This document shows positions 1 through 42,157 of a stretch of 42,157 nt of DNA, piece after piece. Below the pieces are notes generated by a model. The model made no database searches. It saw only the letters and a list, made by a program, of their open reading frames with translations, and had not been told where the DNA came from. This stretch comes from Limimaricola cinnabarinus. GTDB taxonomy: Bacteria > Pseudomonadota > Alphaproteobacteria > Rhodobacterales > Rhodobacteraceae. The stretch covers positions 12,837 to 54,993 of the forward strand of contig NZ_KZ304970.1 in the NCBI RefSeq assembly GCF_002723615.1, read 5' to 3'. The position numbers and the translations under genes were made by a program. Position 1 is the stretch's first letter. Every line of letters begins with the position of its first letter.

Positions 1-202
1 CGGCCAGCGCGCCGCCTTCATGTATTCCCTGATAGGCACCGCAAAGCTGAACGACATCGATCCGCAAGCCTGGCTGGCCGACGTCATTGCCCGCATCTCC
101 GATATGCCGGTCTCGCGCCTGCACGAGTTGCTGCCTTGGGAATGGAATGCTGCAACCTCCCTGGTCAAGGCAGCCTGACCGCGGCACTCACCGGGTGCTT
201 AC
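1..202 (+). mobile_element. Right end of an IS66-type insertion sequence
   Basis: The element end is placed at the GCTTAC at 197-202, because IS66 family ends are typically GTAAGC-like when read inward. The following bases (caaggggc) would be one copy of the 8-bp target duplication typical of the family. The other copy lies outside the window, so the boundary is inferred. Confidence 0.55.
2..178 (+). CDS. IS66-family transposase (TnpC), C-terminal fragment cut by the window edge
   Basis: The first 58 codons are the open 3' end of a gene whose start lies outside the window. The peptide reads ...FMYSLIGTAKLNDIDP..WLADVIARI.......LHELLPW.W and ends at a TGA. This tail, with the SLIGTAKLN(DI)P block followed by a LLPW motif, is characteristic of the C-terminus of IS66-type TnpC transposases, the DDE enzyme of a three-gene insertion sequence. 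About 24 bases after the stop, a sequence ending in GCTTAC matches the usual outward-reading IS66 terminus (GTAAGC on the other strand). Whether the whole element is intact cannot be judged from here. Confidence 0.8.
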   Translation, partial: GQRAAFMYSLIGTAKLNDIDPQAWLADVIARISDMPVSRLHELLPWEWNAATSLVKAA

Positions 203-438
203 CAAGGGGCTAACGCTGACGCAATTCATCTGGCGAGAATGGCAGGCCAATCCCGACCTATTCCATCGAGAGCCGTGTCACTTGACCTCGGGACCATACA
301 GCGAGCAGATCCCGGAGTGGCACGACCGCTAACGAGATCCGCCCGGCGCGCCATCTCCGACAGCTCAGGAACCACGTCCCCGGACGCGGGTTGCCTCCCT
401 GATCGGCCCCTGAGGGGCCTTCGGACGGGGAGAGACAC
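203..438. other. Intergenic spacer between the IS66 end and the SDR gene
   Basis: No convincing gene is seen in these 236 bases. The only structure is a short perfect hairpin, GGCCCC-TGA-GGGGCC at 405-419, about 20 bases ahead of the GTG start. It could be an attenuator, a terminator of read-through from the IS, or chance in GC-rich DNA. Confidence 0.5.
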
Positions 439-1218
439 GTGGACGGCAGGCTGCATGACAGGATCGCGATCGTCACCGGTGCGGAATCGGGCATAGGCCG
501 CGCCACCGCCATCGCCATCGCACACGAGGGGGCGGATCTAATGTTGGCCTATCTGAACGATGCCGAGGCCGCCGACGCCACCGCGCAAGCGGTGCGCGAC
601 ACAGGCCGCGCCGCGGTGACCGTGCAATGCGACCACACCCGCCCGGAGGACGTGGAACGGCTCTTCTCCGCCACGCAGGACGCTTTCGGCCCGCCCGACA
701 TCCTGCTCAACTCAGCCGGTCTCGACGCGCCGGGCGACGAGGTGGCACAGATGACGGAGGAAACCTGGGAGAAAATGCTGAAGGTCGATCTCTTCGGCCC
801 CTTCCTGTGCTGCCGCGCCTTCATCCGCGCGCGCCGCGCCGCGGGCGGCGGCGGGCGAATCGTCAACATCTCCTCGGTGCACGAGGAGGTCGCCCGCACC
901 GGCTCGGCCGCCTATGATGCGGCCAAGGGGGGCCTGCGCAATCTCACCCGCACCCTGTGCCTCGAGCTGGCCCCCGACCGGATCGCGGTCAACAACATCG
1001 CGCCGGGGATGATCATGACGGCGATGAACCAGGAGGCGCAGGACGACCCCGAAGCGCGCGAGCGGCAGGTGCGCAACATCCCCTGGCGCCGCGCCGGGCA
1101 GCCCGAGGAGGTGGCGCATCTCGCGGTCTACCTCGCCTCGCCCGAGGCCGATTACGTCACCGGCCAGACCTTCACCATCGACGGGGGGCTTTCGCTGAAT
1201 GTCGGACAAGGCGCCTGA
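439..1218 (+). CDS. SDR family NAD(P)-dependent oxidoreductase
   Basis: This 259-residue classical short-chain dehydrogenase begins with GTG and is preceded by a GGGGAGAG ribosome-binding site. The Rossmann glycine motif TGxxxGIG lies at residues 13-20, the NSAG motif at 91-94, and the catalytic Ser (145/146), Tyr159 and Lys163 are all present. The C-terminus ends in the usual TGQTFTIDGG segment. The family reversibly oxidises alcohols or reduces ketones; glucose 1-dehydrogenase-like and 3-oxoacyl-ACP reductase-like members look alike at this level, so the substrate cannot be assigned. The last 20 bases overlap the start of the transporter gene, suggesting translational coupling. Confidence 0.92.
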   Translation: MDGRLHDRIAIVTGAESGIGRATAIAIAHEGADLMLAYLNDAEAADATAQAVRDTGRAAVTVQCDHTRPEDVERLFSATQDAFGPPDILLNSAGLDAPGDEVAQMTEETWEKMLKVDLFGPFLCCRAFIRARRAAGGGGRIVNISSVHEEVARTGSAAYDAAKGGLRNLTRTLCLELAPDRIAVNNIAPGMIMTAMNQEAQDDPEARERQVRNIPWRRAGQPEEVAHLAVYLASPEADYVTGQTFTIDGGLSLNVGQGA

Positions 1219-2509
1219 TCCCGAAGCCCCGATCGCGGCCCCGCAACGCATCGCCCATCCCGCCCTAGGCCTCCTTGGTATGGTGGCGCTGGTGCTGGTG
1301 GGCTGGGCGTTGCATGTCATGCAGCCGGTCTTCCTGCCGATCACCTTCGCCGTCTTCCTCGCGCTCCTGCTGAGCCCGGTCGACGCCTGGGCCGCGCGCC
1401 TCGCGGGCGGGCGGGCCTGGGTCGGCCATCTCGCTGCGATGCTGCTGCTTGCGCTGGCGCTGGCGGGCTTCGTCGGCGTGCTGTGGATCTCGGCGCAGCA
1501 ATTCCTCGTCCGCTTTCCGGCCGAGCAGGCCAGCGAGGCGGTCGAGCAGCTGTCGGGCGATGATGACGCCGAGGCGACGCCGGCGCAGACCGAAACCGGC
1601 ACTGCCGCCGAAAGCGCCGCCGACGAGGCCGCGGCGGGCGCGACCGGCGCTGCCGTCGAAAGCGCGATCCAGAGCACGCCGGGCGCGGGGCTCAACCCCG
1701 ACGACGCGCCCGACCCCGCGCAGGGCGAAGGCGGCGCGGGCGAGGGGCTGGTCGAGCAGATCCGCGGCCTCGCGGGCGGCGGCGGGCTCGGCGGCACGCT
1801 GATGGAGCGCGCCTCGGGGCTCGCCACCACCGTCGTCTCGACCATCTCGGGCATCGCCCTGGCGCTGGTGTTGATCTTCTTCCTGACGCTGCTGATGCTG
1901 TCCGAGGCACCGCGCTGGCATTCCAAGCTCGGCGCGATGCTGCGCCCCGAAAAGCGCGAGGAGGTGACGGGCGCGGTGGCGCTGGTCGCCTCCAAGACCC
2001 GGCGCTACCTCGCGGTGCGCTTCGTGCTCGGCATCGTCACCGCCCTGCTCTACACCGGCTGGCTCTGGCTCTTCGGGCTCGACCTCCTGCTGGTCTGGGC
2101 GCTGCTGACCTTCGTGCTCAACTTCGTGCCCAATATCGGCTCGCTGATCTCGGGGCTGCTGCCGGTGCTCTATGCCTACTTCACCAAGGACCCCTGGACC
2201 GCGACGCTGATCGGCGCCGGGATCGTCTTCATCGAGCAGGTGATGGGCAATTACGTCGATCCGCGCGTGCAGGGGCGGCACCTGTCGATCTCGGCGCTGG
2301 TGATCCTCTGTGCGCTGCTGTTCTGGGGCTGGATCTGGGGGGTCGCGGGCGCGATCCTCGCGGTGCCGATCACCATGGTGGTGATGGTCGCCTGCGCCCA
2401 TGTGCCGGGGCTGCGCTGGGTCGCGCTCGGCCTGTCGGACGAGACCGATTACGACGGGCTCGAGGAGCAGCTTGGCGCGCCGGGCAAGACCGACGTGCCG
2501 GACTGCTGA
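1199..2509 (+). CDS. AI-2E family transporter (PerM/YdiK-type membrane protein)
   Basis: A 436-residue polytopic membrane protein. It has paired hydrophobic segments near residues 22-60 and 80-100, then the conserved C-terminal core with strong transmembrane stretches, including NFVPNIGSLISG and the FIEQVMGNYVDPRVQG..LSISALVI motif diagnostic of the AI-2E/PerM family. Members are described as exporters or permeases of autoinducer-2 or other small solutes, but the substrate of most is unknown. Between the N-terminal helices and the core lies an unusual acidic, Ala/Gly-rich insert (roughly residues 115-200) that looks disordered. The ATG lies inside the 3' end of the SDR gene, with a G-rich stretch serving as its ribosome-binding site. 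Confidence 0.9.
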   Translation: MSDKAPDPEAPIAAPQRIAHPALGLLGMVALVLVGWALHVMQPVFLPITFAVFLALLLSPVDAWAARLAGGRAWVGHLAAMLLLALALAGFVGVLWISAQQFLVRFPAEQASEAVEQLSGDDDAEATPAQTETGTAAESAADEAAAGATGAAVESAIQSTPGAGLNPDDAPDPAQGEGGAGEGLVEQIRGLAGGGGLGGTLMERASGLATTVVSTISGIALALVLIFFLTLLMLSEAPRWHSKLGAMLRPEKREEVTGAVALVASKTRRYLAVRFVLGIVTALLYTGWLWLFGLDLLLVWALLTFVLNFVPNIGSLISGLLPVLYAYFTKDPWTATLIGAGIVFIEQVMGNYVDPRVQGRHLSISALVILCALLFWGWIWGVAGAILAVPITMVVMVACAHVPGLRWVALGLSDETDYDGLEEQLGAPGKTDVPDC

Positions 2510-2513
2510 AGCC

Positions 2514-3371
2514 TCACTTGCCGAACACCACCGTGCGGCTGTCATTGACAAGCACGCGGCGATCGAGATGCAGCGCCACCGCCCGGGCCAGAACGCGCCG
2601 CTCGATGTCGCGCCCCTTGGCGACGAGGTCCTCGGGCGTGTCGGCATGGGTGACGTGTTCGACGTCCTGGGAGATGATCGGCCCCTCGTCGAGATCCTCG
2701 GTGACGTAATGCGCCGTGGCGCCGATCATCTTCACGCCGCGCGCATGGGCCTGGTGATAGGGCTTGGCCCCCTTGAAGCCCGGCAGGAAGGAATGGTGGA
2801 TGTTGATGCAGCGCCCCGAAAGCCAGGCCGACATCTCGTCGGACAGGATCTGCATGTAGCGCGCCAGCACGACCAGCTCGGCCCCCGTCTCCTCGACCAG
2901 CGCCCGGATCTCGGCCTCCTGCTTCGGCTTGGTCTCGCGGGTGATCGGCAAGTGGTGATAGGGCACGTCCTCGGGCAGCGTCACCGAAAGCGCGCTGGCC
3001 GGATGGTTGCCCGCCACCGCGACGAGATCCATCGGCATCTCGCCGATCCGCTGGCGGTAGAGCAGGTCCGCGAGGCAATGGTCGAACTTCGACACCAGGA
3101 TCAGCACCTTCTGGCGGTAGTCCTGCGGGCTGAGCGTCCAGCTCATGCCGAAGGCGGTGCCGATGCCGTCCATCTTGGCGCGGAAGGCGCCGTCGCCGCC
3201 AAGCTCCTGCGGCAGGCGGAAGGCCACGCGCATGAAGAAGGTGCCGGTCTGCGTGTCGTCGAACTGCCGCGCCTCGGTGATGTCGCCGCCGGTCTCGGCC
3301 AGCGCGGTGGCGACGGCGGCGACGATGCCGGGGCGGTTGCGGCAGGTGAGGGTGAGGATATGGGTGGTCAT
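2514..3371 (-). CDS. purU: Formyltetrahydrofolate deformylase PurU
   Basis: The 285-residue product has an N-terminal ACT domain (about 1-80, HILTLTCRNRPGIVAAV) followed by a formyltransferase-type domain. The catalytic Asn190, His192 and Asp228 sit in NIHHSFLPGF and HYVTEDLDEGP. PurU hydrolyses 10-formyl-THF to formate and THF, balancing one-carbon pools. I chose the start at MTTHI because the family begins just ahead of the ACT domain; an upstream in-frame ATG would add 20 atypical residues. Its stop lies four bases from that of the convergent transporter. In Rhodobacteraceae PurU can also serve demethylation pathways that load folate, but nothing beside it here proves that. Confidence 0.95.
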   Translation of the reverse strand: MTTHILTLTCRNRPGIVAAVATALAETGGDITEARQFDDTQTGTFFMRVAFRLPQELGGDGAFRAKMDGIGTAFGMSWTLSPQDYRQKVLILVSKFDHCLADLLYRQRIGEMPMDLVAVAGNHPASALSVTLPEDVPYHHLPITRETKPKQEAEIRALVEETGAELVVLARYMQILSDEMSAWLSGRCINIHHSFLPGFKGAKPYHQAHARGVKMIGATAHYVTEDLDEGPIISQDVEHVTHADTPEDLVAKGRDIERRVLARAVALHLDRRVLVNDSRTVVFGK

Positions 3372-3528
3372 GGCGTGTCCCGTGCTGTCTTGCCGCCGTT
3401 TCTCGCCCGCCCTGCCCGGCAATGCCAGCACGCGCGCGCCGCTCCGGCACGGTTTGGCGACATCGCAGACACGAAACCCGCGCCGCGGGGCCGCGTTGGG
3501 GCACAGAGGTTTCCGATAGGAGCACGCG

Positions 3529-3804
3529 ATGAGCGACAGCAGGACGACGACCGATCACGACGAGATCCGCCAATGGTGCGAGGCGCGCGGCGGTCACCCG
3601 GCGCGGGTGCGCGACACCGCCAGCGGCGATGGCGGCGGCCTTCTCAGGATCGATTTCGAACCGCAGGCCGAGGGGCTCGAGCGGATTTCATGGGACGACT
3701 GGTTCGAGACCTTCGAAAGCAGCAAGCTTGCCTTCCTGCACCAGGACAGCGCCAAGGACGGCTCTGCGAGCCGCTTCAACAAGCTGGTCTCGCGCGACGG
3801 TTGA
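3529..3804 (+). CDS. Conserved small acidic protein of unknown function
   Basis: A 91-residue soluble protein with a good ribosome-binding site (TAGGAG, spacing 6). It contains DHDEIRQWCEARGGHPARV near the N-terminus and ISWDDWFETFESSKLAFLHQD in the second half. From memory this pattern recurs in small proteins of many bacteria that are sometimes mis-annotated as 1,4-alpha-glucan branching enzyme; no enzymatic motif is visible and I would not transfer that name. It is divergent from purU and upstream of the broken phosphatase gene. Confidence 0.75.
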   Translation: MSDSRTTTDHDEIRQWCEARGGHPARVRDTASGDGGGLLRIDFEPQAEGLERISWDDWFETFESSKLAFLHQDSAKDGSASRFNKLVSRDG

Positions 3805-3871
3805 CCCCCGCGGAGCCATAGTCGCGGCATCGTGGCTGGCATCTGCCTTCGCCGGGCGCTAAGCCGAAGGT

Positions 3872-4604
3872 ATGAAACAGCTCCTTGCCCTCGCGGGGCG
3901 CCGCTTTCGCGGGGCGCCCCCGGCCCCGGCCCCGGCCGATCCCTTCATGGCAATCGGGGATGTGCATGGCCGAGCCGACCTGCTGGAGGCGCTGCTCGGC
4001 AGGGTGCTCCGGGCATGCGCCCATGCTCCGGTCGTCGTGCTGGGCGACATGATCGACCGCGGCCCCGACAGTGCCGGCGTGCTGAAGCTTTTGCACGGCC
4101 TGCGGACCGCCGGGGTGATCTGCCTGCGCGGAAACCACGAGCAGATGCTGCTCGATTTTCTCGACGCGCCCGAGCGCTGCGGGGGGCACTGGTTTCGCAA
4201 CGGCGGGTTCGAGACGCTGGAAAGCTTCGGCATCGGGTTGCCCGACCCCGAGATCGACGGATCGCTGGGCGGCCGAGCTACGCGCCCGGCTCGGGCCGTT
4301 GCTGCCTTGGCTGCACGAGTTGCCCTTGATCTGGCGCAGCGGAAATGTGTTGGCCGTGCATGCCGGGCTCGATCCCGAGTGTCCCTGGGACGCGCAGCAG
4401 GATGCCCACCTGATCTGGGGGCATCCGCGCTTCGGCCACAGGCCTCGCCGCGACGGGCTCTGGGTGGTGCATGGCCATGTCGTGCAACCCGAACCGCTGT
4501 GCCGCCCAGGACGGATCGCGATCGACACCGGCGCCTGGTTCACCGGCCGTCTCAGCGCCGCGCGGATCGGCGCCGGGACGGTGGAGTTCGTGACCAAAGG
4601 CTGA
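3872..4604 (+). pseudogene. Metallophosphoesterase / PPP-type serine-threonine phosphatase, broken by a frameshift
   Basis: The reading frame from 3872 carries the PPP-family metal motifs: GDVHGR at residues 29-34, GDMIDRG near 58-64 and GNHE near 87-90. It then runs out of homology near 4262. The rest of the enzyme continues in another frame: WAAELRARLGPLLPWLHELP, the metal-ligand segment VHAGLDP, and WVVHGHVV..GRIAIDTGAWFTGRL. Deleting one base around 4262-4270 would restore one continuous protein of about 243 residues, the normal size for this family. Such enzymes hydrolyse phosphoproteins or dinucleoside polyphosphates. The gene is a true single-base pseudogene, a programmed shift (no slippery site seen), or a sequencing error. 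Confidence 0.85.
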
Positions 4605-4612
4605 TCCGCGCC

Positions 4613-6895
4613 TCAGGCGCGAATCCGCACCGGTACCCCCTTGTAGGCCGGGGTCTTCGACAGCTCGTCGTGGTAGTCGAGCGGCACCAGCGGGTTGGTC
4701 TCGGGGTAATAGGCCAGCACCGTGTCGTCGGGCAGATCATAGGCCACGATCCTGAGCCCGCCCACCTCGCGCGTCTCGCCATCCTCGATCGCGCAAGAGA
4801 GCGTCACCCGCTGCCCCTCCGCGAGACCGGTCTTCGCGATCGTTTCGGGGTTCATCATCACCACCTGCCGGTCGGTCTCGAGCCCGCGCAGCCGGTCGTT
4901 GAAACCATAGATCGTGGTGTTGAACTGGTCGTTCGAGCGCACGGTGACGAGGGTATAGCTGCCCTCTTTCGTCGCCTGCCCCAGCGCCGAAAGCGTCTCG
5001 GGCGCGGTGAAGATCGCCTTGCCAGTCTCGGTCTTCCACGTCCGCTCGCGCGCCGCGTTGCCCTTGTGAAAGCCGCCCGGCTCGAACAGCCGCGCGTTGA
5101 AGCGCTCGAACTTGTCGGGATAGCTTTCCTCGATCAGGTCGCGCACGAGGGCGTAATCGCCGATCCAGTCGTCCCATTTCACCTTCGGGTTCGGCTCCAG
5201 CGTCGCCTTGGCCAGCCCCGCCACGATGAAGGGCTCCGAGCGCAGCATCTTCGAGGCCGGCTCGCGCCTTCCCTGGCTGCCATGGATCATCGACAGGCTG
5301 TCCTCCATCGAGACCGCCTGCGGCCCGGTGGCCTGCAAGTCGAGCTCCGAGCGCACGAGACAGGGCAGCAGCCACGCCTCGCGGCCCACCAGCGTGTGGG
5401 AGCGGTTGAGCTTGGTCGCGATCTGGACGTTGATCTCCAGATCCTTCCAGGCCTCGTCGGTGCGGCCCTGGTCGGGGATGGCGCGGGCGAAGTTGCCGCC
5501 CAGAGAGACGAAGCCCTTGATCGAGCCGTCGAGAATGCCCCGCACCGCCTCGACCGTGGTGGTGCCCTCCTCGCGCGGGGCGGTGAAACCGAACATCTCT
5601 TCGAGCTTGTCGAGCGGCACCAGCTCGGGCTTTTCGGAAATGCCGACCGTGCGCTGGCCCTGCACGTTGGAATGGCCGCGCACCGGCGAGATGCCCGCGC
5701 CCTCGCGGCCGATATTGCCGCGCATCAGCAAAAGGTTCACATACATCGCGATGTTGAGACTGCCATGAACGTGCTGCGTCAGCCCCATGCCGTAGATGCC
5801 GATCACCTTCTCGGAATTGGCATACATCTCGCCCACCTCGGCGAGATCGGCATGGCGCAGCCCCGAGACGCGCTCGATCTCGGACCATTCCATCGCGCGG
5901 ATCGCCGCCTCGAATTCGGGCCAGCCGGAGGTGTGCTGCGCGACGAACTGCCGGTCGATCACGCCGCCGCCCTGCTCGTCGTCGATCTCGAACACGCGCT
6001 TGCACAGGCCTGCCAGCGCGGCGACATCCGAGCCGGGCTTGAGCTGCAGGTAGCGGTCCGAGATCACCGTCTCCTTGCCGCCCAGCATTTCGACCGGGTT
6101 CTGCGGATCGCGAAAGGTGACGAGACCGGCCTCGCGCACCGGGTTGAAGGTGACGATCTTGCAGCCGCGCTTCTTGGCGGCGCGCAGCGGGTGCAGGAAA
6201 CGCGGGCTATTGGTGCCGGTGTTCTGCCCCATGAAGATGATCATGTCGCAATGATCGAAATCCGACAGCACGCAGGTGCCGACCGGAGAGCCCGTCACCT
6301 TCTTGAGCCCGACGCTCGTGGTCTCGTGGCACATGTTAGAGCTGTCGGGCAGGTTGTTGTGCCCGTAGAGCCGGGCAAAGAGCTGGAACATGTAGGAGGT
6401 TTCGAGCGCGGCGCGGCCCGAGGTGTAGAACACCGTCGATTTCGGATCGAGCGCCTTGAGCTTCGTGCCGATCGCCGAGAAGGCCTCGTCCCATGTCGTC
6501 TCGACATATTTGTCGGTCGCCGGATCGTAGCGCATCGGATGGGTCAGCCGGCCCTGGATTTCCAGATCGTGATCGGCCCATGTGCGCAGCTCGCTCACCG
6601 TGTGGCGGGCGAAGAAGTCGGGCGTGCAGCGGTCGCGGGTCAGGTCCCAGATCGTCGCCTTGGCGCCGTTCTCGCAGAACTCCGCGACATGCGGGTTGGG
6701 GGGCTTGGTCCAGGCGCAGGAGGTGCACATGTGGCCGCCCGGCTTGTTCTGCCGCATCAGCGTCTCCAGAACGCCGGCATCGGGCCGCTCCTGGCCCATA
6801 TGCTTGGCCACGCTCTTGAGCGAGCCCCAGCCGCCGGAGGGGTGGTCGTAATGCGGCAGCTCCTCGCGCTGCCCGGTTTCCTTGCGATCGGTCAT
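4613..6895 (-). CDS. FdhF/YdeP-family molybdopterin-dependent oxidoreductase
   Basis: A 760-residue protein of the formate-dehydrogenase-alpha-like superfamily. The N-terminus has the shortened cysteine set CTSC (57-60) with Cys74 in FCENGAKA, as in YdeP-type enzymes. Cys189 lies in SNMCHETTS, where the molybdenum-ligating residue of this group is expected. The C-terminal molybdopterin dinucleotide-binding domain includes YTLVTVRSNDQFNTTIYG. It has no twin-arginine signal and is presumably cytoplasmic. Family members have been linked to acid resistance and oxidation of small acids, but the substrate is unknown. No fdhD, partner subunit or cofactor gene is adjacent. It is divergent from the P450 gene with a 132-base shared promoter region. 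Confidence 0.9.
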   Translation of the reverse strand: MTDRKETGQREELPHYDHPSGGWGSLKSVAKHMGQERPDAGVLETLMRQNKPGGHMCTSCAWTKPPNPHVAEFCENGAKATIWDLTRDRCTPDFFARHTVSELRTWADHDLEIQGRLTHPMRYDPATDKYVETTWDEAFSAIGTKLKALDPKSTVFYTSGRAALETSYMFQLFARLYGHNNLPDSSNMCHETTSVGLKKVTGSPVGTCVLSDFDHCDMIIFMGQNTGTNSPRFLHPLRAAKKRGCKIVTFNPVREAGLVTFRDPQNPVEMLGGKETVISDRYLQLKPGSDVAALAGLCKRVFEIDDEQGGGVIDRQFVAQHTSGWPEFEAAIRAMEWSEIERVSGLRHADLAEVGEMYANSEKVIGIYGMGLTQHVHGSLNIAMYVNLLLMRGNIGREGAGISPVRGHSNVQGQRTVGISEKPELVPLDKLEEMFGFTAPREEGTTTVEAVRGILDGSIKGFVSLGGNFARAIPDQGRTDEAWKDLEINVQIATKLNRSHTLVGREAWLLPCLVRSELDLQATGPQAVSMEDSLSMIHGSQGRREPASKMLRSEPFIVAGLAKATLEPNPKVKWDDWIGDYALVRDLIEESYPDKFERFNARLFEPGGFHKGNAARERTWKTETGKAIFTAPETLSALGQATKEGSYTLVTVRSNDQFNTTIYGFNDRLRGLETDRQVVMMNPETIAKTGLAEGQRVTLSCAIEDGETREVGGLRIVAYDLPDDTVLAYYPETNPLVPLDYHDELSKTPAYKGVPVRIRA

Positions 6896-7027
6896 GAAGG
6901 CTCGCTCCCCTGCCCTGCTTTCATCTCACCGCGACAAAACGATGCCCCGGGGCGGCGGGTTCCGGCCATCGGGCGGGATGGGCGGCATGGGCGGGGAACC
7001 CGATCGCGCCGCACCCGTTTCGCGGTC

Positions 7028-8284
7028 ATGACCGGCTCATCCCTCCCGCTTCTCAAGGCCCCCGACAGCACGCTTTCGCTGCTGCGCGAAGGCTATGACT
7101 TCATCGCGCGGCGCTGCGACAGGCTGGGGACGGACGGCTTTCGCACCCGGCTGATGCTGCGCCCCGTCGCCTGCCTGCGCGGGCCGCGCGCGGCGCAGGC
7201 CTTCTATGCGCCCGGCCGGATGACCCGGCGCGGCGCGATGCCCGGCAGCGTGCTGGCGCTGTTGCAGGACAAGGGCTCGGTGCAGCTTCTCGACGACGCG
7301 GCGCACAGACACCGGCGCGGGCTGTTCCTGCGGCTGATGACGCCCGAGCGGCTGGAGCGCGCGGCCCGTATCCTGCGCGAGGAATGGCAGGCCGCAAGGA
7401 TGGGCGGGCGCGAGATCGTGCTGGCCGAGGAGATCGGTCCGATCCTGACCCGCACCGCGCTGCGCTGGTGCGGGATCGAGACCGCCGACGCGGCGCCCCG
7501 GCTGCGCTGCGAGGAGTTCGAGGCGATGATCGGCGGCGCGGCGCTGGTCGGGCCGCGGCACTGGCGCGCGCGGATGCTGCGGCGGCGCTCCGAGGCCTGG
7601 GCGCGCGAGGTGATCCGCGCGGCGCGGGCCGGCGCCGCCCCCGCCGACAGCCCGCTTGCCCATGTCGCGCAGCACCGCGACCCTTCGGGCCTCGCGCTGC
7701 CGCGCGCGGTGGCGGCGGTGGAGCTCTTGAACCTGCTGCGCCCGATCGTGGCGGTTGGGCGGTTCATCGTGTTTTCGGCCCATGCGATTGTGACTCGGCC
7801 GGAGGCGCTCGCCGCGCTGCCCGACACGCCCGAGGCGCTGGACTGGTGGGGCGACGAGGTGCGCCGCCTCTACCCCTTCTTCCCGGTGATCGGCGGGCGG
7901 GTGCGGACGGGCTTCGACTTCGACGGCCATGGCTTCGGGCCGGGCGACTGGGTGCTGCTCGATCTCTTCGGCACCGATACCGACCCCGACGCCTGGCCCG
8001 ATCCGCTGCGCTTCGACCCGATGCGTCACGAGCGGGCGCGCGATCCCTTCGCCTTCGTGCCGCAGGGCGCGGGGTCGATGGAGGGCGGGCATCGCTGCCC
8101 GGGCGAGGCGCTGACCGCAAAGCTCGTGGCCGAGGCGACGGCGCTGTTGCGCGCATCGCGCCCCGAAGCGCCGCCGCAGGATCTCGGCATCCCGCATGAT
8201 CGCGTGCCCGCCGCCCCGGTCTCGGGGATGCGTCTGCGGCTGCAGGAACCTCTCCCCCCTGCTCCGGTTGAATGGCGACACTGA
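7028..8284 (+). CDS. CYP152-type cytochrome P450 (fatty-acid peroxygenase family)
   Basis: A 418-residue P450. The heme-thiolate loop is FVPQGAGSMEGGHRCPGE with Cys357, and an ExxR-type helix K motif is at 277-280. The distal I-helix region reads ELLNLLRPIVAVGRFIVF with Arg238-Pro239. In the CYP152 family (P450-BSbeta, P450-SPalpha, OleT) this Arg-Pro replaces the usual acid-alcohol pair and binds the fatty acid carboxylate, allowing H2O2-driven alpha/beta-hydroxylation or decarboxylation without a reductase. Consistently, no ferredoxin or reductase gene is adjacent. The residue that separates hydroxylases from OleT-type decarboxylases was not assigned. The start chosen is the ATG immediately ahead of the first conserved residues. 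Confidence 0.9.
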   Translation: MTGSSLPLLKAPDSTLSLLREGYDFIARRCDRLGTDGFRTRLMLRPVACLRGPRAAQAFYAPGRMTRRGAMPGSVLALLQDKGSVQLLDDAAHRHRRGLFLRLMTPERLERAARILREEWQAARMGGREIVLAEEIGPILTRTALRWCGIETADAAPRLRCEEFEAMIGGAALVGPRHWRARMLRRRSEAWAREVIRAARAGAAPADSPLAHVAQHRDPSGLALPRAVAAVELLNLLRPIVAVGRFIVFSAHAIVTRPEALAALPDTPEALDWWGDEVRRLYPFFPVIGGRVRTGFDFDGHGFGPGDWVLLDLFGTDTDPDAWPDPLRFDPMRHERARDPFAFVPQGAGSMEGGHRCPGEALTAKLVAEATALLRASRPEAPPQDLGIPHDRVPAAPVSGMRLRLQEPLPPAPVEWRH

Positions 8285-8299
8285 TCAAGGAGCCGCGAC

Positions 8300-8635
8300 A
8301 TGGCCGAGACACCGCACACCACCGACCGTTTGCGCCACGACATCGACGAGGGCAAGGCCGGCGACAAGAAGGGCTTTCCCGACACCGCCGCCTCGCCCCT
8401 GGGCACCGATGCCGAAGCCTCGGGCAACCTCGCCACTGAGGAAGAGGTCGCCCGCGCCCAGGCCGAGGAGACCGCGACCGGCACACGCGGCAACGCTGCC
8501 AAGGGGGCCGAGCCCTCGCGCCCGGTCAGCGCCGCGGCATCCCGCACCCCGCGCCAGACCAGCAACCGCACCATTCTCATCGCGGTGACGGTGGGGGCCG
8601 CGGTGGTGCTGACGGTGATCGCGCTGATCGTCTGA
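8300..8635 (+). CDS. Small tail-anchored protein of unknown function
   Basis: 111 residues: a long polar, Ala/Glu/Thr-rich and probably disordered region, then one C-terminal hydrophobic helix (about residues 92-111, ILIAVTVGAAVVLTVIALIV) that ends at the stop codon. The arrangement suggests a membrane-anchored protein with its N-terminus in the cytoplasm. The ribosome-binding site is AAGGAG just downstream of the P450 stop, 15 bases away, so it is probably co-transcribed with the P450 gene. Its stop is two bases from that of the convergent rep gene. Confidence 0.75.
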   Translation: MAETPHTTDRLRHDIDEGKAGDKKGFPDTAASPLGTDAEASGNLATEEEVARAQAEETATGTRGNAAKGAEPSRPVSAAASRTPRQTSNRTILIAVTVGAAVVLTVIALIV

Positions 8636-8637
8636 GC

Positions 8638-9327
8638 CTAGGCCCCGGCGCTCACCACCACCTCGTCGATCCCCGCATCGACCGACTGGCAGGCCGCCAG
8701 CAGCTGCGCGCAAAGATGCGTCTGCACATAGGCCGCGTGAAACCGCGACGGCGCGCAGAGCATGAGCCGCCCGCCCGACCGCCCCTCGCGGCGCAGCGCG
8801 CGCAGCCACGAGGCATAGGGGCCGGGCGCCTCGGCATGCAGGATCGCCTGCGCCAGCGCCCATTCGCTGCCATCCGAAAGATCGGGCGGCGGCACCTGTG
8901 CTGCTCGCAGCGGCAGGGGAACGACCTTGCCGTCATCGGGTGCGTCCGAGAGCCGATGTTCGAAATCGGGGCCCACGCGCGACCAGCCCGGCCGCGTGTC
9001 CTCGAGGATGCGTTCGACCCCGAGCCGGTATTCGGCCACCCGCCCCCGCGCGCCCGCGCGGGTCAGCTCCAGCCAGCCCCGGCCCCGCAGCTTGGCCATC
9101 TCGCGCTTGACCGTGCGCTCATCGACCGACCAGAGCCGCGCGATCTCGCGCTGGCCGACGCAAAGCGCGTCGCGGGCCCAGCTGTAGCGCGCCGTCACCA
9201 GCGTGATGAGCCGCAGCACCAGCACCTGCTCGCTGCGCCCCTGCCCCAGCGCATGCGTCCCCATCGCGGTGAGCAGGTCGTATTTGCGGGCGGCGGCTCC
9301 CCGGCCCAGGGGTCTGGTGTTCAGCAT
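8638..9327 (-). CDS. DnaA-like plasmid replication initiator
   Basis: A 229-residue protein with a winged helix-turn-helix region (about 55-105, VGQREIARLWSVDERTVKREMAKLRGRGW) and a C-terminal segment (about 153-228) resembling the N-terminal interaction domain of DnaA: W..A...L........YASWLRAL.......L.L.APSRFHAAYVQTHL. It lacks the AAA+ ATPase. Roseobacter-group replicons carry a recognised DnaA-like replicase class with this build, paired with divergent parAB exactly as here. It should bind the repeats upstream of its own gene and load the helicase. An alternative ATG at 9351 adds eight residues; both starts have plausible ribosome-binding sites. Confidence 0.85.
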   Translation of the reverse strand: MLNTRPLGRGAAARKYDLLTAMGTHALGQGRSEQVLVLRLITLVTARYSWARDALCVGQREIARLWSVDERTVKREMAKLRGRGWLELTRAGARGRVAEYRLGVERILEDTRPGWSRVGPDFEHRLSDAPDDGKVVPLPLRAAQVPPPDLSDGSEWALAQAILHAEAPGPYASWLRALRREGRSGGRLMLCAPSRFHAAYVQTHLCAQLLAACQSVDAGIDEVVVSAGA

Positions 9328-9530
9328 CTCGTCCCGTCCTGGCGCCCTCATAGCATCCCTGCGCGGTCCGAGGCCCCAAGCGCCCCGGTCCCCCGACGAG
9401 GGGCAGCGTGATTCCAACGCCTTTCCTCGACTGACCCCGATTTGCGTCCTGAAGCACGATTCTGTCAAGCGGAGTCCGGTTCCGGGCCGGGCAGCCCGCC
9501 CTATTTCCATCTGGAAATCGGTATATATTG

Positions 9531-9617
9531 GTATTGGGGGACATCCAGGGTGTCCCCTATTCCGCCAGTTTTGTCCCCTATTCCGCACCCCGCGGAGGAA
9601 ACCTGTCCCCCCATTCG
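9531..9617. repeat. Iteron-like repeats, TGTCCCCYATTCCG type
   Basis: Two identical direct copies of TGTCCCCTATTCCG start at 9551 and 9572, exactly 21 bp (two helical turns) apart. A diverged direct copy, TGTCCCCCCATTCG, starts at 9604, 32 bp (about three turns) further on. A fourth copy in the opposite orientation (gtattgggggaca, 9531-9543) sits against an AT-rich tract. The helical phasing and the position beside rep suggest binding sites for the initiator. Confidence 0.7.
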
Positions 9618-9817
9618 GGACGTCAGGATGGCGGGGATGACGGGCGGCGGCAGCGGCGGTCCGGGGCGGGTGGCGAATCGCTCCGCCCCTTGTGGCGTTG
9701 GCAATGCGCCGCTTTCTCGAAAATCCCGAGTTTGACGATATTTCACTTTCGCTCATCTGCAAAACCGTCGTAAATCGCCTTATTGCAAGAATTAGCGTTC
9801 CTGCGGTCGGGCCGACA

Positions 9818-9837
9818 CGGTTCCCCGCGGGGAACCG
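9818..9837. promoter_or_regulatory. parS-like centromere site 1, ahead of parA
   Basis: A perfect 20-bp palindrome, CGGTTCCCCGCGGGGAACCG. Its core fits GTTNNNNGCNNNNAAC, the form of parS known from alphaproteobacterial repABC plasmids. It overlaps the start of the parA ribosome-binding region (GGAGGG at 9837-9842), so ParB bound here could also repress parAB. Confidence 0.82.
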
Positions 9838-9852
9838 GAGGGCAGAAACCGC

Positions 9853-11148
9853 ATGTTCACGCACACCGACCTGGCCCGGCTGCAGGCGCAGTCGCTCAAG
9901 ATGCAGGGCTTCATCCGGCAGCAGACCTTCTCGCCGGAGAACGAGAAGAAGCTGCGCCGCTTTTCGAGCTGGGAGGTGGCCGAGCTGATCCTCGGGCTCA
10001 ACCCCTCGACCTTCCGCGGCCGGCTCGCCGCCGATCCGTCGCTGCCGCAGGGCCATGTCGAGGAGGATGGCCGGCAGCGCTGGTACAGCCTCGACGAGAT
10101 CAACGAGCTGCGCCGCCGGCTGCGCCACAAGAACAAGCCGCTGCTGCCGCCCCGGCCGCAGGGCAAGCGGGCGATCCGCGCCGCCGTCGCCAACTTCAAG
10201 GGTGGCGCCGGCAAGTCGACCGTGGCGCTGCACTTCGCCCATGCCGCGGCGCTCGACGGCTACCGCGTGCTTTGCGTCGACTTCGATCCGCAGGCGACGC
10301 TGTCGCATTCGATGGGGCTGTCGGACGTGGCCGAGGAATACACCGTCTGGGGCATCATGGCGCGCGACCTCATCCGCGAGACCGCGCGAATGAACGCCGC
10401 CGGGCGCGGCGCGGAAAGCGGCACCGCCCTGCCCGAGCGCAAGCTGCCCGCTTCGGTCACCGGCATGGGGCTCGATGATCTGCGCGTCACCGATTTCATC
10501 AAGCCGACCTCCTGGCCGACGATCGACCTCGTGCCCTCCTGCGCCAATGCCGCCTTCGTCGAATTCGCCTCCGCGCAGTACCGGCACCTCAACCCCGAAT
10601 GGTCCTTCTTCGCCGCGGTCGATCGCTACCTCGATCAGCTGCCCGAGGACACCTATGACATCGTCATCTTCGACTGCCCGCCCGCCATCGGCTACCAGTC
10701 GATGAACGCGGTCTTCGCCGCCGACGTGCTCTATATCCCCTCCGGCCCCGGCTATTGGGAGTATGACAGCACCACCTCCTTCATCGGCCAGCTGGCCGAG
10801 GCGCTGGAGGATCTGGGCCGGTTTCGCGGCGCGGTGCCGCCGGGCACCGAGCCCGACAAGCACTTCGCCGACATCCGCTTCCTGCTCACCCGGTTCGAGC
10901 CGAACAACGACCTGCACCGCGCGATGCAGCAGGCCTTTCACAAGGTCTTCGGTCCACAAGTGGCCGAGCACCCGATCGAGATGACCCGCGCGGTCGAACA
11001 GTCGGGGCGGTTCCTGAGCTCGGTCTACGAGATCGACTATCGCAACATGACCCGCGAGACATGGCGGCGCGCCCGCGCTTCCTTCGATCGCGCCTATGAC
11101 GAGTTCCGCGCCACCCTCGTGGCGGCGTGGGACCAGCTGGAGGACTGA
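9853..11148 (+). CDS. parA: ParA/RepA-type plasmid partition ATPase
   Basis: A 431-residue ParA. An N-terminal DNA-binding region (about 35-95, SSWEVAELILGLNPSTFRGRL...) is of the MerR-like/HTH kind seen in type Ia ParAs, which autoregulate their operon. The deviant Walker A FKGGAGKST (115-123) has the signature lysine 116, followed by CVDFDPQATLS (Walker A') and a Walker B-like DIVIFDCPP. ParA forms nucleoid-bound gradients that move the ParB-parS complex and so segregate the replicon. It has a GGAGGG ribosome-binding site ten bases ahead and is one base from parB, forming an operon. The length, longer than chromosomal Soj proteins (about 260 residues), supports plasmid origin. Confidence 0.93.
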   Translation: MFTHTDLARLQAQSLKMQGFIRQQTFSPENEKKLRRFSSWEVAELILGLNPSTFRGRLAADPSLPQGHVEEDGRQRWYSLDEINELRRRLRHKNKPLLPPRPQGKRAIRAAVANFKGGAGKSTVALHFAHAAALDGYRVLCVDFDPQATLSHSMGLSDVAEEYTVWGIMARDLIRETARMNAAGRGAESGTALPERKLPASVTGMGLDDLRVTDFIKPTSWPTIDLVPSCANAAFVEFASAQYRHLNPEWSFFAAVDRYLDQLPEDTYDIVIFDCPPAIGYQSMNAVFAADVLYIPSGPGYWEYDSTTSFIGQLAEALEDLGRFRGAVPPGTEPDKHFADIRFLLTRFEPNNDLHRAMQQAFHKVFGPQVAEHPIEMTRAVEQSGRFLSSVYEIDYRNMTRETWRRARASFDRAYDEFRATLVAAWDQLED

Positions 11149-11149
11149 G

Positions 11150-12256
11150 ATGGCCAAGAAGCGCAGCGTCTTCGACATAGACTTCACCCCCGACCAGCCC
11201 GAACCGGAGGCATCCGAGCGGTTCCCCGCGGGGAACCCGGCGCCCGATCCGGCACCGCCATCCGCGCCGCAGCCACCGGCGCGGCGCGGCCCGATGGCCT
11301 CGGCGATCACCGAGACGGCGGATGCCGCGCGCGGCCGGGCCGAGGCCGAAGCCGCGATCCGGGCCGAAAACGACGAGCTGGCGCATGAGCATGTGCGGCT
11401 GAAGAAGCTCGGCCTGATCACCGATCTCGTCGCCACGGACGCGGTGAAATGCTCCAAGCTTGTCCGCGACCGCGCCAAGGCGCGCGACCCCGAATTGGAA
11501 GAGCTGAAGCTTTCGATCCAGGAGATCGGCCTGTCGAACCCGATCCGGGTCGAGCAGGACGGGCTGGGCGGCTATGAGCTGATCCAGGGCTTCCGCCGCC
11601 TTTCCGCCTTTCGCGAGCTTTATGAGCAGACCGGCGATTCGCGCTATGCCCGCATCCCCGCCGCGATGGTTCCCCGCGGGGAACCGGTGCGCGAGCTCTA
11701 TCGCAAGATGGTTGACGAGAACCTGGTGCGAAAGGACATCTCGTTCGGCGAGATGGCGCAGCTTGCGCTGAACTATGCCAGGGAGACCGGGACCAAGCCG
11801 CATGACGCCGTCTCCGAGCTCTATGCTTCGGCGCTCAAGCAAAAGCGCAGCTATATCCGCAGCTTCACCCGGGTGCTTGAGCGCGCCAAGGGCAAGATCC
11901 GCTATCCCGAGGCGATGCCGCGGGCGCTGGGGCTGGAATTGTTCAAGATCATCGACGCCGACCCGCTCCTCGGCGACGACCTGATCGCCATGCTCGACCG
12001 CGCCCCCGAGCGCGATGCCGAGACCGAGATCGCGGTGCTCAAGGATTTCATCCACCGTGCGCCCAAGATCGTGAAGCCGCGGCCCAAATCGGTCTCCAAG
12101 ACGATGCTGCGGCTGCCGCAGCCCGAGGGCGAGGCGCGGATCGCCGCCTCCGACGGGCGGGTCGAGCTCCGGCTGGCGCGGGATTTCTCGGCGCTCGACC
12201 GGGCGCGGCTGCAACGCGCCTTCGAGGCTTTTTTCGAGGCGCTCGACGGCGAATGA
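11150..12256 (+). CDS. parB: ParB/RepB-type partition protein
   Basis: A 368-residue ParB. A basic/Pro-rich N-terminus is followed by the ParB N-terminal domain: ELEELKLSIQEIGLSNPIRV, then GYELIQGFRRLSAFREL (the GxRR nucleotide-binding box) and ENLVRKDISFGEMAQLA. A helix-turn-helix region and C-terminal dimerisation segment follow. ParB loads on parS and spreads, stimulating ParA. Two of the four parS-like palindromes lie inside its coding sequence, where they encode the peptides RFPAGNP and MVPRGEPV. The start codon follows the parA stop after one base. Confidence 0.93.
   Translation: MAKKRSVFDIDFTPDQPEPEASERFPAGNPAPDPAPPSAPQPPARRGPMASAITETADAARGRAEAEAAIRAENDELAHEHVRLKKLGLITDLVATDAVKCSKLVRDRAKARDPELEELKLSIQEIGLSNPIRVEQDGLGGYELIQGFRRLSAFRELYEQTGDSRYARIPAAMVPRGEPVRELYRKMVDENLVRKDISFGEMAQLALNYARETGTKPHDAVSELYASALKQKRSYIRSFTRVLERAKGKIRYPEAMPRALGLELFKIIDADPLLGDDLIAMLDRAPERDAETEIAVLKDFIHRAPKIVKPRPKSVSKTMLRLPQPEGEARIAASDGRVELRLARDFSALDRARLQRAFEAFFEALDGE
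11220..11237. promoter_or_regulatory. parS-like site 2, inside the 5' part of parB
   Basis: A perfect 18-bp palindrome, GGTTCCCCGCGGGGAACC, identical to the core of site 1. It lies in codons about 24-30 of parB, in the variable N-terminal linker where coding constraint is low. Confidence 0.78.
11668..11685. promoter_or_regulatory. parS-like site 3, inside the middle of parB
   Basis: The same 18-bp palindrome occurs inside the conserved ParB domain region and is read in another frame than site 2 (MVPRGEP rather than RFPAGNP). Exact conservation of the DNA despite a different reading frame argues that the DNA site, not the peptide, is selected. Confidence 0.78.
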
Positions 12257-12259
12257 AAA

Positions 12260-12289
12260 AGGGCCGGTTCCCCGCGGGGAACCGGCCCT
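12260..12289. promoter_or_regulatory. parS-like site 4, extended to a 30-bp palindrome after parB
   Basis: The 18-bp parS core at 12266-12283 is extended on both sides to a perfect 30-bp palindrome (AGGGCC...GGCCCT). It starts three bases after the parB stop. On the reverse strand the hairpin is followed by TTTTTC, so it also looks like a rho-independent terminator for the DUF2934 gene that converges on parB. Confidence 0.75.
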
Positions 12290-12314
12290 GATGCTTAGGG
12301 CGGCTTGGCGGCTC

Positions 12315-12716
12315 TCAGCCGGTGCCGTCCGGCGCCTCGCCCTTCTTGGCGCGCGGTTTGCGCGGCTTGGTGGCGCGGGCCGGGGCCTTGGTCGTCTTGG
12401 CCGCCGCCTTCGACGCCGTCTTGCGCACAGGCTTGGCCTCGCCGCTCTCATCGGGTTTGCTCGCCGCCTTCTTGCGCGGCGTCTTGGCGCGGCTCGGCGG
12501 CTCGGGGGTGCCGGGGCCGGAATTGTCCTCGTCGCTCTTGTGGACCTCGGGCTCGGGGCCGGCATCGCCGGCGCTGCGGCTCTCATCCTGCATCTGCGCG
12601 TCGATCTCGCGCGCGGCCTCGTGCCAATGCGCGTCGTTCTGGCCCTCGGGCGATCCGTCGCGCTCCCACAATTCGTAGGCGCGCTTGCGGATCCGCTCTT
12701 CGCGATCGTCTGCCAT
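12315..12716 (-). CDS. DUF2934 protein with a Lys/Ala-rich basic tail
   Basis: 133 residues. The N-terminal 40 residues (IRKRAYELWERDGSPEGQNDAHWHEA) match the DUF2934 pattern common in alphaproteobacteria. The C-terminal half is a low-complexity basic tail of repeated Lys-Ala-Pro-Thr units (for example TPRKKAASK, KTASKAAAKTTKAPARATKPRK), resembling histone H1-like tails, so nucleic-acid binding is possible but unproven. I chose MADDREER as the start because upstream in-frame codons look non-coding. It converges on parB, with a parS/terminator palindrome between the two genes. Confidence 0.8.
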   Translation of the reverse strand: MADDREERIRKRAYELWERDGSPEGQNDAHWHEAAREIDAQMQDESRSAGDAGPEPEVHKSDEDNSGPGTPEPPSRAKTPRKKAASKPDESGEAKPVRKTASKAAAKTTKAPARATKPRKPRAKKGEAPDGTG

Positions 12717-12909
12717 CTGGTACTCCCTTTCACAGAGCCGCTCGGCCGGACCCGGGCGGGGGCCCGGCCGTTCAATTGTCATGCGTCGCCACGCCGTTCC
12801 CCGGACCGGTCATGCCGCAGCCGCAAAACGAGCGTCGCGCGACAGCATGGCGATTTCCAGAGCGCGCCTTACGCCGGGTCACCACTGTGCGCAAGCGTAC
12901 CTATCGCTG

Positions 12910-13377
12910 TCAACCGCGGCCACGATAGCCCGGCACGCCCGCATCCGGAATCCAGACGCCCTTGGGCGGCTCGCCGGTCTGGTAGAACACGTCGATCGGA
13001 ATGCCGCCGCGCGGATACCAGTAGCCGCCCAAGCGCAGCCAGCGGGGCGAAAGCGTGTCGACCAGACGCCGCGCGATCGAGACGGTGCAGTCTTCGTGAA
13101 ACGCGCCATGGTTGCGGAAGGATGTCAGGAACAACTTGAGCGATTTGCTTTCCACCAGCCAGTCGCCCGGCACGTAGTCGAGCACGAGATGCGCGAAATC
13201 GGGCTGGCCGGTCAGCGGGCAGAGCGAGGTGAATTCGGGCGCGGTGAAGCGCACGGCGTAATCGACGTCGGATTGCGGGTTGGGCACACGCTCGAGCACC
13301 GCCTCCTCGGGCGATTGCGGCTGCACGGTAGTGCCGCCGAGCATGGTCAGGCCGTCATAGATGGATTTTTCGGACAT
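12910..13377 (-). CDS. queF: NADPH-dependent preQ0 reductase QueF
   Basis: A 155-residue unimodular QueF (EC 1.7.1.13), which reduces 7-cyano-7-deazaguanine to preQ1 in queuosine synthesis. The nucleophilic Cys53 lies in [11 protein letters not shown] with Asp60 nearby. The family signature [21 protein letters not shown] is present from residue 76, supplying the nitrile-binding Glu/His. No other queuosine gene and no preQ1 riboswitch were recognised beside it. The ribosome-binding site is AGGAGAG just upstream of ATG. Confidence 0.95.
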
Positions 13378-13441
13378 GGGACTCTCCTGCTGTCATGACC
13401 CGCATGTGGGGGCGGGGGGGCGATCCGCCTAATGCCGGGGG

Positions 13442-13467
13442 AGGCGGGGCCGGGCAAGGCCCCGCCT
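13442..13467. terminator. GC-rich hairpin after the phosphomannomutase gene
   Basis: AGGCGGGGCC-GGGCAA-GGCCCCGCCT is a perfect 10-bp stem seven bases beyond the stop of the reverse-strand hexose-phosphate mutase gene. No U-tract follows, so it is a weak or factor-assisted terminator candidate. Confidence 0.5.
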
Positions 13468-13473
13468 GCGGTC

Positions 13474-14877
13474 TCAGCCCGCCTCGCGCAGCCGTGCGGC
13501 CAGCCGGTCGAGGTGATGCGCCAGCAGCGCCTGCGCCCGATCCGGGCTGTCGGCCTCGGTATAGAGCCTGCATTCGGGCGCGTTGCCCGAGGGGCGCAGA
13601 TGCACGATCTCGCCATTGGCGAAGGTCACCCGCAGCCCGTCGGTCTCGTCGATCCCGGCCTCGGCGCTGCCGGTGTCGAAGAAAGCGGCGCGGGCGTCCG
13701 GGTTCCGGCGCAGCGTTTCGATCAGCGCCATGGAGCGCTCTGACGGCACCTCCTGCAGCCGGTCGGCGGCGGTGAAGCGCGGCGGCAGCCGCGCGGCCAA
13801 CTGCGCCAGCCCCCGGCCTTCGGCCCGCGCCGCCGCCAGCGGCGCCACGATGGGCAACACCGCGTCACGGGTCATCAGGGGGGCGAGCGCGCCGTTCGGC
13901 CCGCGCGCGGCAAAGCCCAGCAGGAACCCGCCATTGGCCTCGTATCCAACCACGGCGGCCGAGGCGTTCTCGGCCAATGCCGCCTCCATGCCCGCGATGA
14001 CGAAGGGCGAGCCGATCCGCGTGCGCCGGACCTCGATCCCGTCCACACGGTCGATCAGCGTGTTGGAGGAGACCGGCGTCACCACGATCCGTGCGCCCAG
14101 GAGCCGGGCGGTGAGCGGGCCCAGAACGTCGCCGGGGATCATCGCGCCCTGCGCATCCGCCACCATGGGTCGGTCGGCATCTCCATCGGTCGAGATGATC
14201 GCATCGAGCGCGTGCTCATCGGCCCAGCCCGCCAGCGCGGCGCGCGTGTCGGGGTCGACGGCCTCGGTGTCGACGGGGATGAAGCTGTCGGAGCGCGCGA
14301 GGCGCACCGCCTCGGCCCCGAGCCCCTCGACGATCTCGCCCAGCGTGTCGCGCGCGACGCTGCTGTGCTCGTAGACCCCGATCCTGAGCCCCGACAGCGC
14401 CTCGGCGCCGAAGCCGTCGACATAGCGCGCGACATATCGCGCGGCGCAATCCGGGTCCTGCTCGAGCGAGCCCTGGGCCGCGTCGGGCGCGCCGCCTGTG
14501 CGGAGGGCGTCGAGGATCGCCGTCTCGTCGCTCTTGGCGATCTCCCCGCCGGACAGGTAGAATTTGAGCCCGTTTCGGTCGGCGGGGATGTGGCTTCCGG
14601 TGACCATCACCGCCGCATGGCCGCGCGCCATGGCCGAAAGCGCCAGCGCCGGGGTCGGCACCGCGCCGCAATCGACCGCAGCCAGACCCGCGCCGCGGAT
14701 GGCGTCGATCACGGTCGCGGCAATGCGCGGCGAGCTGTCGCGCAGATCGCGCCCGACATGCACCGTGCCGCCATGCGGGCAGGCGGCGAGAAAGGCCCGG
14801 ATATGGGCATGGACCAGATCGTCGGTCAGCTCGGTCACCAGACCGCGCAGACCGCTTGTTCCGAATATGGGGGGCAT
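13474..14877 (-). CDS. Phosphomannomutase / phosphoglucosamine mutase family protein
   Basis: A 467-residue alpha-D-phosphohexomutase. The N-terminal FGTSGLRG motif is at 5-12, the phosphoserine loop TGSHIP has Ser95, the metal loop DGDADR is at 231-236, the sugar-specificity loop reads GYEANGGF, and the phosphate-binding RPSGNAPE lies near the C-terminus. The enzyme interconverts hexose 6- and 1-phosphates. With manC 25 kb away, mannose-6-P to mannose-1-P for GDP-mannose is the likely role, but glucosamine cannot be excluded. The start MPPIF has an AGGACG ribosome-binding site seven bases upstream; an ATG six codons earlier is possible. It is divergent from the LprI-type gene. Confidence 0.9.
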   Translation of the reverse strand: MPPIFGTSGLRGLVTELTDDLVHAHIRAFLAACPHGGTVHVGRDLRDSSPRIAATVIDAIRGAGLAAVDCGAVPTPALALSAMARGHAAVMVTGSHIPADRNGLKFYLSGGEIAKSDETAILDALRTGGAPDAAQGSLEQDPDCAARYVARYVDGFGAEALSGLRIGVYEHSSVARDTLGEIVEGLGAEAVRLARSDSFIPVDTEAVDPDTRAALAGWADEHALDAIISTDGDADRPMVADAQGAMIPGDVLGPLTARLLGARIVVTPVSSNTLIDRVDGIEVRRTRIGSPFVIAGMEAALAENASAAVVGYEANGGFLLGFAARGPNGALAPLMTRDAVLPIVAPLAAARAEGRGLAQLAARLPPRFTAADRLQEVPSERSMALIETLRRNPDARAAFFDTGSAEAGIDETDGLRVTFANGEIVHLRPSGNAPECRLYTEADSPDRAQALLAHHLDRLAARLREAG

Positions 14878-15007
14878 TGTCGTCCTGTTCGTCATGGGGC
14901 TGGCAGGACTATGCCACCCGCGCCGCTGCGCAGCAATCAGGGCCGACGGGAACAGCGCGCGGGCGGCGGGGCTTGTGGCAGCAAAGGATGCAGCAAGGAG
15001 CACGACC

Positions 15008-15754
15008 ATGACCACAGCCAGACGGTTTCCCCTGTTTCTCGCGGCGATGGCCCCGGCCATGCTCCTGTCCTCCGGGCTGGCGCAGGCGCAGCCCTCCTTC
15101 GATTGCAGCGATGCGCGCAGCGCGACCGAGCGGGCGATCTGCGCCAATCCGGGGCTTGCGGATCTCGAACTGCGCATGGCCGGCGTCTATGAGGAGCTGG
15201 CCCGGACGGTCGGCGAGACCGAGGCGCGGCGCATCGCCGACATCCAGCTCGAACGCCGCGAGCAGTGCGGCAGCGACACCGCCTGCATCGAGCGCCAGCT
15301 GCTCACCAGCATCGGCATCTTTCGCGCCGAGAGCCGCGCCGCGGCGACGCCGCCCGCCGCGGGCAGCGACGAGACGCAGGTCCTGTCGGATCTGCGCGCC
15401 GCCCTCGGGCGCGAGGCGGCGACCGCGCAGCAGGCCCCCTCGGCCGAAACGGACGAGGATGAGGGCAGCCATGCCGAAGAGCGCGCCGAGGGCATCGCCG
15501 AGGGTTTCGCGCGGCTGCCCGATTACCGGCGGCGCAACGTTCAGGGGCGGCTGCGCGATGCGGGACTGCTGACCGGGCCGGTCGACGGCGTCTGGGGCGC
15601 GGGCAGCAAGGCCGCGGTCGAGGCGCTGCTCGGCGAGGCGCGCGAGCGCGGGCGCAACTTTCCGGTGCATCGCCCCGCCGGGGCCGACGCGCTCTACCGC
15701 TTCATCGACAGCGACGTCTTCTATTACGAGTTCCTGCCCGAAGCCGCGCGCTGA
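15008..15754 (+). CDS. Secreted LprI/DUF1311-type protein with a peptidoglycan-binding-like C-terminus
   Basis: 248 residues. A signal peptide (about 1-27, hydrophobic LFLAAMAPAMLLSSGLAQAQA-like with Ala cleavage) precedes a cysteine-containing domain FDCSDARSATERAICANPGLADLELRM, the typical opening of lysozyme-inhibitor LprI/DUF1311 domains. A Glu/Ala-rich linker follows, then RRNVQGRLRDAGLLTGPVDGVWGAGSKAAVEALL, which resembles a PG_binding_1 repeat. A periplasmic or envelope role at peptidoglycan is inferred. The ribosome-binding site AAGGAG is seven bases before the ATG. Confidence 0.85.
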   Translation: MTTARRFPLFLAAMAPAMLLSSGLAQAQPSFDCSDARSATERAICANPGLADLELRMAGVYEELARTVGETEARRIADIQLERREQCGSDTACIERQLLTSIGIFRAESRAAATPPAAGSDETQVLSDLRAALGREAATAQQAPSAETDEDEGSHAEERAEGIAEGFARLPDYRRRNVQGRLRDAGLLTGPVDGVWGAGSKAAVEALLGEARERGRNFPVHRPAGADALYRFIDSDVFYYEFLPEAAR

Positions 15755-15832
15755 GGCGGGCCGTCTCTGGCCTTCGCGGCCCATCTCGTCCATCGGGGGC
15801 GCGAAACGGGAACGAAAGGCGAATCGGCGGCG

Positions 15833-16327
15833 ATGATGGGGCGGACACATCTGGCGTTCGGGGCCGTGGCGGGGGTGCATCTGGCGGGGACGACCCCGGC
15901 GCTCGGCCTGCCGATCATGGCGGCGGCGCTCTTGGGCTCGATCCTGCCGGATCTCGACACGCCCTACAGCAAGCTCGGCCGCCGGTTCTGGCCGGTCTCG
16001 AAGCTGGTCTTCGCGGTGTTCGGCCATCGCGGCGGCACGCATTCGCTGCTCTTCGCGGCGTTGGCCATGGCGCCGGTCTGGATGGTCTCGCCGCCGGTGG
16101 CCGTTGCGCTCGGGGCCGGGATCGCCACCCACCTGGCCGCCGACGCGATCAGCTTCGGGCAGGGGCCGCGCTTCAAGATCCGGGGCGCGGGCGTGCCGCT
16201 TTTCTGGCCGCTGCGCGACGGCAAGGCCGGGGTGCGGCTCGTCAAGGTGAACGGGCCGCTGGAAAATCTCGTGATCCTGCCATGGACGATGCTCTATGCC
16301 GCGCAATCGGGCTGGAACCTGATCTGA
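15833..16327 (+). CDS. YdjM/LexA-regulated-type membrane-bound metal-dependent hydrolase
   Basis: 164 residues with several transmembrane helices. The motif set is MMGRTHLAFG at the start, LLGSILPDLDTPYSKLG, and FGHRGGTHSLLF followed by THLAADAISF. The conserved His/Asp residues at the membrane face define the YdjM family of putative metal-dependent hydrolases, whose substrate is unknown. It lies between the LprI-type gene and the OPX lipoprotein on the same strand with short gaps, so all three may be co-transcribed. Confidence 0.88.
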   Translation: MMGRTHLAFGAVAGVHLAGTTPALGLPIMAAALLGSILPDLDTPYSKLGRRFWPVSKLVFAVFGHRGGTHSLLFAALAMAPVWMVSPPVAVALGAGIATHLAADAISFGQGPRFKIRGAGVPLFWPLRDGKAGVRLVKVNGPLENLVILPWTMLYAAQSGWNLI

Positions 16328-16402
16328 CCGCGCGCGACGGTGTTTCCATATGCCTGCCGCTGCGATAGGTTGGCGCAAAACAAGGCAGGCACCGGATCCC
16401 TC

Positions 16403-17524
16403 ATGGCACCTCTGCGCATTCCCGTTCTCGTCGGGCTCATCTTCCTTGCCGCGGGGTGTTCCAACCTGCCACGGGGCGCGGCGCTGCGCAGCGAGATCCT
16501 GCAGACGCAGGTTGCCGACGATCCGGCGCTGCGCGATTTCACCGTCGCACCGGTGACCCGCGCGCTGCTGCCGGTCTATGCCGCATGGCCCAGCCATGGC
16601 GGCACCCGGCATTCCTGGATCGACCGGGTCGACCAGCCCGAGACGCGGATCATCGCGCCGGGCGACAGCATCGACATCACGATCTGGAGCACCGAGGAGA
16701 ACGGCCTGCTGACCACGCCGGGCCAGCGCTTCGTGGCGCTGCCGCAGCAGCGGGTCGGCGCGGGCGGCACGGTGTTTCTGCCCTATGTCGGCACCATCAA
16801 GGTCTCGGGCATGAGCCCCGAGACGGCGCGCGACCGGATCGAGGCGGAATATGTCGAGGTCACGCCATCGGCGCAGGTGCAGCTCGACTTCAGCGAGGGG
16901 CGGCAGAACACCGTGAGCCTCGTCTCCGGCGTGGCCCAGCCCGGCAGCTACCCGCTGCCCGACAGCGATTTCACCGTGCTGGGGCTGATCGCCGAGGGCG
17001 GCGGTGTCGCAAGTTCGCTGCGCAACCCGCAGATCCGGCTGAACCGCGACGGGCGGCTTTATGGCACGTCGGTCGAGCGGCTGCTGGAGAACCCGCGGCT
17101 CGACACCACGCTCGAAGGCGGCGACAAGGTGCATATCGAGGCCGATGACCGCAAGTTCCTCTCGCTCGGCGCGGCGGGCAGCGAGAGCGTGCATTACTTC
17201 GACCAGGACCGGCTCGACGCGCTGGAGGCGATGGCGATCATCGGCGGCGTGGCCGAAAGCCGCGCCGATCCGGGCGGCATCCTCGTGCTGCGTCGCTATC
17301 CGCCGCAGGCGGTGGCGCCCGGCGCGAAGGGGCCCGATCACGAGCGCGTCGTCTTCACCATCGACCTGACCTCGGCCGACGGGCTGTTCAGCGCCGGGGA
17401 GTTCGAGATCCTCCCCGGCGACCTGGTCTATGCCACCGAAAGCCCGGTGACCTCGGCGCAGACGATCTTCGGCCTGCTGGGCAGCAGCCTCGGGCTCGCC
17501 AGCCGGGTCGGCGTGAGCTTCTAG
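16403..17524 (+). CDS. Outer-membrane polysaccharide export (OPX/Wza-like) lipoprotein
   Basis: 373 residues. A lipoprotein signal ends in the lipobox LAAGC, with Cys19 as the lipidated residue. The Poly_export domain (APGDSIDITIWSTEENGLL....FLPYVGTIKVSGMSPETARDRIE) is followed by SLBB-type segments (VSGVAQPGSYPL, DKVHIEADDRKFLSLGAAG). Proteins of this family (Wza, KpsD, BexD/CtrA) form the outer-membrane channel for capsular or exopolysaccharide. No Wzc kinase or ABC permease is adjacent. I preferred the ATG at the lipoprotein signal over an upstream ATG that would bury it. Its stop codon shares the palindrome CTAG with the convergent DUF2793 gene. Confidence 0.9.
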   Translation: MAPLRIPVLVGLIFLAAGCSNLPRGAALRSEILQTQVADDPALRDFTVAPVTRALLPVYAAWPSHGGTRHSWIDRVDQPETRIIAPGDSIDITIWSTEENGLLTTPGQRFVALPQQRVGAGGTVFLPYVGTIKVSGMSPETARDRIEAEYVEVTPSAQVQLDFSEGRQNTVSLVSGVAQPGSYPLPDSDFTVLGLIAEGGGVASSLRNPQIRLNRDGRLYGTSVERLLENPRLDTTLEGGDKVHIEADDRKFLSLGAAGSESVHYFDQDRLDALEAMAIIGGVAESRADPGGILVLRRYPPQAVAPGAKGPDHERVVFTIDLTSADGLFSAGEFEILPGDLVYATESPVTSAQTIFGLLGSSLGLASRVGVSF

Positions 17525-18852
17525 GCGCTCCAGCGGCCGAGCGCGACGAGCCTGACATTGGCGACCTGCGCGCCCGCCGCGAACACCGCCGCACCCGCGG
17601 CGCGCGGCAGCTTCAGCGCGGCGGAGGCGGTGCCCGCCTCCTGCATCAGCGGCGCGAGATCGCCCGGCGACAGACTGGTGAAATCCCCCTCCGCGCCGGG
17701 CAGGGTGGCGATGATCTGCGGGCTTTCGGCGAAGGGGACGGGAAAGCTCCAGACATGTTCGAGCCGGTCGGCCGAGATCCGGGCGAACAGCGCCGCATCG
17801 GCTTGCGCGATCTGGGTGCCGTCGGCGAGGCGCAGGTAGCGGCCCCCGGTGGCCCCGGCGCTTTCGAACACCGCCCCATCCGGCAATCCGCCCGCAAAGG
17901 AGACCGGCCCGACGAGATCGGCCTGGCCGATCTCGCTCCGCCAGCCCTGCCAGATCCCGCCCGAGCGGGCGCGGCGCCAGACCCGGCCCGTCGCGGTCTC
18001 ATGGAGCCGCTGCACGGCCTCGCCCGCGCCCTGCGCCGCGACGGTGAGCAGACCCGCCCCCGTGGCCCCCGCGGGCGTGCCGGGGGCGGGCGAAGCTGCC
18101 GCCGGTGAGCGCGGCATCGGCATCGGCAGCCACCGGGGCCGCCATGGCACCAAGGCCGAAGCCCCCCACCGCCAGGAGCCGCCCCGGTGTCGCGTCGAGC
18201 GGATCGGACTGCACCGCCGCGCCCGAGGCCCTGCCATCCTCGGCGGAAAGCCGCAGCGCCGTAGTCCAGCCCGCGCCGTCGGCGCTGGTCTTGAACGAGA
18301 AATCCGCCTCGCCCGCGAGCCCCATCTCCGCCCCGCCGGAAAACCCGGTCTGGAACAGCAAGGAGGCGGTGTCGCCGCCGCCCGCGCGGTTGATCTTGAG
18401 CCGGTGGCCTTCGCCCTCGTGGTTGAGCAGCGTCGAGGGGGCCGAAAGGCTGAGCCGGTCGGTGGCGTCGGCCTCGGCGTTGAGGCCCAGATGCGCGGCC
18501 CCGCGCCCCCGCCCGGAGGCAGCGTGCCAGCCCGAGGCACCGAAGCGCAGATCCTCGTCTTCGGCCAGGCAATGGACCTGCCAGCCGGGCAGGGGGGTCT
18601 CGAAGTACCAGGCGTTGCCGTCCCAGATCGCGATCTTGCCCGCATGGCCGGCCCAGTCGCCGCTTGCGCCCGGCGCCACGAGGTGGCGCGCGCCCGGCCC
18701 GGGTGCGGCGGGCGGGGCGGTGCGGTCGCGGTCGGCCACCACCGGCTGCACCAGCGCGTCGAGCCGCTTGAGCGCCTCGTTATGGGTGACGTGTTTCTGC
18801 GCCTGACCGGCTGGATATAGGGCAGCGACAGGATGGCCGAGATCTGCGGCAT
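17521..18852 (-). pseudogene. DUF2793 protein gene with two compensating frameshifts
   Basis: The gene starts MPQISAILSLPYIQP at 18852. It must shift frame near 18801-18812 to reach AQKHVTHNEALKRLDALVQPVVADRD, the DUF2793 hallmark. Homology runs in that frame (GHAGKIAIWDGNAWYFETPLPGWQVHCLAEDEDL) to about 18076-18100, then returns to the original frame for the C-terminal part (PGTPAGATGAGLLTVAAQG...GRWSA). The end-to-end length is exactly 444 codons, so the two shifts cancel. DUF2793 proteins are found in phage and gene-transfer-agent-related contexts in Rhodobacterales, possibly as cell-surface-binding spike components (recollection, not shown here). Either the sequence has two indel errors or the gene is inactive. 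Confidence 0.8.
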
Positions 18853-19019
18853 GGCGTCCTCATGCGGTTGGGTCGGCGCGAGACTGGCACGGCAGGGCAT
18901 AAGGACAGTTGAGCGATACGCGCGTTGCATCCCCCGGCCCGGCCGGGGTAATGGCGCGGGGTCCGTGCCCTGCGCACGCGCCGTCACATGCCCCATCGAC
19001 CCCCCCCGGAGCGCCGCAG

Positions 19020-20054
19020 ATGTCCGACCCTTTCGTGCCCCGCGCGCCGCGCATCCTCGTCACCGGATCGGCCGGCTTCGTGGGCTATCACTTCTGCGCG
19101 CGGCTGCTGGCCGAGGGCGCGCAGGTCACCGGGCTCGACGCCTTCACCGATTACTACGACGTGGCGCTCAAGCGCGCGCGCCATGCGCGGCTGGCGGGGC
19201 CGGGCTTCACCGAGGCCGAGGGCCGGGTCGAGACGCCGGGGCTGATCGAGGATCTGGTCGCAAGGCTGCGCCCCGAGATCGTCGTGCATCTGGCCGGTCA
19301 GGCCGGGGTGCGCCATTCGATCGACGCGCCCGAGACCTATCTCGACGCCAACATCACCGGCAGCTTCAGGCTTCTGGAGGCGCTGCGCCGCCACCCCTGC
19401 CGCCACCTGATGTTCGCCTCCTCCTCATCGGTCTATGGCGCCGAGGCGCAGATGCCTTACGCCGAGGCGATGGGTGCCAATGCGCCGATGTCGTTCTATG
19501 CCGCCACCAAGAAGGCGGGCGAGGCGATGGCGCACAGCTATGCGCATCTCTACGGCATCCCCTCGACCATGTTCCGCTTCTTCACCGTCTACGGGCCATG
19601 GGGGCGGCCCGACATGGCGCTGTTCAAGTTCACCGCCGCGATCCTCGATGACGCGCCGATCGACGTCTACAATCACGGCGACATGCGGCGCGATTTCACC
19701 TTCGTCGAGGATCTGGTCGAGGGTCTGGTGCGGCTCGCCGATGCGCCGCCCGCGCCGCCCGGCGCGCGCGGCGAACCGGTCGCCCAGGACAGCCTGAGCC
19801 CGGTCGCGCCCTGGCGGGTGGTCAACCTCGGCCACGGCGCGCCGCAGCGGCTCGGCGATTTCATCGCCGCGATCGAGGCGGCGACGGGCCGCCGCGCGCG
19901 GCGCAACGCGCTGCCGATGCAGCCCGGCGACGTGCCCGCGACATGGGCCGACACGCGGCTGCAGGAGGCGTTGATCGGGCCGCTGCCCAAGACCCCGCTG
20001 GACGAGGGCGTGGCGCGCTTCGTCGCCTGGTACCGCGCGCATTACGGCATCTGA
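19020..20054 (+). CDS. NAD-dependent epimerase, UDP-glucuronate 4-epimerase-like
   Basis: A 344-residue extended SDR. The NAD-binding GSAGFVG motif is near residues 16-22, SSSVYG at 135-140, and the catalytic Tyr160 and Lys164 are in SFYAATKKAGE. The FRFFTVYGPWGRPDMALFKFT block and the downstream YNHGDMRRDFTFVEDLVEG are the usual UDP-glucuronate/UDP-glucose 4-epimerase pattern. It would supply UDP-galacturonate or a similar sugar for surface polysaccharide. The start is the ATG with a GGAG ribosome-binding site just ahead; an upstream in-frame ATG would add 37 Pro/Ala-rich residues and is less likely. It is divergent from the DUF2793 gene. Confidence 0.88.
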   Translation: MSDPFVPRAPRILVTGSAGFVGYHFCARLLAEGAQVTGLDAFTDYYDVALKRARHARLAGPGFTEAEGRVETPGLIEDLVARLRPEIVVHLAGQAGVRHSIDAPETYLDANITGSFRLLEALRRHPCRHLMFASSSSVYGAEAQMPYAEAMGANAPMSFYAATKKAGEAMAHSYAHLYGIPSTMFRFFTVYGPWGRPDMALFKFTAAILDDAPIDVYNHGDMRRDFTFVEDLVEGLVRLADAPPAPPGARGEPVAQDSLSPVAPWRVVNLGHGAPQRLGDFIAAIEAATGRRARRNALPMQPGDVPATWADTRLQEALIGPLPKTPLDEGVARFVAWYRAHYGI

Positions 20055-20179
20055 TCCGCCTTCTATCGGTGCCCGGTCGAGGATTGTCCGGTTTCGTTTG
20101 AAGCTGCTTGGCGCGCTGGCCGCTTGGCGGCGAGGCGCGGCACTGGCTAGACTGGCCTTCGGCAGAACGAGGGGACGAG

Positions 20180-21439
20180 ATGCACGACTTTGCTATCCTG
20201 TGGGACTGGGCCGGCTTCGCCGTGCGCTGGCTCCATGTCATCACCGCCATCGCCTGGATCGGGTCGAGCTTCTATTTCGTGGCGCTCGATCTCGGGCTCA
20301 GGAAGGCGCCCGACCTGCCGCCCGGCGCGCATGGCGAGGAATGGCAGGTGCATGGCGGCGGCTTCTACCATATCCGCAAGTTTCTCGTGGCGCCCGACGC
20401 CATGCCCGAGCATCTGACATGGTTCAAATGGGAGAGCTACGCGACATGGCTTTCGGGCGCGGCGCTGTTGATGATCGTCTACTGGGTCGGGGCGGAGCTT
20501 TATCTCATCGATCCCTCCAAGGCCGATCTCGCGGTCTGGCAGGGCATCCTGATCTCGGCGGGCTCGCTGACCATCGGCTGGCTGGTCTATGACCGGCTGT
20601 GCAAATCGGGTCTGGGCGAGCGGCCGACGCTTCTGATGGTGCTTCTCTTCGCGCTGCTGGTGGCGATGAGCTGGGGCTACAACCAGATCTTCACCGGGCG
20701 CGCCGCGCTTTTGCATCTCGGTGCCTTCACCGCGACGATCATGACGGCCAACGTGTTCCTGATCATCATGCCCAACCAGCGCATCGTGGTGGCCGACCTC
20801 AAGGCGGGCCGCAAGCCCGATCCGAAATACGGCAAGATCGCCAAGCTGCGCTCGACCCACAACAACTACCTGACGCTGCCGGTCGTGTTCCTGATGCTGT
20901 CGAACCACTACCCGCTCGCCTTCGGGACCGAGTATTCGTGGATCATCGCGTCGCTGGTGTTCCTGATGGGCGTGACGATCCGGCACTACTTCAACACCAT
21001 GCACGCCACCGGCACGGGCCCGCACTGGACCTGGGGCGTCACGGTCATCCTGTTCCTGATCCTCGCCTGGCTCTCGACCGCGCCGATGTGGGGCTCCTAC
21101 GAGGAGGCCGAGGCGCGGCCCATGACCGCCTATGAGACGCGCTTCGCCGAGGCCCAGGGCTTTCACGAGGCCGAGCAGATCGTGATCGGCCGCTGCTCGA
21201 TGTGCCACGCGCGCGAGCCCGTTTGGGACGGCATCCGCTGGGCGCCCAAGGGCGTGGTGCTGGAGACGCCGCAGGACGTGGCCCAGAACGCGCGCGCAAT
21301 CTACCTGCAGGCCGGGGTGAGCCACGCCATGCCGCCCGCCAACATCACCGAAATCTCGGATGAGGACCGCCGTGCTCTGGTGCGCTGGTACCGGGGGGGG
21401 GCAGGGGGCTTGATCGCGGCCCCCGTCGCTCCTATCTAG
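20180..21439 (+). CDS. puuD: Membrane-bound urate oxidase PuuD with C-terminal cytochrome c domain
   Basis: A 419-residue integral membrane protein. The N-terminal part, with about eight transmembrane helices, carries the PuuD pattern (WLHVITAIAWIGSSFYF, HGGGFYHIRKFLVAP, LTWFKWESYATWLSG). The C-terminus is a cytochrome c domain with heme-binding CSMCH at 339-343 and an axial-ligand candidate Met384 in HAMPPAN. PuuD oxidises urate to 5-hydroxyisourate and passes electrons to the respiratory chain without making H2O2. Other purine-catabolism genes (pucL, pucM, allantoinase) are not in the window. Its TAG stop sits inside the first unit of the tandem repeat preceding the toxin-antitoxin genes. 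Confidence 0.93.
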   Translation: MHDFAILWDWAGFAVRWLHVITAIAWIGSSFYFVALDLGLRKAPDLPPGAHGEEWQVHGGGFYHIRKFLVAPDAMPEHLTWFKWESYATWLSGAALLMIVYWVGAELYLIDPSKADLAVWQGILISAGSLTIGWLVYDRLCKSGLGERPTLLMVLLFALLVAMSWGYNQIFTGRAALLHLGAFTATIMTANVFLIIMPNQRIVVADLKAGRKPDPKYGKIAKLRSTHNNYLTLPVVFLMLSNHYPLAFGTEYSWIIASLVFLMGVTIRHYFNTMHATGTGPHWTWGVTVILFLILAWLSTAPMWGSYEEAEARPMTAYETRFAEAQGFHEAEQIVIGRCSMCHAREPVWDGIRWAPKGVVLETPQDVAQNARAIYLQAGVSHAMPPANITEISDEDRRALVRWYRGGAGGLIAAPVAPI

Positions 21440-21456
21440 ACAGGTATCTAGACAGG
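21433..21456. promoter_or_regulatory. Tandem 12-bp repeat ahead of the Phd/PIN operon
   Basis: TATCTAGACAGG occurs twice head-to-tail at 21433-21444 and 21445-21456. Each copy contains the palindrome TCTAGA, and the second ends in the antitoxin ribosome-binding site. Phd/YefM antitoxins autorepress at repeated palindromic sites, so an operator is a reasonable inference. The first copy also contains the puuD stop codon. Confidence 0.55.
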
Positions 21457-21466
21457 AGTGGCGGCC

Positions 21467-21715
21467 ATGTGGAGTCTTCAGGATGCCAAGAACCGGTTCA
21501 GCGCGGTGGTCGACGCCGCGCTCGCCGGCGCGCCGCAGGAGGTGACCCGGCGCGGCAAGCCCGCGGTCGTGGTCCTTTCCGCTGCGGAATACGCGCGGCT
21601 GGTAGCGGCGGCGGGCGCCGAGCGGGGCAGCTTCGCCGATCACCTGCTGGATTTTCCCGGCATGGAGGCGGGCGAGGACCGGCTGCAGGCGCGGCCCCGC
21701 GACGTCGCGTTTTGA
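21467..21715 (+). CDS. Phd/YefM-family antitoxin
   Basis: 82 residues. MWSLQDAKNRFSAVVDAALAGAPQEVTRRGKPAVVVLSAAEYARL is the canonical Phd/YefM N-terminal DNA-binding and dimerisation domain; the C-terminal tail (FADHLLDFPGMEAGEDRL...) should wrap and neutralise the toxin. The AGGAG ribosome-binding site lies nine bases before the chosen ATG, and a GTG three codons upstream is the alternative. The stop codon overlaps the TTG start of the toxin. Confidence 0.92.
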   Translation: MWSLQDAKNRFSAVVDAALAGAPQEVTRRGKPAVVVLSAAEYARLVAAAGAERGSFADHLLDFPGMEAGEDRLQARPRDVAF

Positions 21716-22116
21716 TCTATATCCTCGACACCAGCGTGATCTCGGCGGTGCGGCGCGCGGGCCGTGCGCCCTCCGTGGCGGCATGGCTGCGCGCCCAGCC
21801 CGAGGAGGCGCTGTTCCTCAGCACCGTCACGCTGGGCGAGATCGAGCGCGGCATCGCCCGGCAGGAGGGCCGCGACCCGGGCTTCGCCGCCGATCTGCGC
21901 GGCTGGCTCGACCGGACCACGCGGCTCTTCGCCGACCGCATCCTGCCCTTCGGAGCCGAGGAGGCGCGGATCTGGGGGCGGCTTTCGGCCGGGATCGGCC
22001 ATGGCGGCGCCGACCTGATGATCGCCGCCACCGCGCTGGCGCGCGGGGCGACGGTGGTGACCGGCAACATTTCCGATTTCGAGCCGACCGGCGTGACGCT
22101 CCTCGATCTGTTCTAG
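21712..22116 (+). CDS. PIN-domain ribonuclease toxin (VapC-type)
   Basis: 134 residues starting with TTG inside the antitoxin stop (TTGA overlap). The PIN-domain acidic residues are in place: Asp in YILDTSVIS, Glu in TLGEIERG, Asp in HGGADLMIAATAL and a final Asp in TGNISDFEP. VapC toxins cleave tRNA or rRNA when released from antitoxin. The FitB-like variant with LLDTNVIS, GEIERGI and ...ADLMIAATA is the closest pattern. Its partner is Phd-like rather than VapB, a common mixed pairing. The stop shares the palindrome CTAG with convergent ocd. Confidence 0.92.
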   Translation: MIYILDTSVISAVRRAGRAPSVAAWLRAQPEEALFLSTVTLGEIERGIARQEGRDPGFAADLRGWLDRTTRLFADRILPFGAEEARIWGRLSAGIGHGGADLMIAATALARGATVVTGNISDFEPTGVTLLDLF

Positions 22117-23168
22117 CCCTTGGCGCGGCGCACCATGCCGAACAGGTCGCGCGTGTCGTCCGGGTCGGCGAGGAGGTCGAGCATCGAATAATGCCCGGTG
22201 CGGTCGAGCTGATCGCGCACGTAGCGCAGCGCCGAGAAATCCTCGGTCGCGAAGCCGACGCTGTCGAACAGGGTGATCTGGTCGGCGCCGCGCCGGCCCT
22301 CTTTCCTGCCGGTGATGACCTCCCACAGCTCGGTCACGGGATGATCGGGGTCGAGCTGCTGGATTTCGCCCTCGATGCGGGTCTGCTCGGGGTATTCGAC
22401 GAAGATGTCCGAGCGCAGCAGGATGTCGCGATGCAGCTCGGTCTTGCCGGGGCAGTCGCCGCCGATGGCGTTGATGTGGACACCGCGCCCGACCATGTTG
22501 TCGGTCAGGATCGTGGCATACTGCTTGTCGGCGGTGCAGGTGGTGATGATCTCGGCCCCCGCGACCGCCTCTTCGCCGCTGTCGCAGGCGGTCACATCTA
22601 GTCCGCTATCGGCGAGGTTGGCCACCGCCTTCTGCGTCGCCGCCGGGTCGATGTCGTAGATCCGCACCTTTTCGATGCCGATCATTTCCTGGAAGGCCAG
22701 CGCCTGGAATTCGCATTGCGCGCCGGCGCCGATCAGGGCGAGGGTCTTCGCTCCCTCGGGCGCGAGATGGCGCGCCGCGACGGCGGAGGTGGCGGCGGTG
22801 CGCAGCGCGGTCAGCACCGTCATTTCCGACAGGAGAATCGGGTAGCCATTGTCGACGCGGGCCAGAACGCCGAAGGCGGTGACGGTCTGGAACCCGCGGC
22901 GCAGGTTCGAGGGGTGGCCGTTGACGTATTTGAAGCCGTAGGTCTCGCCATCCGAGGTCGGCATCAGCTCGATCACCCCCTCGGGCGAATGGCTCGCCAC
23001 GCGCGGCGTCTTGTCGAACAGCTCCCAGCGGCGGAAATCGGTCTCGATGTACTCGGCCAGCTCGGCCATCATCTGTCTGGGCCCGATGGTGTTCACCATT
23101 TCCATCATCTGCGCGACGGAGACGAAGGGCACCATGGCGAGCTTGGAGGGGGCGGGGGCGTCGGTCAT
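22113..23168 (-). CDS. ocd: Ornithine cyclodeaminase
   Basis: A 351-residue member of the ornithine cyclodeaminase/mu-crystallin family. The NAD-binding motif is LALIGAGAQCEFQALAF, the substrate-binding Arg/Lys region reads FKYVNGHPSN, and HINAIGGDCPGKTEL supplies the catalytic Asp. The enzyme (EC 4.3.1.12) converts L-ornithine to L-proline and ammonia, giving a carbon and nitrogen source from arginine. The length and the TAVTSAVAARHLAP-like region fit the true ornithine-using branch better than the short alanine dehydrogenase branch. The ribosome-binding site AGGAGTG lies just before the ATG. No arginase gene is adjacent. Confidence 0.92.
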   Translation of the reverse strand: MTDAPAPSKLAMVPFVSVAQMMEMVNTIGPRQMMAELAEYIETDFRRWELFDKTPRVASHSPEGVIELMPTSDGETYGFKYVNGHPSNLRRGFQTVTAFGVLARVDNGYPILLSEMTVLTALRTAATSAVAARHLAPEGAKTLALIGAGAQCEFQALAFQEMIGIEKVRIYDIDPAATQKAVANLADSGLDVTACDSGEEAVAGAEIITTCTADKQYATILTDNMVGRGVHINAIGGDCPGKTELHRDILLRSDIFVEYPEQTRIEGEIQQLDPDHPVTELWEVITGRKEGRRGADQITLFDSVGFATEDFSALRYVRDQLDRTGHYSMLDLLADPDDTRDLFGMVRRAKG

Positions 23169-23429
23169 CGGTCACTCCTGTGCGGCTTATGCCCGATACT
23201 GGAGCATGGGATGCGTCGCAGATAGGGGGGAGGGCGCCGCATGACGCGTGGTTCCTGCTGCGAACCCCGCCACGGGCGCCGCGCTGCGCGCGCGGGCCGC
23301 CGGCGCGGCACGGCGCATGACACGTCCGCAGCGGCATCGCGCCGGGTCGGTTTGGCGCCAACTGTCCCACTCCACCGGAAGAAATGACGTCGCGGGACCC
23401 GCAATGATGCGGCCGGAGAAACCATCCCG

Positions 23430-23729
23430 ATGGTTGTTCTTCGGTCTGGCACGGGCCGCCTCGAGGGCGAGACGGGGCGCGACAGGTTGCATGGCGGGGA
23501 GGGGGTGGATGTCTCCGTCTTCGACACGCGCTACGCCGTCGAAGGCGAGGACGATACGGTTTTCGACCTTCGCCGGAACGACGGCGTGCAGCTCATCGGT
23601 TTCGACGAGGACGAGGTGCGCTTGGTGCGCGACGGCCGGTCGGTCGAGCTGTATCAGGACGACGTGCCTGTCGCGACCATTCGCAACACCAAGCTCGCCA
23701 TCGTCGATTCCGCGCTCGAATTCGTCTGA
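23430..23729 (+). CDS. Small RTX-like calcium-binding-type fragment, orphan
   Basis: 99 residues. The opening GRLEGETGRDRLHGGEGVDVSVF resembles a single RTX nonapeptide pair followed by the G-G-x-G-x-D-x-x-x-F end motif seen at the C-terminus of RTX exoproteins. The rest (GVQLIGFDEDEVRLVRDGRSVELYQ...IVDSALEFV) is a beta-rich acidic tail, also like RTX C-termini. It stands alone with no type I secretion genes, and the ribosome-binding site (GGAG, 13 bases away) is poor. It is either a small secreted protein or the decayed 3' end of a larger gene. Confidence 0.5.
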   Translation: MVVLRSGTGRLEGETGRDRLHGGEGVDVSVFDTRYAVEGEDDTVFDLRRNDGVQLIGFDEDEVRLVRDGRSVELYQDDVPVATIRNTKLAIVDSALEFV

Positions 23730-23843
23730 CCGCTGCTCCGCCCCCTGCCTGGTCGGCCCCGGCGCGCAAGCCTTGCCAAACGCTGCGCCGTGATCGAGCA
23801 TGCGGGCAGCCGCAGCCGCGGCGGGTCGAGCAGGAGGGATGAC

Positions 23844-25013
23844 ATGGCCGAGGCGCAGATCGTGGGCTGGGCGCATAGCGTCTTCGGAAAGAGCGCGGCG
23901 GCGGATACCGCGGCGCTGATGGCGGAGGTGACGGGGCCTGCGCTGGAGCATGCGGGCATAGGCGCCGAGGAGGTCGACGGGGTCTTTGTCGGTGTGTTCA
24001 ACAACGGCTTTTCCGACCAGGATTTCCAGGCTTCGCTGGTGGCGATGGGCCATGACGGGCTGCGCCACGCGCCCGCCACGCGCTACGAGAACGCCTGCGC
24101 CACCGGCTCGGCCGCGCTCAACGGTGCGATGGATTTCATCGCCGCGGGGCGGGGGCGCATCGCGCTTGTCGTCGGGGCCGAAAAGATGACCGCGACGCCG
24201 GGGGCGGAGGTGGGCGACATCCTCTTGGGCTGCTCCTGGCGCGCCGAGGAGGGCGACACGCCGGGCGGCTTCGCGGGCATCTTCGGGCGGATCGCGCAGG
24301 GCTATTTCCAGAAGTACGGTGACCGCTCCGAGGCGCTGGCCCGGATCGCCGCCAAGAACCACGCCAACGGCGTCGAGAACCCCTATGCGCATCTGCGCAA
24401 GGATCTCGGCTTCGAGGCCTGCAACGCGGTGACCGACCGCAACCCTTATGTCGCGGCCCCCTTGCGGCGCACCGATTGCTCGCTCGTCTCCGACGGGGCG
24501 GCGGCGCTGGTGCTGGCCGATGAGGAGACCGCGAAGTCGATGCGCCGCGCCATCGCGGTGCGGGCGCGGGCGCATGTGAACGACATCCTCGCCATGAGCC
24601 GCCGCGACGTGCTGGCCTTCGAGGGGCCGAAGCGCGCTTGGGCCAAGGCTCTGGAACAGGGCGGCGTGACGCTCGACGACCTGTCGCTGGTGGAGACGCA
24701 TGACTGCTTCACCATCGCCGAGCTTCTGGAATACGAGGCGATGGGCCTTGCCGCCCCCGGTCAGGGGCACCGGGTGATCGAGGAGGGCGTGACGCTCAAG
24801 GGCGGGCGGCTGCCGGTGAACCCCTCCGGCGGGCTGAAATCCAAGGGCCACCCGATCGGGGCGACGGGCGTGTCGATGCATGTGATGGCGGCGATGCAGC
24901 TGATGGGCGAGGCGGGCGGCATGCAGGTGCCCGACGCCCGGCTCGCCGGGGTGTTCAACATGGGCGGCGCGGCGGTGACGAGCTATGTCAGCCTGCTCGA
25001 ACGGGTCGGCTAG
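23844..25013 (+). CDS. Thiolase family protein (acetyl-CoA acetyltransferase / SCP-x type)
   Basis: 389 residues. The acyl-accepting Cys85 sits in YENACATGSAAL, the His of ETHDCFTIAE is present, and the glycine-rich GHPIGATG loop lies near 335. The second-cysteine loop of classical thiolases is replaced by NMGGAA, as in SCP-x-like thiolases. The enzyme would cleave or form C-C bonds on acyl-CoA, either degrading a branched or steroid-like chain or forming acetoacetyl-CoA. No hydratase, dehydrogenase or CoA-ligase partner is adjacent, so the pathway is not known. A CAGGAGGG ribosome-binding site precedes the ATG. Confidence 0.9.
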   Translation: MAEAQIVGWAHSVFGKSAAADTAALMAEVTGPALEHAGIGAEEVDGVFVGVFNNGFSDQDFQASLVAMGHDGLRHAPATRYENACATGSAALNGAMDFIAAGRGRIALVVGAEKMTATPGAEVGDILLGCSWRAEEGDTPGGFAGIFGRIAQGYFQKYGDRSEALARIAAKNHANGVENPYAHLRKDLGFEACNAVTDRNPYVAAPLRRTDCSLVSDGAAALVLADEETAKSMRRAIAVRARAHVNDILAMSRRDVLAFEGPKRAWAKALEQGGVTLDDLSLVETHDCFTIAELLEYEAMGLAAPGQGHRVIEEGVTLKGGRLPVNPSGGLKSKGHPIGATGVSMHVMAAMQLMGEAGGMQVPDARLAGVFNMGGAAVTSYVSLLERVG

Positions 25014-25036
25014 CCCCGCGGCGGCGCGGCTTTTGG

Positions 25037-25055
25037 GGAGGGCATGGCGCCCTCC
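25037..25055. terminator. Short hairpin after the thiolase gene
   Basis: GGAGGGC-ATGGC-GCCCTCC, a 7-bp stem 24 bases after the thiolase stop, without a U-tract on the plus strand. It is a weak terminator candidate. Confidence 0.4.
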
Positions 25056-25092
25056 GACCTGAACAAAAGGACTAGTGCTTTGGTATAGGCAC

Positions 25093-25117
25093 ATTGCGGC
25101 AGAAATTCTGCCGCAAT
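25093..25117. promoter_or_regulatory. Perfect 25-bp palindrome upstream of the Ala-rich protein gene
   Basis: ATTGCGGCAGAA-A-TTCTGCCGCAAT has 12-bp arms around one base and lies 44 bases before the ATG at 25161. There is no U-tract, and the region between this gene and the thiolase is the only AT-containing gap here. That suggests a dimeric repressor or activator operator more than a terminator. Confidence 0.55.
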
Positions 25118-25160
25118 CCGAGCCTCATTTGAGCGGACACGCACCCACAAGAGGTTCGAC

Positions 25161-25904
25161 ATGCCACTCTCTTTCAATACCGCCGGCTCCCGCATCGACT
25201 GGAAGGCCGCGTTCTCCGCGCTGATGGAGGCGCACAAGGCCAAGGCCGGAAAAGGCGCTGAGCAACCGGCGCCGGATCGGAACAAGGCGCCCGAAACGGC
25301 ATCCAGGGCCGAACCGGCCATCCGCATCGAGATCTCCGAGGCGGCGCGAAAAAGCGCCGCGCCGGAGGCCGCGAAGGCGGTTCTTGCCACGGCCAAGGCA
25401 GCCACAGACCCCGCCGCCGTCCCTCCAAGCGCCGATGCGGTCGCCGCCAAGGCGGGCGCGGCCGTGGCCGAGGCGACCGATGCCGCCGTGAAAGGCGCCG
25501 AGACGGTGACCGCCAGCGCGGACATGGCCGTGACCGGGACGACCGCCGCTGCCGTGCAAGGGGCCGAAGCGGGGGCTGCCAAGGCCGACGCAGACGCGCC
25601 GCAGGCCACGAAGCAAGACGCGCCCGATGCCGCGACACAAGCCCCGAAGACCGCCGAAGACACCGCGCCCGAAGAGGCCGAGATGTCGGATGTCGCCGCC
25701 GCGCGCGCCGCGGCGATCCGGTTGCAGGAGACGAGCCGCCAGCAAAGCCTCGTCACCGCGATCGGTGCCGCCTCCGAGGGGGGCGGCCTTGCGCCGATCG
25801 CGCTGCAAAGCGCCACGCGGGCCGGGGCCGCCTACGAGGCCAGCGCCGCCGCCCCGGCCCTGGCCGAGAGTTCGGCCAGGGCGGGCACCGACACCGCCGC
25901 CTGA
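25161..25904 (+). CDS. Ala/Lys/Glu-rich low-complexity protein, unknown function
   Basis: 247 residues, about one third alanine, without signal peptide or membrane helix. The N-terminus (SFNTAGSRIDWKAAFSALMEAHKAK) and C-terminus (AARAAAIRLQETSRQQSLVTAIGAASEGGGLAPIALQSATRAG) look more ordered. The middle is repeated Ala-Lys-Ala-Glu units, probably helical or disordered. I recognise no family. A GAGG ribosome-binding site precedes the ATG, a strong palindrome lies upstream and a terminator follows, so it is a stand-alone transcription unit. Confidence 0.75.
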   Translation: MPLSFNTAGSRIDWKAAFSALMEAHKAKAGKGAEQPAPDRNKAPETASRAEPAIRIEISEAARKSAAPEAAKAVLATAKAATDPAAVPPSADAVAAKAGAAVAEATDAAVKGAETVTASADMAVTGTTAAAVQGAEAGAAKADADAPQATKQDAPDAATQAPKTAEDTAPEEAEMSDVAAARAAAIRLQETSRQQSLVTAIGAASEGGGLAPIALQSATRAGAAYEASAAAPALAESSARAGTDTAA

Positions 25905-25908
25905 CGAA

Positions 25909-25941
25909 AACCGGGCCGGGGTGCAGCACCCCGGCCCGGTT
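25909..25941. terminator. Bidirectional terminator between the Ala-rich gene and aceA
   Basis: AACCGGGCCGGGGTGC-A-GCACCCCGGCCCGGTT has perfect 16-bp arms. On the reverse strand it is followed by TTTTCGTC, a fair U-tract for transcripts ending aceA; on the forward strand it is followed by CTCCTTG only. Confidence 0.75.
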
Positions 25942-25980
25942 CTCCTTGCCCCGCCGGTCAGGCCCGACCGGCGGATGCTC

Positions 25981-27609
25981 TCATTCGGCCGCGAACTGGT
26001 TCATCGTGTTGGCGTGGCCGCCCGCCTTGAGCGCGCGATCGCCGCCGACCATGACCTTGAAGCTGTCGCCCAGATCCGAGCCGACCTCGTGCTGGTGCTT
26101 CACCGCCGAGATGCCGCGGCGGATTTCCTCGCGCTGCACGGTGGCGACATAGGCCAGCATCCGGTCCTCGCCGAAATAGCCGCGCGACAGCTCGTCCACC
26201 GATTTGGCGGTAAGGTGGAAGGTCGGCAGGGTGATCAGGTTGTGGAACACGCCCGCCTTGGTCGAGATGTCGTATTGGAACCGCTTGAGCCGGGCATCGG
26301 CCTCGCGGCCCAGATCGGTCTCGTCGAACTCGGCCTTCATGAGCTGGGTGCCATCCGGGTAATCGGCTTCGGCGATCTTGCCGGCCTCGATCCAGTCGGC
26401 CCGGACCTGCTTGCGCAGGTTCAGCGTCCAGTTGAAGGAGGGCGAGTTGTTGTAGACCAGCTTGGCGTGGGGCGCCTTTTGGCGGATCTCCTCGACCATG
26501 CCCGCGATCTCGGCGACGTTGGGGGTATCGGTCTCGATCCAGATCAGGTCCGCGCCGCCATCATTGAGCGAGGCCACGCAATCCTCGATCACCCGCGCCC
26601 GGCCGGTGCCCTCCTTGAAGCGCACGAGACCGTTGGGAAGCCGCGCGGGCTTGGCCCAGCCGCCGTCGCGCCACATGGCGATCTCGCCTTCGGTCGGCTG
26701 CCCGTCGAAGCTCTCGGTCTCGATCCACTTGAGGTATTCGGCGGCATGGTCGCCGGGGGCCTGGCTCACCGGGAGCTTCTGGGTCAGCCCCGCGCCGAGG
26801 CTGTCGGTGCGCGCGACGATCACGCCTTCGGTGACGCCCAGCTCCTCGAAGGCCATGCGGCAGGCGCGCAGCTTTTCGATGAAATCCTCGCGCGGGACGG
26901 TGACCTTGCCGTCCTGGTGGCCGCATTGCTTGGCATCCGAGACCTGGTTCTCGATCTGCAGGCAGCAGGCGCCCGCCTTGATCAGCTCCTTGGCGAGCAG
27001 GTAGGTCGCGTGCTCGTTGCCGAAGCCCGCATCGATATCGGCGACGATCGGGACGACATGGCTTTCAAAGCTGTCGATCGCGGTGACGGCCTCGCGCTCG
27101 GCCTCGGCGTCGCCTGCCTCGCGCGCCTTGTCGAGCGCGCGGAACAGGTCGTTGAGCTCGACCTCGTCGGCCTGCCTCAGCGAGACGTAGATCTCCTCGA
27201 TGAGATCAGCGACGGCGGTCTTTTCGTGCATCGACTGGTCGGGCAGGTGGCCCCAGCGGTTGCGCAGACCCGCGACCATCCAGCCCGAGAGATAGACGTA
27301 AGCCCCCTTGGTGGTGCCGCGCAGGCGCTTGACCGAGCGGATCATCTGCTGGGCGTGAAAGCCCGACCAGCAGCCCAGGGACTGGGTGAAATGCTCGGGG
27401 TCGACGTCATAGGCGGCCATGTCGGCGCGCATGACCTTCGCCATGTCGCGGGCGATGTCGAGATGGGTGTTGTAGGTGTTCTGCATCTGAAGCTGCAGGA
27501 TGTCGTCTATGCCGATGCCGCCCGCGGCGGCGCCGTCGGGAAAGCGCGACTGCAGCGCGGCGCGGCGCTCGGCATAGCTCTTGCGGGCGGGAGGGGTCAT
27601 GTCGGTCAT
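25981..27609 (-). CDS. aceA: Isocitrate lyase
   Basis: A 542-residue isocitrate lyase (EC 4.1.3.1) of the longer bacterial subgroup. The catalytic cysteine motif is KQCGH at 227-231, with DIDAGFG at 191-197 and the downstream VYNNSPSFNW loop. It splits isocitrate into glyoxylate and succinate, allowing growth on acetate or fatty acids. MTDMTPP was chosen as the start because upstream in-frame codons overlap a non-coding stretch. The gene follows the malate synthase homologue on the same strand after about 66 bases and is probably co-transcribed from the promoter shared with the divergent RamB-like regulator. Many Rhodobacteraceae use the ethylmalonyl-CoA route instead, so aceA is a distinguishing trait. 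Confidence 0.96.
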   Translation of the reverse strand: MTDMTPPARKSYAERRAALQSRFPDGAAAGGIGIDDILQLQMQNTYNTHLDIARDMAKVMRADMAAYDVDPEHFTQSLGCWSGFHAQQMIRSVKRLRGTTKGAYVYLSGWMVAGLRNRWGHLPDQSMHEKTAVADLIEEIYVSLRQADEVELNDLFRALDKAREAGDAEAEREAVTAIDSFESHVVPIVADIDAGFGNEHATYLLAKELIKAGACCLQIENQVSDAKQCGHQDGKVTVPREDFIEKLRACRMAFEELGVTEGVIVARTDSLGAGLTQKLPVSQAPGDHAAEYLKWIETESFDGQPTEGEIAMWRDGGWAKPARLPNGLVRFKEGTGRARVIEDCVASLNDGGADLIWIETDTPNVAEIAGMVEEIRQKAPHAKLVYNNSPSFNWTLNLRKQVRADWIEAGKIAEADYPDGTQLMKAEFDETDLGREADARLKRFQYDISTKAGVFHNLITLPTFHLTAKSVDELSRGYFGEDRMLAYVATVQREEIRRGISAVKHQHEVGSDLGDSFKVMVGGDRALKAGGHANTMNQFAAE

Positions 27610-27675
27610 GGTGTTGGTCCTTGGTGGGGGTTCGAAGGAGGGGCGCGGGGGGCCTTTCGCCCCCCGCGCCATGGG

Positions 27676-29199
27676 TCAGTCGAGCGTGTCGAGCAGCGGG
27701 GCGGCGAGCCGGGCGACATGGTCGGGCTGCGGGGTGGCGCAGGCGGCCTCCTGCACGATCCGCGCGGCAGAGGCGTAGCGGCCGCGGTGGAAGCTGTGCG
27801 GGCCGAGCCATTCGACCAGCGCCACGATCTCCTCGTGGATCAGCTCGGCCAGCCAGTCGGCGGTCATGCGGCGGCTGTCGCCCGCCTCCATCTTGACCAT
27901 CGCGCCATGCGCCAGCCATTGGCCGAGCCGCGCGCGGGCCAGATCGGCGGAGGCGAGGCCGTGCAGCGCATCGTCGATCCGCACCGGCCCGCGCCCGGCG
28001 ATCCATGCGGCGAGCGCGCCGATGGCGACATGGACCGTGCCGCGCAGCCCGGCCTCGGTGACGGGGCCGGTATGGGGCTTCAGCAGCATCTCCGGGCTGA
28101 TGCGGAAATACTGGCGCGGGCGGCCGATCTGGTGGGACCCCGGCAGGGCGCGGCTGACGGCCTCGCGGGCGGGGTCGATCCGCTCAGGCGCGGTGAGCCA
28201 GAGCCCGTCGCAGCCCTCGTCGAGCGGGCGGCGCAGATCGCCCGGATCGGCGCTGTCGGGCGCTTCGGCGATGGCATGGGTGCCCCGGCGATGCGCGACC
28301 TTGACCATGCGCGCGGCGCAGGTGCCCAGGAAGGCGGCCTCGGGGTCGAGCCTTGCGGGCAGGACCGCCTCGGCATGGGCGCGCATCAGCCGCAGGTAGG
28401 AGGCGGTGAGCGGCGCGCGGCGCAGCGTCAGCCCGAGCGCGCGGTCCTGCAGCTCCGACAGGATCTCGTCCATCTCGAAGCCCGCATTGACGCTTTCGAT
28501 CGAGGCCTCGGCGCGGATCGTGCCGGTGTCGAGCCCCGTGCGCTCTTCGACGAGCCGCAGGATCTCGGCCCAGAGCCGCGCCTCGCGGTGGCTGTCGATG
28601 CCGCCGAGTTGCAGCCATGGCCCCATGCCGCGCTCCGCGAGCGGTGCGGCGAGATGGGTGGCGATGAGCGCCATGTCGAACAGCCCCGCCGAAACCGGGT
28701 GCCCGCCGATCAGGAGCGCCGGCTCGTCGCGCTCCAGCGGGCGCGGACGGATCAGCATTGGCGTGGCCTCGTCCTGCATCTCGGTCAGCGCGGCGATGCC
28801 GGCGACGAGATTGGCAAAGCCGGGTGCCGTGGTCTCGTCGAGATCGACGAGCAGCGTCGTGGCGCCGCTGTCGCGGGCCATGGCCAGCGCCCCGGCCTCG
28901 GCGGCGGTGGCAAGGCCGACGCGCCGGTCGCGCAGGCCTTCGGGCGCGGGGGCGCAGCTCCACATGCCCTTGCGGATATGGGCCGTGTCTTCGAGGTAGT
29001 CGGGCATGCGGCCCGCATCGGCGCACTCCTGACGCCGTTCGCGGGCGACGGAAAGCGCCTGCATCTTGGGGCCGAAGCGGGTCTGAAGTTCGGCGGCCAG
29101 CGCCAGCGCGTCGTCGGTCAGGACGCGGGAAGCGCCGGGCACGTCGCGCAGCAGGACCGGCTTCGGGGCTGCGGGGGCGGGGACGAGATCGAGAGACAT
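27676..29199 (-). CDS. Malate synthase A-like protein with degenerate active site
   Basis: 507 residues, colinear with malate synthase A: LLVDLDETTAPGFANLVAG, LIRPRPLERDEP..LLIGGHPVSAGLFDMAL, GMGPWLQLGGIDSHREARLW, ASIESVNAGFEMDEILSEL, and a C-terminal VTEAGLRGTVHVAIGALAAWI..GRGPVRI. Arg151 and Glu235, matching the catalytic Arg and one metal ligand, are kept. The family signature GLNxGxWDYIF is replaced by GLTLRRAPLTASY (256-268), losing the metal-binding Asp. The C-terminal EDAATAEISR-type motif with the catalytic Asp reads HGLASADLAR. Malate synthase activity is therefore doubtful although the gene is intact and sits with aceA. An AGGAAGG ribosome-binding site precedes the ATG. Confidence 0.82.
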   Translation of the reverse strand: MSLDLVPAPAAPKPVLLRDVPGASRVLTDDALALAAELQTRFGPKMQALSVARERRQECADAGRMPDYLEDTAHIRKGMWSCAPAPEGLRDRRVGLATAAEAGALAMARDSGATTLLVDLDETTAPGFANLVAGIAALTEMQDEATPMLIRPRPLERDEPALLIGGHPVSAGLFDMALIATHLAAPLAERGMGPWLQLGGIDSHREARLWAEILRLVEERTGLDTGTIRAEASIESVNAGFEMDEILSELQDRALGLTLRRAPLTASYLRLMRAHAEAVLPARLDPEAAFLGTCAARMVKVAHRRGTHAIAEAPDSADPGDLRRPLDEGCDGLWLTAPERIDPAREAVSRALPGSHQIGRPRQYFRISPEMLLKPHTGPVTEAGLRGTVHVAIGALAAWIAGRGPVRIDDALHGLASADLARARLGQWLAHGAMVKMEAGDSRRMTADWLAELIHEEIVALVEWLGPHSFHRGRYASAARIVQEAACATPQPDHVARLAAPLLDTLD

Positions 29200-29317
29200 C
29201 TGCGTGACCTTCCTGTTGGCGACGCCGGTGGGAGAGTGTGGCGCCTGTTCTGTCTGTAAGGTTAGTATGGTCATATCGCAGTTGCAGCATAATTTTGTTG
29301 CGAGTGGGTAATCATGT

Positions 29318-29338
29318 AAGTTATGTAAGCCATAACTT
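29318..29338. promoter_or_regulatory. Inverted repeat in the aceB-like/RamB-like divergent promoter
   Basis: AAGTTATG-TAAGC-CATAACTT, a perfect 8-bp inverted repeat in the AT-rich region (29260-29360) between the divergent genes. It is a good candidate operator for the adjacent regulator. Confidence 0.6.
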
Positions 29339-29348
29339 TGAAACTTTG
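29334..29348. promoter_or_regulatory. Tandem AACTTTG motif resembling RamB sites
   Basis: AACTTTG is repeated at 29334-29340 and 29342-29348 (8-bp period), partly overlapping the inverted repeat. RamB of Corynebacterium binds AACTTTGCAAA-like sequences ahead of aceA and aceB; the half-site resemblance is visible, its function here inferred. Confidence 0.5.
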
Positions 29349-29359
29349 TTAGGTATGAT

Positions 29360-30796
29360 ATGGGCGACCGCGGTGAGAAGCTGCTGATCGGCCCCCGGCT
29401 CAAGGCGCTGCGGGTCTCACTCGGCCTGACGCAGGCGCAGATGGCCGGGCGGCTCGGGGTCTCATCGAGCTACGTGACCCTGATGGAGGGCAACCAGCGC
29501 CCGGCCTCGGCCAAGCTCCTGATGCGGCTGGCCGAGGCCTTCGACATCAATGTGAGCGAACTTGCGCCCGAGACCGACGCGCAGCTCGCCGCCGATCTCG
29601 CCGCCGCGCTGAAGGACCCCGCGCTGGAGGCCAGCATCGGCCGGGTCGAGCTCGAACAGGCGCTTTTGGCCGCGCCGAACGTCGCCGCGGCGCTGGTGCG
29701 GCTGCACGACCGCTACCGCCAGCTCGTCCTGTCGCGCCAGTCCGACAGCAACCCGCTGGCGGATCGCGACAAGGTCGAGGTGCTGGAGGAGGGCAGCCGG
29801 GCGGTGCAGGCGGTGCGGGCCTGGCTGTTCGAGCGGCGCAACCATGTCGATGCGCTCGACCGCGCCGCCGAGACCATGGCCGAGGAGATGAAGCTGCACC
29901 GGAGCGAGCCGCACACCGCGCTGACCGAGCGGCTGCACGATCATGGCATCCGGGTGCGCATCCTGCCCTCCGAGGTGATGGCGGGGCGCTTGCGCCAGCA
30001 TGTCGCGCATCGCGGCGAGCTGCGCCTGTCGGAGCTCCTGGGCCAATCGAGCCGCCGCTTCCAGATGGCGGTGCTGCTGGCGCGGCTGGAGCGCGGGCAG
30101 GAGATCGCCGACGAGCTCGCGGCTTCGGGGCTGAGCGATCCTTCGGCGCTGGCGCTGGCGCGGGTGACGCTGGCCAACTACTTCGCCGCGGCGCTGCTGA
30201 TGCCTTACGGGCGCTTTCTCGCCGCCTGCGAAAGCGCGCGCTACGACGTGGAGCTTCTCAGCCACCGCTTCGGCACCAGCTACGAGCAGGTGGCGCACCG
30301 GCTGACCACCTTGCAGCGCGAGGGCGCGCGCGGCATCCCCTTCTTCTTCGTGCGGGTCGATCAGGCGGGCAACATCTCCAAGCGGTTCAGCGCCGGACGC
30401 TTTCCCTTTTCCTCCTTCGGCGGCACCTGCCCCTTGTGGAACATCCACGCCGCCTTCGAGGCGCCCGACCGGGTGCAGACGCAAGTGATCTCCATGCCCG
30501 ACGGCGCGTGGTATCTCTCCATCGCCCGCACCGTGACGCGGCACGGCGGCACGCTGGGCCAGACCGCGACGCGGCTGGCCATCGGGCTGGGCTGCGACGT
30601 CGCCTATGCGCCGCGGCTGGCCCATGCCGAGGGGCTCGACCTCGACCGGATCACCCCGACCGGCATCGGCATCAACTGCTATCTGTGCGAACGCCCCCAC
30701 TGCGCCAGCCGCGCCCACGCGCCGGTCAATCGCAGGCTGGAGATCGACGAGAGCGAGCGGGGGTTGGCGATTTACCGGTTCGAGGGGGAGAGGTGA
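29360..30796 (+). CDS. RamB/ScfR-like XRE-family regulator
   Basis: 478 residues. An N-terminal XRE helix-turn-helix (about 11-66, LKALRVSLGLTQAQMAGRLGVSSSYVTLMEGNQR) is followed by an ImmA/IrrE-like region and the C-terminal domain of short-chain fatty acyl regulators, with GIPFFFVRVDQAGNISKRFS, GGTCPLWNIHAAF and the cysteine cluster INCYLCERPHC. Known relatives (RamB, PrpR-type) sense acyl-CoA or propionyl/acetyl status and control the glyoxylate or methylcitrate genes. Divergence from the aceB-like/aceA pair fits that role. The start has only a weak AGG ribosome-binding site and a TATGAT immediately upstream. Confidence 0.9.
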   Translation: MGDRGEKLLIGPRLKALRVSLGLTQAQMAGRLGVSSSYVTLMEGNQRPASAKLLMRLAEAFDINVSELAPETDAQLAADLAAALKDPALEASIGRVELEQALLAAPNVAAALVRLHDRYRQLVLSRQSDSNPLADRDKVEVLEEGSRAVQAVRAWLFERRNHVDALDRAAETMAEEMKLHRSEPHTALTERLHDHGIRVRILPSEVMAGRLRQHVAHRGELRLSELLGQSSRRFQMAVLLARLERGQEIADELAASGLSDPSALALARVTLANYFAAALLMPYGRFLAACESARYDVELLSHRFGTSYEQVAHRLTTLQREGARGIPFFFVRVDQAGNISKRFSAGRFPFSSFGGTCPLWNIHAAFEAPDRVQTQVISMPDGAWYLSIARTVTRHGGTLGQTATRLAIGLGCDVAYAPRLAHAEGLDLDRITPTGIGINCYLCERPHCASRAHAPVNRRLEIDESERGLAIYRFEGER

Positions 30797-30902
30797 GGGG
30801 GGCTGCGTGGGGCAGTCAGAGAGTTGCCGGGCAATTCCTCGAGGGCGTTGTCTCGATGGTCGGCTGTGCGGACGAAGCTGCCGTTTGAGCAGCGAGACCG
30901 CG

Positions 30903-31376
30903 TCACCCTTTCAAGCGCATGCGCGCTTCACTCCGACGTCCCGTAGCAGGAACAAGCTCGGATGCCTTTCCCAAACCGAAGGGCGGCATCCCGGAATATA
31001 CGGCCTCGTATTGTCCGGCCTTCACTTGATAGGTCTCGTGCCAAATCCCGACGTCGTCCCGGCTGTTCTTCATGCGGTTGTTGAAGGCGCTCCACGCAGG
31101 AAAATGCGCATGCTCCCTGGAGCGGGCATAGGCTTCGAGATGATCGAAACTGCGCCAATACTGGACGATCACGCCCATACTCAGGCCGGTATGTCCCAAA
31201 AAGCCAGTCTCGTTCGAAGGGAGGGCATCAAGCTCTTTCAACATCTTTGGCATGCCGGTGATAGCTGGCAACCATTTATGAAGTTTCCACGGCTTATTGA
31301 TCCGTATGCCTATCAGAAAGACTACAAAGTCACCTTCAATATGGGCCGCCAATCTTTCGCTGCTCACTCTTGCCAT
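30903..31376 (-). CDS. DUF4188 (monooxygenase-like) protein
   Basis: 157 residues matching the DUF4188 pattern: [38 protein letters not shown], then [35 protein letters not shown] and [29 protein letters not shown]. The fold is expected to be a dimeric alpha/beta barrel related to heme-degrading or antibiotic monooxygenases; the function is unknown. I chose the ATG with an AAAGG ribosome-binding site; an ATG 20 codons upstream is less likely. Codon use is less GC-extreme than in neighbours, and the flanks are gene-poor, so recent acquisition is possible. Confidence 0.85.
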
Positions 31377-31632
31377 GGCTCTGGACCTTTGGGCTGACTT
31401 CAGATCAACGAGGTTGCGCAGAACCGAATAGGCCATGCAAATGATTTGTCCCAACCGCCGTTGACCAGACGATATGGGCCCGGAGCGGTCATTGCAGACA
31501 TGTCGGCGCAGCCCGACCTGCAACACGTCCGGTAAGCCCCCCAACACCCCTGCCGTGGCGGCAGAGCTTGCAAGATGCCGCATCGAGCATAGACTCGGAG
31601 CTTGCCCGCGCCCCCCCCCGAAAGGACCTCCC

Positions 31633-32817
31633 ATGACCCGTTTCCTGCAAGACATCGAAAGCCGCCTTTCGGAGATCCGCGAGGAGGGGCTGTGGAAGAC
31701 CGAGCGCGAGATCACTTCGCCGCAGGGCGGGCGGGTGGACCTGTCGGGCCGCGAGGTCATCAACCTGTGCGCCAACAACTATCTCGGCCTCGCCGATCAC
31801 CCCGACCTGATCCATGCCGCCAAGGCATCGCTCGACCGGCACGGCTACGGCATGGCCTCGGTGCGCTTCATCTGCGGCACGCAGGACCTGCATCGCAAAC
31901 TGGAGACGCGCCTCGCCGAATATCTCGGCCATGACGACACGATCCTCTTCGCCGCCTGCTTCGACGCCAATGGCGCGCTGTTCGAGCCGCTTCTCGGGCC
32001 GGAGGACGCGGTGATCTCGGACGCGCTCAACCACGCCTCGATCATCGACGGCATCCGCCTGTGCAAGGCCAGGCGCTACCGCTTTGCCAATTCCGACATG
32101 GAGGATCTGGAGGCCAAGCTCCGGGAGGCCCGCGAGGCCGGGGCGCGGCATGTGATGATCGCCACCGACGGCGTGTTTTCGATGGATGGCTACCTCGCCC
32201 GGCTCGACGAGATCCGCGCGCTCGCGGACAAGTACGAGGCGCTGATGATGGTGGATGACTGCCACGCCACCGGCTTCATGGGGCCCAAGGGGGCGGGCAC
32301 GCCTGCGCATTTCGGCGTCAAGGCCGACCTGCTGACCGGCACGCTGGGCAAGGCGCTTGGCGGCGCGATCGGCGGCTATATCGCCGGGCCGCAGCCCGTC
32401 ATCGACCTTTTGCGCCAGCGGGCGCGGCCCTATCTCTTTTCCAACGCGCTGCCGCCGATGGTCTGCGCCGCGGGGCTCGAGGCGCTGCACCTGATCGAGC
32501 AGAGCGACGATCTGCGCGCGCGGCTCTTCGAGAATTCCGAGTACTGGCGCAAGGGTCTGACCGATCTGGGCTTCGAGATCTTGGCCGGCGAGCACCCGAT
32601 CATCCCCGTCATGCTGCACGACGCCAAGCTGGCGCAGAAGATGGCCGCACGGCTCGACGAGCTCGGCGTCTATGTCACCGCCTTCTTCTTTCCGGTCGTG
32701 CCCAAGGGCAAGGCGCGCATCCGCACGCAGATGAACGCGGCGCTCAGCCGAGAGGATCTCGACGCGGCGCTCGACGCCTTCGCCAAGGCGGGCCGCGAAC
32801 TGGGCGTGATCGAATGA
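31633..32817 (+). CDS. kbl: Glycine C-acetyltransferase (2-amino-3-ketobutyrate CoA ligase)
   Basis: A 394-residue PLP enzyme of the alpha-oxoamine synthase family (EC 2.3.1.29). It has the substrate loop [20 protein letters not shown] with the pyridine-nitrogen Asp and stacking His, and the Schiff-base Lys240 in [16 protein letters not shown]. It cleaves 2-amino-3-ketobutyrate with CoA to glycine and acetyl-CoA. The last four bases overlap the tdh start (ATGA), making a coupled operon for threonine degradation. Confidence 0.96.
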
Positions 32818-33866
32818 GCCGCCCCAACGGCATGACCGCGCTCGTGAAGGCCAAGCCCGAAGAGGGGCTGTGGCGCCAGACCGTGCCGGTGCCCGAGATC
32901 GGCCCCGACGACGTGCTGATCCGGGTCAACAAGACCGGCATCTGCGGCACCGACGTGCATATCTGGAACTGGGACGAGTGGGCGCAAGGCGCGGTGCCGG
33001 TGCCGCTGGTGACGGGCCATGAATTCGCGGGCGAGATCGTCGAGCTGGGGCGCAACGTGACCGATCTTTCGATCGGCCAGCGCTGTTCGGGCGAGGGGCA
33101 CCTGATCGGCAAGCAGTCGCGCCAGAGCCGGTCGGGCAAGTTCCACCTCGACCCCGAGACGCGCGGCATCGGCGTCAACGAGCCGGGCGCCTTTGCCGAA
33201 TATCTCCGGCTTCCGGCCTTCAACGTGGTGCCGCTGCCCGACGCGATCGACGACGAGATCGGCGCGATCCTCGACCCATTGGGCAACGCGGTGCATACCG
33301 CGCTGTCGTTCGACCTCGTGGGCGAGGACGTGCTGATCACCGGCGCGGGGCCGATCGGCATCATGGCGGCGGCCGTCGCGCGCCATGTCGGCGCGCGCCA
33401 TGTCGTCATCACCGACATCAACCCCGACCGCCTCGCGCTCGCCGCAAAGGTCGCCGACGTGGTGCCGGTCAACGTGGCCGAGGAGGACCTCGCCGAGGTG
33501 GTGCCGCGCCTCGGCATGAAGCAGGGCTTCGACATTGGGCTGGAGATGTCGGGCAATCAGCGCGCGCTCGACCAGATGGTCGAGCGACTAGTGATGGGCG
33601 GGCGGATCGCCATGCTGGGCATCCCGCCGGGCAAGAGCCCGGTCGACTGGAGCCGCATCGTCTTCAAGGCGATCACCATCAAGGGGGTCTACGGGCGCGA
33701 GATCTTCGAAACCTGGTACAAAATGATTGCCATGCTTGAGAACGGCCTCGATATCCGCGGCGTCATCACCCACCGGATGCCTGTGGACGATTATGTCGCG
33801 GGCTTCGAGGCGATGCGCGGCGGCGGCTCGGGCAAGGTTGTGCTCGACTGGACCGCCGGGCGCTGA
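32814..33866 (+). CDS. tdh: L-threonine 3-dehydrogenase
   Basis: A 350-residue zinc-type medium-chain dehydrogenase (EC 1.1.1.103). The catalytic zinc ligands Cys44, His69 and Glu70 are present in [10 protein letters not shown] and VTGHEFAGE, and the NAD-binding [10 protein letters not shown] motif is intact. It oxidises threonine to 2-amino-3-ketobutyrate, the substrate of Kbl. The structural-zinc lobe that in E. coli has four cysteines (CGHCRNC...C) reads [15 protein letters not shown] here, with no cysteine. The gene is otherwise full length and conserved. Confidence 0.94.
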
Positions 33867-34032
33867 GCCCCGGCGGAGCCCATGCAGCGCATGCATGGCG
33901 GGTCTACGGCGGCGACGGGTTTTCATTCGCCGTTATCGCTACCAGTTAGGGGTCAACGACGCGGCGAATACGCGCCGCGCCGATCAGGCCCTGGGATTGG
34001 GCCGACACGGACCCGAAACAAGGACAACTGAC

Positions 34033-34251
34033 ATGGCCGCCACTACCATCGACCAGAGCACCACCTTCAACACCGAAGCCAACGGCCTCATCGCGATCAC
34101 CGCCCGGCTCAAGGCCGCCATCGCGCGCAACCGCGTCTATCGCCAGACGCAGCGCGAGCTGAGCCTGCTGACCGATCGCGATCTCGCCGATCTGGGCATC
34201 TCCCGCTCGGCGATCACCCAGATCGCCCGCGACGCGGCCCGCGCCGCCTGA
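34033..34251 (+). CDS. DUF1127 small basic protein
   Basis: 72 residues ending in YRQTQRELSLLTDRDLADLGISRSAITQIARDAAR, the DUF1127 motif (E/D-L-L-T-D-R-x-L-x-D-I/L-G-I-x-R-x-I). In Rhodobacter sphaeroides a protein of this family (CcaF1) binds RNA and is encoded with stress-induced small RNAs; the same role here is only suggested. It is a stand-alone unit with a strong terminator 62 bases after the stop. I did not recognise a CcsR-like RNA in that spacer. Confidence 0.88.
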   Translation: MAATTIDQSTTFNTEANGLIAITARLKAAIARNRVYRQTQRELSLLTDRDLADLGISRSAITQIARDAARAA

Positions 34252-34313
34252 GCGCCAGACATTCCGCCCCCCGGGCGGCGCCCGACCAAGGCGTCCCGCG
34301 GGGCAAGACGATA

Positions 34314-34345
34314 AAACGGCGGCATCCGCGAGGATGCCGCCGTTT
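34314..34345. terminator. Strong bidirectional terminator after the DUF1127 gene
   Basis: AAACGGCGGCATCC-GCGA-GGATGCCGCCGTTT has perfect 14-bp arms with T-runs on both sides, placed between two convergent genes. Confidence 0.9.
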
Positions 34346-34374
34346 CGTCGTTCCGGGGGGACTGAGGCGGCGCT

Positions 34375-34764
34375 TCAGCCCGCCATGCGGTCGCCAAGGC
34401 AGCCCAGCAGCAGCGACATGTCCTCCGCCAGCGCATCGTTGAGCGACGGCTCCTGCAGGTAGAGATAGCCGATCCGCGTCTCCGCCGCCTCGGCAAGCGC
34501 GAGGCGGCGCGCGGTCGGCAGGCCGCGCAGCAGCGCCAGCGCCGGGGCATCGCCGCGGGTATGGGCGCGGCCCAGAAGATCGGCGGCGCGGCGCAGCGCC
34601 TCGATGTCGTGCGAGCCGGTGATGTCCGCCATGTCGAGCGCCTCGATCAGCGCCGCGTGCCGGGCCTCGCAGGTCTGGCCGCTCGGCGCGGCCGCGATCA
34701 CGTGGCACCATTCCGCGAGATCGCGGTGACGAAAGAAATGCAACCTGGCGTTGGTCTGGCTCAT
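34375..34764 (-). CDS. Small soluble protein of unknown function
   Basis: 129 residues starting MSQTNARLHFFRHRDLAEWCHVIAAAPSGQTCEARHAALIEAL. It is helical, with two cysteines near residues 20-31 and an acidic C-terminus (EPSLNDALAEDMSLLLGCLGDRMAG). No family recognised. The coding frame is supported by codon bias, the Met position and the shared terminator at its 3' end. Its upstream region runs directly into the IS5-type element 94 bases away, which may have displaced its native promoter. Confidence 0.7.
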   Translation of the reverse strand: MSQTNARLHFFRHRDLAEWCHVIAAAPSGQTCEARHAALIEALDMADITGSHDIEALRRAADLLGRAHTRGDAPALALLRGLPTARRLALAEAAETRIGYLYLQEPSLNDALAEDMSLLLGCLGDRMAG

Positions 34765-34857
34765 GCGCTGCCTCGATCCTGTTGGTGCCTTCGAAGGGGT
34801 CGGCCTATCATGCGTGACCGGCATGACGGAGCGACCGGTCGAACGGGAAGCGCAACG

Positions 34858-35908
34858 AGCGTTGTTGCAGAACTCCCCGCCTGACGGTTCACACAGCGGA
34901 TCAGCCGCTTAGATGGGCGACATGACGAAGCCCATGCCCGCCCGCTACCGCACGACGAACTGGTCCGCCTATAACGCCGCGCTGCGCAAGCGCGGCTCTC
35001 TGCTGATCTGGCTGGACCGGGAGATGACATGGCTCGCGCCACATGAGGGACGGCCGGGACGTCCCCCGGTCTTCTCCGAAGGCGCGATACAATTCTGTCT
35101 CTCGATCAAAGTGCTGTTCAAGCTGCCGCTGAGGCAGACGGTTGGGATGGTGTCCAGCTTGCTGCGGATGGCAGGGCTGGACTGGCCGGTGCCGGACTAC
35201 TCGACGCTGTGCCGCCGGCAGAAGACTTTGGCCGTCCAGATCCCCTATCGCCGGGCCGATGGCCCGCTGAACCTGCTAGTGGACAGCACCGGGATCAAGT
35301 TCCTGGGCGATGGCGAATGGCAGGCCCGCAAGCATGGGCCACAGGGCCGTCGTCAGTGGCGGAAGGTCCACCTGGCCATGGACACGGCCACGTCCGACAT
35401 CCGCGCCGTGGAGTTCACTCCCAGCCGTGACGGCGACAGTCCGGTCCTGCCGGACCTGCTCGATCAGATCCCTGAAGACGAGCCGATCAGCACCGTGACC
35501 GCCGACGGCGCTTACGACACGCGCCGCTGTCACACTGCGATCATCGAGCGCCAAGCCACGGCGATCATCCCGATCCGCAAGAACGGACGACCATGGAAAG
35601 AGGATGGGCCGGCAGCTGTGGCCCGCAACGACATCCTCCGGGCCACACGGCACTTCGGACGCGCCTTCTGGAAGCGGTGGACAGGCTACCATCTCCGCAG
35701 CCGCATCGAGGCCAAGATGCGGTGCTTCAAAGCGTTCGGGGAGCGCATCGCCGCAAGAGACCCCGACCGCCAGACCGCCGAAGTCCACATCCGCATCGCC
35801 CTCATGAACCGCTTCTCAGCCCTCGGCACCGCCGAAATCGTTCGCGTGGGATGACGTTATTGGGGAAAGGGGCAACTGCGTCTCGGGCCAGTGTTCTGCA
35901 ACAATGCC
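34858..35908 (+). mobile_element. IS5-family insertion sequence, apparently complete
   Basis: One transposase gene is bounded by near-perfect terminal inverted repeats sharing TTGTTGCAGAAC (34862-34873 and, inverted, 35893-35904), extended to about 16 bp as AGCGTTGTTGCAGAAC versus GGCATTGTTGCAGAAC. No target duplication is visible at the two flanks; the right flank enters an IS30 remnant directly. Confidence 0.8.
34913..35854 (+). CDS. IS5-family DDE transposase
   Basis: 313 residues, full length for the family. The DDE domain opens at LLVDSTGIKF (first Asp), continues with VTADGAYDTRRCH (second Asp) and has the Glu in YHLRSRIEAKMRCFKAFGERI, the Y-(2)-R-(3)-E-(6)-K motif of IS4/IS5-type enzymes. 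The N-terminal region with RYRTTNWSAYNAALRKRGSLLIWLD is typical of the IS903-like subgroup. It appears able to encode an active enzyme. Confidence 0.93.
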   Translation: MGDMTKPMPARYRTTNWSAYNAALRKRGSLLIWLDREMTWLAPHEGRPGRPPVFSEGAIQFCLSIKVLFKLPLRQTVGMVSSLLRMAGLDWPVPDYSTLCRRQKTLAVQIPYRRADGPLNLLVDSTGIKFLGDGEWQARKHGPQGRRQWRKVHLAMDTATSDIRAVEFTPSRDGDSPVLPDLLDQIPEDEPISTVTADGAYDTRRCHTAIIERQATAIIPIRKNGRPWKEDGPAAVARNDILRATRHFGRAFWKRWTGYHLRSRIEAKMRCFKAFGERIAARDPDRQTAEVHIRIALMNRFSALGTAEIVRVG

Positions 35909-35909
35909 C

Positions 35910-36350
35910 ATGGAGTTGGGAAAGGCCAACGTGGCCTCACTGGTCGAACGAAAGACGCGCTACGCGGCCCTGTTCCGCAACAACGACCGTAGCTCGAAGC
36001 AGCTGATGAACCGTCTGATCACCCTGCTGTCGCCCCTGCCCTTGTCCGCATGGCGCTCGATCACCTTCGACCGGGGGCTTGAGTTCAACCGATGGCGCGA
36101 CCTGAGAACGGGGATGGACACCGAGGCGTGGTTTTGCGCTCCGCAAGCGCCTTGGCAGAAGGGCTCGGTCGAGAACCTGAACAAGCGTGCCCGGCGCTAC
36201 CTGCCGCGCGATACGGCCATCGTCGCTCCATCGGATCATGCGATGGCCGAGATCGGCGCGCAGCTGAACGTCACACCAAGGCGCTGTCTCGGCTACCGGA
36301 CACCGGCCGAGGCCTTTGCCGAGGAACTCCGCCAGCTCGATCGGTCCTGA
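35910..36350 (+). pseudogene. IS30-family transposase, 5'-truncated remnant
   Basis: The remaining 146 codons are the C-terminal catalytic part: ELGKANVASLVERKTRYAALFRNNDRSS, SITFDRGLEFNRW (second catalytic Asp) and WFCAPQAPWQKGSVENLNKRARRYLPRD (catalytic Glu), ending with RRCLGYRTPAEAFAEEL. This is the IS30 DDE pattern. The N-terminal helix-turn-helix half and the first catalytic Asp are missing, and the fragment begins exactly at the right end of the IS5-type element. The missing half is not on the other side of that element, so insertion was accompanied by deletion or rearrangement. Confidence 0.88.
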
Positions 36351-36608
36351 ACCCGTGTCGCAACCAGCATTGAATCCACAGTCCTCGGCGCGGCCGCGCA
36401 GGCCCGTGCCGAGCCGTCGCCCTGCGCGGGCATCTCGGCAGACTGCTTCGTCTCTCGATAAGGCCGGTTGCCGCGCATGGCCGGCATGCGGCGGCGATTG
36501 GCGCTATACAGTCGGGCGCGATGCGTTTATGGCCGAAGGCTTGATACCGCGCGAGCTGCGCGGCCCCCGGCCTTTGGCCGACCCCAGATCGACGGACCTT
36601 TCTTACAT

Positions 36609-38654
36609 ATGATGCAGACCCTCAGGGACGCGCTCGACGCGCGCGGCTACGACACGCTCACCCCGGTGCAGGAGGCGGTGACCGCCCCGGAACTGGCCGA
36701 GCGCGACCTGCTGGTTTCGGCGCAGACCGGCTCGGGCAAGACCGTGGGCTTCGGCCTCGCCATCGGCCCGACCATCCTCGACGAAAGCGGGCAGCTGCCC
36801 CGCGCCGCAGCACCGCTCGCGCTCGCCATCGCGCCGACGCGCGAGCTGGCCTCACAGGTGATGCGCGAGCTCGACTGGCTCTACCGCGGCGCGGGCGCGC
36901 GGCTCGCCACCGCCATCGGCGGCATGGAGATCCGCGACGAGCGCCGCGCGCTCGACCGCGGCGCGCATTTCGTCGTGGCCACGCCGGGCCGGCTTGCCGA
37001 TTACGTCCGCCGCGGCGCGATCGACCTCAGCGACATCCGCGCCGTCGTCCTCGACGAGGCCGACGAGATGCTCGACTTAGGCTTCCGCGAGGACCTCGAA
37101 TTCATCCTTTCGGCCTGCCCCGAGGCGCGGCGCACGCTCTTGTTCTCGGCCACGGTGCCGCCCGCCATCGCCAAGCTCGCCAAGGATTTCCAGACGGATG
37201 CCGAGCGTGTCGTCGTCGCCACCAAGGGCGGCCAGCACGCCGACATCTCCTACAAGGCGCTGCAGGTCGCCCAGGGCGACGAGGAGGCGGCGATCATCAA
37301 CACGCTGCGCCATCAGGACGCCACCAACGCCATCGTCTTCGCCAACACCCGCGCCACCGTCGCCCGCCTCACCGCGCGGCTGTCGAACCGCGGCTTCTCG
37401 GTCGTCTCGCTCTCGGGCGAGCTCACGCAGAACGAGCGCACCCACGCGCTGCAGGCGATGCGCGACGGTCGCGCCCGGATCTGCGTGGCGACGGATGTGG
37501 CCGCGCGCGGCATCGACCTGCCCGATCTGGAGCTGGTCATCCATGCCGAGCTGCCCTCGAACGCCGAGACGCTGCTGCACCGCTCAGGCCGGACCGGCCG
37601 CGCGGGCCGCAAGGGCGTGAGCGCCCTGATCGTGCCGATGAAGCTGCGCAAGAAGGCCGAGCGCCTGCTGGGCTTTGCCAAGCTTTCGGCCGACTGGACC
37701 GTGCCGCCCTCGGCCGAGGACATCCTCGCCGCCGACGAGGCGCGACTGCTCGACGATCCGGTCTGGAACGCCGAAATCTCCGAGGATGCGAAGGTCTTCG
37801 CCGCCAAGCTCTTGCAGCGCCACGCCCCCGAGACCATCGCCGCGGCCTATCTGGCGCTCTACCGCTCGCGCCGCTCGGCGCCCGAAGAGTTGCAGGCCCC
37901 CGACGCCAAGCCGCAAAAGCGCGCCACCGAGAGCTTCGGCCCGAGCAAGTGGTTCTCGCTGTCGGCGGGCCGCAACAAGCGGGCCGAGGCGCGCTGGCTT
38001 TTGCCGCTCCTGTGCCGCGCCGGCGACATCTCCAAGGATGCGATCGGCGCGATCCGCATCCAGGACACCGAGACCTTCGTCGAGATCGCCGAGGCCGCCG
38101 TGCCGGGCTTTTTGCGCGCCATCGGCCCCGACATGTCGCCCGAGGAAGGGCTGAAGATGACCGCGCTCGACGCGGCGCCCGACCTGTCGCGCGGCCCCCG
38201 ACCCGAACGCGGCCCGCGCCCCGAGCACGCGCCCTCCGACGACCGGCCGCCGCGCAAACCGCGCGCCGACAAGCCGGCAGGCGACAAGCCATGGAAGAAG
38301 CACGACGGCGCGACCGATAAGGGCGATGCCAAGCCTTGGAAGAAGAAAGACGCCAAGCCCTTCGACCGCAGCCGCGACGGCGCCGTCTCCGAGCGGGGCG
38401 GCAAGCCCGCCGGAAAGCCGGGGACGAAGCCCTTCGCCAAGCCCGGATCGAAGCCCGGTCCGAAATCCGGTGGCAAGCCGGGCGCGAAGCCTTTCGCCAA
38501 GCCGGGCAAGCCCGAGGGCGCGCCGAAATCGCGCGGCGCCGCCGACACCTCGCGCCGTTTCACCCCGCCTTCGGCCCCCGGCGCCAAGCCTGGCCCGCGT
38601 CCGGGCAAGCCGGCCCGCAAGGACGGCACCGAGGCCCCCAAGCGCCGCGACTGA
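36609..38654 (+). CDS. DEAD-box RNA helicase with DbpA-type RNA-binding domain
   Basis: 681 residues. The helicase core has the Q motif LTPVQEAV, Walker A AQTGSGKT (38-45), PTREL, DEAD at 149-152, SAT, and the second RecA domain with ARGIDLPDLELVIH and HRSGRTGRAGRKG. A DbpA/CsdA-like RNA-binding domain follows (RWLLPLLCRAGDISKDAIGAIRIQDTETFVEIAE). The last 130 or so residues are a basic low-complexity tail of repeated KPGxKPFAKPG units. Likely roles are ribosome assembly and cold adaptation. Start at MMQTLRDAL was chosen by family alignment; upstream codons are IS-proximal and unlike the family. Confidence 0.93.
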   Translation: MMQTLRDALDARGYDTLTPVQEAVTAPELAERDLLVSAQTGSGKTVGFGLAIGPTILDESGQLPRAAAPLALAIAPTRELASQVMRELDWLYRGAGARLATAIGGMEIRDERRALDRGAHFVVATPGRLADYVRRGAIDLSDIRAVVLDEADEMLDLGFREDLEFILSACPEARRTLLFSATVPPAIAKLAKDFQTDAERVVVATKGGQHADISYKALQVAQGDEEAAIINTLRHQDATNAIVFANTRATVARLTARLSNRGFSVVSLSGELTQNERTHALQAMRDGRARICVATDVAARGIDLPDLELVIHAELPSNAETLLHRSGRTGRAGRKGVSALIVPMKLRKKAERLLGFAKLSADWTVPPSAEDILAADEARLLDDPVWNAEISEDAKVFAAKLLQRHAPETIAAAYLALYRSRRSAPEELQAPDAKPQKRATESFGPSKWFSLSAGRNKRAEARWLLPLLCRAGDISKDAIGAIRIQDTETFVEIAEAAVPGFLRAIGPDMSPEEGLKMTALDAAPDLSRGPRPERGPRPEHAPSDDRPPRKPRADKPAGDKPWKKHDGATDKGDAKPWKKKDAKPFDRSRDGAVSERGGKPAGKPGTKPFAKPGSKPGPKSGGKPGAKPFAKPGKPEGAPKSRGAADTSRRFTPPSAPGAKPGPRPGKPARKDGTEAPKRRD

Positions 38655-38674
38655 ATTCATGGCAACCGAATGAG

Positions 38675-38706
38675 AAACGGGCTCCCATGAGGGAGCCCGT
38701 TTTTAT
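38675..38706 (+). terminator. Rho-independent terminator of the helicase gene
   Basis: AAACGGGCTCCC-ATGA-GGGAGCCCGTTT with following T-rich bases, 20 bases after the helicase stop. A 12-bp perfect stem with tetraloop. Confidence 0.93.
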
Positions 38707-38784
38707 ATCCGCCGAGTCACGTCCATGCGCTATGGTGCATCCGAAGCCGGTTGTGCCGGGCCGACGACCACAGCGCCACGCCGA

Positions 38785-39577
38785 TCAGCCGGCGATCGCC
38801 TCGGGCACATGCACCATCGCCTGCGCGAGCATCAGCACCGACAGCACGAGGATCGAATAGAAGGCTCCGTGTTCGGGGTAGCGAGACTCGGTCAGCGTGC
38901 GCTTTTCGATCAGCGTGATCGCCATGGAGCGCATATACACCGCGCCGATGCCGGGACCGATGGCAATCAGGAACAGGTTCTTGGTCACCGTGAAGGTGCC
39001 GATCACCCCGTCGAAGGAAAAGCTCGCGTCGAGCACTTCGAGGGAGAGAAACGCGCTAGGCTCACCGGTCCGCGCGGCGCCCGCAGCCTTTTGATCGGCA
39101 TCGAGCTAATTGCTCAGCATGTCGAGCGCGAGACAGTTCAAAAGCCCCAGCAGCGCCGGGAACAGGAAGGTGCCGGTGTCGAGTGGGTCGAACACCGAAG
39201 CTCACCAGCACCAGACCGACCTGCAGCCCTTGCACCCCGGCCGCGCGGCGCAGGCGCCGATCCACACGACCTCCTTTTCCTCGTCGATGAAAGACCCCCG
39301 CGCCACCATTATCAGGAAGGTGCCTCCGAAAGCGGTGATCGACAGATGCGCCGCCTCCATGATGCGCGCGTAGTCCTCAGGCGTGGCCGCGGCGAAGCGG
39401 ATCGCATCCCACGGTCCGATCCCGGCGGCAATGATTACCACCGCCAGCGGGAACACGATCCGTATCCCGACCACCGCGATCAGGATGCCCCATGTAAGGA
39501 ACCGCCTGCGCCAGACCTGCGCCATGGTGTCGAGCTTGTTGGCATTGACGATGGCGTTGTCTTCTCCCCGGACATCC
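38785..39577 (-). pseudogene. DUF475 (TerC-like) membrane protein, decayed
   Basis: Segments of a DUF475 integral membrane protein are recognisable in order on the reverse strand. DNAIVNANKLDTMAQVWRRRFLTWGI and FPLAVVIIAAGIGPWDAIRF lie at about 39380-39570. LQVGLVLVSFG (other frame) and DPLDTGTFLFPALLGLLNCLALDMLSN then TAG follow at about 39105-39230. VLDASFSFDGVIGTFTVTKNLFLIAIG...EHGAFYSI...HVPEAIAG runs to the stop. The N-terminus ahead of FDNA is missing, there are two compensating shifts around 39195-39262, and there is an in-frame stop near 39110. At about 264 codons it is shorter than the usual 340-360. Not functional as read. Confidence 0.85.
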
Positions 39578-39821
39578 GCTTGATGCGACCTTGATCGGCC
39601 AATGTCCAACGCCGCTCCGGGGGAGCCACGCCTTCTTCCGCCAAGCCCCTGCGGGGCCGAGCGAACCATAAGGTATCGGCGTCGGCCCGGGGCCGCAGCC
39701 GTTTCATTTTTCCCGTTACGGGGCCTTCCATTTATTCGTGGTTATGGGTGATGCTGGAGGCGAAGGATTGCAATTGTCCGATCGCCGGTTCCCCGTTGTT
39801 CGCGTTTGAATGGAGTATCCC

Positions 39822-41267
39822 ATGACCACCATCACCCCCGTCCTTCTCTGCGGTGGTTCGGGCACCCGTCTGTGGCCGCTTTCGCGCAAGAGCTATCCCA
39901 AGCAGTTCGTGCCGTTGATGGGCGAGGAGACGCTGTTTCAGGCCTCGGCGCGGCGGCTGCACGGGCGGGGGCTCGGGCCGGATGGCGACCTGGGCTTCGC
40001 CTCGCCGCTCGTTCTGACCAATGCCGATTTCCGCTTCATCGTCACCGAGCAGCTGGGCCTTGCGGGCATCGATCCCCGCGCGGTGCTGATCGAGCCCGAG
40101 GGGCGCAACACCGCGCCGGCCATCCTCGCGGCCGCCTCCTATCTCGTGGCCAGCGATCCCGAGGCGGTGATGCTGGTCGCGCCCTCCGATCACGTGGTCC
40201 CCGACGCCGCGTCCTTTTACGCCGCCGTGGCGCAGGGACTCGGACCGGTGCGCGAAGGCCGCCTCGTCACCTTCGGCATCGCGCCGACCCATGCCGAGAC
40301 TGGCTACGGCTATCTCGAACTCGAGGGCCCGGTCGACGACGGCGCGCCGCAGCCGCTCACCCGCTTCGTCGAGAAGCCCGATCTGGGCCGCGCCGAGGAC
40401 ATGCTGGCCTCGGGCAACTTCCTGTGGAACGCTGGTATCTTCATGGCCCGCGCCGCCGACATGGTCGCGGCGTTCCGCGAGCACGGGCCCGAGATCCTCG
40501 GGCCCGTCGAAGCGGCGCTGGCGCAGGCGAAAACCGATCTGGGCTTTTTGCGGCTCGACCCGGCCTCTTGGGCGACCGCGCCCGATATCTCGATCGACTA
40601 CGCGGTGATGGAAAAGGCGCCGAACCTCTCGGTCGTGCCCTTCTCGGGCGAATGGTCCGATCTGGGCGGCTGGGACGCGGTTTGGCGCGAGAGCGGCCCC
40701 GACGAGAGCGGCGTCGTCACCTCCCAAGGCGCCACTGCGATCGACTGCCGCGACACTCTCTTACGTTCCGAGAGCGACCGGTTGGAGATCGTCGGCATCG
40801 GGCTCGAGAACGTCATGGCGATCGCCATGAACGACGCGGTGCTGGTGGCCGACATGTCCCGCGCGCAGGACGTGAAGAAGGCGGTCGAGGCGCTCAAGGC
40901 CAAACAGTCCCCGCAGGCCACCGCATTCCCCAAGGATCACCGCCCCTGGGGTTGGTTCGAAAGCCTCGTCATCGGTGGCCGCTTCCAAGTGAAGCGGATC
41001 ATGGTGCATCCCGGCGCCGCGCTGTCGCTGCAAAGCCATCACCACCGCTCCGAGCACTGGATCGTGGTCGAGGGCACGGCCCGGGTCACCATCGACGACG
41101 AGGTGAAGCTCGTGACCGAAAACCAGTCGGTCTATGTCCCGCTCGGCGCGGTCCACCGGATGGAGAACCCCGGCAAGGTGCCAATGGTGCTGATCGAGGT
41201 GCAGACCGGCGCCTATGTCGGCGAAGACGACATCGTGCGCTACGAGGATGTCTACGCGCGGAACTAA
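39822..41267 (+). CDS. manC: Mannose-1-phosphate guanylyltransferase / mannose-6-phosphate isomerase
   Basis: A 481-residue bifunctional type II PMI/GMP enzyme. The N-terminal nucleotidyltransferase has LLCGGSGTRLWPLSRKSYPKQF (8-29), the FVEKPD motif and WSDLGGWDAVW. The C-terminal cupin isomerase domain reads KRIMVHPGAALSLQSHHHRSEHWIVVEGTA. It makes GDP-mannose from mannose-1-P, and mannose-1-P's precursor mannose-6-P from fructose-6-P, for capsule, LPS or exopolysaccharide. The start has a GGAG ribosome-binding site at 39812-39815, itself inside an upstream ATGGAG that is less suitable as a start. It lies next to an interrupted acyltransferase gene. Confidence 0.94.
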   Translation: MTTITPVLLCGGSGTRLWPLSRKSYPKQFVPLMGEETLFQASARRLHGRGLGPDGDLGFASPLVLTNADFRFIVTEQLGLAGIDPRAVLIEPEGRNTAPAILAAASYLVASDPEAVMLVAPSDHVVPDAASFYAAVAQGLGPVREGRLVTFGIAPTHAETGYGYLELEGPVDDGAPQPLTRFVEKPDLGRAEDMLASGNFLWNAGIFMARAADMVAAFREHGPEILGPVEAALAQAKTDLGFLRLDPASWATAPDISIDYAVMEKAPNLSVVPFSGEWSDLGGWDAVWRESGPDESGVVTSQGATAIDCRDTLLRSESDRLEIVGIGLENVMAIAMNDAVLVADMSRAQDVKKAVEALKAKQSPQATAFPKDHRPWGWFESLVIGGRFQVKRIMVHPGAALSLQSHHHRSEHWIVVEGTARVTIDDEVKLVTENQSVYVPLGAVHRMENPGKVPMVLIEVQTGAYVGEDDIVRYEDVYARN

Positions 41268-41278
41268 AGCGCGGGGGA

Positions 41279-41298
41279 GCGCGGGGGCGCCCCCGCGC
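41279..41298. terminator. Perfect 20-bp GC palindrome between convergent genes
   Basis: GCGCGGGGGCGCCCCCGCGC, 11 bases after the manC stop and seven before the acyltransferase stop. It has no loop and only CTCGGTTT after it, so it is a probable but atypical bidirectional terminator. Confidence 0.5.
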
Positions 41299-41305
41299 CT
41301 CGGTT

Positions 41306-41840
41306 TCACACCCCGCTCTGCGCCGTGGCGATCTCAGGCGTGGGCCTTTTGGCCACGGGTCGGTCGAAGCGGCGGCGCATCGCCTTCAGCATCGGCCTCT
41401 CGACCAGTCGGTAGATCCATATGCCAATCACCGCGCAGACCACGACCGCGATCGTTGAGGCCACGAGGAACTGTGCCCAGCCCTGCAGCAACAGCTTGCG
41501 CAGCACCGTCACGAGGGGGATGAGCACGAGCGTGTGCGACAGGTAGATCGAGTAGCTGGCGTCGCCGATCTGGCCGAACAGTGGCAGGCCACGCCCCACG
41601 AACCGCCGCTCCGCCCCAAGCGTGCCGACCACCGTCAGAATGGCCGAGACGTAGAACAGAGGCACGACCCAGCCCGCGGGCACCAGCTTCAGTGCCGCCA
41701 GCACCAGCAGCACGATGCCCAGCGGCAGGCAGCCGATCAGCGGCGCGAAGTCGAACCGCCGCCAAGCCAGCGCGAGACCGATCCCCGCCACGAAGAGCAG
41801 CAGGAACGGGCTGGTGTAGGTCACCAACGAGAAACGCGCG
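41306..41840 (-). pseudogene. Acyltransferase 3 family membrane protein, C-terminal part, cut by an IS256-type element
   Basis: The last 180 or so residues of a polytopic acyltransferase remain: YTSPFLLLFVAGIGLALAWRR, LVPAGWVVPLFYVSAILTVVG, then FGQIGDASYSIYLSHTLVLIPLVTVL and IGIWIYRLVERPMLKAMRRRF. The SYSIYLSH motif and the terminal YRLVERP are hallmarks of the acyltransferase-3/OafA group that O-acylates surface polysaccharides. The N-terminal half, including the catalytic His of the first helix, is missing. Sequence of an insertion element begins at about 41838-41850. The exact junction cannot be set by eye. Confidence 0.85.
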
Positions 41841-42157
41841 AAAGTTGGTGATGCCCTGAGGGGCGGCATATCATGGCGGTGTTCAGACGCCGTCAGTTCT
41901 CAGCCGAGAAAGGGATATGCCACATGCGAGAGAATACCATTGCACAGCTGCCTGATCCATCGGGATTTGGCTCCGACGCATTCACCGATGTCATCCGTGA
42001 GGGCGCGCGCAAGCTGATCGAGCAAGCTATCCAGGCCGAGCTGGCTGCGCTCATGGCCGCGTTTTCCAAGGACACGCTCGAGGATGGGCGGGCGCGCTTG
42101 GTCCGTCATGGTCACCTGCCGGAACGCGAGGTGATGACCGGCATTGGCCCGGTGCCC
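41838..42157 (+). mobile_element. IS256-type insertion sequence, left end, continuing beyond the window
   Basis: The sequence between the acyltransferase break and the transposase ATG has no other coding content, and the following gene is an IS256 transposase. The precise left terminus is uncertain by about 15 bases because the right end is not in the window. Confidence 0.65.
41924..42157 (+). CDS. IS256-family (mutator type) transposase, N-terminal 78 codons
   Basis: The partial product runs MRENTIAQLPDPSGFGSDAFTDVIREGARKLIEQAIQAELAALMAAF, then GRARLVRHGHLPEREVMTGIGPV and continues out of the window. The ...IREGARKLI.QA.QAE(L/V).A....... and R.G..PER.V.TG.GPV pattern is the opening of IS256/mutator-type transposases. 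An AAGGGA ribosome-binding site lies about 12 bases before the ATG. Confidence 0.9.
   Translation, partial: MRENTIAQLPDPSGFGSDAFTDVIREGARKLIEQAIQAELAALMAAFSKDTLEDGRARLVRHGHLPEREVMTGIGPVP

Follow-up and report, generated by a model that had tools for sequence, protein, structure and literature searches.

A candidate malate synthase A pseudoenzyme kept in the isocitrate lyase operon of Limimaricola

Limimaricola cinnabarinus carries, next to its isocitrate lyase gene, an intact gene whose product has the fold of malate synthase A (MSA) and very probably makes no malate. On balance, and with its function suggested by patterns of constraint, we lean towards reading this gene as encoding a conserved pseudoenzyme, derived from MSA, with a non-catalytic role for its C-terminal domain. 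It lies in what we call the window, i.e., the whole 42,157-nucleotide stretch of DNA analysed here, and we refer to it as the variant ms (a variant of aceB).

In the scheme we propose, the protein would have kept the MSA fold while losing the ability to make malate, with the glyoxylate-cycle step taken over by a malate synthase G (GlcB) encoded elsewhere. It would presumably be expressed under RamB along with isocitrate lyase, and a non-catalytic job of its C-terminal helical domain would keep the gene, most likely the binding of a partner (e.g., the co-produced isocitrate lyase or the regulator). We consider a binding role for that domain plausible rather than probable.

The glyoxylate shunt is a textbook pathway of two enzymes. 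If the preferred reading is true, the genus would hold a dead copy of one of them in the operon that encodes the second, and so offer a clear example from nature of an enzyme converted into a non-catalytic partner. The open-licence literature, which leaves most subscription journals outside, yielded no description of an inactive malate synthase or malate synthase pseudoenzyme in Limimaricola. The case also calls for caution with annotation, as the copy on an L. variabilis plasmid bears the automated label malate synthase A, a gene very unlikely to make malate.

Fold and active site of the variant protein

The variant ms occupies positions 27676-29199 on the minus strand and consists of 507 codons plus a stop, with no internal stops, so the initial annotation was right to call it intact. 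All three Pfam malate synthase domains (N-terminal, barrel and C-terminal) score above their own cut-offs. The NCBIfam malate synthase A model, TIGR01344, covers residues 26-493 at 268.6 bits, less than half of its curated cut-off of 594.5 bits, so the family cut-off is not reached; three other Limimaricola sequences score 235-255 bits, and five of six active relatives score 669-726 bits (the sixth, from Paracoccus aminophilus, scores 582.6). Only two solved sequences match the protein, the malate synthases A 3cuz (E. coli) and 3cux (B. anthracis), and both align to it with no gaps across the metal motif and the base motif. An AlphaFold2 model from a 36-sequence alignment reached a pLDDT of 90.3 and a pTM of 0.91 (this model was used, and one from five sequences, with a pLDDT of 51.8, was set aside), and its best Foldseek match in the PDB is E. 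coli MSA (3cv2, TM 0.90). Pfam, AlphaFold2 and Foldseek thus agree on an MSA fold that includes all three domains, in line with the whole-length homology first claimed for this gene. The TIM-barrel part comprises residues 91-355 (28135-28929, minus strand) and the C-terminal domain residues 356-507 (27679-28134, minus strand). Predicted elements include a helix at residues 261-271, which holds the metal motif, strands at 406-408 and 411-413, and a helix at 415-430.

By alignment, the catalytic arginine (Arg151, codon 28747-28749) and the metal-binding glutamate (Glu235, codon 28495-28497) are retained, both on the minus strand and both invariant in all seven Limimaricola sequences. The metal motif, GLNCGRWDYIF in MSA, reads GLTLRRAPLTA, and codons for Ala262-Pro263 (28411-28416, minus strand) replace Trp277-Asp278 of E. 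coli MSA, where the aspartate is a metal ligand at the start of the glyoxylate-binding helix. The base motif, MEDAATAEISR in MSA, reads LHGLASADLAR, and codons for His413-Gly414 (27958-27963, minus strand) stand in place of Glu-Asp447, the aspartate being the catalytic base. The initial annotation had named these two retained and two lost residues, and all four calls hold. It had also read the HPGL segment as TAPE, which hides a conserved proline: the segment reads APER, the histidine is lost, and Pro369 of E. coli MSA, which stacks on adenine according to excerpts of PMC3112382, is kept as Pro338. The E. coli numbering of that paper equals the 3cuz chain number plus one, an offset derived from Asp447 and Cys438 (the latter is Pro405 in the variant, by alignment to 3cuz).

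Other acetyl-CoA contacts named in the excerpts of PMC3112382 have changed as well: Thr95 is Ala97, Met102 is Ala104, Ile94 is Leu96, and Met330 falls within a segment deleted from the variant. The same excerpts describe the glyoxylate carboxylate as bound by the backbone NH groups of two consecutive helix-start residues, the second of which is the metal aspartate, and report that replacing the catalytic base of E. coli malate synthase G (D631N) left no measurable activity. Judging by its chemistry, Pro263 at the second helix-start position could not bind the metal or supply an NH group. Because the base is missing, one of the two protein ligands of the metal is lost, Pro263 has no NH to offer and the CoA contacts are mostly gone, we are confident, though not certain, that the protein is dead as a malate synthase. 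A role as a divergent CoA-ester enzyme, one option in the initial annotation, is disfavoured and rated low, as most of the named acetyl-CoA contacts are lost.

Operon, pathway and distribution

The isocitrate lyase gene (icl/aceA, 25981-27609, minus strand) is of the PRK06498 type, passes that model's cut-off and retains the KQCGH motif. Among solved structures it matches 6g1o, from P. aeruginosa, best, over residues 21-495. It begins 66 bp after the variant ms if its start is at 27609, and there is another in-frame ATG at 27672. On the other side lies a divergent ScfR-family RamB-like regulator gene (ramB, 29360-30796, plus strand), which scores above the Pfam ScfR cut-off and reaches 412 bits vs 700 for the NCBIfam RamB equivalog. 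Both neighbours are therefore as the initial annotation described them. The order of divergent ramB, ms and icl recurs in genome G107, on a 213-kb plasmid of L. variabilis and in all six neighbourhoods of active ms genes that were opened. Between ramB and ms, a block at 29255-29274 on the minus strand (hand-counted coordinates) can be aligned between Limimaricola and active ms-icl operons, making it a candidate regulator site. Excerpts of PMC10370305 describe RamB as controlling the glyoxylate-cycle operon of P. denitrificans by binding upstream of ms, and give the ligands of Paracoccus RamB as CoA-ester intermediates of the ethylmalonyl-CoA pathway.

A search of the window for RNA families gave none at its gathering score, and sigma-70 and terminator patterns were not found in 27500-29500. 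An antisense open frame of 1210 codons (25627-29259, plus strand) covers icl and the variant ms. We considered it as a cause of the conservation and rejected it as a high-GC effect, with an antisense frame that stays stop-free along the entire stretch in 3/10 loci (those of the window, of L008 and of L043, an active relative). Adjoining icl is an alanine-rich ORF (25161-25904, plus strand); at 25429-25589 it contains a degenerate tandem repeat of 66 bp.

The genome encodes GlcB at G000:C1:551553-553691 with a score above the cut-off, so the second malate synthase that had been predicted elsewhere is there. Judged by eye, its arginine, metal glutamate, metal aspartate and base aspartate motifs are in place. 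GlcB exceeds the cut-off in seven of eight Limimaricola genomes, and glcB is split in the remaining one (G394). Genomes with an active ms also have GlcB (a match in 12/12, above the cut-off in 11), so the redundancy probably predates the loss of catalysis. Crotonyl-CoA carboxylase/reductase (Ccr) exceeds its cut-off in none of the eight Limimaricola genomes (best score 75.8 bits vs 378.55), and the window's own genome encodes two PF03328 proteins, one HpaI-like and one CitE-like, which both fall below all equivalog cut-offs listed. With GlcB present, these results make a glyoxylate shunt via AceA and GlcB the likely route. The genus keeps a RamB-like regulator although Ccr is above the cut-off in no genome and, per excerpts of PMC10370305, Paracoccus RamB ligands come from the ethylmalonyl-CoA pathway; Limimaricola may be unable to make these known CoA-ester signals.

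A match to the variant ms occurs in all eight Limimaricola genomes, as a contig-edge fragment in G396 and as three pieces in G394. Pairing by contig coordinates equates G394, G395, G397, G398 and G399 with loci L006, L007, L005, L004 and L008, and G107 is L010. The base aspartate is absent from all eight (the window, L004, L005, L006, L007, L008, L010 and the G396 fragment), and this, together with the match in every genome, means that the residue loss is not chance. The metal-motif site is covered in seven genomes and is proline in six, with aspartate only in G107/L010, the deepest branch. Shared substitutions among orthologues are thus borne out for the base but not throughout for the metal ligand, and as G107 keeps the metal aspartate without the base, the base was probably lost first. 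In L. cinnabarinus LL-001 (G394/L006) the gene is broken at two places into three frame-broken pieces, with ramB and icl whole on the same contig. Sequencing error is one possible cause, glcB also being split in that assembly, and real decay is another.

A scan of genome contigs that detects close relatives only returned five loci, every one from Limimaricola, and tblastn on plasmid records gave 79 matches, one at 83% identity (L. variabilis) and 78 below 60%. In a family-level sample (394 genomes, 393 genera) there were nine matches: the window's own, G107, six active-looking sequences at 42-48% identity, and a short match in G229 (residues 307-359, within a 740-residue frame). MSA was matched in 10/390 genomes of an order-level sample and exceeded the cut-off in 70/385 of a class-level sample, where, once the G1030, G675 and G940 fragments are excluded, the window's own was the sole full-length sequence below the cut-off among the matches listed. 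All 30 non-Limimaricola alphaproteobacterial MSA sequences have the arginine, the glutamate and both aspartates, and 29 have the metal-motif tryptophan (P. aminophilus has arginine there); this set comprises 11 loci, 7 order-sample loci and 12 of 30 class-sample loci, and includes some near-duplicates (e.g., L014 and L049 are one genome).

In the tree, seven Limimaricola sequences (two from L. variabilis) group as one clade (support 1.0), whose stem measures 0.86 substitutions per site. Measured from their common ancestor with 14 active relatives, they lie at a distance of 1.29-1.32, vs 0.17-0.55 for the active sequences. The clade's position beside P. aminophilus may reflect long-branch attraction. 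The P. aminophilus ms, on plasmid pAMI6 (L041:4956-6563), narrowly misses the family cut-off at 582.6 bits; it has an altered metal motif, GLCCGARDF, keeps both aspartates, is annotated merely as an aldolase/citrate lyase family protein, and is possibly a milder case of the same drift. Malate synthase A is also found on 41 IMG/VR contigs among L084-L149 (two partial), which apart from L084 itself are 50-64% identical to L084; these could be metabolic genes carried by phages, or the viral collection may include host contigs.

PRK06498-type isocitrate lyase exceeds its cut-off in 12 of the 394 family-level genomes, and these include two Limimaricola, six with icl beside an active-looking ms and four without ms (G018, G058, G120 and G363). 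For the last four, no ms match was found in the 11-13 kb around each icl or in the family-wide search, and all have GlcB above the cut-off. In G018 (L180, G018:C1:1074000-1085000) ramB and icl are direct divergent neighbours, and G363 has an incomplete or interrupted icl. Outright loss of ms is therefore possible, which makes the genus-wide keeping of a dead copy more telling.

Selection on the gene

Pairwise dN/dS among six Limimaricola sequences is given here for 13 of the 15 pairs, with the two closest (L004-L005 and L008-L039) set apart. The variant ms gives ratios of 0.175-0.269, icl 0.085-0.185 and ramB 0.087-0.163, with dS of 0.38-0.47, 0.23-0.37 and 0.35-0.48, respectively. The two closest pairs give 0.097 and 0.086 for the variant ms. 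Its GC3 is 0.91, so dS is likely underestimated and the ratios are probably upper estimates.

Constraint is unevenly spread along the gene. The barrel (residues 91-355) has a dN/dS of 0.281 among five Limimaricola species vs 0.159 among seven active relatives, and the C-terminal domain (356-507) has 0.117 vs 0.271, where the contrast inside each set weighs more than the absolute values, the active set being more diverged (pS about 0.49). In smaller steps, and with Limimaricola given first, the ratios are 0.258 vs 0.272 for residues 1-90, 0.259 vs 0.131 for 91-180, 0.422 vs 0.133 for 181-270, 0.195 vs 0.220 for 271-355, 0.102 vs 0.233 for 356-430 and 0.133 vs 0.309 for 431-507. Relaxation of the barrel among these five species is thus confined to residues 91-270, and 271-355 are unrelaxed. 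The barrel-minus-C-terminal difference in pN was equalled in none of 5000 codon permutations. Measured between the five species and G107, the barrel has a dN/dS of 0.576, the C-terminal domain 0.314 and the gene as a whole 0.442, and here the C-terminal domain is tighter only relative to the barrel and is not below the 0.271 of active relatives. DNA-level constraint behind the conserved C-terminal part was rejected: pS in 50-codon steps is 0.23-0.36 with no 3' drop (0.325 for the barrel, 0.278 for the C-terminal domain).

In 11 active relatives 190 columns are invariant, a count that omits any column deleted in the window; the seven Limimaricola sequences all keep 99 of them, all lose 60 and are mixed at 31. 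Among the 60 lost columns, 41 are fixed for one identical new residue. The equivalent count for icl is 343 invariant positions, with 333 kept and two lost genus-wide (both lysine to arginine); nothing positive emerged as a genus-specific change in icl, so there is no sign of it adapting to a new partner. In a neutral simulation of one lineage with 500 runs per level, the frame stayed stop-free 109 times at 0.1 substitutions per site, 18 times at 0.2 and twice at 0.4, and the six copies in the alignment besides the window's are stop-free. Pseudogene status of the window copy is rated low given its dN/dS, regional constraint and GC3. An intact ORF under purifying selection without catalytic residues is what one expects of a pseudoenzyme, and the window copy fits this description, with the broken L006 copy and the ratio of 0.442 against G107 counting against it.

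Competing explanations and known systems

The two aspartates might be supplied from neighbouring positions, leaving an active malate synthase, an objection already foreseen in the initial annotation. We find this barely credible. In favour of it, all seven Limimaricola sequences have an acidic residue 410 (Asp or Glu), which the model places in the lid hairpin, but this residue falls in the turn that joins strands 406-408 and 411-413, and it is Gly414 that takes the predicted hairpin-to-helix junction, the place of the base aspartate in solved structures (AlphaFold2 model with the description in excerpts of PMC3112382). The 13-residue metal motif, GLTLRRAPLTASY, contains no acidic residue at all. 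A new reaction on the same barrel, e.g., that of a lyase or a hydrolase relying on Arg151 and Glu235, is less far-fetched yet still improbable. The invariance of these two residues would suit it, as would the change of Glu121-Asp122 to an Asp-Glu fixed in all seven sequences and that of Trp277 to Ala262, since malyl-CoA lyases have alanine at that position (excerpts of PMC3832036). However, a new active site would sit in the barrel, to which the least constrained stretch of the protein belongs (residues 181-270, dN/dS 0.422 among five species); the base aspartate, which malyl-CoA lyases also use according to the same excerpts, is missing; and among the CoA contacts only Pro369 is kept and Ile94 is leucine, Thr95 and Met102 being replaced and the Met330 segment deleted.

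The gene could also be a relic in slow decay, in which GlcB redundancy led to the loss of catalysis and the ORF survives only because a harmful fold has to be avoided or because it benefits icl expression. We think this unlikely, though it accounts for much: constraint weaker than that on either neighbour, 60 of 190 invariant positions lost in all seven sequences, the whole-gene ratio against G107, a broken copy in one of eight assemblies, and a C-terminal domain that is not absolutely tighter than in active relatives when G107 is the reference. The relaxed barrel, strongly so against G107, is expected equally from a change of role. Decay does not readily explain a dN/dS far under 1 (with dS probably underestimated), a C-terminal domain tighter than that of active relatives among five Limimaricola species, lost positions that mostly share one new residue, or six further stop-free copies when neutral runs seldom stay so; and a 66-bp gap, if the icl start is right, makes translational coupling unlikely. 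We therefore prefer the conserved pseudoenzyme with a non-catalytic C-terminal role. The binding or regulatory role offered in the initial annotation is the option that relative C-terminal constraint favours, and the new reaction it also offered stays as the rival discussed above. A stronger version, in which ms turned genus-wide into a dedicated non-catalytic partner, its degenerate barrel a carrier and its C-terminal domain binding and tuning isocitrate lyase or the RamB-like regulator, so that one of the shunt's two genes would now regulate it, is doubtful.

Among known systems, malate synthase A (AceB; TIGR01344, 3cuz, 3cux) is the closest, sharing the whole-length fold, the catalytic arginine, the metal glutamate and the place in the ms-icl operon, but it has the metal aspartate, the catalytic aspartate and all the named CoA contacts. 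The P. denitrificans operon (RamB-ms-icl, Pden_1365-1363) has the same gene order and orientation as the window, per excerpts of PMC10370305; it differs in that the Limimaricola ms product is degenerate and Ccr, the ethylmalonyl-CoA pathway marker, stays below the cut-off genus-wide. Malate synthase G has a related barrel, is encoded by a separate intact gene, and by annotation performs the malate synthase step of this genome. Malyl-CoA lyases and CitE-like proteins resemble the variant in having alanine at the Trp277 position, but they keep their catalytic residues (metal acids and, per excerpts of PMC3832036, the base aspartate) and do without the MSA N-terminal domain, whereas the variant is the reverse, with Pro263 and Gly414 in its active site and the N-terminal domain in place.
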